Shown piece by piece: positions 1 through 37,934 of a stretch of DNA of 37,934 bases. The position numbers were made by a program, and so were the translations under genes. The notes beneath the pieces were generated by a model. The model was given only the letters and a program-made list of their open reading frames with translations, was not told where the DNA came from and made no database searches. This stretch comes from a virus. The stretch spans positions 1-37,934 of the IMG/VR virus record IMGVR_UViG_3300014913_000033; one strand, 5' to 3'. Positions within the stretch are counted from its first letter, which is position 1; each line of letters starts with the position of its first letter.

Positions 1-2
1 AC

Positions 3-404
3 TACAAAGACCAAGAAGAGTTTATCATTAATCTTCTCACTTGGTTTGAGAACACACCCGACAGAGACCGTTTGTTCAAGCTCGTTGGGAATCTCAGCAA
101 GGACACTGTGCAGAATAATGCCGATGATGGAGTCTCTCAGCGCGTCAATGTGACAAAAGGCGTTACGTTCAAGGACACCAAGACCATCAAAGACCCTATT
201 TTCAAGCTCATTCCTTACTCGACATTCAAGGAAGTTGACCAGCCTGTCAGAACTTTCTTGCTCCGCGTCAAAGGCGGAAACGAAAACTCAGCCCCACGAA
301 TCGCACTGTTTACCGCCGATAATGGACGTTGGGAAATCGAAGCTCAGGAAAAAGTCAGTGCGTACATTAAAGCCAAATGCCCCGATATTACTGTTATCGG
401 TTAA
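3..404 (+). CDS. Phage protein of unknown function, C-terminal part
   Basis: The reading frame is open from the first in-frame codon of the window to the TAA at 402-404, so the true start lies outside. A TTG at 72 could serve as a start, but the in-frame codons before it read as ordinary protein (YKDQEEFIINLLTWF) and continue the fold, so I call this a partial gene. The visible 133 residues contain a segment around DDGVSQRVNVTKG and a segment around STFKEVDQP followed by a strand-rich end (FLLRVKGG, IALFTADNG). From memory this resembles the C-terminal part of phage proteins annotated DUF2303 or YfdQ-like; I could not test that. It lies 3 bp upstream of the helicase gene and so probably belongs to the same early operon. 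There are no membrane segments or Cys clusters. Function unknown. Confidence 0.75.
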   Translation, partial: YKDQEEFIINLLTWFENTPDRDRLFKLVGNLSKDTVQNNADDGVSQRVNVTKGVTFKDTKTIKDPIFKLIPYSTFKEVDQPVRTFLLRVKGGNENSAPRIALFTADNGRWEIEAQEKVSAYIKAKCPDITVIG

Positions 405-407
405 TTT

Positions 408-1679
408 ATGAGCTACTATCCACATATTAAGCCCCTTGCTGAAAAGGCGAGGGGTTTGATCGAAGAATATAAACTTGCTTATCTTGTTATGGAGACACGC
501 ACAGGCAAGACACCGACCGCCCTTTTTACATTGGCGAAATTAGGCGTGAAAAATGCTCTATTCGTCACCACTAAAAAGGCAATGTCAGGCGTTTTGAAGT
601 ATCACCCACGACCCGAATTTCCTTTCAAGCTCACTGTGATCAACTTCGATAGTGTTCACAAGGTCGAAGGCAAGTTTGACATAATTGTAATAGACGAAGC
701 TCACAGCGTTGGAATGTATCCCAAAAAGGGAACCCGAATCAAAAAGCTCTTGCCACTGTGCAAGGATTTGCCGATCCTTTTTCTTTCAGCTACGCCAAGC
801 CCCGAATCGCATTCACAGTTATTTCATCAATTTTATTTGTCGAGTTTTGGACCTTGGAGGAGGTCAATTAATTTCTATCAATGGGCGAGAGAATATGTCG
901 AAATAACCACGTTTAAGATGAACGGCTATCAAGTAAGACAATATCACAAGACAAAGACCGAGAAAGTTATGAACGATGTCAAACACTTGTATATCACGTT
1001 TACCCAGCAACAAGGCGGATTTAGGCAAGTTGTTAATGACGTTTTCCACGATATAGAAATGTCGAATATTACTTATCGGCTAATCAAAAAGCTCACAGAA
1101 GATAGGATCATTAACGGCAAGGAAAGCCAAATAATCGCCGATACACCAGCAAAGCTCTTGCAAAAACACCATCAGTTATCGTCTGGAACTATTATCACAG
1201 AAGATGGCGAACGGCGCGTGATTGACGACTCGAAAGCTCAATATATTAAGACAAAATTTGTCGAAGAAATGAAAATTAAAACCATCGCTATTTTTTACAA
1301 GTTTACGGCGGAAAAGATAATGATTAAAAGCGTTTTTCCAACCGCCACAGACGACCACGAAGCATTCCAGAACGGCAAAAGCGATATTGTTCTCTTGCAG
1401 TTCAGGAGCGGACGTGAGGGCGTTGATTTGAGCCGTGCAGAATGTCTTATCTGTTTCAATGTGGATCATTCCTTCTTGAGCTATGAACAAACAAGGAATC
1501 GCCTACAATCGAAAGACAGAGAGACAACGGCAAATGTTCATTGGCTTTTCAATTCGTCAAGATATGGGATTGAAGAGAAAATTTTCAATGTCGTAAAGAA
1601 GAAAACGAAGTTCACAACCGCCCATTATAAGCGGATTAAGTTTGATGAGAAAAAACAGTTAAATCTATTTGAGGAGTGA
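408..1679 (+). CDS. SF2 (SNF2-like) DNA helicase/translocase
   Basis: A 423-residue ATP-dependent helicase or translocase expected to act on phage DNA during replication or recombination. Visible motifs in order: Walker A variant ETRTGKT (residues about 29-35), DEAH box IVIDEAH (about 93-99), motif III SATP (127-130), and, in the second RecA lobe, a motif V region FRSGREGVDLS followed by motif VI-like YEQTRNRLQSKDR (about residue 357 on). Motif VI is degenerate compared with the usual QxxxRxxR, but the arginines are kept. The length suits compact phage SNF2-like helicases, which commonly sit next to VRR-NUC nuclease genes, as one does here about 2.6 kb downstream. The stop overlaps the region of the next ribosome binding site (GAGGAGTGA), so the two genes are tightly coupled. 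The exact substrate cannot be read from sequence. Confidence 0.88.
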   Translation: MSYYPHIKPLAEKARGLIEEYKLAYLVMETRTGKTPTALFTLAKLGVKNALFVTTKKAMSGVLKYHPRPEFPFKLTVINFDSVHKVEGKFDIIVIDEAHSVGMYPKKGTRIKKLLPLCKDLPILFLSATPSPESHSQLFHQFYLSSFGPWRRSINFYQWAREYVEITTFKMNGYQVRQYHKTKTEKVMNDVKHLYITFTQQQGGFRQVVNDVFHDIEMSNITYRLIKKLTEDRIINGKESQIIADTPAKLLQKHHQLSSGTIITEDGERRVIDDSKAQYIKTKFVEEMKIKTIAIFYKFTAEKIMIKSVFPTATDDHEAFQNGKSDIVLLQFRSGREGVDLSRAECLICFNVDHSFLSYEQTRNRLQSKDRETTANVHWLFNSSRYGIEEKIFNVVKKKTKFTTAHYKRIKFDEKKQLNLFEE

Positions 1680-1681
1680 AA

Positions 1682-2839
1682 TTGAACGTACTTAGTCTAT
1701 TTAATGGTATGAGTTGCGGATATATGGCACTTGAGCGAAATAATATTCAAGTGACACAGTATTTTTCAAGTGAGACCGATAAACACGCCAATACTTTATC
1801 TCAGTTCATTTACCCTAATATCAAACAAATTGGCGATGTTTGTTCTGTGTTCGCAAAAGACTTACCAAAAATTGACTTGTTAATCGGTGGCTCACCTTGC
1901 CAAGGTTTTTCTTTTGCCGGTAAACAGCTTAATTTTAATGACCCAAGAAGTAAACTGTTTTTTGAGTTTGTGAGAATTTGGCGAGAAGTTAGATCGATTA
2001 ACCCAGACGCAAAATTCTTACTTGAAAATGTGAACATGAAAAAAGAGATTTTGAATGCAATCTCGCAAGAATTAGAAGTCTTTCCTGTGCGAATAAACTC
2101 AAAACTTGTTTCCGCTCAAAATAGAGACCGTTGGTACTGGACCAACATTAAGACAAAAAAAGTTGGTTTATTTGGCGATGTATATTCCGATATTCCACAA
2201 CCGAAAGACAAAGGGATATTACTTAGAGATATACTGGACAATGGCAACACAGTAATCTACGATATTTACAACCATAGACCGAAAAGATTTTACTCAACAA
2301 AAGGGCCGACATTAAGAGGCGAAAGAGGCGGACTTAAAGTAACAGGCGGTGCGATACGTGGACGACCTAACGAAAAGGGCGAGCATATACAAAACCTTGA
2401 GAATAATAACCTTGAGAAGTCTAACGCATTAACATCTGTGCAGAAGGATAGTGTTTTAATTCATGTAGGAAACGCCGATATAAACGGCCACGATTCAATC
2501 AAACGAGTTTACTCTGACAAAGGGAAAGCACCTTGCTTGACAGGCATGAGCGGAGGAAACCAAGAGCCAAAAATCGCAATTAGAGAAAAATCAAAGACAG
2601 TCAGGTCATCGGGCCGAGACTCATACGACCGTCACGAGTGGGATAGTGTGGACGATTTACACTGGCGAAAATTAACAGTCAAAGAGTGTGCTAGATTGCA
2701 AACAATTCCCGAAAACTATATCGACAAAATGCTCGAAAGTGGTGTGAGTAATAGTCAACTCTATAAAATGCTTGGTAACGGTTGGACTGTCGACGTGATC
2801 GCACATATTTTTTCGTTTTTAGAGACAAGAAATAATTAA
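1682..2839 (+). CDS. DNA (cytosine-5) methyltransferase
   Basis: Transfers a methyl group from S-adenosylmethionine to C5 of cytosine in DNA; in a phage this usually protects against host restriction. Motif I is in the N-terminal LSLFNGMSCG. Motif IV GGSPCQGFSF carries the catalytic cysteine (about residue 73). Motif VI is ENV (about 115-117) and motif VIII QNRDRWYW (about 146-153). Motif IX/X elements are LTVKECARLQTIPENY and KMLGNGWTVDVI near the C-terminus. Length (385 aa) is normal and the target-recognition region lies between motifs VIII and IX. A GTG at 1676 is in frame, but GAGGAG at 1671-1676 is ideally placed (5-nt gap) for the TTG at 1682, giving MNVLSLF, the usual beginning of this family. 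No cognate endonuclease is next to it, so it looks like an orphan phage enzyme. Confidence 0.93.
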   Translation: MNVLSLFNGMSCGYMALERNNIQVTQYFSSETDKHANTLSQFIYPNIKQIGDVCSVFAKDLPKIDLLIGGSPCQGFSFAGKQLNFNDPRSKLFFEFVRIWREVRSINPDAKFLLENVNMKKEILNAISQELEVFPVRINSKLVSAQNRDRWYWTNIKTKKVGLFGDVYSDIPQPKDKGILLRDILDNGNTVIYDIYNHRPKRFYSTKGPTLRGERGGLKVTGGAIRGRPNEKGEHIQNLENNNLEKSNALTSVQKDSVLIHVGNADINGHDSIKRVYSDKGKAPCLTGMSGGNQEPKIAIREKSKTVRSSGRDSYDRHEWDSVDDLHWRKLTVKECARLQTIPENYIDKMLESGVSNSQLYKMLGNGWTVDVIAHIFSFLETRNN

Positions 2840-2861
2840 CAACCAAAACAGGAGAAAAAAA

Positions 2862-3911
2862 ATGAGTAACCTACCAACCGCACCAAAGCCAACGGAATTT
2901 GGATTTGTAGCAACCGACAACACAGCAGAAAAAATATCCCTTGCATTCAAGCCAATGATTGACACAATGGTCGATCTTGAAAAAAAGGCAAATATCATAT
3001 TGCAAAAACCCGATTCTCAAGAGACAGCGAAAGAAGCTGGCGAATTGATGAAAAGATACGTCAAAACTCGCACTGGCACGGCAAGAATACACAAAGAAGA
3101 GAAAAAATATTATCTCTCAATCGGCAAATATGTTGACGCTTGGAAAAATACGCAATTGGCAATGGCAACAGGCAAAGAAGATCTCTTGCGAGAAAAAAGA
3201 GACCATTTCAAAAACATCGAACTCAAAAGAATCGCCGATCTTGCTGAAGAACGGACAAAAGAACTTCTTCCTTTTACAGAGATAATCCCCCAGAGACTTG
3301 GCGAGATGCTTGACGGTGTTTACGAAGCCCATTTGATAGGGGTTAAAGCACTACACAAGCAAGAGCAAGAGAAAGAAGAAGCACGCCTAAAAGAAGAGCA
3401 AAGGCTCAAAGAATTAGATCAAACTTACGCCAAAAGAGCAAAAGCCCTTTTTCCGTACACATTTACGCCGAAAAGCGTACTCACAAAGGCAACAACAGAG
3501 AGCGAATTTCAAGAAATTCTTCTCGATGCAATAGCTCAAGACGACAAAAACCGAATAAAGCAATTGAAATTGAAAGAGCAAAACAAGAAGCTCAAAAAAC
3601 AAGCACAGGAAAACGAAAGAAAAATCGAACAAGCGAAAGTACAAGCGGAAATACTTGAAGATAATCGGATAAGAGAACAGAAAAAACGAGATGAAATCGC
3701 CTATCAGGAACACAAGGAACAAACTAGAATCACACTAGAAAAGACAAAACTTATCGAACAAAATCTCGCAAGGGGTGACGCTGAAAGATACAGTGACCTT
3801 TTGAACGCAATAGGCGAATTGATTGACGAAAACAGCTTTGAATCGGCTGAATACCAAGAGAAGTTGGAAGGGTTAGAACACTTTATCTTCAAAGCAAAGA
3901 TTGACCAATGA
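2862..3911 (+). CDS. Coiled-coil phage protein, early region
   Basis: A 349-residue, highly charged protein (Lys/Glu-rich) with long predicted coiled coil around residues 160-190 and 225-305, where runs such as KQEQEKEEARLKEEQRLKEL and LKEQNKKLKKQAQENERK occur. An N-terminal helical part and a segment with KYVDAWKNTQLA and LLREKRDHFKNIEL lie before the coil. I recall similar coiled-coil proteins in early cassettes of phages, near recombination or annealing proteins, but no catalytic motif is visible. The start follows an AGGAG ribosome binding site 8 nt upstream. The stop overlaps the next start (ATGA at 3908-3911). A structural or accessory role in recombination or replication is possible by context only. 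Confidence 0.75.
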   Translation: MSNLPTAPKPTEFGFVATDNTAEKISLAFKPMIDTMVDLEKKANIILQKPDSQETAKEAGELMKRYVKTRTGTARIHKEEKKYYLSIGKYVDAWKNTQLAMATGKEDLLREKRDHFKNIELKRIADLAEERTKELLPFTEIIPQRLGEMLDGVYEAHLIGVKALHKQEQEKEEARLKEEQRLKELDQTYAKRAKALFPYTFTPKSVLTKATTESEFQEILLDAIAQDDKNRIKQLKLKEQNKKLKKQAQENERKIEQAKVQAEILEDNRIREQKKRDEIAYQEHKEQTRITLEKTKLIEQNLARGDAERYSDLLNAIGELIDENSFESAEYQEKLEGLEHFIFKAKIDQ

Positions 3912-4066
3912 CAGTAAATAATCAACACAAAATACAAGTTTCTGGTGTTACTTTCTGGCTTTCCAATATCTCAAAGGAACAAGGTTGGTTTAGGGTGTTT
4001 GGTGCTGGGTTTGCTTGGAAACACGAGAGACTTGGATTGTTATTCAGTATGCGAAACGGACATTAA
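3908..4066 (+). CDS. Small phage protein apparently truncated by an in-frame TAA
   Basis: A 52-residue frame starting at the ATGA overlap with the preceding gene. Residues around RVFGAGFAWKH and LLFSMRNGH resemble a family of tiny phage proteins whose members, as I remember them, read RxFGxGLxWKxxxxxLLFSERxG and then continue with a KxLxIGxW-type end. Here the TAA at 4064-4066 follows NGH, and the same frame continues after the stop as KYIKIGKWIIWHIGGN to the TGA at 4115-4117, which is what the missing end should look like. So this is either a gene cut by a recent nonsense change, a stop that is sometimes read through, or a shorter natural form. No function is known to me. Confidence 0.55.
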   Translation: MTVNNQHKIQVSGVTFWLSNISKEQGWFRVFGAGFAWKHERLGLLFSMRNGH

Positions 4067-4120
4067 AAATACATCAAAATAGGCAAATGGATAATTTGGC
4101 ATATAGGAGGTAATTGACCA

Positions 4121-4297
4121 ATGACAAAATGTAAAATCGGAAAGCTATCAAAAGTCGAGAAGAAAGATTTTCCAAAAGGGGAATGTTTTATCATTGTAGG
4201 ACGAAGTTTACACATCTTGACCGACCAAGATATAAGGTACATACTGAAAGAATTGGGGAAGTATGACAGAGCAACAAATACAAAAACAAATCCTTGA
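4121..4297 (+). CDS. Small hypothetical early protein
   Basis: A 58-residue frame beginning MTKCKIGKLSKVEKK, preceded by a strong AGGAGG at 4105-4110 (10-nt gap), which is the main reason to call it a gene. It contains one hydrophobic stretch, CFIIVGRSLHIL, and then a helix-like segment DQDIRYILKELGKY. The end overlaps the start of the VRR-NUC gene by 35 nt in a different frame, so the last dozen residues (TNTKTNP) may be incidental. No recognised motif. Position between a recombination-type coiled-coil protein and a nuclease suggests an early DNA-metabolism accessory, by context only. Confidence 0.5.
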   Translation: MTKCKIGKLSKVEKKDFPKGECFIIVGRSLHILTDQDIRYILKELGKYDRATNTKTNP

Positions 4298-4658
4298 CCT
4301 TATCAAATCAAAAAACGGTTATGCTGTGAAGGTTATCGCCGCTAATCGTGGAGGCATACCCGATATTCTCGCCTGTGTACCAGTAAAAATTACTCAAGAC
4401 ATGGTAGGGCAAACAAGGGGTTTATTCGTAGCGATTGAAGTCAAGAAAAAGGAAAACGAAAGACCGAAAGACCTGCAAAGGTTCAATCTTTTCTCAATTG
4501 CCGATAGTCTTGGCATTTCAGCAACAGCAAGGGGCAAGAAAGGGATCGCAAAAACCGAAAGAATTATCAATATTTTAAGAAATGGCAAACTTCCAACTTT
4601 ACAAGATTTAAGTCTCGACGATTTACCCAGAAACACAGACATTGAGGACATAATATGA
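4263..4658 (+). CDS. VRR-NUC domain nuclease (Holliday-junction-resolvase-like)
   Basis: A 131-residue protein of the VRR-NUC branch of the PD-(D/E)xK nucleases, which cut branched or structured DNA and in phages are thought to help resolve recombination intermediates. The catalytic core is visible: GGIPDILACVP (residues 30-40) supplies the active-site Asp, FVAIEVKK (55-62) supplies the Glu-x-Lys, and a Gln (Q72 in DLQRF) follows as in the family. Length matches stand-alone phage VRR-NUC proteins. It sits downstream of an SNF2-like helicase, a pairing often seen in phage early regions. It ends in an ATGA overlap with the next gene. I see no extra domain. Confidence 0.88.
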   Translation: MTEQQIQKQILDLIKSKNGYAVKVIAANRGGIPDILACVPVKITQDMVGQTRGLFVAIEVKKKENERPKDLQRFNLFSIADSLGISATARGKKGIAKTERIINILRNGKLPTLQDLSLDDLPRNTDIEDII

Positions 4659-5158
4659 GTAACAAATACAAACACACCCCCAGAGACCATATCCCCACAG
4701 GCAACGAAAGACCGCGGAAAAACCACGGTCAATTTGGAGGGTATGCACAAGCATTGATGAACGGCGTAACGCTCACAGAAGGAAACATCGAAGGAATCAT
4801 GCAAGAATTTTACAACATCGCACACGGTACAGGCGAGACACCAATTAAACGCCTATCGAGTAACAAACCCGAAAAGAAAGAAAAGTACATCTCGCCAATC
4901 GAAAAACTAGATATTTCTCATAGCTGGACACCCGAAGAAGATAAAACACTTCTTCAGACAGGACGAGGCCCCGAAAATGTGCGAGACGATAAAGTCAAAT
5001 CGAGACTGTACAAGCTATCAGGTATGTACTGGACGAAAGAAGAAAACGCTCTTCTTAAAGCTGGACGATACCCCAAGAATCGCACAATTGCTAACTGTAA
5101 AGCAAGGTTAATGATGTTGAGAAAGGCGAAAAAAAGGGGAGGGAATCAAAAAACATGA
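4655..5158 (+). CDS. Tandem Myb/SANT-like DNA-binding protein (putative)
   Basis: A 167-residue basic protein whose C-terminal half holds two copies of a Trp-initiated motif: SWTPEEDKTLLQTGRGPENV at residues about 90-109 and YWTKEENALLKAGRYPKNRT at about 125-144, each followed by a basic helix (KVKSRLYKL and NCKARLMML). The W-x2-E-E-x3-L-L pattern with a second basic helix is that of Myb/SANT or related helix-turn-helix repeats, so DNA binding is a reasonable inference. The N-terminal 80 residues are polar and unrecognised. It overlaps both neighbours by ATGA (4655 and 5155). It could be a regulator or a replication accessory. Confidence 0.7.
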   Translation: MSNKYKHTPRDHIPTGNERPRKNHGQFGGYAQALMNGVTLTEGNIEGIMQEFYNIAHGTGETPIKRLSSNKPEKKEKYISPIEKLDISHSWTPEEDKTLLQTGRGPENVRDDKVKSRLYKLSGMYWTKEENALLKAGRYPKNRTIANCKARLMMLRKAKKRGGNQKT

Positions 5159-5343
5159 ACACTTTCGATAAAAATCAACCGCAAAAATATTGTCGAACTT
5201 GCGAACATCGGCAAAGGCGACAATGTGGCGGAAAAGTCTTTCAGTACTGTGCAGTTAGGCGAAGTAGGCGAACAAACAACGGACTTCTTAAAATCAGATG
5301 CAAGGACGAGGCCTGTCATTTGTATGAGGTGGCAAATGAGTAA
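5155..5343 (+). CDS. Small Cys-rich (putative zinc-binding) phage protein
   Basis: A 62-residue basic protein with six cysteines at about 13, 16, 24, 32, 49 and 54 (CRTC, QCGG, QYCAV, IRCKDEAC). This spacing suggests one or two metal-binding knuckles. I have seen small phage proteins with the same CxxC, QYC and NNGLLKIRCK layout in early regions, without a known role. It begins in an ATGA overlap with the Myb-like gene and its end overlaps the adenine methyltransferase start by 8 nt, so the three are translated as a coupled series. DNA or RNA binding is a guess. Confidence 0.7.
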   Translation: MNTFDKNQPQKYCRTCEHRQRRQCGGKVFQYCAVRRSRRTNNGLLKIRCKDEACHLYEVANE

Positions 5344-6277
5344 GATCGTACACGGTCTAGGACTTCCCTACATGGGTAGCAAAAGACGATTAGCTGTACC
5401 GTTAATAAACTTCATGTTAAAAGAGAACCCCAAAGCTAAGTATTTTTTTGATTTGTTTGGTGGTGGTGGTGCTATGAGTTTTGAGGCAATCCAAAGACTA
5501 CAAATTGAGAAAGTATTTTACAATGAGATAAACAGGGGAGTTGTCACATTGCTTGAAGATATTAGAGATAATGGGGTGACAGACAAATATTATAATTGGA
5601 TAGATAGAGATACTTTTAATGAGAATAAGGACAAAGATACTTGGTTAGGTGGGTTGTGTAAGGTTGTTTGGAGTTTTGGAAATAATCAAAATGGTTATCT
5701 ATTTGGCAAAGATATTGCTGGTGATAAAAAAATATTACACGACATAGTTGTCAATAAATGTGAGAAATCCCTTAAAATATTCAACGAGAAATATGAGCTT
5801 GATATTGAGATGAATCAAGGGTTGTTTGGTGAGAATAGAAAACAACGTAGAAAGAGAATGCAAAATACAATAGTCACTATTAACAATAAAGATAGAGGCT
5901 TAGAGAACTTGCAGCGTCTTGAGAACCTTGAGCGATTACAGAACCTTGAGAACCTTGAGCGATTACAGAACCTTGAGAACCTTGAGATAACTTGCCAATC
6001 CTACAGCACCGTAAACATAAACACCCCTATTGACGAGACAATCATCTATCTTGACCCACCATATAAAAAGACAGCTAAATATCAAAGCGGGATTTGTTAC
6101 GATACTCTATACCGATACATTGAAGAAAGTCCTTATAAGATTTATCTAAGTAGCTATGAAAGCCCTTTGGATTGTGTTTTAGAGTTAGAACATCGAAGCA
6201 TACTTTCCGCGACAGCGAATAACCCAGTGATCGAAAAACTTTTTACAAATAATCACCCACCAACGCCAAAAACATAG
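5336..6277 (+). CDS. DNA adenine methyltransferase (Dam-like, D12 class)
   Basis: Methylates N6 of adenine in DNA. The 313 residues contain the AdoMet-binding start LPYMGSKRRL (10-19), motif I DLFGGGGAMS (39-48) and the catalytic motif IV DPPY (240-243), the order of the alpha-class Dam enzymes. The frame is open further upstream to 5225, but the ATG at 5336 has a GAGG at 5326-5329 and starts just before the preceding stop, so I chose it. Before the catalytic motif there is a leucine-rich insert of LENLERLQ type encoded by a 27-bp tandem repeat; similar low-complexity inserts occur in other phage D12 enzymes as I recall. The recognition sequence is not predictable. Together with the C5 enzyme it gives the phage two kinds of DNA methylation. 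Confidence 0.92.
   Translation: MSKIVHGLGLPYMGSKRRLAVPLINFMLKENPKAKYFFDLFGGGGAMSFEAIQRLQIEKVFYNEINRGVVTLLEDIRDNGVTDKYYNWIDRDTFNENKDKDTWLGGLCKVVWSFGNNQNGYLFGKDIAGDKKILHDIVVNKCEKSLKIFNEKYELDIEMNQGLFGENRKQRRKRMQNTIVTINNKDRGLENLQRLENLERLQNLENLERLQNLENLEITCQSYSTVNINTPIDETIIYLDPPYKKTAKYQSGICYDTLYRYIEESPYKIYLSSYESPLDCVLELEHRSILSATANNPVIEKLFTNNHPPTPKT
5918..5986 (+). repeat. 27-bp coding tandem repeat in the adenine methyltransferase
   Basis: Two perfect 27-bp units (5918-5944 and 5945-5971) and 15 bp of a third (5972-5986). Each unit is itself three related 9-mers (CTTGAGAAC, CTTGAGCGA, TTACAGAAC). It encodes LENLERLQN repeats and keeps the frame, so copy-number change by slippage or unequal recombination would add or remove nine residues at a time. 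Confidence 0.95.
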
Positions 6278-6323
6278 TATATTAAATTTTACTATTCCAA
6301 GTCAGTCAACAGAGGAGAAATAT

Positions 6324-8906
6324 ATGAAACAAACTCTCATTAATGCAGTGAAAGAGTATTTCAACGGCGGATTGGTAGCCGTTCCAGTTAAAATCTCTAT
6401 CACAGCAGACCCCAAAGACCCAACAAGAAACAAAAAAAAACCACGTTTTGGCGTATCTTGGCAAAAACAGCCCGAATTCTTAAACGCTAATGCTATTATC
6501 GGCGTAATCGAGTCAGGCTTTACTTCTTATTACAGCAAGACCACAAAAAAGCCAATTAAAACCGATTACAATTCCTTAGCCCTACTCACTGGCGAAGCTC
6601 ACAATCTAATAGTTCTGGACATCGACACAGCCAAGCCAAGCGGTTACAAAACCCTTGAGAAATTAGGTATCCAAATTCCCGACAAAACCCCTTGTGTCCG
6701 TACACAGAGCGGAGGTCGTCACTATTATTTCAAATTCCCTAGAGAATTAAAAGGGTTCAAGACAACCAAGTCTTTCGGCAAGGATTACCATATCGACATA
6801 AGGGGCGACGGCGGACTTGTTTTCGCACCACCGACCAAGATCGACGACACAGCAGACGCAAAAGGCGGTGAATACGAATGGATAGAACCGTTTAGAAACA
6901 ATCTCCCCAATATGCCAAGAAAATTACTCGACTTTATTATCGAACAGAATAACCCGACCCCAACAAAGCCAACCGAAAAGCCAAAACCCCCACCGAAAAA
7001 GGAATATAAAGACGACGACCCTTATAAATTCGTACCCGATGCAGTCAATCTCTTATCGTCCTGTCATCTCGATTATGACAATTGGTGTCAAGTTGGTTTA
7101 GCTCTTGCGTCAATGGGCGAAGAAGGACGATCTTTCTTCCAACAAATCTCGAATAACCCAGCTTTCAACGATACACCTCAACAAATCGACAATAAATTCG
7201 ACAATTTTCTCAATACTGGCTCAGGTTCTGTCAAAATTGCGTCACTTTTCAAAATAGCAAAAGACAACGGTTTTCAATATCCACGCCAAACCAAGCCCGA
7301 AAGACAAGCTCCAAAAGGCGAGCTTAAAAAACCGACAACAAAACAGCAAAAAACCGAAAGCACTATACACGGACTAACACCTCAAGACATCCTTCTTTAT
7401 GCCGTTGACCAAGACAAAGGCGATGCAATTTTGGGAGCGTCACTGTTAGAAGGGCAATTTCTCTTTGACTTCAGGCGTACCAAGTGGCTAAAGTGGAACG
7501 GTACACGATGGGCAGTTGACGAAGAAGAATCTATCAGGCACACAGTCTCGACGAATCTCTATAAAATATACGAGTTTGCGTCTGTGGCTTACTTTTCGTC
7601 TATCAAAACCGAGTCAAGCGAGGGCGAAGCGTCAAGGATCAAAGCACACGCCAAAATATTAAGGGCAAAGCAAAAGAAAGCCTGTGAATTTCCGCACATG
7701 ACAAGGGTTTTAAGTTGGATGAAACCCCTATTATTAACATTTCAAGAGAATTTTGATATTAATCACGATTCTCTAAATGTGGCCAACGGCACAATCGACC
7801 TAAAAACGCAAGAACTCAAACCCCACGACCCGAAAGATTTAATCTCCAAGCAAGCTCCTGTCACCTACAACAAAGACGCGAAATGTCCAGAATGGGAAAA
7901 GTTTTTAGAGACTGTTATCGTTCACCCTGACGATCCGCTCGAAGATGGTACACTTAGCACCGACGGTCTAACTATTGGAACCTTGCAAAAATACGCTGGA
8001 CTTTGCCTTTCTGGTCACATAAAAGAACAGAAATTCTTATACTTATACGGACTAGGGGCAAATGGGAAGTCAATCTTCATCACAACGCTCTCTATGTTAT
8101 TGGGAGCCGGCGCGAACATAGGCGGAACAAGTCACGAGGGCGGTGGCTATGTAGGACACGCACCAATAGAGCTATTTATCCACAACAGGCAAAAAGACGA
8201 AGCTCATCGCCTTAACTACCTTGCAGAACTACAAGGGGCAAGGCTAGTCGTCTGTGATGAAATTGAAGGTAAAAGAGTGATGAGCGAATCGGCGATAAAG
8301 TCTGTGACATCGGGCATCGAGAAAGTAAATGCAATGCGCAAATTTGAAAAACCCTTCTCTTATAACTTCACAGGCAAACTTATACTTTTTGGCAATCATA
8401 GACTTACGATTAAGTCTTCAGATCGCGGAATTTGGCGACGCGTATTACTCAACGAATGGTACTATAATTTTGAGCAATCACCTCACAGGGAAGATTCAAC
8501 TATCGTTTTGAAACGATTCCAGAATGAACTTTCAGGTATACTCAATTGGGCGTTGACAGGACTAAAAAACTATGAAAGAGAAGGTCTAAAAGTAAGTAAG
8601 TCAATCATCGACACAACCGAACAATACAAGGACGACGCGGATCAACTCAAGCGCTGGCTAGATGAAAAGTGTACTGTTGCGCCTGAAATACTTACAACCT
8701 TTGGCGAGATATACACTTCCTACAAGAACTGGGTAGATGAAACAGACGAATATAAGGCTTTCAAGGGCAAAAATACACTAATTAGCGAGCTGTTAGAACG
8801 CGACGACTTCAACTTCAAAAAGGTCAAAAAAGGAAACCAAGGATTTAGAATCGAAGGTCTGAGAGTAAATTTCAAAACCCCCGATTTTACGCACAATAGC
8901 ACATAA
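6324..8906 (+). CDS. Bifunctional primase-polymerase / SF3 (D5, P4-type) helicase
   Basis: The main replication protein: makes primers and unwinds the phage origin. The 860 residues show an N-terminal prim-pol domain (about 1-210) with the metal-binding LDID (98-101), the SGGRHYYF motif (129-136) and DIRGDGGLVFAPP (158-170). A proline-rich linker follows (about 210-230), then a PriCT-like helical domain (about 240-320, CHLDYDNWCQVGLAL). The D5/SF3 helicase has Walker A GLGANGKS (about 576-583), Walker B LVVCDEIEG, sensor-like ILFGNHR and an arginine-finger region DRGIWRRVLL. A winged-helix-like C-terminus ends at GLRVNF. A strong AGAGGAG site precedes the ATG. Length and domain order match phage and plasmid replicases of this type. 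The origin-like repeats lie directly downstream. Confidence 0.93.
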   Translation: MKQTLINAVKEYFNGGLVAVPVKISITADPKDPTRNKKKPRFGVSWQKQPEFLNANAIIGVIESGFTSYYSKTTKKPIKTDYNSLALLTGEAHNLIVLDIDTAKPSGYKTLEKLGIQIPDKTPCVRTQSGGRHYYFKFPRELKGFKTTKSFGKDYHIDIRGDGGLVFAPPTKIDDTADAKGGEYEWIEPFRNNLPNMPRKLLDFIIEQNNPTPTKPTEKPKPPPKKEYKDDDPYKFVPDAVNLLSSCHLDYDNWCQVGLALASMGEEGRSFFQQISNNPAFNDTPQQIDNKFDNFLNTGSGSVKIASLFKIAKDNGFQYPRQTKPERQAPKGELKKPTTKQQKTESTIHGLTPQDILLYAVDQDKGDAILGASLLEGQFLFDFRRTKWLKWNGTRWAVDEEESIRHTVSTNLYKIYEFASVAYFSSIKTESSEGEASRIKAHAKILRAKQKKACEFPHMTRVLSWMKPLLLTFQENFDINHDSLNVANGTIDLKTQELKPHDPKDLISKQAPVTYNKDAKCPEWEKFLETVIVHPDDPLEDGTLSTDGLTIGTLQKYAGLCLSGHIKEQKFLYLYGLGANGKSIFITTLSMLLGAGANIGGTSHEGGGYVGHAPIELFIHNRQKDEAHRLNYLAELQGARLVVCDEIEGKRVMSESAIKSVTSGIEKVNAMRKFEKPFSYNFTGKLILFGNHRLTIKSSDRGIWRRVLLNEWYYNFEQSPHREDSTIVLKRFQNELSGILNWALTGLKNYEREGLKVSKSIIDTTEQYKDDADQLKRWLDEKCTVAPEILTTFGEIYTSYKNWVDETDEYKAFKGKNTLISELLERDDFNFKKVKKGNQGFRIEGLRVNFKTPDFTHNST

Positions 8907-9274
8907 ACAGAGAAAAAGCAATTGTCCTGACATGAACCTTTTCACTTCTTCACGAAAAGGTGAAAAAATAAAACGCCGTAACTGATTGAAAACTTAATAA
9001 GATATAGAGAAAAGTGAAAAAATCGCAAAAAAAAAGCAACCCCTATATATAATAAAAAAATAATATGTATAAACAAGTAACCCTTAAACGCAAAACAAAA
9101 TTATTTTTTAACTAGGACTTTTTTTTTTCACTTTTTCTATTCTTTGTATTAACTTCTTTAATACTAATACTTTAACCCTTATATATTTTTTCACTTTTGG
9201 TGAAAAAAGAGTGAAAAAGTGAAAAAGATGAAATTAGTAAGTAAAAAGGCTTAAAAAGATAGGAAATTGAGGAC
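8907..9274. other. Gene-free A+T-rich region with GTGAAAAA iterons: candidate replication origin
   Basis: No credible gene lies here. The octamer GTGAAAAA occurs on the plus strand at 8960, 9014, 9200, 9211 and 9219 and on the minus strand at 9124-9131 and 9187-9194; 9211 and 9219 are back to back. TTTTTTCAC (9186-9194) and GTGAAAAAA (9200-9208) form a 9-bp perfect inverted repeat with a 5-nt loop, and ACCTTTTC (8936-8943) with GAAAAGGT (8954-8961) a second, 8-bp one. Long A and T runs lie between them. Repeated sites plus easily melted DNA directly behind the replicative primase-helicase gene is the classic setting of an iteron origin; a cluster of regulator sites is the main alternative. 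Confidence 0.55.
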
Positions 9275-9304
9275 TTGACAAAATCAATCATAACTTGCTA
9301 AGTT
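9275..9304 (+). promoter_or_regulatory. Possible sigma70-type promoter for the small-gene early unit
   Basis: A perfect -35 TTGACA (9275-9280) is followed after 18 bp by a weak -10 (TAAGTT, 9299-9304) that has an upstream TG as in extended -10 promoters. It would drive the small genes from 9386 on. The poor -10 keeps confidence low. Confidence 0.4.
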
Positions 9305-9385
9305 CTGGCGGTGGTGATGAGATAGGATTTTTGGAAAGATGAGAGAAACTGTGAGAGAATCAAACTAAAAATAAAGGCGGTCAAA

Positions 9386-9565
9386 ATGACTGAAAAAGTA
9401 ACAGTAACTATTCAACTCGAACTAGGTCAAACGAAATTTGATTTTAACGAATCTGAAAGAAAAGAATTAGAATACCGATTAGAAAGATATTTTGTTGACT
9501 TCACAGGTTGGAATATTGGAAGGCTAGACATTGACATTGAGGACGGTGATCAAGATGACAGTTGA
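9386..9565 (+). CDS. Small acidic hypothetical protein
   Basis: A 59-residue frame starting MTEKVTVTIQLELGQ and ending in an Asp-rich tail (DIDIEDGDQDDS). It begins with a strand-like segment, then a charged helix (SERKELEYRLERYFVDF). The start has only a weak purine-rich upstream region (AAAGGCGG, 9373-9380). The end overlaps the next ATG by 11 nt, which supports translation of both. No family recognised; it is the first gene after the origin-like region. Confidence 0.5.
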   Translation: MTEKVTVTIQLELGQTKFDFNESERKELEYRLERYFVDFTGWNIGRLDIDIEDGDQDDS

Positions 9566-9737
9566 GCAACTCGGAAAAGCGCGTAGTAAACCAAAAACGC
9601 TGTTTTCTTTTGGTGACGAATATTTAGAAATGAAAGCCAAAAGAATCGCAATAGCAATAAGCGAGAGAATCGAAAGCAAACAGCGAGAAGAAAGGCGAAT
9701 AATTAAAAACTTTTTATCCTTGCTATTTAGTAAATAA
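9555..9737 (+). CDS. Small basic hypothetical protein
   Basis: A 60-residue basic, helical protein (MTVEQLGKARSKPKT to SLLFSK). The frame is open back to a TTG at 9531, but the ATG at 9555 has GAGGA at 9539-9543 and is the more natural start. The Arg/Lys-rich second half (SERIESKQREERRIIKNF) is predicted to be one long amphipathic helix ending in a short hydrophobic patch, so nucleic-acid or membrane-surface contact is conceivable. No known motif. Confidence 0.5.
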   Translation: MTVEQLGKARSKPKTLFSFGDEYLEMKAKRIAIAISERIESKQREERRIIKNFLSLLFSK

Positions 9738-9779
9738 CACGTATATTTATTTAGGTTAAAAAAAACAAATGGATGAATT

Positions 9780-10043
9780 ATGGATTTTAGACTAGACTTG
9801 AGGCGTTTCGTTGCCGAAAACGCAGATTTGCTTGGAAATTATAGTGAACTTCTAATTTATGCTGATGTTCCGGCAGGAAGGTTCTACAGGGACAATGGTG
9901 GTAATTTTTGCCAGAAGTTCAACAGTATAGAATATACGATTATCGCTAATAAGAATAGCGAGCTAATCGGCAAATATTGTGAAGATGGTCACCCAGAGAA
10001 ACCAATACAAAAAATATACACACCCACATCATTAATTTTTTGA
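9780..10043 (+). CDS. Hypothetical early protein
   Basis: An 87-residue frame with no family I recognise. It has an N-terminal charged helix (FRLDLRRFVAENADLL), a middle with alternating strands (SELLIYADVPAGRFYRDNGGNF) and a Cys pair far apart (QKFN preceded by C, and KYCEDGH). The start has a weak upstream GGATGA. The next gene has a strong ribosome binding site 13 nt after its end. The amino-acid composition is ordinary, which supports its being real. Confidence 0.55.
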   Translation: MDFRLDLRRFVAENADLLGNYSELLIYADVPAGRFYRDNGGNFCQKFNSIEYTIIANKNSELIGKYCEDGHPEKPIQKIYTPTSLIF

Positions 10044-10055
10044 GGAAGGAGCTGT

Positions 10056-10526
10056 ATGCAAAATTCACAAATCAAACACTATGCGCCTATTCTCTCGACA
10101 AATTATCCGCGATTACTGGAACTATTGAGAGACGAGAAAGTTATATCGGGATTTATGGCATGGTTAATAAGTGACGATGATCCTGATAAGTACTATACAA
10201 AGGGCATTACTTTGAAGTATCGTTCTGATGTCAAATGTTTTGAAATTGGTAATAGTCAAGCCTGTGAGAGCAATTGGACAGACGAGCAAATCATCGCCGA
10301 TTGGAAAAAATGGAACGTCCACTATTTTGATATTCCAGACGAAAAGCGAGTTGAAAAGGCGGTTGAGTATTTGATCGAAAAAGTTGAGGGCGAAAGCTGT
10401 GAAAATTGTGGAGTTGTAGAATGTCATCCACGTGAGCCTTGCGCTTGGGAGTTTTTATCAAAGGACGCAACCGAAATCGTCACAGGTATTCAGAAAACTC
10501 TTAGGGGGCAAGATGGCGAAGAATAA
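10056..10526 (+). CDS. Hypothetical early protein with clustered cysteines
   Basis: A 156-residue protein with an excellent AGGAAGGAG site 6 nt before the ATG. The first 110 residues are mixed alpha/beta with several Trp (SNWTDEQIIADWKKWNVHYF). Near the C-terminus a Cys cluster (GESCENCGVVECHPREPCAWEF) could hold a metal: CxxC, then C and C. I do not recognise the family. It overlaps the next gene by 14 nt in another frame. Confidence 0.65.
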   Translation: MQNSQIKHYAPILSTNYPRLLELLRDEKVISGFMAWLISDDDPDKYYTKGITLKYRSDVKCFEIGNSQACESNWTDEQIIADWKKWNVHYFDIPDEKRVEKAVEYLIEKVEGESCENCGVVECHPREPCAWEFLSKDATEIVTGIQKTLRGQDGEE

Positions 10527-10761
10527 AAGTATGAGTATCGGAGCCTATAATCATTTTCCACATTATCACGTATCAGGCGGTCCAGTTGACTTCTATGTCT
10601 ATATCGCAGAATCAGAACACAAAAGCTCTTCTTCAAAATGGATAACTGGAAAGAAAGCCTTTGCTCTGTTACTCAGACTAAGGCACTTGTATAAAAAAGA
10701 TCGCAAAGGGTTCATTGATCTTGTGCGCGAACTTCACGAAAAATATAGAAAAATGGGGTGA
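10513..10761 (+). CDS. Small hypothetical protein
   Basis: An 82-residue protein. The frame is open back to a TTG at 10432, but that stretch shadows the upstream gene; the ATG at 10513 follows a G-rich TAGGGGG site and gives MAKNKSMSIG. Residues HFPHYHVSGGPVDFYVYIAE are strand- and His-rich, followed by SKWITGKKAFALLLRLRHLYKK and a basic helical end. There is no diagnostic motif. The next start lies 1 nt after the stop, so the two are coupled. Confidence 0.55.
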   Translation: MAKNKSMSIGAYNHFPHYHVSGGPVDFYVYIAESEHKSSSSKWITGKKAFALLLRLRHLYKKDRKGFIDLVRELHEKYRKMG

Positions 10762-10762
10762 G

Positions 10763-10900
10763 ATGTGTGACAATTACAGTGCAATTTCCGAATATATGAG
10801 ATTAGCAGTACAGGCGACACAAAGAGCGTTTTCACCAAAGCAACGGAAAGGCGGAGCAATGAGAAGCGAAACAGGGCAATTAATCGAAAGCGAGAAATAA
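10763..10900 (+). CDS. Very small hypothetical protein
   Basis: A 45-residue frame, MCDNYSAISEYMRLAVQA to IESEK. It starts 1 nt after the previous stop, with GGGGTGAG just upstream, and its last base is the first base of the next ATG (TAATG at 10898-10902). It is called from this tight packing only; composition (Gln, Arg, Ser rich, one Cys) says nothing about function. Confidence 0.45.
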   Translation: MCDNYSAISEYMRLAVQATQRAFSPKQRKGGAMRSETGQLIESEK

Positions 10901-11103
10901 TGCCACAAAAACCCGAAACAACAAACGCCGAGTATCAATCATCACAGCTGGTGGGTATTCAATGCCCGAAATGTCAGACCTTTGACGATCAAAGCGTCAA
11001 GTACACCACTAAAGGACGAAATATGATTACACGACTAAGGGTCTGTAAAAAATGCGGCGAACACGTCAACACAGAGGAAAAACCGATCAAACTCCATAAA
11101 TAA
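10900..11103 (+). CDS. Small zinc-ribbon protein
   Basis: A 67-residue protein with two CxxC knuckles: QCPKCQTFDD (about residues 21-30) and VCKKCGEHVN (about 48-57), the spacing of a zinc ribbon as in TFIIS-like or Ogr-type phage proteins. Such small ribbons usually bind DNA or contact RNA polymerase. It is the last gene of the early plus-strand set and directly precedes an intrinsic terminator and the late operon, so a late-gene activator is an attractive but unproven role. TAATG overlap with the upstream gene. Confidence 0.7.
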   Translation: MPQKPETTNAEYQSSQLVGIQCPKCQTFDDQSVKYTTKGRNMITRLRVCKKCGEHVNTEEKPIKLHK

Positions 11104-11137
11104 AGCCTATATAGTACATAGAAAAAATAATACTTGA

Positions 11138-11168
11138 AAAACTTACATTAATAGTGTAAGTTTTTTTT
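11138..11168 (+). terminator. Intrinsic terminator at the end of the early region
   Basis: AAAACTTACA (11138-11147) and TGTAAGTTTT (11155-11164) form a 10-bp hairpin with a 7-nt loop, and the T run goes on to 11168. The stem is A+T-rich, so termination may be partial. It separates early genes from the terminase operon; I see no clear promoter in the 35 bp that follow. Confidence 0.7.
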
Positions 11169-11203
11169 GTAACCGTTGAAAGTGTGATACTGACAAGGGG
11201 TAT

Positions 11204-11734
11204 ATGGCCCGAATAACAAAATACGCACCCGAAACAATAAAGAAGGTGTTAGACTATGTACGCAAAGGGAATAAAGTCACTCATACGGCTAAGAAGTTCA
11301 ATCTTCCCTATTCCACTGTGCAAACATGGGTCTCAAGGTCTGGGCAAAAAGCCCACCAAAGACGCGACAAGCAAGGCGAAATTGAGATCACGGCAATCGA
11401 CCAACTTACGCCAAGAATCTACAAAGCCACTTCTGACATTCTCGATACTCTTACTAGTGCTGTTTCTGCCAAGTCTAACGCTAGGGAACGTAAGACAATC
11501 ACAAGCAACCTCGCACTTAAAGACGCTGGCAAATTCACCACGCAAGACGTTAAAAATCTTGCAACAGCTCTCGGAATTGTTTTCGATAAACTCGATAAAA
11601 CTCTCAAGAGTAACGATCCAAAGGGTAAGACAGGCGGAAAAATACTTGTCATGTGGGATAGTCCGCCAGTTGAAGAAGAGAAGTCTGACGAACATTATCC
11701 ACCTGTGCCAATGGGCGAAGAACATGAAGAATAG
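11204..11734 (+). CDS. terS: Terminase small subunit (putative)
   Basis: The DNA-recognition subunit of the packaging motor. The 176 residues start with a helix-turn-helix of the transposase/terminase type (ETIKKVLDYVRKGNKVTHTA, then KFNLPYSTVQTWV, about residues 9-43). A helical middle suited to oligomerisation follows (SDILDTLTSAVSAKSNA, DVKNLATALGIVFDKLDKTL), and the tail is acidic and Pro/Glu-rich (PPVEEEKSDEHYPP). Identification rests on this layout and on its place directly before the large subunit, with an 11-nt overlap. A GGGG site precedes the ATG. Confidence 0.82.
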   Translation: MARITKYAPETIKKVLDYVRKGNKVTHTAKKFNLPYSTVQTWVSRSGQKAHQRRDKQGEIEITAIDQLTPRIYKATSDILDTLTSAVSAKSNARERKTITSNLALKDAGKFTTQDVKNLATALGIVFDKLDKTLKSNDPKGKTGGKILVMWDSPPVEEEKSDEHYPPVPMGEEHEE

Positions 11735-13118
11735 AAGCGGAATAAATCCCAAAAATCACGATATTAAAATCAAGGACGGTCAAGTCGAAGGTGACAGGAT
11801 TGTAAGACTTGCGCCACCTTTAGGTCCATTGGCTGAGATCGTGCATAGTAACACACAATTTCAAGTTGTTGTTTGTGGTCGAAGAGTTGGGAAAACTGGT
11901 CAAGGTTTGCGATGGTTGTTAAAACGTGCTTTACAGTGTCCAAGCCCCGAATATGAAAACTGGTATATTGCACCGACAAAGGTTTGGGCGCGCCGAGTTG
12001 CTTGGCTTAGGCTCAAAAACCTTATTCCATTAGCACTAAGGGGCGCAAAACCCCCGAATGAGACACGCTACGAAATAGAGCTTGTAAACGGAAACAGGAT
12101 ACGATTAGTGGGAGCAGATAAGCCTAGCGATTTAGTTGGGAACGCCATTTGGAGCGCATTGCCCGACGAATACGGCGCAATGAAAGCCGATACGTTAGCC
12201 TATATTATGCCAGCTATTGCCGATGTTAAAGGTCACCTTCTTTTCCTTGGAACGCCAAGAGGTCGAAATCATTTTTATAAGCTGTATCAATACGGATTGA
12301 CATCAGGCAACCCGAAGTGGAAATCATACCCAATTTACAAGACAATCGACTCGCCTTGGGTAACAGAGCAACAAATCCAAAACGCTCGAAGCATTATGGA
12401 TCCACTTTTGTTCGCACAGGAGTTTGAAGGAAGTTTTGAGAACTATCGCGGAAAAGTTTACAATGACTTTTTGTCACAGGACGCACCACACGGTAACTTG
12501 ACGATTGCCGAGTTCAATCCCGAAATTGAGACATATTGCGGTTTAGACTTTGGCTGGACGCACCCTGTCGTCGCGGCGTGGATGCAATACGACCGAGTAA
12601 GAGACATTTGGTATTTATTGCGCGATGTTTTCGCTAGGAGTCAAGTCCGAACCGAGACCCTTATCGCAATGCTACACGGAAAGCCTGTCGAATTGTCAAA
12701 CGGTGTTTATCAATGCCCTGTACCTAGAGAATATATTCACAACGTCAAGTATATTGCTGGACATGAGGCGAATATAAAACGAGGTGAGGCGAACGGCGCT
12801 AACATGAAAAAAATCTTACGCGCCGGCGGAATCTTCTTGAAAGTTAAGTTTCATTATTTGGCTCCGTCTTTGTCATCTGTTAGAGCCTATATTTTGAACC
12901 CATCAGGCGAACGCCGATTTTTAGTTGATAAACGTGGAAATGACAAACCGCTCCACGATCTCGAAGCGTATCACTACCCAGAGAAAGACGGTGTTTTAAT
13001 CGGTGAAGAGCCTGTCAAGGATGGTAGTGACGATATTCCCGATGCTATAAGATACGTAATTGATACGATTACACCGCTGAAACAGTCAATAAGAAAAAAG
13101 GTGGGAAAATGGTATTAA
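11724..13118 (+). CDS. terL: Terminase large subunit
   Basis: ATPase-nuclease that pumps DNA into the capsid and cuts it. The frame is open back to 11256, but that part shadows the small subunit; the ATG at 11724 gives a normal 464 residues. Motifs: Walker A GRRVGKT (52-58), Walker B-like ALPDEYG with Asp-Glu at 148-149, coupling motif FLGTPRG (174-180), and the RNase H-like nuclease with GLDFGW (Asp at about 275) and a C-terminal DDIPDAIRY acidic site. The residues before Walker B are less hydrophobic than usual, but the catalytic Glu is present. The ribosome binding site is weak, consistent with coupling to the small-subunit gene. Confidence 0.93.
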   Translation: MKNRSGINPKNHDIKIKDGQVEGDRIVRLAPPLGPLAEIVHSNTQFQVVVCGRRVGKTGQGLRWLLKRALQCPSPEYENWYIAPTKVWARRVAWLRLKNLIPLALRGAKPPNETRYEIELVNGNRIRLVGADKPSDLVGNAIWSALPDEYGAMKADTLAYIMPAIADVKGHLLFLGTPRGRNHFYKLYQYGLTSGNPKWKSYPIYKTIDSPWVTEQQIQNARSIMDPLLFAQEFEGSFENYRGKVYNDFLSQDAPHGNLTIAEFNPEIETYCGLDFGWTHPVVAAWMQYDRVRDIWYLLRDVFARSQVRTETLIAMLHGKPVELSNGVYQCPVPREYIHNVKYIAGHEANIKRGEANGANMKKILRAGGIFLKVKFHYLAPSLSSVRAYILNPSGERRFLVDKRGNDKPLHDLEAYHYPEKDGVLIGEEPVKDGSDDIPDAIRYVIDTITPLKQSIRKKVGKWY

Positions 13119-13140
13119 CCCCCGAAAGCACAGGAGTTTA

Positions 13141-14814
13141 ATGGATTTTCTAAAAGTTTATAAATCGAGATTACAAAGCGCATTAAACGCCAACATCCCT
13201 TGGAGTGAAAAGGGCAAAATACTCTTTGCTATTGCCAAGGCTCAAGTGATCACAGATCGTCAAAGAGAAGCGGAAATTAAAATCGACTTTTACGAGGGCG
13301 ACCAAGCGGACTATGTGACAAAGTACATAAAAGAGAAGTTCAAAGAGCATGAGAATCTTTTGCGCCTGTTGGATTGGTATAATATCACAAAGTTAATCGT
13401 TGATAAAATCTCTAATATTTACGCCAGCCCAGCAACTAGAACGCTAATAAACGACAAGTCTATCGCACAGAAGAAGGCTAAAGTAAAAATAGGCGAAGAA
13501 CCCAAAGAAGTCAAACAAGACGTAATGCTCGCTAAACAGCAAGAGCTATTTGACGAGATCATGTCTTTGAGTAATTGGCGCGAGTTTATGACGACTGTCA
13601 ACACATACACAAATATTTGTAATGAAGTGATGGTCAGACCCTTCTTCTTTGACGCACAGGGTATTATCAAGCTCGATCTTCTTACTCCCGATGTTGTCCT
13701 ACCATTGCCAAACGACCAAGACCCGACAGAGCTTGAGGGGGTTATTTTCCAGAAACGATTTTACGATGATTTTTCAGTCAACAAAGACAATGACCCATCT
13801 GTAATATATCACATTTGGACGGCTACCGATTACAGCCAATTCACCGAGGACAAGGGCGAATTTACACCTAGACCAATCGAAGAAAATACAGAGGGCGTGA
13901 ACCCTTATGGCATTTTACCGATTGCCATTTCCAGAAATAAAATCGCCATTGATAGAATTTTCTCAAACGATGGCAAAGACCTTATTAATTTGCAGTACAG
14001 TATCAATCGCCTAATCCTTCAGATCAATGAATTAACGCTTTTACAATCTTTCGCCGTGCCTGTGTTGACTGGTTGGGATAAAATGGAGGGTGACATACTT
14101 ATCTCGCCGGGTGTGCCTTTGGTACTACCGCCGAATGACAAAATGAGCGAACAGACGGCAGGATTTGCCTATGTAACGCCAGACAGCAAGATAAGCGAAC
14201 TCGAGGCACAATTGAAAGCCAAGCTCGAAAGAGTCGCAATGGTTTATAATATTGCGCCGTCCGAATTTCAGGTACAAGGCTCGCCAGCCAGTGGATACGC
14301 TATAAGGCTTATGAACAAAGGCTTAGAACAAATGTGGCATAAGCAAAACGGTTTTTATGAGTCAATGGAACAGAGAACGGCAAAAATTGTGATGAAAATT
14401 TGGAATTATCACCGTCACCACTTGACGAACGACAGCCCTTTAGCCAAGTATAAGGCTATTCAATTTGCCGATGATACGAGGCTTAACTGTATAACCAGCG
14501 TGCCGAACTTCCCCAGCGATCCAATAGAGGCAAGAGAGCGCTTGGATTGGGAAATCAGGCATAATCTCAATAATTATGTTTCCTATATGATAAAAGAGTA
14601 TGGACTGTCCGAGTCTGAAGCGATTGCTACAATTGAGAAAAATCGCCAAGTCAATGAACAGTATAAGCCAGCGCCAGCGGAAGACCCTTTTGACGATGAG
14701 GGTAAGGCAATTGGTGACAACAAAAAAGACGATGGGCGTGAGTTTATCGGCAAGGTCAAAGAGGAATTACTAGACAAAAAGCCAAACACAGAGGAGCAAG
14801 ATGAAGAAGAATAA
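13141..14814 (+). CDS. Portal protein (SPP1 gp6-like)
   Basis: Forms the twelve-fold ring at the capsid vertex through which DNA enters. 557 residues, typical length. The N-terminal region (KIDFYEGDQADYVTK, LLDWYNITKLIVDKISNIYAS) matches the start of SPP1-type portals. A central part with SRNKIAIDRIFSNDGKDLINL and FAVPVLTGWDKMEGDIL corresponds to the wing and stem. EFQVQGSPASGYAIRLMNKGLEQM resembles the conserved crown-proximal segment. The C-terminus is very acidic (PFDDEGKAIGDNKKDDG to EEQDEEE). AGGAG site before the ATG; the end overlaps the next gene by 14 nt. Confidence 0.88.
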   Translation: MDFLKVYKSRLQSALNANIPWSEKGKILFAIAKAQVITDRQREAEIKIDFYEGDQADYVTKYIKEKFKEHENLLRLLDWYNITKLIVDKISNIYASPATRTLINDKSIAQKKAKVKIGEEPKEVKQDVMLAKQQELFDEIMSLSNWREFMTTVNTYTNICNEVMVRPFFFDAQGIIKLDLLTPDVVLPLPNDQDPTELEGVIFQKRFYDDFSVNKDNDPSVIYHIWTATDYSQFTEDKGEFTPRPIEENTEGVNPYGILPIAISRNKIAIDRIFSNDGKDLINLQYSINRLILQINELTLLQSFAVPVLTGWDKMEGDILISPGVPLVLPPNDKMSEQTAGFAYVTPDSKISELEAQLKAKLERVAMVYNIAPSEFQVQGSPASGYAIRLMNKGLEQMWHKQNGFYESMEQRTAKIVMKIWNYHRHHLTNDSPLAKYKAIQFADDTRLNCITSVPNFPSDPIEARERLDWEIRHNLNNYVSYMIKEYGLSESEAIATIEKNRQVNEQYKPAPAEDPFDDEGKAIGDNKKDDGREFIGKVKEELLDKKPNTEEQDEEE

Positions 14815-15226
14815 AGTTTTAGACATTAACAATACGCCTGTTGACGTGGTGAAATGCTACCTGAAAGCATGGCAAGGGCGCGACCTTGTTCAGTTGCTTT
14901 TTTCTATGCAAGAGACTTTTAGACAGCAATACTCCGCTTTTAATGTTGCAACAATGTTTTTTAATAAGTCAAGACAGATCGAAAATTTCAAGGTGATTGA
15001 AGAGCAAATTCCCGAACGGAACACCGCGTCAGTCGTCCAAAGAGACGTACTTGTCGAGATCGAGTTCAAAGACATGGAGCCAGAAAAGTTTTTAGTTGTC
15101 GTAAACTGTGAGAAACAAGGCGAAAAGCCGAACGCACAAGGGCAAATGATCCCAGCCTATATTCCTTCGCCAAATGGTTTATGGGGTGTTTATCCGACAC
15201 ACACTTTCAGAAAGGTCAAGAAATGA
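14801..15226 (+). CDS. Hypothetical head-region protein
   Basis: A 141-residue protein between portal and MuF-like genes. The first half is helical (VDVVKCYLKAWQGRDLVQLL), the second strand-rich (RDVLVEIEFKDM, KFLVVVNCEKQG, GLWGVYPTHTFRKV). This helix-then-sheet shape recalls the NTF2/SnoaL-like cone fold, but that is shape only. GAGGAG precedes the ATG and the gene ends in an ATGA overlap, so it is co-translated with its head-assembly neighbours. Probably a minor head or assembly factor. Confidence 0.6.
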   Translation: MKKNKVLDINNTPVDVVKCYLKAWQGRDLVQLLFSMQETFRQQYSAFNVATMFFNKSRQIENFKVIEEQIPERNTASVVQRDVLVEIEFKDMEPEKFLVVVNCEKQGEKPNAQGQMIPAYIPSPNGLWGVYPTHTFRKVKK

Positions 15227-16185
15227 CAACCGAGCAGTTGATAAGCCTATTATCGAATTATACAGACGGGTTTTTGTCGAATAATATGGGGATTTTGAAA
15301 TCCTTCATCTTTGCGGAAATGCGAGAAATGGCATTTAACAGCAAGGGCAAACTCACAAACTCGTCAATTAACAAAAGATCGGTTAATAGGATTAATCAAC
15401 AAGTTCAAAATGTGAATAATTACAACTTCCTAGAGTTACAAGACCTAGTAAAAGAGTTCAAGTTGCTAATACAGACCAACGCCGATATGTTCAAAGAGCT
15501 TGGTTATGACGTTAATCTTTCAGCGATGCAGGATATTGAGTCAGTCCGTACTGTGCAGAGATGGGCGATGTCCGAACTTGGCGGAAAATCACAACTAATG
15601 ACAGACAAAATCAAATCAACTTTTCATAAGTCAATTTATGGCAATCAATCAACAAATAAACTAATCGAGTCAATTGGCGGAAAATGGGATAATAACGCCA
15701 ATTCTTACAAAGGAGGGTATCTTGCGAGCTATAAGTCTCATGCTTTCTCAATAGCAAACACAGGCTTAGCGATTGCAGACCGTAAAATATCGACTGCAAT
15801 GTCCGAACAGATGGGAATTGAATGGTATATGCCAACGGGACCAAAAGGCGAAAAGATTATAAGACCATTTTGCTATGCTGTGATGAATTACAAAAACCCC
15901 AATTCTAACGGCAAAATCCCCTATTCACAGAACGCTAAGAATTTTAGAGCTTGGTATGTAGGATTGAAAGAGCTTGAGAATGTTGACGGCTATATTCACT
16001 ACACAGTAATCAAAAAATTGAAAAACGAACAAAAGGGTATGAGCGATACGCTTAACACCTTTGGGGGTTGGAATTGCCGTCACCAACACACCCCAGCACG
16101 TTTCGCGATAAATCGTAAATTAATAGCGGAGTTTCCTGAACTACACAGCGAGTTCAAGGACGTGATGTACTCCGTTTCAGCTTAG
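15223..16185 (+). CDS. Minor head protein, MuF-like
   Basis: A 320-residue protein in the usual place of the MuF or SPP1 gp7 minor head protein, right after the portal. The N-terminal two thirds are helical. The C-terminal third contains the family-like signature: GPKGEKIIRPFCYAVM, then FGGWNCRHQHTPARF, with the Arg-x-x-Cys and the Cys-Arg-His group that mark MuF-type domains. Such proteins bind the portal inside the capsid and may be injected with the DNA. The ATG at 15223 (ATGA overlap) is preferred over the longer open frame from 15181, which shadows the upstream gene. Confidence 0.78.
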   Translation: MTTEQLISLLSNYTDGFLSNNMGILKSFIFAEMREMAFNSKGKLTNSSINKRSVNRINQQVQNVNNYNFLELQDLVKEFKLLIQTNADMFKELGYDVNLSAMQDIESVRTVQRWAMSELGGKSQLMTDKIKSTFHKSIYGNQSTNKLIESIGGKWDNNANSYKGGYLASYKSHAFSIANTGLAIADRKISTAMSEQMGIEWYMPTGPKGEKIIRPFCYAVMNYKNPNSNGKIPYSQNAKNFRAWYVGLKELENVDGYIHYTVIKKLKNEQKGMSDTLNTFGGWNCRHQHTPARFAINRKLIAEFPELHSEFKDVMYSVSA

Positions 16186-16218
16186 AGCGTGATGCTCAAT
16201 AGATAAAGGACGTAAACA

Positions 16219-16473
16219 ATGGCGAAGAAAAAGAAAGTTGTAGTCGGTAACAACATAACAGGCAAGAACAAGGCCGCTCAACTCAAGGCGATTGGCTACT
16301 ATGTTTTGATGCGTGGACAGAAGAAAGGTGGGCTCACTGAAAACAAAAAGTGGGCAATGGATAATAATAAACGCCTTATGCGTGAAAAATACCAGATGAA
16401 GAAAAGTGGCAAGGAATCCAGAGTCCATAGAAGTAAGAAAACTGGTAACTTGACAGCTTACGCAAAAGGCTAG
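16219..16473 (+). CDS. Small very basic head-region protein
   Basis: An 84-residue, Lys/Arg-rich protein (starts MAKKKKVVVGNN; later ENKKWAMDNNKRLMREKYQMKK and VHRSKKTGN). AAGGA stands 8 nt before the ATG. Strong positive charge and location just upstream of scaffold and capsid genes suggest DNA or scaffold contact inside the prohead, but no homologue comes to mind. Its TAG stop shows that TAG is a normal stop in this phage. Confidence 0.6.
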   Translation: MAKKKKVVVGNNITGKNKAAQLKAIGYYVLMRGQKKGGLTENKKWAMDNNKRLMREKYQMKKSGKESRVHRSKKTGNLTAYAKG

Positions 16474-16520
16474 AGACTAACGATAAATGAACCAAAACCA
16501 CCAAGTAAAAGGAGGCCGTG

Positions 16521-17468
16521 ATGGCAAACTTTGACCCAGCCAAACTAGACGAATTTCTTAACGGAATTTCAGACGAAGATCGAGCAACAGCAAGAGACTT
16601 GCTTTCAGACCCTAAAAAAATAGGGAATTACATCACTGCACACAAAAAAGCGAACAATGAAGCGATGGTCTCAAGGCAAAGCATGAAGGCTCTTATGAAA
16701 GCCACAGGAGTCGAACTCACATCAGAAGAACAGCAAGAAGTTGCGTCACATATTGACAACATCTTCCCTGATGGTGAATTTGATCCAGACGCTTGGACAG
16801 ATGTTTTGAACGAATTTGGAGCGGTTGACTTGGTGAATAGTGGTGAAATGACACCAGAAGAGCTTGGACTTATCCAAGACCCAGAGACAGGCGAGATGTC
16901 TGTCGATTTAGACGATGGCGAAACATATTTGGACGACAACGGCGATTTGGTTGATGGAAACGGTTACTACGTGGACGATGACGGCAATCACACAGATAGC
17001 CCTATGAACATTGAAGATGTTGAAAAAGGCGGTTCTCAACGGTTCCACAATGAGCAATTGAAAAAACTAGAACAAAGACAGGCTGAACTCGACCAAAGAG
17101 AGCAAGCAATGGCCCTCGAACAAAAACTCATCAGACATGGGGTTGATCCCGAATCTGTGAGCGACTTCGCCAAAATCTACCCAGCATTCAAAACCGATGA
17201 TGGTTCTGAAGCTACAAGCGAACAAATGACACAGCATTTTCAGGCCTTGAAAAGCAATCCAAAATATGGTGGTTTCTTCTCAAATAATATTGGGCAGAGC
17301 ATATTGCCAAGCGGTGGTCGAATGGGTGTAAGCGGTGACGCAAACGCCGAGACTTATGCAAGGGCAAAAGCAAGTGGAAACATTCAAGAAATGCTGAAAG
17401 TAAACAAAAAATATTCTGTTACCGATAACCAAGGAAATGATGTTCCAGTTATCCCGACAGAACAATAA
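16521..17468 (+). CDS. Capsid scaffolding protein (putative)
   Basis: A 315-residue, acidic, mainly helical protein directly before the capsid gene, where scaffolds are normally encoded. The helix-forming middle (FHNEQLKKLEQRQAELDQRE, about residues 175-200) is a clear coiled coil. Between residues about 125 and 160 lies an Asp/Gly/Asn-rich stretch (DLDDGETYLDDNGDLVDGNG and the like) that could bind divalent metal or act as a flexible acidic linker. The GGAGG at 16511-16515 fits the ATG at 16521 better than the in-frame GTG at 16518. The last part contains Gly-rich and basic segments possibly contacting the capsid protein. Confidence 0.75.
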   Translation: MANFDPAKLDEFLNGISDEDRATARDLLSDPKKIGNYITAHKKANNEAMVSRQSMKALMKATGVELTSEEQQEVASHIDNIFPDGEFDPDAWTDVLNEFGAVDLVNSGEMTPEELGLIQDPETGEMSVDLDDGETYLDDNGDLVDGNGYYVDDDGNHTDSPMNIEDVEKGGSQRFHNEQLKKLEQRQAELDQREQAMALEQKLIRHGVDPESVSDFAKIYPAFKTDDGSEATSEQMTQHFQALKSNPKYGGFFSNNIGQSILPSGGRMGVSGDANAETYARAKASGNIQEMLKVNKKYSVTDNQGNDVPVIPTEQ

Positions 17469-17480
17469 AAGGAAAAAAAT

Positions 17481-18677
17481 ATGAGTGTACTTCCAAATCC
17501 CATTCATTTTGACGCATTGAGCAACGTTGTCAGAGACTTAGGAGATGAATTTTCAGCGATTCTCTCAAGTCAAACTGATTTCTTGAGCTTGATCGGCGAA
17601 GTGGACAGAAAAGACTTCAGGAAAGACGGCAAACTCGAATGGCTCGAAGACGTTGAAGTCCCAGAACAAGACACCTTGAACAATGGTGGTGCTGTCTTAG
17701 CGGCAGATACGACCTTTGTAGTTAGTAACGTGACTTATTTCCAAGTTGGCATGGTTGTGAAATTCCGTGACGAAGAAGAAACAATGCTTGTCACGGCTAT
17801 CAACACAGGCACATCGACACTTACGGTGACTCGTGCTTTCAATGGGTTACCAGCCCCAACGACTGTCGCCGATTCATCGGTCATTATGGTCGTCAATAGA
17901 GCCGTTGCCGAGTACAATAGAGCAAATCTCAATTCTGGGGTTGAACCTACTGTCGAATATAACTATTGGGAAACATTCAGAGAGGACATTGCGTTCTCGA
18001 AAATGGTTGCCGATGCCAAGCAGTACGGTTTTGACGGTAAAGATGCCTTTATCGGTTATCAACTGGAAAGATTCATGCGAAAAATCCGTGCAAGGCTCGC
18101 AAGGTCTGTTATTTGGGGCGAAAGAAACGTAGGCGGCGCAGGTGTTCCTAGTCGTATGCGTGGAGTTTATACTGCATTGAGACAGGCAGGCACAAACAAG
18201 AGCGATGCTGGCGGAGCCGCTATCACTGCGACAATGCTTAATAATTTGCTCGCTTCCATCTTTGATGATGATCAAGCGTCAATGAAAAATATTGTTCTCT
18301 ATACGAACCCTATCATCGCAAGGACAATGGCAAGTTTCAATGTTGCTGTTGCCAATAGAATGGAAACCGTTGGCTTTGACTCCAAAATCGCTTCTGGTGC
18401 GACATCTGTCACATTGTTCCATTCAGACCTTGAAGCGACTGGAATGCCGAAGCTCATTGTCGATACAACAGCCCCAGCTGGTGCTTTGATGGCTCTCAAT
18501 ACTGACAAAATCAAGATTGCCTATGGTCCAGATGGCAGATTGCAACAGTGGGATAGCAAGCCAAAGGACGCACGTCCACAAGCTCGCCAAATCGCCGTAG
18601 CGATGGACGCTTCTCTCATTATGAAGGATCACAAGCAGTCTCACGGTTTAATCTATAACGCAAAGAAGGTGATGTAA
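17481..18677 (+). CDS. Major capsid protein (DUF5309 / SU10-like)
   Basis: The shell protein, 398 residues. It looks like the DUF5309 (phage SU10-type) HK97-fold capsid family. The N-terminus contains DALSNVVRDLGDEFSAILSS. An inserted beta-domain runs over about residues 70-140 with the recurrent GTSTLTVTRAFNGLPAPTTV segment. Helical and core regions follow (QLERFMRKIRARLARSVIWG, RMRGVYTAL, NNLLASIFDDDQA), and a C-terminal strand region ends with HSHGLIYN-type residues (SHGLIYNAKKVM). Position after the scaffold and before a decoration protein fits. AAAGGA precedes the ATG. The TAATG junction couples it to the next gene. Confidence 0.88.
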   Translation: MSVLPNPIHFDALSNVVRDLGDEFSAILSSQTDFLSLIGEVDRKDFRKDGKLEWLEDVEVPEQDTLNNGGAVLAADTTFVVSNVTYFQVGMVVKFRDEEETMLVTAINTGTSTLTVTRAFNGLPAPTTVADSSVIMVVNRAVAEYNRANLNSGVEPTVEYNYWETFREDIAFSKMVADAKQYGFDGKDAFIGYQLERFMRKIRARLARSVIWGERNVGGAGVPSRMRGVYTALRQAGTNKSDAGGAAITATMLNNLLASIFDDDQASMKNIVLYTNPIIARTMASFNVAVANRMETVGFDSKIASGATSVTLFHSDLEATGMPKLIVDTTAPAGALMALNTDKIKIAYGPDGRLQQWDSKPKDARPQARQIAVAMDASLIMKDHKQSHGLIYNAKKVM

Positions 18678-19114
18678 TGTCTGGTTTTTTCAACGATGCA
18701 CAGGCTATTGTCGCTGGTATGTCAAATGTCACTGGTGTTCATGTCACTGGTTTTGACGCAACTGCACAGAGACCGCTCTTTGTAACCCCACCGCTCACGG
18801 CTGGGGTTAAAGGCATTGAGATCGTGGATATTGTCATCTTGTCTGACACAAGCACGACAGGAAGCGACGGTTCAAACAACTACGCTTTTCAAGTCAAGGA
18901 TAAGACCAATACCAAAGACCTTCTCGCAACCGCTGTCAATACAAATGGCAATGAGTTGACCGCTGACACCGCTTTCCACATCACGCCCGACCAAGAAAAT
19001 ATCAATCTTGGTGTTGATACTGTCCTTGAGCTTGATATAACTGAAACTGGCACGGCTACCAAATTGGCAGATGCCGAGATTGCCGCTTTCGTCATCTGGA
19101 AATTCGAGGTATAA
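18677..19114 (+). CDS. Head decoration or capsid-associated protein (putative)
   Basis: A 145-residue protein translated from a TAATG overlap with the capsid gene. It is almost all beta-type sequence with many Thr, Ser, Asp and Gly (TGVHVTGFDATAQRPLFVTP, KGIEIVDIVILSDTSTTG, VDTVLELDITETGTATKL), as expected of a small surface protein that stabilises the shell. No diagnostic motif; the call comes from position, size and composition. A virion head fibre is an alternative. Confidence 0.55.
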   Translation: MSGFFNDAQAIVAGMSNVTGVHVTGFDATAQRPLFVTPPLTAGVKGIEIVDIVILSDTSTTGSDGSNNYAFQVKDKTNTKDLLATAVNTNGNELTADTAFHITPDQENINLGVDTVLELDITETGTATKLADAEIAAFVIWKFEV

Positions 19115-19437
19115 TGGCAAAGAAAACTTATTACGCAAGAGACCCACAACATCACATCGACACAGGCGAGATTAAAATCACCTTCGATAACGGTGTTTAT
19201 ACGACTGGCGACCCAAAGGAGCAAAAACTCCTTGACGCAAACGATTATATTGACTCAAAACCGTTCCCAGTAACAGTTGCCAATATCTCAAAGGCACAAG
19301 CCTTGAAAGCACTTGAGCAAAACTCAAGGCTCTCGATTGAGAACAAGGAAGCGAAAGCCGACCTTGAGACAGCAAGGAAAGCCAATATCCTTCTCAATGA
19401 AAGGATCGCAGAGCTTGAGAAAGGTGGTGCGAAATGA
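19114..19437 (+). CDS. Hypothetical head-region protein with C-terminal coiled coil
   Basis: A 107-residue protein, start in a TAATG overlap. Residues 1-55 look like a small beta domain (EIKITFDNGVYTTGDPKEQK, then YIDSKPFPVTV). Residues about 58-104 form a predicted coiled coil (ALEQNSRLSIENKEAKADLE, ARKANILLNERIAELEKGG). I recall small phage proteins with this SxxFxVx middle near the capsid gene, but have no function for them. It ends in an ATGA overlap with the signal-peptide protein. Confidence 0.6.
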   Translation: MAKKTYYARDPQHHIDTGEIKITFDNGVYTTGDPKEQKLLDANDYIDSKPFPVTVANISKAQALKALEQNSRLSIENKEAKADLETARKANILLNERIAELEKGGAK

Positions 19438-19931
19438 AGTTGAAATTCGTTGCCTTACTGTTGATACTTGTTGTCTCAAGCGTATCAATGGCACAAGTAG
19501 CATTGACGTACTGGCACGGTCTTAAAACCGATTCGCTTTATGTCACTGGCGGTGCGACTCTTGACGGGCCTATCGAGTTCACGTCTGATTCAATTTATTT
19601 TGATTCAGCATGGCGGACAACTTGGGGGAGTTCATCAATAGCTACCTTTGACACTATTACAGCAACAAAGGCTAATATTACAACTATTACAAATACTCAA
19701 TTAACAGGATCGTATATTATTTGTGATTCAATCTCAATAGATACTAAGATTACCGGTGGTAGATTACAAATTGATCCCGACATAACAGTTAATGGTTCGA
19801 GTACTATTGATGGTGGTCTAGATGTTGGCAGTTCAGGTGGTTTTGTGATAGTAGCTATACACTCGATTGGCTCTTTTATTGCAATTATTACAGCAACAGA
19901 CACGTTCTGGGTTTATCCCGACTCGACCTAA
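19434..19931 (+). CDS. Exported protein with Sec signal peptide, encoded in the head operon
   Basis: A 165-residue protein starting with a textbook signal peptide: basic MKLK, hydrophobic FVALLLILVVSSVS and a likely cleavage site SMA/Q at about residue 20. The rest is Thr/Ser/Asp/Ile-rich and strand-like (TDSLYVTGGATLDGPIEF, SDSIYFDS, then repetitive NITTITNT, GSYIICDSISID), suggesting a small beta-solenoid or adhesin-like body. Its style matches the large exported fibre protein on the minus strand. Virion proteins normally lack signal peptides, so this may be a surface or periplasmic protein made during infection. It overlaps the upstream stop (ATGA), so it is co-expressed with head genes. 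Confidence 0.7.
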   Translation: MKLKFVALLLILVVSSVSMAQVALTYWHGLKTDSLYVTGGATLDGPIEFTSDSIYFDSAWRTTWGSSSIATFDTITATKANITTITNTQLTGSYIICDSISIDTKITGGRLQIDPDITVNGSSTIDGGLDVGSSGGFVIVAIHSIGSFIAIITATDTFWVYPDST

Positions 19932-19960
19932 CAAATATAACACTTCAAAGAAGGTAACAA

Positions 19961-20683
19961 ATGACACCACCAACATTGACAGCCGATAGTACTAATAACG
20001 ATCTCGCTCATAATATCGAGATTACTTTCACAGATGACGCTACTTGGCGAAGTGCAATCACAAATATCACCATTAACGGTGAAGATTGCGAAGCGAACTC
20101 GTTCAAGACTGACGAAGCTGGAAAAGTTACTATTCAATGGCGGAATTTTGAGCGTGCTAGTACTCATGCAATTGCGATAATTGCCACAGGGTATGATGAC
20201 GCTGAGATCAATCAAGTTGTCACTGTTGCCAAATGGCGTGATTTGACCTTCTTTGAAGTGTCTGAAAATCCTTCCTTTCCTGTTTCTGTTGACGACATTG
20301 GAGACCGTGAACCGTTTTGGGGCGACTTGGATAGAAAAGGCACTATTCACAATAAGATAAGAACAGATTTGAGTCAAATGATTCGTACTTTTTGGGCTAG
20401 TTGGGAAAAGACTATTCGCGAAGGGCAATCTGACGACTCTTTCAACTGTTTGAACTATATCAAAAACCCTAGAAGTCTTAAACCTGTGTTTTTGTTTTAT
20501 GCTATGCACCGTCTTTGCTTGGCTCAATTTCAAAGCGAAGAAGATGGGTATTTTCATAAAAACAAAACCTACTATAAACAGTACCTAGACGCAAAATCGG
20601 CGGTTTTCCCTACTCTTGAATTTGAAACGCCTGTGACTAACTATTGCGACAACGAAAGACATACTCCGAGGTTTGTGAGATAA
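19961..20683 (+). CDS. Head-tail connector protein with N-terminal Ig-like (DUF1533-type) domain
   Basis: A 240-residue protein of two parts. Residues 1-88 (start MTPPTLTADSTNNDLAHNIE, then ITFTDDATWRSAITNITING and IAIIATGYDDAEINQVVTV) closely resemble DUF1533-type beta-sandwich modules known from bacterial surface proteins. Residues about 95-240 are helical (KGTIHNKIRTDLSQMIRTFW, LKPVFLFYAMHRLCLAQFQS) and look like a head-completion/connector protein, which fits the position between capsid and tail genes. The Ig-like part could decorate the virion neck. An AAGG stands just before the ATG and the gene ends in a TAATG overlap. Confidence 0.65.
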   Translation: MTPPTLTADSTNNDLAHNIEITFTDDATWRSAITNITINGEDCEANSFKTDEAGKVTIQWRNFERASTHAIAIIATGYDDAEINQVVTVAKWRDLTFFEVSENPSFPVSVDDIGDREPFWGDLDRKGTIHNKIRTDLSQMIRTFWASWEKTIREGQSDDSFNCLNYIKNPRSLKPVFLFYAMHRLCLAQFQSEEDGYFHKNKTYYKQYLDAKSAVFPTLEFETPVTNYCDNERHTPRFVR

Positions 20684-21291
20684 TGTCAAACACCGAGCTA
20701 AAAAGCAACTTCGACCCAGTGATGAACCGATTACAAGCACTGGCAAGTTTAGACCCTGTACAAAAGCGCAGAATTACTTACGCTATGGGGTTAGTAGCTC
20801 AAGAGCAAGTCAAAGACCGAGTTAAAAGGGGCGTTTCTACCAATGGACAGAAGTTTCAAGGTTACTCAAGAACTCCTGCCTATTTCTCAAAAAAAAGAGG
20901 GGTAGCACAGAAGCTTAATCCACCTTGGGGAAAAGAGTTTGCTGGCAAAAGGCGTAAGAGATTTGCGTCTGGCGAGAAAAAAGGAAAGCTCCATCGGTCA
21001 AGGTATTTGCCAAAGGGTTATTTTGAGTTTAGGCAAGTGACAGGGCGAAACACTGATAGCAATCGTCTTATATTCACTGGTAAAATGATGAATAATCTAA
21101 AAGTTGACGCTTACGGCAAAGACGGCGCTGTCTTACATTTTCCTAGAAAGCAAGAGAACTCAAAGGCAATGGGAAACCAAGAGAAATATAAATTCTTTCT
21201 TCACAATTCGCGTGATCGAGATGAACAGGCGAAAGAAGGACGACTTGAAATGGAATATATTATGAAACAGGAAGGATTTAAGAAAACATGA
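20683..21291 (+). CDS. Head-tail joining / virion morphogenesis protein (putative)
   Basis: A 202-residue basic protein whose middle is rich in Arg, Lys, Tyr and Gly (RVKRGVSTNGQKFQGYSRTP, KGYFEFRQVTGRNTDSNRLI). The arrangement of an N-terminal helix, a basic loop and a FTGKMMNNLKV-type C-terminal segment recalls HK97 gp10 or Mu gpG-like tail-completion proteins. The ATG at 20683 in the TAATG overlap is the start; the upstream extension shadows the previous gene. It ends in ATGA with the tail-terminator candidate, the normal order for these neck genes. Confidence 0.6.
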   Translation: MSNTELKSNFDPVMNRLQALASLDPVQKRRITYAMGLVAQEQVKDRVKRGVSTNGQKFQGYSRTPAYFSKKRGVAQKLNPPWGKEFAGKRRKRFASGEKKGKLHRSRYLPKGYFEFRQVTGRNTDSNRLIFTGKMMNNLKVDAYGKDGAVLHFPRKQENSKAMGNQEKYKFFLHNSRDRDEQAKEGRLEMEYIMKQEGFKKT

Positions 21292-21815
21292 CCCTAGCAA
21301 CATATACGGTACATAATCGAATACGGCGAGAACTGGCGACAGTACTCGAAAGCCTAGTCAATGATAGTGGTGAAATCTTGGTTTTCCAAGGTCACACAAT
21401 CGCAATAGGCGCGCCGTTGTTCAGGCACGTATCGACAGGACGCTTGCACAAGTCCGAGATAAAACCCGATAACTACCCTTTGGCTTATCTTCAAACGGCT
21501 GGAACGGTTTTGACAGGCCATAACAACCGTCCATTGAGTCAAACAAGGGGGATAAGGTGTTTTATTCTCATGCAGAAAGCTACTAACAACTTGACTGACA
21601 ACGCAACAATCGAAGATACCCTTGACTATTACAGGGCAAGAGTTCTGAGAGAGTTCAGGTCCAATAATCGAGATTGGGGCAATGTGCGAATAAGTCTGAC
21701 GGCGACAGGGGCTGACGATGCTGAAACTAGCGAATGGTTAAATCGAGAATTTCAACACCCGATTTATTCCACTGTGGTCGATGCGACCTTCCTTTTGCCA
21801 AGCGGTAACTTGTGA
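21288..21815 (+). CDS. Tail terminator protein (putative)
   Basis: A 175-residue alpha/beta protein directly after the head-tail joining gene and before the tail tube, where tail terminators lie. It starts with a helix (TYTVHNRIRRELATVLESLV), followed by GRLHKSEIKPDNYPLAYLQT, strands around RGIRCFILMQK and a helix with TIEDTLDYYRARVLREFRS, ending in a strand (STVVDATFLLPSG). The alternating strand-helix layout fits the gpU-like fold. No sequence signature proves it. Confidence 0.55.
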   Translation: MTLATYTVHNRIRRELATVLESLVNDSGEILVFQGHTIAIGAPLFRHVSTGRLHKSEIKPDNYPLAYLQTAGTVLTGHNNRPLSQTRGIRCFILMQKATNNLTDNATIEDTLDYYRARVLREFRSNNRDWGNVRISLTATGADDAETSEWLNREFQHPIYSTVVDATFLLPSGNL

Positions 21816-22048
21816 TGAATTGTAAAACTTGTAAAATTGGAAGTGAAATGAAAAGAATATTGTTTAAGATAGATATTCCTTCAAAAGGGATAAAAGCTGG
21901 CGAAATCCATAATCTCAATGTGACAACACAGAGAATTATTGACTCGCTGAAAAGTGGAAATTACTTTCTTGGCAACCCACAAGAAGTAAAAACACAAAAA
22001 GAGAAATTTCTCTCAAAAAGCAAAGTAAAATCAACAGGAGGTAAATAA
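21815..22048 (+). CDS. Small hypothetical tail-region protein
   Basis: A 77-residue basic protein. I use the ATG that overlaps the previous stop (TGATG). An in-frame ATG at 21848 with GGAA 5 nt before it is a serious alternative and would remove a CKTC-containing leader. The shared part (MKRILFKIDIPSKGIKAGEI, SLKSGNYFLGNPQEV) has a short strand-turn-strand start and a Lys-rich tail ending in KSTGGK. It could be a small neck or tail-assembly factor. It ends in TAATG with the tube gene. Confidence 0.5.
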   Translation: MNCKTCKIGSEMKRILFKIDIPSKGIKAGEIHNLNVTTQRIIDSLKSGNYFLGNPQEVKTQKEKFLSKSKVKSTGGK

Positions 22049-22947
22049 TGGGAATGTTACCTTTAAGCGTATTATTTGGAGCGTCTGGCGGTGCTACAAC
22101 TTACGACACAGCCAACACTGGAGCCGTTACTTCGATGTTTACCAACTCTCACGCCGTTGGTATTATTCAAGATAAGGGCTTTTTGATGACTCGTGGTAGT
22201 GTGAACACACAACTCGCAGCCGATGACACAATCGTAAGCCGAAAAGTTCAGCTTCAAATGGGCTGTCTAGGCGATAACTATCAAATCAAATTCACCACCG
22301 AAGTCGATGAACTCAAACGCCGTTGTGGTACAGGCTCAAGAGCTTTGAACAAGGGCGGAGCTTGGAAATTCTCGGCGGAAGATGTCGAGATTAATCCACT
22401 TATGCTTGCGATGATGACAGGGCTAACTGCCTTTGTACCTTCAAAGCATTCAGGCGGTATGTTAATCGAGGTCACAGAATCCTTGGTCGTTACATCAGAC
22501 GCTTTGCCTGCCTTGGCTAACGATGCCGATTGGATTGACAGTGTAAAAGTTGTTAGTTCTGGGGCTGGTTTGCACGAGGTTTTTACCCTTGCAGATAATA
22601 CCGAGTTCAAATATACAGCTAGTTCAAAGGTAATTTCTTTCTTTGCATCAGCCTATGCTGACGGTGCAATTATTGAGGTTACTTATCTCTATCGGGATAG
22701 TACAGACACGGCTGGTATTGTGCTTGCTGACGATGGTTCACATTTCCCTTCGCAAATGTCCGCCGTTGTTAGTTTCTTGGCTGTTGACGATGATAATAAC
22801 GCCGTGGGTCGTATCATTGCGGAAATTCCTGCAATGAGAAACACCTCGGAAATCGCAATCGGTGGGGCTAACCAAGAGCTTTCTAAGGTCTCGCAAGATT
22901 ATGTTATTGACGGAATTCCTGTCTTTCATTGGCAAGAATTTGCATAA
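22048..22947 (+). CDS. Major tail tube protein (putative)
   Basis: A 299-residue, mostly beta protein preceded by the strongest ribosome binding site of the tail module (AGGAGG, 7 nt before ATG), as expected for a protein made in hundreds of copies. It contains RKVQLQMGCLGDNYQIKFTT, AEDVEINPLMLAMMTGLTAF and a C-terminal strand region GRIIAEIPAMRNTSEIAIGG. An added Thr/Ser-rich middle with VTYLYRDSTDTAGIVLADDG may be a surface domain. Position immediately before the frameshifted chaperone pair and tape measure is the usual place of the tube gene. Confidence 0.75.
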   Translation: MGMLPLSVLFGASGGATTYDTANTGAVTSMFTNSHAVGIIQDKGFLMTRGSVNTQLAADDTIVSRKVQLQMGCLGDNYQIKFTTEVDELKRRCGTGSRALNKGGAWKFSAEDVEINPLMLAMMTGLTAFVPSKHSGGMLIEVTESLVVTSDALPALANDADWIDSVKVVSSGAGLHEVFTLADNTEFKYTASSKVISFFASAYADGAIIEVTYLYRDSTDTAGIVLADDGSHFPSQMSAVVSFLAVDDDNNAVGRIIAEIPAMRNTSEIAIGGANQELSKVSQDYVIDGIPVFHWQEFA

Positions 22948-23399
22948 TGGATCAATCAAATTACACCTTTGGGGGCAAGACTTACACCCTTGCCCTTGGG
23001 GTTCAAACAACCTTGGAGAACTTTTTCGATGCTACAAAGTTAGTATTCGATAAAATGCCCGACGAGTCTGTCGATGCGATCCGAGACTTACGATTGAGCA
23101 AAGGTAATTTTCTTCTTGACTTGCTCAAATTGCCTTTTGACACAGTTGGATTTATCACCAATAACCTACACATTTTCACCGCTTCGATGATAATCCCTTT
23201 GAACGATGAAAAATACAATATGAACTCGCTCCGTGCAGAGATTAGGGAACAAATGCCCTTTACTGTCATGGCGAGAGTGTGGGCTGATTTTTTTGGACAA
23301 TCCGACATCAATTTTCTATGGTTATTGATACAGGCAATGATACCGATAGCAACGACAATAAGAAAAGCGATAATGTCGATATTGACACAAACACAGTAG
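22947..23399 (+). CDS. Tail assembly chaperone, short form (gpG-like)
   Basis: A 150-residue protein between tail tube and tape measure, the place of lambda-G-like chaperones that coat the tape measure before tube assembly. The start ATG at 22947 overlaps the preceding stop (TAATG); the longer open frame from 22929 shadows the tube gene. Helical regions include TTLENFFDATKLVFDKMPDE and NFLLDLLKLPFDTVGFI. The last part after WADFF (WLLIQAMIPIATTIRKAIMS) is unusually hydrophobic and lies in the zone overlapped by the second frame, as if the sequence were constrained twice. Confidence 0.75.
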   Translation: MDQSNYTFGGKTYTLALGVQTTLENFFDATKLVFDKMPDESVDAIRDLRLSKGNFLLDLLKLPFDTVGFITNNLHIFTASMIIPLNDEKYNMNSLRAEIREQMPFTVMARVWADFFGQSDINFLWLLIQAMIPIATTIRKAIMSILTQTQ

Positions 23400-23596
23400 G
23401 GAATTTTCTCAATGATCTTAAAACGCATATTACAAATTTCAAAAAGATTACGGTTATTTTGGCTGTTAAGTCAAACTATAATCAAAGTGAGATGGAAAAC
23501 TCGTGGGAATACCCTAAAATCTTACGTGCTTACAGAGTGCTTTTCCCCGAAAAGCCAAAAGTGAAAATCCCGAAAAAATACGATACTTGGAAGTAG
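22947..23596 (+). CDS. Tail assembly chaperone, -1 frameshift form (gpGT-like)
   Basis: Predicted fusion of 216 residues: codons 22947-23294 in the first frame, then a -1 slip at TTTTTTT (23288-23294), and reading on in the second frame from TGG at 23294 to the stop at 23594-23596. The second frame is open without stops from 23294 through an internal ATG at 23318. The extension has an acidic linker (DTGNDTDSNDNKKSDNVDID) and an end domain (NFKKITVILAVKSNYNQSEM, then LRAYRVLFPEKPKVKIPKKY). Made at low ratio to the short form in lambda-type phages, where the extension binds the tube subunit. Confidence 0.72.
23288..23294 (+). promoter_or_regulatory. Programmed -1 ribosomal frameshift site
   Basis: Seven T residues in the phase T TTT TTT relative to the first frame (GAT TTT TTT GGA), a perfect X XXY YYZ slippery heptamer. 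It lies inside the tail-chaperone gene, and the -1 frame is open from this point to the end of the overlapping second frame. I did not identify a clear stimulatory hairpin downstream. Confidence 0.72.
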
Positions 23597-23603
23597 GTAT
23601 TAA

Positions 23604-26558
23604 ATGCCCTCAACGTGGAATGAAAAACTTGCGTATATCCTGTCTGTTGATGATAAAGGCTTTAATTTCAATGGCTCTCTTGCTCAAATTGAGTTAGTCA
23701 ATAACGCTATTATTGATATGCTTTCAGGCGTGGACGAGATGTACAGTGACATGATAGGCTTAGCGTCCGCTCTTGAAACTGAAATGGCGAACGTATCAAC
23801 ACTTCTTGACGGTGACACGGCTGTCATTGACCGATATACTGACGCGATTATCGAACTATCGACACAAGTTCCCGAATCGGCTGTTAATCTCTCACAAGGT
23901 CTCTATCAAGTCATATCGGCTGGCGTGGACGCTTCACAGGCGATGCAAGTTCTTGAGACTTCATCAAGGGCGGCCGTTGCTGGAATGTCCGATACTTACA
24001 CAGGCGTGGACGCAATCACAACAATTTTGAACGCCTATTCGATGGACGCTTCTCGTGCTGAAGAGGTATCCGATATGCTTTTCCAGACTGTGCGACTTGG
24101 TAAGACTACCTTTGGTGAGCTTTCTGGCTATGTTGGTACATTTGCAACGAACGCCGCTAGTCTTGGTATTGAGTTAAGCGATGTCTCCGCCGCTATGGCA
24201 ACTATGACAAAATCGGGTCTTAAGACAGCAAGATCGGCAACCGCTCTTGACGCGATTATGAGAGAAATTTCCAAAAAGGGCGAGATTGTCAAACTGTTCA
24301 AACAAGCTGGGTATGAATCGTCTGAAATGGCGCTCAAAACTTTGGGCCTACAAGGTGCGATTAAATTGGCTGGCGATCAAGCCAAAAAGACAGGCGTAAA
24401 ATTTAATCAACTTTGGGGCGAAGAGGCTTTGCGTGGTGCGACAATTCTCAATCAAAATTTTGAGATGGCAAAAAAGGACTTAGACGCAATGGCCCTTGCC
24501 TCTGGCTCGACTTCTCTTGCCTATGAAAAAGCCGTTGACACACTAGAGAACGCTGAACAAAGGCGAATCAATGCTTATGAAGCTCTATTGACAAAAATGG
24601 GTCAAGATGTGTTACCATTGCACAAGAAATATAATGAGATGTTGACAGGGATTTATGGCTCCCTTGCAAAGCTCCCAGCAAGTCAAAGAATGGTGATGAC
24701 AGGAATGTTAGGAATGGCAAGGGCAACAAGCGGAATCGTGCAATTTAGCGGAAAGTGGATGAGAAACGTAGCGAGTATCAAAGAGGGGTATATGGCCCTT
24801 GCGCCGATATTGGCGAAGATTAAAGCTCTCAAGACAGGCGAAGAATTGGCGAAAGGTGCGAACGAAGCGGCGGACGCTCTCAAAGGTGCGACAGGCGGAG
24901 CAAAAAGTCTTAAAGGAATGCTTGGCAAGGCTGGACTTGGGGCCGCGATTGCTTTCACAGCTACTCAATTAATCGCCCTTGGTGGTGCGATTATGGAATT
25001 TAACGCCGCTAAAAAAGAGATGCTCGCAAGCCAAAAGGCGACCGAGGAAGCATTTACCGACATGACAGGCGGAAAAACCGAAGCTGAAAAAGCCGCTTTA
25101 ATGATAGGTAACTTAAAAAAACTTGAAGAAATTTTGGCGGAAAAGCTAACAGGAAGCGAACGCGCTCAAAAGGCTAAAGCGGACGCAATTAATAAGTATA
25201 TTGACCAACTAGACGCAAGGACAATCGCGGAAATAAGGGCAACAGGCTTAGAGCTAAATTCTATTGAAGATATTCGTCGTCTTAGAGAATTAGGATCGGC
25301 GCAACAGGCAATCGAAAACCAAAAAGCTCACGAGCAACATCTCCAACGCCAAGCCGACCAAGCAAAAGAACTCGAGGACGCTGTTAAAAACGGCGAGACA
25401 AAAACGCAAATTATCGAAAAACTTGTAGCTCAATATAAAGCCCTTGGAGGTTCCTACACACTGGCGAAAGAATGGGAAACACTTGACGATAAAAAGCTCA
25501 AAAAAATGATTGACGGACTAGAACTTAAAATTACTCAAATCAAAGAAAAGCACGTCAAGGACCGAGAAACTAGATTGGCAAAGCTCTCCGCGAAGAATAG
25601 ACAGACGGAATATCGCATGGAGCTTGAAGAACTCAAACGGTCAACCATCGATAAAACCGACTTGCAGATCACAGAAGCTGAACGCCACTGGTCAAGGGAA
25701 AAGCAACTCGCAACTGGTAACATGACAAGACAAAAAGAGATAGACGCGGATTACGGCGAAGTCTTAAAAGAACTGTATGCACAAAGGGAAGTTCAACAAG
25801 AAGCGTATTATACGGCAATTCGCACACAGATTGAAGAAACTAGACAGGCTGAGTGGGACGCTTTTTCAGAATTCCAAAAGGACGAAGCAATCAAAGAACA
25901 ATTTGAGAAAGAGACACAGCTAAAACTCGATGACTTGGATATAAAAGCAAACGATGAAAAACTAGAAAGAGGGCGAACCCTTAACGAAAAACTCAAAGAC
26001 TTGGCGGCTGAAAATTATGAAGTTCAAGAAGAAACATCTAACGCAATAATCGAACTATATCGGACAATGGGAACAGAAGCAGGGCGCGCATTTGGCGAGA
26101 CAAAGAGCCTAAAAGAAGCGATGAAAGCCGCTTTATTGGTCAAGCTGGAAGCTCTCAAAGCCGATTTACAGTTAAAATATGCTTTGATAACCGCTGAAGA
26201 TGTTACTACAAAGGGATTTGCTGGTCTTGCAACAGCAAGTATTAAAATCGCCGCTCTCGAAGGGCTTTTCGCATTGGCAAGTAACGCCGTGGCAAGTTTT
26301 GATGATGGTGGTATCCCGACAACCGCTGGCGTGGCTACTGTTCATCCTACTGACGTTATTGTCAACCCCACAACCGATAACCCTATGATGACAGCGCTTG
26401 TCGATAGAATCACCGAAGCAATGGGCGGACAAATGGGAACAGTTGAACTCACAATGGACGGCGAGAAAATGGGCGAAGCAAATATCGGACATATTAACAG
26501 ACGCAATCGCCAACTGAAAAACGGTCGAGATGTGTTTGATGAATCGAGGTTTAATTGA
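23604..26558 (+). CDS. Tail tape measure protein
   Basis: A 984-residue protein that sets tail length and is carried inside the tube. Residues about 50-235 contain the TP901-type tape-measure core (DVSAAMATMTKSGLKTARSA, GVDASQAMQVLETSSRAAVA, ELSGYVGTFATNAASLGIEL). Residues about 370-470 are Gly/Ala-rich and hydrophobic, the probable membrane-active part. About 500-850 is long charged coiled coil. The end has the familiar FDDGGIPTTAGVATVHPTDV segment. By the usual rule of about 0.15 nm per residue the tail would be near 150 nm. No peptidase motif noticed. It ends in a TTGA overlap with the hub gene. Confidence 0.92.
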   Translation: MPSTWNEKLAYILSVDDKGFNFNGSLAQIELVNNAIIDMLSGVDEMYSDMIGLASALETEMANVSTLLDGDTAVIDRYTDAIIELSTQVPESAVNLSQGLYQVISAGVDASQAMQVLETSSRAAVAGMSDTYTGVDAITTILNAYSMDASRAEEVSDMLFQTVRLGKTTFGELSGYVGTFATNAASLGIELSDVSAAMATMTKSGLKTARSATALDAIMREISKKGEIVKLFKQAGYESSEMALKTLGLQGAIKLAGDQAKKTGVKFNQLWGEEALRGATILNQNFEMAKKDLDAMALASGSTSLAYEKAVDTLENAEQRRINAYEALLTKMGQDVLPLHKKYNEMLTGIYGSLAKLPASQRMVMTGMLGMARATSGIVQFSGKWMRNVASIKEGYMALAPILAKIKALKTGEELAKGANEAADALKGATGGAKSLKGMLGKAGLGAAIAFTATQLIALGGAIMEFNAAKKEMLASQKATEEAFTDMTGGKTEAEKAALMIGNLKKLEEILAEKLTGSERAQKAKADAINKYIDQLDARTIAEIRATGLELNSIEDIRRLRELGSAQQAIENQKAHEQHLQRQADQAKELEDAVKNGETKTQIIEKLVAQYKALGGSYTLAKEWETLDDKKLKKMIDGLELKITQIKEKHVKDRETRLAKLSAKNRQTEYRMELEELKRSTIDKTDLQITEAERHWSREKQLATGNMTRQKEIDADYGEVLKELYAQREVQQEAYYTAIRTQIEETRQAEWDAFSEFQKDEAIKEQFEKETQLKLDDLDIKANDEKLERGRTLNEKLKDLAAENYEVQEETSNAIIELYRTMGTEAGRAFGETKSLKEAMKAALLVKLEALKADLQLKYALITAEDVTTKGFAGLATASIKIAALEGLFALASNAVASFDDGGIPTTAGVATVHPTDVIVNPTTDNPMMTALVDRITEAMGGQMGTVELTMDGEKMGEANIGHINRRNRQLKNGRDVFDESRFN

Positions 26559-28414
26559 GCTTAAAAATATTCATTCAAATTATCGGCGGTTATCTAAGGC
26601 CACCGAACGAATTAATTGACATAACAGACAGGATTTCCGAGAACTCTCTAAAGTCCTTTTCAGAACAAATGGAAAACGGTCGATTTGCTTTCACAGCAAG
26701 TGACGTAAATATCGAGATCACTAACTTTGACGATTTTCTTTATGTGCCTGTATCGTTACCAACAACATTTTTGACGCATGGGTTTAATACTTACATTTTC
26801 TGGGAAGATGTCGAACAATTCCGAGGTGTGTCTTATTTTGGCGATGTTTCATTCGACGACATAAAAAAAACGGCAACTTTCAAAACAATTTCTTGGCTTA
26901 AAAGATTGCGTGACTTAACTCTCACAGATTGGCAAGCTCCAACGACTTTGACGGCGCTATATTCCGAGATTGACGAAAGAATTCAAGGGGTGTCTGGAAG
27001 TCCGTCTTTTGAGCCAAGCGATATTGACCTGACAGGAGTTTTAGAGTTTGAATTTGGGGTCGAGATAGGTGACAGTGATCCCGAAAGTGGGTTTGTTTAC
27101 GAAGATGTCTGGCGAGATCATAGGAACGGCAAGTTTTTTGCTATCCGGCGCGATGGTGAAAATATCTCTTTTTATCAAATCCAAGGCAATGAACACACCT
27201 TAAAAGCTACCTTCCCGATTGACCTTGACGCTGTTGATTATGTCGATGTGCGAATAATAACGGTTTTTTATGTGAAGTTTATAAGGGCCGTTGCAAGTGA
27301 TGATATTAGCGGAGTCACCGTAAAATATACGATTAGACGGCCGTCTGTGGCTGACCAAGTTAGAGTTAAAAATATCATCTTCCTACAAGACGGCGAAGAT
27401 TTACACCCGACTTACTATTCCGCCGTTGACCAAAACGAACGCTATGCAATTACAAGCGGAGCATTATTCACAGCACCAACGATATTTGGCAATGTGGGTG
27501 AGATAGTCCGCTCCGATGGGTTTAATTTGTTCATCTTTTCAGAAATAACGGACGGAATAAGAATCGAGAAAAAGACTAGAACTGGCGTATTAATTGGAAC
27601 CTATGACATAGCAGAGAATATACCTTTCGATATTAATTCGATTGACGTGAGTTCACTAAATACTATTTCTTGGTATGATTTCAAGACAGACGATGGGCGA
27701 TGGTATTGGATAAGATGGGAAAGTATGAGCGATTTTTCGGGCGTGGTTAATATCGGCGATGGTGTCAATATTGCGAATGTGCCAATAGCTCAAGAATATC
27801 ACATTTACCCTTTGTCTTATGCTGAAGATATTTACTGTGGAAAGTTCTCATATTGCCTTTGGCGTGAAGATTTGGGCGGTGGTGCGATAGTTTACGACGA
27901 ATGGTGGACAGATGACCCTATTTTTATCATTCTTTCCGCTATGGTGTACAAAGAGACGACTCTCGAAGATATTATCACTGATTTAACGCAATTTTTCAAC
28001 GGTCAATTTTTTGTCAAAGATGGAACGGTTTTTATTATCAATAGGGGCAAGTCAAGGGGTGAGTTCACTGTCTCAACGGATTGGATAGAGAAAAGCAACT
28101 TTGATCGAACTTTGCGCGAAGAAATTGAGAAAAAACCGTTTTTGGATATTAGGGCCAATAAAGCAAGTGACGACAAAGACAATCTTTACTCAACGCGAAC
28201 ACTAATGGGGACACTACGAAACTATTACAAGACGGCTAACAGATGGGTAAAGAGAACGCTCACGATTCCGCTCACAGTTGCGAAAGACATAAGACTAGGG
28301 TCAAAGGTAACGATAACCGAGACAGGCGATTCTGGGGTCGTTATAGAGCGTGGAATAAATGTCGAAAACAAGGGCAAGATGGCGAGCCTTACAATTGAAA
28401 CCGAGATAACTTAG
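26555..28414 (+). CDS. Distal tail / baseplate hub protein (putative)
   Basis: A 619-residue protein after the tape measure, where tail-tip proteins lie. It starts with TTG in a TTGA overlap, with CGAGGT just upstream; no better ATG is near. The N-terminal part (DITDRISENSLKSFSEQMEN, FTASDVNIEITNFDDFL, SYFGDVSFDDIKKTATFKTI) and the C-terminal part (TLTIPLTVAKDIRLGSKVTI, then GDSGVVIERGINVENKGKMA) resemble hub proteins of the gp27/Tal type. The centre (about residues 150-450) is beta-rich with many aromatic residues and may be an inserted carbohydrate-binding-like domain. It is the last gene of the plus-strand late operon. Confidence 0.65.
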   Translation: MSLKIFIQIIGGYLRPPNELIDITDRISENSLKSFSEQMENGRFAFTASDVNIEITNFDDFLYVPVSLPTTFLTHGFNTYIFWEDVEQFRGVSYFGDVSFDDIKKTATFKTISWLKRLRDLTLTDWQAPTTLTALYSEIDERIQGVSGSPSFEPSDIDLTGVLEFEFGVEIGDSDPESGFVYEDVWRDHRNGKFFAIRRDGENISFYQIQGNEHTLKATFPIDLDAVDYVDVRIITVFYVKFIRAVASDDISGVTVKYTIRRPSVADQVRVKNIIFLQDGEDLHPTYYSAVDQNERYAITSGALFTAPTIFGNVGEIVRSDGFNLFIFSEITDGIRIEKKTRTGVLIGTYDIAENIPFDINSIDVSSLNTISWYDFKTDDGRWYWIRWESMSDFSGVVNIGDGVNIANVPIAQEYHIYPLSYAEDIYCGKFSYCLWREDLGGGAIVYDEWWTDDPIFIILSAMVYKETTLEDIITDLTQFFNGQFFVKDGTVFIINRGKSRGEFTVSTDWIEKSNFDRTLREEIEKKPFLDIRANKASDDKDNLYSTRTLMGTLRNYYKTANRWVKRTLTIPLTVAKDIRLGSKVTITETGDSGVVIERGINVENKGKMASLTIETEIT

Positions 28415-28423
28415 ACAAACCCC

Positions 28424-28452
28424 TTGACAACCGACAGCGTAAGCCGTATTAT
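28424..28452 (+). promoter_or_regulatory. Strong sigma70-type promoter
   Basis: Consensus -35 TTGACA (28424-28429), an exact 17-bp spacer, and -10 TATTAT (28447-28452). It starts 10 bp after the end of the hub gene and points into a short terminated transcript, with the ribbon-helix-helix gene beyond. Start site expected near 28459. Confidence 0.8.
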
Positions 28453-28458
28453 ACTCGT

Positions 28459-28524
28459 GCATATACATCTCCGTTTGGGAACTGACCTCGCTCTGTGCTA
28501 TCCTCTGGCACGGAGCTTTTTTTT
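28459..28524 (+). ncRNA. Candidate small RNA or attenuator leader (about 65 nt)
   Basis: Bounded by a near-consensus promoter and an intrinsic terminator, with no start codon plus ribosome binding site inside. The 3' end is a 9-bp hairpin (28490-28498 with 28508-28516) and eight T. The segment CTCCGT (28469-28474) is perfectly complementary to ACGGAG (28510-28515) inside the terminator arm, so an alternative fold that breaks the terminator is possible. It could be a stable phage small RNA or a switch controlling read-through into the regulator gene at 28624. I recognise no known RNA family. Confidence 0.6.
28490..28524 (+). terminator. Intrinsic terminator after the tail operon / small RNA
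   Basis: GCTCTGTGC (28490-28498) pairs with GCACGGAGC (28508-28516) over nine positions with one G-T, loop of nine, followed by eight T (28517-28524). Serves both the incoming late operon and the transcript from the promoter at 28424. Confidence 0.88.
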
Positions 28525-28623
28525 ATTAAAGCCTAAATACTTCTTGACGATAATTATAAATAGTAGTTTATTATTTATAAGCCAATAAATAAATAAGTAT
28601 TTATTGTAAAAATGGAGGTTGTT

Positions 28624-28881
28624 ATGGCGAAAGAAAGACTCGCAGGCGGTGCTTTGAAGGTTATAAGGGGACGATTGTCTATCTCAAAGAGCTTGTTTCT
28701 TCCCTTGCAGATTAGTGATTGGTTACAGGCAAAGGCAAAAAGGGATCACATGACACTAACTGGGCTTGTACTGGAGATCATTACTAAGCACATTAAGGAA
28801 TTTGACCCTAATTATTGGGGCGATACTAGGGTAAAGTACGAGGACAAGACAGATGAATATTTGGCGAAGGGTGAAAGTTAA
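28624..28881 (+). CDS. Ribbon-helix-helix DNA-binding regulator (putative)
   Basis: An 85-residue protein. The ATG at 28624 has GGAGG at 28614-28618; an ATG at 28612 is in frame but overlaps that site and is less likely. Residues about 20-58 follow the RHH pattern: a strand (SKSLFLPLQ), helix A (ISDWLQAKAKRDH), a turn (MTLT) and helix B (GLVLEIITKHIKEF). RHH proteins bind DNA as dimers through the strand and usually repress promoters. It lies alone between two terminators and downstream of the small-RNA element. A second possible -35 (TTGACG at 28544) precedes it, with only a loosely spaced -10. The C-terminal tail is charged. Confidence 0.65.
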   Translation: MAKERLAGGALKVIRGRLSISKSLFLPLQISDWLQAKAKRDHMTLTGLVLEIITKHIKEFDPNYWGDTRVKYEDKTDEYLAKGES

Positions 28882-28898
28882 ATCTTCTCAAAAATAAG

Positions 28899-28933
28899 CA
28901 AACAAAAAGGGGCAATTAACCCCTTTTTGTTTG
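28899..28933. terminator. Bidirectional terminator between converging operons
   Basis: A perfect 14-bp inverted repeat: CAAACAAAAAGGGG (28899-28912), loop CAATTAA, CCCCTTTTTGTTTG (28920-28933). GGGG/CCCC stem core with T tracts in both directions, placed between the ends of the plus-strand regulator gene and the minus-strand late operon. Confidence 0.88.
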
Positions 28934-28961
28934 TAGCTGTATGAAAGAAGTAGTGTGGAAG

Positions 28962-29297
28962 TTAAGGACTTGGCGGATAATCGACTACGCTATCCATTTT
29001 TTTTGTGAGTTGGTGGATAACTTCTCTTGTCGCTGTTTCTCTTGAAATGTCGAGTTTGTCGATTAGAACGTCAACAGTCTGATCGAGAATATCGTCCCAT
29101 GTTGCCTTTGGGAAAGCAAAGCAGAGTTGATCGGTGAGTCTATCGGCAAGAAGGGCGATTTCTTTGGCTTTGTAAAATCGACTTGGTTTGCTGTGTACCC
29201 ACGGTTTCACGTATTGCCCTACGAGCCAACCCAAGATAAGCATCGCAATCGGTAAAATACCGACCTCAAGTATTTTCAAGATTATTGCATTTGTCAT
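28962..29297 (-). CDS. Small membrane protein, holin candidate
   Basis: A 111-residue protein with one clear N-terminal membrane segment (LEVGILPIAMLILGWLVGQY, about residues 11-30), then a basic stretch (KPWVHSKPSRFYKAK) and a soluble helical domain with Asp/Glu (DDILDQTVDVLIDKLD). It is the last gene of the lysis cluster, next to another single-span protein and the endolysin, so holin or holin partner is the natural reading. AAGGAG precedes the ATG; start overlaps the upstream stop (ATGA). One span with an ordered tail is unusual for a classical holin, so an accessory lysis role is also possible. Confidence 0.55.
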   Translation of the reverse strand: MTNAIILKILEVGILPIAMLILGWLVGQYVKPWVHSKPSRFYKAKEIALLADRLTDQLCFAFPKATWDDILDQTVDVLIDKLDISRETATREVIHQLTKKMDSVVDYPPSP

Positions 29298-29605
29298 TTT
29301 TGCTCTCCTTTGAAATAGTTTTCGACAGTAGATGTCAAGGTCTCAATACTGCCCTTTATTGTTGCAAAGCCAACGTCCATTTTGTTCTGGAGCGATAACT
29401 GCTTCGCCTGTTGTTCTAATTTATATTCTGCAAGGCGCTTCTCGTGATTATCGACCTTATCGTCAAGATCATTGTGTTTTACGTGCAAGCGGTCATGTCT
29501 TGTGATGACAGAGCGGAAAAGTAATCCGATTAATGTGATGACAATCGGTACACCAATTCCAACAAGCCACTTGAATGTGATTATTTCTTCAGCCATTTTC
29601 CCCAT
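29294..29605 (-). CDS. Small membrane-anchored coiled-coil protein, lysis cluster
   Basis: A 103-residue protein with one N-terminal membrane span (WLVGIGVPIVITLIGLLF) followed by a charged coiled coil (DLDDKVDNHEKRLAEYKLEQ, then QAKQLSLQNKMDVG). This shape, anchor plus helix, is common among phage holin-like and hemolysin XhlA-like proteins and also among inner-membrane spanin-like parts. A second in-frame ATG at 29596, with GGGGA before it, could be the real start (MAEEIITF). It lies between the endolysin and the other membrane protein, ends overlapping the latter by ATGA. Confidence 0.6.
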   Translation of the reverse strand: MGKMAEEIITFKWLVGIGVPIVITLIGLLFRSVITRHDRLHVKHNDLDDKVDNHEKRLAEYKLEQQAKQLSLQNKMDVGFATIKGSIETLTSTVENYFKGEQK

Positions 29606-29617
29606 TTCGTTTAATTG

Positions 29618-30004
29618 TTAATCGTGCCAGCGTGCTATTTCTTCTGTTCTGCAATCAATGTGAACAAAATTTCCTTCGGTATAAACCCCTAACCCTCCGA
29701 AATGTTGCATCACATCTTTACATATTCGTACAAAATCCTTGAACAGCATCATATTGGGGCATTTTAAGTCCATTGCTTGACCTTTTATGTGCCTTGACCT
29801 TTTAGAACCGCCTACGGCTATATTGTGAGCTTCACAGCGACAACCTGAAAGAATAAAAACTGGAATCTCATAGCCAATGTGGACCGCGCATTTAGTCCGA
29901 ATTGCTTCAAATCGTCTGACTATTTCTCTTTCAATTATCTCGAACCCACACCCACATTTACAGGCGATTTCTCTTGTGGATATGTGAGCGGAAATCATCG
30001 TCAC
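29618..30004 (-). CDS. Endolysin, peptidase M15-like (D-Ala-D-Ala type)
   Basis: Cleaves peptide bonds of peptidoglycan at lysis. The 128 residues show the M15A pattern: LSGCRCEAHNIAVGGSKRSR (residues about 52-71) leading to the zinc ligands His72 (SRH) and Asp79 (AMDL), and the third His115 in GNFVHIDCR. There is no cell-wall-binding domain and no signal peptide, so release would need a holin. Six cysteines, of which CKCGC lies near the N-terminus, are more than usual. Start GTG at 30004 overlaps the upstream stop (GTGA) and has GAGG 7 nt before it. Confidence 0.88.
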   Translation of the reverse strand: MTMISAHISTREIACKCGCGFEIIEREIVRRFEAIRTKCAVHIGYEIPVFILSGCRCEAHNIAVGGSKRSRHIKGQAMDLKCPNMMLFKDFVRICKDVMQHFGGLGVYTEGNFVHIDCRTEEIARWHD

Positions 30005-30441
30005 TTTTTGACCTCAATTTTCTTTGTTTCAATTGGCTTGACTGTGATAGGTTTGCCTTCTTTGTCTTTTTTATTCGTGGAATCTGTTTTTAATCCTTGA
30101 GACAACCCTACAAATAGCTTGTTTCGAAGCTCTGTATCAATGTCTAGTCTTTTCTCAAATAGAGTATCACAAGTAATATATTTGTCACTTCCATCTGAAA
30201 GAAACGATGTTTTGATTTCTTTAATATCTGAAACCAAGGGAATAGACTCAAATATTATAATGGTATCTATTTTTACACCGTTTTTCTTGTGAATTTCCCT
30301 ACTGAAAACAATATCATTCTCATTTACATTTGCCCTGTTCCAATTCTCTTTCAATTGAATCTTTTCTGTCTCTGAAAGTTCTTTACTGACTCCGATAAAT
30401 ACGGTCGTCAAAACGACTGCTATCAATATAATTTTTCTCAT
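30001..30441 (-). CDS. Secreted hypothetical protein in the lysis cluster
   Basis: A 146-residue protein with a signal peptide (MRKIILIAVVLTTVFIGVSK). The mature part is charged: helix EKIQLKENWNRANVNENDIV, then a strand region DTIIIFESIPL, and a Lys-rich tail (TVKPIETKKIEVKK). No lipobox Cys follows the hydrophobic core, so it is probably periplasmic or secreted. AGGAG precedes the ATG by 7 nt. Directly upstream of the endolysin gene (GTGA overlap), it may help lysis, for example as an outer spanin-like or peptidoglycan-contact protein, but no motif shows this. Confidence 0.6.
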   Translation of the reverse strand: MRKIILIAVVLTTVFIGVSKELSETEKIQLKENWNRANVNENDIVFSREIHKKNGVKIDTIIIFESIPLVSDIKEIKTSFLSDGSDKYITCDTLFEKRLDIDTELRNKLFVGLSQGLKTDSTNKKDKEGKPITVKPIETKKIEVKK

Positions 30442-30458
30442 TATAAATCTCCTATTTG

Positions 30459-30632
30459 TTATTTAACCCATTGTTGCCGTGAACCCATTGAGTCTATTTC
30501 GTGGTGAAAATCAAATTGCAATAATGCAGGTGAATTAGGGTTACTAGTGCCAACCCACGCATCGCTAGCGGGGTCGTCTCTGTATAATCTGCAATTTTGA
30601 ACAAAGCTGAATTGATAAGTAAGTCGTCCCAT
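30459..30632 (-). CDS. Fibre-associated small protein, body in shifted frame
   Basis: A 57-residue frame with very protein-like content: LTYQFSFVQNCRLYRDDPAS, DAWVGTSNPNSPALLQFDFH and ending DSMGSRQQWVK. It has an ATG at 30632 but no ribosome binding site. The overlapping frame that starts at 30673 does have a strong one. The two look like one protein of about 70 residues broken by a one-base frame change near 30628-30632 (joined, the sequence would read about MAYKAKQGITTQSVWD then RLTYQFSF). Downstream of the big fibre gene, it is probably a fibre cap or chaperone. Confidence 0.55.
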   Translation of the reverse strand: MGRLTYQFSFVQNCRLYRDDPASDAWVGTSNPNSPALLQFDFHHEIDSMGSRQQWVK

Positions 30633-30673
30633 ACGCTTTGAGTCGTTATCCCTTGTTTTGCTTTATATGCCAT
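30494..30673 (-). CDS. Frame carrying the ribosome binding site and start of the split fibre-associated gene
   Basis: A 59-residue frame starting MAYKAKQGITTQSVWDDLLI with an excellent AAAGGGGG 5 nt before its ATG. After about residue 30 it becomes unlike a normal small protein (LAMRGLALVTLIHLHYCNLI), while the -1 frame carries the convincing sequence. I think only its first dozen or so codons are used for the natural protein. It may be translated as is. Confidence 0.4.
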   Translation of the reverse strand: MAYKAKQGITTQSVWDDLLINSALFKIADYTETTPLAMRGLALVTLIHLHYCNLIFTTK

Positions 30674-30682
30674 AATCCCCCT

Positions 30683-33600
30683 TTAGTATATGAACCAATC
30701 TGTACCATCAGAGTACAAATTGATAGAGTCATAATCGCTTGTTAATGTAACCCCTGCAACATTGCCATCTATTTTATCGCCTGTATCTTGACAGTCGATT
30801 GTGATAGTGTTAGTTCCTGCATTTCCACCACCGTCTTTTATAGTCAATACCCTGCCAGATTTATTCAATGCCGTTGGAATAGTGATTGCACAAGTTCCAG
30901 TTACTGAATAGGTGACATTTAGAATATTATCGGTTTTTAATATGCTGTATGTGCTTGTATTTACGGTTGTCAATTCTATCACCATTGAGCGAATATCGAT
31001 AGAATCTGCAAGAATACCACCACCAACCGCTAGGGAATAAGTCGGCGTTGTTGCATCGTTTGTGTTTATGCAGAAAAAGCCTTTGTTAACTGAATCAAAG
31101 AATTGTGCTTGGTAGTTGGTTGCAATGTCTACGTTGTTTCCGTGTACAAAACCAGCCAAACCCGAAGTGGAATTGTTGAAACCACCTGCAATAACTGCAT
31201 ATTGTCCTGATGTTGTGTTGCCAGAACCGCCTAGAATTGCACCGTATTTTTCACTTGAAGCATTCCCAGAGCCACCACCGATAAAGGAATAGTCTGAATC
31301 GGCATTAATGTCATTATCCATCCCACCGCATACAGTAGCGTAATCGGTTTCGTTTCCTGATGCACTGTGTATAGAATTGTTTCTCCCCCCACCAATAAAA
31401 CCATAGTCTGTGCGGTTAGAAATGGTGTTGGCATATCCTCCAGCAATAGTACACCAAGAGCCGATCGCTCCAATGTCATTACTAGACCCACCGCCTATAA
31501 AGCAACTGCCCGATGAGATTTGATTTCCGCTACCGCCACCTATTACAGAAAAAGAGGAATAATCATCCAAATTATTATTTTGTCCACCGCCAATAAATCC
31601 ATAATATGCCGCAGCATCTTCTATCCAATTGGCACGACCTCCTGCAATTGTAGAATAGTCATCCTGAACTCTGTTGTAATGACCACCACCAATAGTAGCA
31701 TAGTCACCGCTCGCCAATGCTTGAAACCCCATCGCAATAGAATTGTCACCAGTCGCACTCGGAGCAGTCGCAAAAGTACCGTTTTCTGCATAGCTCAATA
31801 ATGTTGCACCACCACTTGCAATCGAATCTATATCAATATAGCCGATAGTTCCATCTGCTTTTAATGTCAATACGGTGTCGGTCTGTTGGATAGGCAAGCC
31901 CTCAAGTGCTAAGTTACCTGTGAAAACATTATATTCGTAAGATGACATGAAGGTTGAATCGGCTGTTAAAGTGTCTTGTGTGCCGATTAGCATTGAGTAA
32001 GTTGCGAAGGTGTCGATATAGGTGTAATAGCCGATGCTTGTTGAGTAAGCGGCTAATGCCTTTGATAAATAACCGAAAGCTGTTGAGTAATCCCCTTTAG
32101 CATCGCACTCGAAGCCAAATGCTGTTGATGCTGTACCGCTTGCAGTCGTATTAATTCCCCATGCAGTAGCACACTCGTTATTTGCCGTCGTACCGAAGCC
32201 AAATGCTGTAGATGCCGTACCGCTTGATGTAGATGATAAAGCACCCCAAGCAGTAGAAAAGTTGCCGCTTGCAGTCGTATTATCACCCCAAGCAGTTGAA
32301 TAATTTCCACTTACAGTCACACCACTTCCAAGAGCCGTCCCATAATTACTATGCCCAATTGTCGAACCACTAAACCAAATAGCTCTATCCGATATGAAAA
32401 CACTACCAGAACCGATTTTCACGATTATGCTTGAATCATTTGTGGCAATATTGAAAGTGTCCGAGACTTGATATAATTTTGTCGTGTCTGTTTGAGAGCC
32501 GTCAACAAACTTGATTTCATTAGCCCCAAAACTCGTATTCATGTTGATTTTCAAAATATCGTTATCATCGTCTGCGAATACTACTGAATCGTTATAAGCC
32601 TTTATTGTGAAGGTATCCACAGAATCACTTGAAACAACGCTGAAAAAAGTCTCAATCCATTCCATTTCGCCTGTGATTGAATCACCATAAAAAGCCGCAC
32701 TTAAATCCAAGGTGTCAAGTTCACAGACTGAAATACAGTGAATTATATCACCAGTAGCTCTATACTCATAAGGTAAACCATCGGAATTATATGGAGCGTA
32801 TCCTTGTGGAAATTTGAAACATATCGAATCTGCACAGTCACTAGAACCGCCACAATCGGGAATAATAAGTGAGTCTTGCCACTCCCAACAAGTAGTATTG
32901 ATAATCGTGTCAGGATAGTGCAAGGCGAAAATGACTTGAGAACCCAAGTAATATTGATTCTTAGAGTAAACGCCTGTCTCAACTTTCAAGGGTTCAAAGT
33001 AATTAATTGTGGGTTGAATAGAATAAACATAAGTATTATATTCGTTTAAGGTGTCCAAATTAAAGCTCTCTCCGTTAATCCTAACATAAGGGACAATATC
33101 GTCACTAGGTGCTAAAATATACCAATCTGGTTGAGCTTCGTTTATATCTCTAATCTCGTCTTCACTATACATATCTGAAAAATTGACAGTCTTGTGGAAT
33201 CGATAAGCTCGCCTATTCAAACCGTGTGACACAGTCATTATATCGCCTGCGTTTGTACTCCCAAAACTCGAATGTACTGGAATTGTATCGCCAATAAAGC
33301 AACCGAAATTATTAGTTGTGTCATATTCAAAATATAAGGCGTTCACAATATTAATCGTGCTGTCTAAATCACCATCAATTAAGGGAAAAACTTCATCTCC
33401 AACATTAAATAAGTCTGTAATGGTATCAAGATAAGAAGTCATATAAGTATCGTGTCCAAAAAGCCTTGCACTTACCGCTCTGTCGCTAGTGCCAATATCC
33501 ATTGAATTAGCAACCGTATGTCTTGCATATTGAAAACGTAAAGGATTGCCGGGACTTCCTCGCACATCTCGTCTTGTAGCAGTCGCCCAAATGTCACCAC

Positions 33601-34546
33601 TTGTGTTCCAAGTGGCCCAACTAGTAGAAAGACACATAAAAGCATCAAGGGAATCGACTGTGATTGTAGTATCTGCACCAGTTGAGCAATCACAACTTTT
33701 AACCCACAAGCCACCACCTGAATTATAGGTGTCACCGCCGAAAATCCATGTTCTCAAATCATTGATATTAATCGTATCACCAACGGCAAAGAATGAGTCC
33801 AAGCTATCTGAGTACCAATAAGTAACTCTTTCATCTGTATAATAATTTGTAGTGTAATTATTGATCGTTACCGTATTATCAACATAATCACCAGTAATTT
33901 GGATTATACCAGCATTAACGACATGACAAGAATCTCTCGAATCTCGATAAGTCATATTCCAAATGTCAAAATTGAGCGTATCCGTTCCAGTAATCTCCCA
34001 CCACATCACTTTTAAGACTGAATCGCAAAAGACACAATAGAAAGTATCATTTGCCACCGTATCAATGGAAGTAATTAAACTCTCACAAAAAGCATCTTTG
34101 AAAGTCGTGAAGTACGTTCTGTCATTGCCACCAAAGACAAAGACTGAATCTATACTTACAATGACTAAAGTGTCACTTCCAAAATATAAAGTATCAACTG
34201 AATTATCAAGAATAACTGGAATATAAACAATATTGGAGTCAATGATAATCGTATCACTGCCGATTATAACCGTGTCACCGATCCAAGTTTCAATGATTCC
34301 CCAACCAGTTGAAAGCACAGTGTCAGGACAACAATCCTCTCTCATTTCATCTGGAAAAGTTGTCCCTTCTTTGTGCAAAAGATAGACATCGCTACAAACA
34401 GAATTTGCGTCATAATCGGCTGTGTTGCCACCTTTCCACGTTTGACTAAGTGCTAGTTCTGCAAAAAAGAACGTGAAGACTATCAAAAGCAATAAAGTCA
34501 ATATCGCCAAATAGTCATAAAAATACTCTTTGAATTTATTAAACAT
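30683..34546 (-). CDS. Giant exported fibre/adhesin with YadA-like beta-roll repeats
   Basis: A 1,287-residue protein. AAGGAG fits the ATG at 34546 (MFNKFKEY), not the in-frame starts further upstream. An N-terminal signal or anchor follows (LAILTLLLLIVFTFFFAELA, then LSQ). About residues 45-720 are a beta-rich Asp/Thr/Ser body with scattered Cys pairs. About 730-850 hold YadA-head-like repeats (GNYSTAWGDNTTASGNFSTA). About 940-1140 hold a second repeat of the type YSFIGGGSGN or YGFIGGGRNN. The C-terminus (SGRVLTIKDGGGNAGTNTIT, NLYSDGTDWFIY) is the common tip of phage fibres and beta-solenoid proteins. It may be a receptor-binding fibre or a phage-made cell-surface adhesin; the export signal favours surface display. 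Confidence 0.72.
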   Translation of the reverse strand: MFNKFKEYFYDYLAILTLLLLIVFTFFFAELALSQTWKGGNTADYDANSVCSDVYLLHKEGTTFPDEMREDCCPDTVLSTGWGIIETWIGDTVIIGSDTIIIDSNIVYIPVILDNSVDTLYFGSDTLVIVSIDSVFVFGGNDRTYFTTFKDAFCESLITSIDTVANDTFYCVFCDSVLKVMWWEITGTDTLNFDIWNMTYRDSRDSCHVVNAGIIQITGDYVDNTVTINNYTTNYYTDERVTYWYSDSLDSFFAVGDTININDLRTWIFGGDTYNSGGGLWVKSCDCSTGADTTITVDSLDAFMCLSTSWATWNTSGDIWATATRRDVRGSPGNPLRFQYARHTVANSMDIGTSDRAVSARLFGHDTYMTSYLDTITDLFNVGDEVFPLIDGDLDSTINIVNALYFEYDTTNNFGCFIGDTIPVHSSFGSTNAGDIMTVSHGLNRRAYRFHKTVNFSDMYSEDEIRDINEAQPDWYILAPSDDIVPYVRINGESFNLDTLNEYNTYVYSIQPTINYFEPLKVETGVYSKNQYYLGSQVIFALHYPDTIINTTCWEWQDSLIIPDCGGSSDCADSICFKFPQGYAPYNSDGLPYEYRATGDIIHCISVCELDTLDLSAAFYGDSITGEMEWIETFFSVVSSDSVDTFTIKAYNDSVVFADDDNDILKINMNTSFGANEIKFVDGSQTDTTKLYQVSDTFNIATNDSSIIVKIGSGSVFISDRAIWFSGSTIGHSNYGTALGSGVTVSGNYSTAWGDNTTASGNFSTAWGALSSTSSGTASTAFGFGTTANNECATAWGINTTASGTASTAFGFECDAKGDYSTAFGYLSKALAAYSTSIGYYTYIDTFATYSMLIGTQDTLTADSTFMSSYEYNVFTGNLALEGLPIQQTDTVLTLKADGTIGYIDIDSIASGGATLLSYAENGTFATAPSATGDNSIAMGFQALASGDYATIGGGHYNRVQDDYSTIAGGRANWIEDAAAYYGFIGGGQNNNLDDYSSFSVIGGGSGNQISSGSCFIGGGSSNDIGAIGSWCTIAGGYANTISNRTDYGFIGGGRNNSIHSASGNETDYATVCGGMDNDINADSDYSFIGGGSGNASSEKYGAILGGSGNTTSGQYAVIAGGFNNSTSGLAGFVHGNNVDIATNYQAQFFDSVNKGFFCINTNDATTPTYSLAVGGGILADSIDIRSMVIELTTVNTSTYSILKTDNILNVTYSVTGTCAITIPTALNKSGRVLTIKDGGGNAGTNTITIDCQDTGDKIDGNVAGVTLTSDYDSINLYSDGTDWFIY
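31130..31740 (-). repeat. Coding repeats of the IGGGxxN type in the fibre gene
   Basis: About a dozen divergent units of roughly 14-17 codons built round GGG-x-x-N (for example FIGGGQNNN, VIGGGSGNQ, TIAGGYANT, FIGGGRNNS). They form part of a beta-roll. The same gene has a second, YadA-type repeat block at about 31990-32360. The units differ enough that they are an old expansion, not a recent one. Confidence 0.8.
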
Positions 34547-34745
34547 TTTTCTCCTTAATTTCATCGAACCCATTTGGGTATTTTGCCTTGAGTTGCTTGG
34601 TGACTGCCTTTGCCGTCATTTCAAGGTGTTTCTGCATGACGATTTTACTTACTCTATCTAAGACTAACCCGAAATATTCCTTGAGCTCCGCCTTGAGTTT
34701 GAGTTCATCGTCTGTCAATCTGTTTTTCAAGTTCTTGTGAACCAT
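34539..34745 (-). CDS. Small hypothetical protein between fibre genes
   Basis: A 68-residue, Lys/Glu-rich, all-helical protein (LTDDELKLKAELKEYFGLVL, then DRVSKIVMQKHLEMTAKAVT). GGAGG precedes its ATG by about 8 nt. It overlaps the 450-aa fibre gene at its start (19 nt) and the giant fibre at its end (8 nt), so the three are translated together. A fibre-assembly chaperone is plausible from size and position. No motif recognised. Confidence 0.6.
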   Translation of the reverse strand: MVHKNLKNRLTDDELKLKAELKEYFGLVLDRVSKIVMQKHLEMTAKAVTKQLKAKYPNGFDEIKEKNV

Positions 34746-36079
34746 ATCTTAGTCCTCCAATGTGAAATGCCTTTGGGGTCTGTTGTCCAGAGTTGCAATT
34801 CATCACCAGCCGTTATTGGCAAGGATAGCCCTGAGATATTGCCTTGCTTGTTAGAACTTGCCACCGTAAAACTTCCAGACGTACCAGTTGTAGTTGATTT
34901 ATATTTCATCGTACAATCACCACTTAAAGCCGATTGACTATAAAATTCTATCCCTGTAATTGTTACATTGTGTATCTGGAAGATTTGCCTGATGTAATTC
35001 GTCAATGGCGAACCGCCTGACTCCGTTGCAGTTGGGAAGTTCTCACTATCGCCTATATCAATTGAATCCAAAGCATAGACACTTGAAGAACCGCCCCCAC
35101 TTGTGCAAACCGACAAGCCATTGAGTACACCACTAAACTCTTGAGTATAAGTTGGAATCTCAACTTCAATGCTCTGCACAGTTGACCAAGTGAAAGAAGA
35201 ATCTGCTCGACCCTTCGCACCGATAGCATAATAAAGCACAAGATTTGTATTAATTGAGCTTGTTAAATCGAATCTTCGCGAATAATAAGGGATTTCTGAA
35301 AGTGGTGTCAATTGGCGTGTTTCATGTGCTAAATCGGAATAAGTCGCCGGTAAACTTTCGCCTGTGTGTTTCCATAAATGCCTTGTCTTGTACTCAATAC
35401 CGTTCACATCTTGAGCCGTCCACAGTACATCGACTCCCATATCGCCTAGAAAGTCATGTATTCCTGAAGGTGTGACTGCATTGCCTGTCTCAAGAGCCGT
35501 TATCCTGACTTCGTGATCATCTAAAGCACTCTCGACATCGGTAAAAACTCCGACTGTGCAGGTTATTCCACTTGCTGAATGTGCGTCCGTTGTGTTGTCG
35601 AGATGGGTTTTTAGACTGTCGTCAGAAGCTCTTGACCAAGTAGCACCAGCAATCTCATCAAGGGCAAGCTTTAGGTCTGTGTTAAGCCTTGCTTGATCGG
35701 TTGCAGGTATTGCGATTGCGTTTGTCTCGTGTCTCATGTCTGTATCGTCGTCGTTGATATGATTATCGAAGTCTAATGTTGAATGATGAATATTCTCTTT
35801 GTGACCTATTGTCGTATAGACAGGCGAACCGCCCGAATCGTCTTTGAGTTGAAGTCTATATTTTCCCTTTGGTATCCATTGAAAAAAATAGCTATTAGGA
35901 TTGCCGACAGGGTTATCCTCCGTCAGTTCCCACCATTCATTGACATCTATCACAGCAGGGGTAGATGGATCGGCGTAAGCACTGCCGATATATCGACAAG
36001 CGAATATTCCAGCCCTTGCCGTGCCAGCCCCTGTGAGCTTTGCCCCTATGTACTCTAATACGTTTAATTTTCTCGCCAT
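34727..36079 (-). CDS. Tail fibre / baseplate appendage protein (putative)
   Basis: A 450-residue protein with AAGGAG before its ATG. The N-terminal 110 residues (LNVLEYIGAKLTGAGTARAG, WELTEDNPVGNPNSYFFQWI) look like a virion-attachment domain. A middle segment with HINDDDTDMRHET, LDNTTDAHSASG and VESALDDHEVRITALE is typical of phage fibres with helical linkers and conserved His/Asp turns. The C-terminal half is beta-rich (GVLNGLSVCTSGGGSSSVYA, TGTSGSFTVASSNKQGN) and may bind receptor. No signal peptide, unlike the giant protein downstream, so this one is the better candidate for a true virion receptor-binding protein. Confidence 0.65.
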   Translation of the reverse strand: MARKLNVLEYIGAKLTGAGTARAGIFACRYIGSAYADPSTPAVIDVNEWWELTEDNPVGNPNSYFFQWIPKGKYRLQLKDDSGGSPVYTTIGHKENIHHSTLDFDNHINDDDTDMRHETNAIAIPATDQARLNTDLKLALDEIAGATWSRASDDSLKTHLDNTTDAHSASGITCTVGVFTDVESALDDHEVRITALETGNAVTPSGIHDFLGDMGVDVLWTAQDVNGIEYKTRHLWKHTGESLPATYSDLAHETRQLTPLSEIPYYSRRFDLTSSINTNLVLYYAIGAKGRADSSFTWSTVQSIEVEIPTYTQEFSGVLNGLSVCTSGGGSSSVYALDSIDIGDSENFPTATESGGSPLTNYIRQIFQIHNVTITGIEFYSQSALSGDCTMKYKSTTTGTSGSFTVASSNKQGNISGLSLPITAGDELQLWTTDPKGISHWRTKIWFTRT

Positions 36080-36091
36080 ATCACTCCTTAA

Positions 36092-36682
36092 TTATGTAAA
36101 TACTTCAATGTCTGGACTTGCCCACGACTCGCACAGTGTACCGAACTCCATTACATCGGTTATAATTGGCTCGACCATTGGTAAGCGTTTTGTCTCGAAT
36201 AGCTGTACAGTCTCTAATATCAAATTGTGTGGTTTATAGCCGATATAACGACCCCCGAAATGTTCTGTGTTCACTGGGGGTTTTGAGATTTTGACGACTT
36301 CCAGAGTAGGTCTTGTCTCATCGCCAGCAGGGGTGAAGTAAAATTTCCTTGGAGCCGTTGCCCCTGTTGGATCAAAAGAGAAGTTGACCTTTTCCATCAT
36401 GCTTTCCAAGTCCATAAGCATTTGGAAAGTTTCTCGACCCATAAAGTCAAATTTTATTTCCCACTGTGCCTTATAAGAAACTACCTTGCGAAGTTTCTTG
36501 CCTGTTAAAGACTCAAAGTCATAATCCTTCTCGACATCTAGCCATTTGGGACCTTCGATCAGAATAAATTTGTCGTTGAAATAGAAAACACCGCCGTCAG
36601 AAACTCTTATTTGACCGTCCTGGACAGTGCCACCGCTAGTGTGGGAAGTGGTGACAATATTGCCAAAAAAGCTATTATCCAT
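36092..36682 (-). CDS. Tail-tip or baseplate protein (putative)
   Basis: A 196-residue beta-rich protein, first gene of the minus-strand late operon, with AGGAGGG before its ATG. Segments such as GGVFYFNDKFILIEGPKWLD, RKVVSYKAQWEIKFDFMG, NFSFDPTGATAPRKFYFTP and the C-terminal KPHNLILETVQLFETKRLP recall small tail-tip proteins that bridge hub and fibres. I know no signature that would name it. Being transcribed ahead of the fibre genes fits a role as their attachment point. Confidence 0.55.
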   Translation of the reverse strand: MDNSFFGNIVTTSHTSGGTVQDGQIRVSDGGVFYFNDKFILIEGPKWLDVEKDYDFESLTGKKLRKVVSYKAQWEIKFDFMGRETFQMLMDLESMMEKVNFSFDPTGATAPRKFYFTPAGDETRPTLEVVKISKPPVNTEHFGGRYIGYKPHNLILETVQLFETKRLPMVEPIITDVMEFGTLCESWASPDIEVFT

Positions 36683-36707
36683 AGAAATACCCTCCTATTT
36701 ATATTAT

Positions 36708-36735
36708 AGTATAGAGATTTTCAAGAAAAATGCAA
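36708..36735 (-). promoter_or_regulatory. Promoter of the minus-strand late operon (putative)
   Basis: On the minus strand: -35 TTGCAT (36730-36735), 16 bp, -10 TATACT (36708-36713), with an overlapping TATAAT (36703-36708) as an alternative -10. It begins 2 bp after the T run of the upstream terminator and about 26 bp before the first gene's start codon. Confidence 0.55.
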
Positions 36736-36736
36736 C

Positions 36737-36774
36737 AAAAAACCCCTTGACCAGTGTAAAACATAGTCAAGGGG
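36737..36774 (-). terminator. Intrinsic terminator of the right-end operon
   Basis: On the minus strand CCCCTTGAC and GTCAAGGGG (positions 36766-36774 and 36743-36751) form a 9-bp perfect stem with a 14-nt loop, followed by six T (36742-36737). It closes the small-gene unit and insulates the late promoter just behind it. Confidence 0.82.
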
Positions 36775-36806
36775 TAAGTAGGGGTTACTTTTAATTTTTT
36801 CCTTGT

Positions 36807-36830
36807 TCACAAATCTATCTCAACTTTCAT
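36807..36830 (-). CDS. Seven-codon minigene (MKVEIDL), copy 1
   Basis: Minus-strand ATG, six further codons and TGA, with GAAAGGAA at a good distance before it. It has the same form as the copy at 37081-37104: over 40 bp the two blocks differ at only 4 positions, and the peptides differ only by conservative changes. Directly followed by the terminator. It could be a translated minigene, a leader, or a duplicated fragment. Confidence 0.4.
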   Translation of the reverse strand: MKVEIDL

Positions 36831-36862
36831 AGGCAATTCCTTTCTTTGAGTTTTTTTTGCCT

Positions 36863-37045
36863 CTATCGAATCCAAAAATGTACACAACTTAATGCAGCAA
36901 GAATTAGCATCTGTACTGCAAATATTTTCAATGCGAGTTTTTCGTCCAAATCCCTCAGCTTGTCAATCCTATTCCTAATTTTGGCAGCATTTGCAACCAT
37001 TAGAAAAATGATTGCCAAAATGCAAAATCCCAGTAACAATTCCAT
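36863..37045 (-). CDS. Small two-span membrane protein
   Basis: A 60-residue protein with two predicted membrane helices (MELLLGFCILAIIFLMVANA and LALKIFAVQMLILAALSCVH) joined by a short basic/acidic loop (KIRNRIDKLRDLDEK). GGGAG lies about 10 nt before the ATG. Size and topology resemble class II holins, but it belongs to the separate right-end operon, not to the endolysin cluster, so superinfection exclusion or another membrane function is just as likely. Confidence 0.6.
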   Translation of the reverse strand: MELLLGFCILAIIFLMVANAAKIRNRIDKLRDLDEKLALKIFAVQMLILAALSCVHFWIR

Positions 37046-37080
37046 ATAATACTACTCCCTTTTCTAGTTGTTTTTTCTTC

Positions 37081-37104
37081 TCACAAATCAATATCAATTT
37101 TCAT
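37081..37104 (-). CDS. Seven-codon minigene (MKIDIDL), copy 2
   Basis: ATG, six codons and TGA on the minus strand, with a strong GAAAGGAG (37111-37118) before it. It stands about 35 bp upstream of the two-span membrane protein gene. Paired with the copy at 36807-36830. Confidence 0.42.
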   Translation of the reverse strand: MKIDIDL

Positions 37105-37132
37105 AGGCAACTCCTTTCTTATTGTTGTTTTT

Positions 37133-37402
37133 CTATTCTTCCATCAATTCAACACCGATTTTCTCGGCAATCTTTTCTAGTTCTTCTAGCGAGATAGGTT
37201 CGTTGTGTTCCATATAGCCACAATTGGCGAAATCGCCATCCTCGTCAGCGACTTGCCATGTATCGTTTTCAGGAAAAATGCGGATCAAATCACTTTTTTC
37301 AACACCTTCATAGGCATCTTGGAAATCAAAACCACTTCCTTCATAATTTTCTAGCTCTTCGATCGTTGCTTCTAGGACGATGTTTTTTTCTGAGAATGTC
37401 AT
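37133..37402 (-). CDS. Small, extremely acidic hypothetical protein
   Basis: An 89-residue protein with 26 Asp/Glu against 5 Lys/Arg by my count, net charge near -21. AAGGAG is 6 nt before the ATG. The sequence (IVLEATIEELENYEGSGFDF, EKSDLIRIFPENDTWQVADE, LEELEKIAEKIGVELMEE) suggests a small alpha/beta domain with a helical acidic end. Such charge is seen in phage DNA-mimic inhibitors, for instance anti-restriction proteins, but also in unrelated proteins. It has no recognised motif. It lies in the right-end operon with two other small genes. Confidence 0.6.
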   Translation of the reverse strand: MTFSEKNIVLEATIEELENYEGSGFDFQDAYEGVEKSDLIRIFPENDTWQVADEDGDFANCGYMEHNEPISLEELEKIAEKIGVELMEE

Positions 37403-37434
37403 AGTGTCTCCTTACTTTTGTTTTTGTCTTTGTT

Positions 37435-37725
37435 TTATTTTGTGATTTTTTCGACTTCATCTGCAATGATTCCACAAATAGCGTTCAAGGAGTCGCACCA
37501 CCCTGGGCGAGTTGCAACCCAAGATAGTCCGCTTTTTTTGTGGTCGCCAATGTTGCGAGCAGTTCTATAGTAGTCATTTTCGTCATCGGTGATGTAGCCA
37601 GCTTGTTCGTATTTGTATTGCACATAGATTCTATACTTTCCATCTTTTTGCCAGACCTTCAGTGTTCCGCTAATTTTTGCTTCGACCGCTTCGATTATTT
37701 CTTGTGTGATTAGAGTGCGTTTCAT
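37435..37725 (-). CDS. Hypothetical protein, first gene of the right-end operon
   Basis: A 96-residue protein. The frame is open to 37770, but the ATG at 37725 has GGAG 6 nt before it and gives MKRTLITQEIIEAVEAKI; the upstream Lys-rich stretch is probably untranslated leader. It contains KVWQKDGKYRIYVQYKYEQA, a strand pair rich in Tyr, then DHKKSGLSWVATRPGWCDSL and a short final helix (LNAICGIIADEVEKITK). The Tyr/Trp-rich beta part may bind nucleic acid or another protein. No family recognised. Confidence 0.6.
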   Translation of the reverse strand: MKRTLITQEIIEAVEAKISGTLKVWQKDGKYRIYVQYKYEQAGYITDDENDYYRTARNIGDHKKSGLSWVATRPGWCDSLNAICGIIADEVEKITK

Positions 37726-37902
37726 TTTGTTCTCCATTTTTTTTGTTTTTTTTTGTTTTCTACTTTTCACAAATCTTTCTCATTTTTTCATATTCTCCAG
37801 TTCTTTAGTTTTTTGTTTTGTTGAAATTTTGGGTGTTCACCAATTTTCTTTTTTTTCAATTCCAACTATTTAGTTTTCAATTTCTTTCGTCTCTCAAGTA
37901 TT

Positions 37903-37930
37903 AATATATATCTCATTTCGAGAATGTCAA
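37903..37930 (-). promoter_or_regulatory. Sigma70-type promoter of the right-end operon
   Basis: Minus strand: perfect -35 TTGACA (37925-37930), 16-bp spacer and -10 TATATT (37903-37908); TATTAA with 18 bp is an alternative. The start site would be near 37896, leaving an A+T-rich, T-tract-flanked leader of about 170 nt before the first gene at 37725. That leader (37726-37896) holds no gene I can support. Confidence 0.65.
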
Positions 37931-37934
37931 GAAA

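Follow-up and report, generated by a model that had tools for sequence, protein, structure and literature searches.

The 37.9-kb virus record IMGVR_UViG_3300014913_000033, analysed here over its whole length of 37,934 nt (the window), is that of a tailed phage. A rightward block (~0–28.4 kb) comprises helicase, methylase-like genes, primase/helicase, terminase, capsid and tape measure, and a leftward block (37.8–28.96 kb) converges on it. In the rightward block a small-terminase-like ORF (11204–11734) overlaps the long terminase ORF (11256–13118) in a different frame over ~480 bases; the terminase gene probably begins near 11700 rather than at 11256. Two long stretches, 8907–9530 and 36683–37132, are devoid of convincing coding-strand genes, which is unusual for a dense phage genome. 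In the gap between the converging blocks (28415–28961), an intrinsic terminator is followed by an 85-aa gene and then by a terminator that is likely bidirectional. The features considered below are the following:

23604–26558: tape measure protein (PHROG match)
26555–28414, plus strand: putative tail hub/baseplate protein gene, an ORF downstream of the tape measure gene and the last of the rightward structural operon
28424–28452, plus strand: sigma-70-type promoter, TTGACA-17-TATTAT, 11/12 consensus bases
28459–28524, plus strand: predicted short transcript of ~58–66 nt (start inferred from the -10, shape from folding), with a nearly unstructured 5' part of 31 nt, a hairpin and a U tail
28469–28474, plus strand: CTCCGT, the claimed anti-terminator strand, judged not to form (pair probability ~1e-6)
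28490–28524, plus strand: intrinsic terminator ending the rightward operon, 9–11 bp stem, 5-nt loop, T8 (-18 kcal/mol, z -7.3)
28544–28574, plus strand: candidate promoter of the regulator gene, TTGACG-19-TATTAT, with a spacer longer than optimal
28583–28606, plus strand: palindrome CAATAAATA-AATAAG-TATTTATTG with perfect 9-bp arms, candidate operator (1 of 100 shuffles as good)
28624–28881, plus strand: gene of a small protein (85 aa) whose sequence pattern is ribbon-helix-helix-like, with a GGAGG Shine-Dalgarno
28899–28933: hairpin with a perfect 14-bp stem flanked by A and T tracts, likely bidirectional terminator between the converging operons
35311–35282, minus strand: further 11/12 promoter, inside a gene
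37930–37903, minus strand: further 11/12 promoter, from which the entire leftward block could be transcribed

The putative hub protein has no PHROG or Pfam match. The promoter that follows its gene is composed of TTGACA (28424–28429) and TATTAT (28447–28452), and its 17-bp spacing is optimal with respect to a sigma-70 consensus that may not be that of the host. It lies in a true intergenic gap, ends 37 nt before the intrinsic terminator and, judging from the position of its -10, would start transcription at about 28459. The hairpin arms of the terminator are GCTCTGTGC/GCACGGAGC; folding extends the stem to 11 bp with a loop of 5 nt (28490–28516), and T8 (28517–28524) comes directly after it. 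The stability of this structure is far past chance (z -7.3, 0 of 200 shuffles as good) and in the 66-nt RNA its pairs form with probabilities of 0.89–1.00. A first-pass annotation of this DNA had reported a near-perfect promoter and a 9-bp hairpin with eight T: the letters and coordinates of the promoter are all correct, and hairpin and T8 were verified, with a stem of 11 bp when folded. At the sequence level, hairpin and T8 form an intrinsic terminator of ordinary type that ends the rightward structural operon, and the two elements that a small RNA (sRNA) would need to be a discrete transcript of 50–200 nt, i.e. its own promoter and a 3' terminator, are both present.

If RNA polymerase starts at about 28459 from this near-consensus promoter, the operon terminator would stop it after ~58–66 nt. 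The product would be an untranslated RNA composed of an open 5' half, GCAUAUACAUCUCCGUUUGGGAACUGACCUC, a stable terminator hairpin and a U tail, which would be the usual layout of a trans-acting sRNA; no anti-termination step would be involved. The 31 nt of the 5' part are predicted to be essentially unstructured (-3.2 kcal/mol, z ~0). No ORF with a start and a ribosome site was found inside 28459–28524, in agreement with what had been noted before, and ARAGORN detected no tRNA or tmRNA. The covariance-model search that had been recommended was run and gave no Rfam family at the gathering threshold within the window. Two weaker matches were rejected as artefacts: IS102 (25 vs 46 bits, A/T-rich, on the minus strand) and suhB, far under threshold and attributed to composition.

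The downstream gene is the one whose read-through was supposed to be controlled. Its 85-aa product matches no Pfam or PHROG family, and the structure model, with helices at 27–40 and 45–60, is of low confidence (pLDDT 60). The region 28544–28606 is A/T-rich (18% GC) and combines the 19-bp-spaced promoter with several nested palindromes; it is likely an autoregulatory operator. BLAST matches to 28550–28619 were discarded as A/T-rich low-complexity. Since a promoter (28544–28574) and a palindrome (28583–28606) of its own are apparent, the regulator gene would need no read-through, and this layout suggests that it is expressed independently of the upstream terminator.

The first-pass annotation had proposed an attenuator deciding read-through to the regulator, in which CTCCGT pairs with ACGGAG (28510–28515) in the terminator arm. 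Transcription from the promoter at 28424 would then pass a leaky or regulated terminator to reach the regulator gene, with this helix as anti-terminator. The two 6-nt segments are indeed exactly complementary and correctly located, the regulator gene lies on the same strand 100 nt further on, and such a complement arises in just 1.6% of shuffled leaders, which is nevertheless weak, after-the-fact evidence. As in leader attenuators of the amino-acid operon or riboswitch type, there is a promoter, a short leader, an intrinsic terminator and a same-strand downstream gene; unlike them, this leader has no stable competing fold and no sensing element. The minimum-energy folding suggested as a check was run, as were folds of growing chains, and the terminator hairpin wins both ways. 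The best fold containing the CTCCGT/ACGGAG helix is about 10 kcal/mol worse (-11.5 vs -21.4 kcal/mol), its pairing probability in the 66-nt RNA is ~1e-6, and in growing-chain folds the local hairpin forms once its 3' arm emerges. In attenuators it is normally the 5' arm of the terminator that becomes sequestered, at a time when the 3' arm has yet to be transcribed. Here CTCCGT would have to pair over a 35-nt loop with the 3' arm, which is made late, and because it takes this arm and not the 5' arm the alternative helix cannot precede the local hairpin. Besides, the stretch from the terminator to the start codon contains sequences resembling a promoter and an operator, which suggests a regulator independent of read-through, and the read-through leader is predicted to mask the regulator's Shine-Dalgarno site, although pairing with that site is at least as good for 15% of shuffled leaders. 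An anti-terminator switch between two folds is thus not supported. The attenuator was discarded for four reasons, namely folding energy, pairing probability, the order in which the arms are synthesised and the apparently independent downstream promoter, and we regard it as very improbable. Of the earlier suggestion of a ~65-nt small RNA or attenuator, the short terminated RNA stays plausible from the spacing of promoter and terminator, while the attenuator is left unsupported.

A promoter closely followed by a terminator is also the layout of Q-dependent late promoters. The short RNA could then be the prematurely ended product of a promoter antiterminated by a phage factor loading there, as lambda Q does at pR', the late promoter of the 6S leader RNA, which is likewise followed by a terminator a short way downstream. 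Unlike at lambda pR', there is nothing substantial to read into: read-through would come to the likely bidirectional terminator (28899–28933) after a single gene of 258 bp, without reaching late genes. In addition, no Q-like antitermination factor was identified among the proteins scanned, which are part of the phage's proteins. We hold this reading to be very improbable.

The main rival to a small RNA is a promoter match arising by chance, or a passive one, with no dedicated product, the terminator being simply the end of the operon. At least 11/12 consensus bases are found at three sites on both strands of the window, against 0.7–1.9 expected in Markov sequences of order 1–3, and the two others, both on the minus strand, include the one inside a gene at 35311. 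On the other hand, the probability that such a site falls on the correct strand in these ~75 nt is ~0.1–0.2%, the coincidence at this one terminator amounts to ~0.1–0.4%, and the gap is truly intergenic.

To obtain a base rate we used 210 intrinsic-terminator-like sites from 1.54 Mb of DNA, made up of the window and 112 fetched loci that are nearly all phage, with regions shifted 300–1100 nt upstream of the terminators as controls. An 11/12 promoter 10–90 nt upstream on the same strand was found at a single terminator, that at 28490–28524. Of the control regions 0–2% (mean 0.4%) contain one, so that about one such pair is expected by chance over the whole set. On the strand of the terminator, promoters of at least 9/12 show no upstream excess (7% vs 4–8% in controls), which also favours a chance match. 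They are enriched downstream (17%), as the promoter of the next operon is expected there. The arrangement is therefore unusual in this sample (1/210 with 11/12) yet outside any visible general class, since promoters of at least 9/12 show no upstream enrichment. The first-pass remark that a promoter just before the operon terminator is superfluous for termination is a fair one, but a chance promoter fits it equally well. On balance, it seems to us a reasonable though tentative proposal that the terminator also forms the 3' end of a ~58–66 nt untranslated phage small RNA with its own promoter, a chance promoter being nearly as likely.

If this small RNA acts, the most likely mode would be base-pairing between ribosome-binding sites and its open 5' part, which contains CUCC. 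The mean pairing of the leader with the ribosome-binding sites of the phage does exceed that of shuffled leaders (1 of 300 as good), an effect that mostly reflects the 4-nt CUCC. The best candidate target in the phage would be the start of the primase/helicase mRNA (6324), predicted to pair with the leader at -24.4 kcal/mol across the Shine-Dalgarno and the start codon. Only 0.25% of intragenic windows pair as well. This pairing is weakly significant at most: 22 of 300 shuffled leaders reach the same energy with some gene, i.e. p ~0.07 after counting genes, which is not significant. For this reason the primase/helicase start is only a lead as a target of the putative RNA. Among 300 shuffles, 45 pair with the regulator mRNA as well as the leader does. 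A more specific version, in which an anti-Shine-Dalgarno sRNA with its own promoter would end at the late-operon terminator and shut off early genes such as primase/helicase while the structural genes are made, appears very improbable.

Relatives were sought through the hub, small regulator, portal, MCP and terminase proteins, and through the RNA itself. No relative of the predicted RNA, the putative hub or the regulator protein was found in the phage, viral-contig and plasmid searches, and portal and hub have no match in the collections searched. The protein relatives are only terminases of at most ~36% identity, capsid proteins of at most ~31% and weakly similar tape measure proteins; in none of the relatives with a similar terminase, capsid or tape measure is the hub, the regulator or the RNA present. 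The 18-base core of the RNA gives only chance matches in bacterial and archaeal genomes. CTCCGTTTGGGAACTGAC has exact matches in a viral contig and in two bacterial genomes, which were set aside because their number is about what chance would give, or lower; the match in the viral contig falls in a stretch that reads as terminase-like coding sequence, with surroundings devoid of similarity. Judged from these sequence comparisons, the phage is without close relative in the collections searched.

Phage-encoded small RNAs of ~50–80 nt have been described, including P22 sar, lambda OOP, Sp5 AgvB and AsxR, and VP882 VpdS; sar is 68/69 nt long, OOP 77 nt, AgvB ~60 nt and DicF 53 nt (PMC12197685). 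The RNA predicted here resembles them by its size class, its open 5' region and a U-tailed intrinsic terminator as predicted 3' end. It differs from them in that it has no sequence or Rfam match and is a prediction from sequence, and in that it is not antisense to an overlapping known gene but sits at the end of a structural operon. An attenuator, if true, would matter more, but that reading fails. If expressed, the predicted transcript would be one more phage small RNA, functionally in line with sar, OOP or AgvB. Its layout, with its own promoter between the last structural gene and the terminator of that gene, would be unique in the 1.54 Mb examined, mostly phage.
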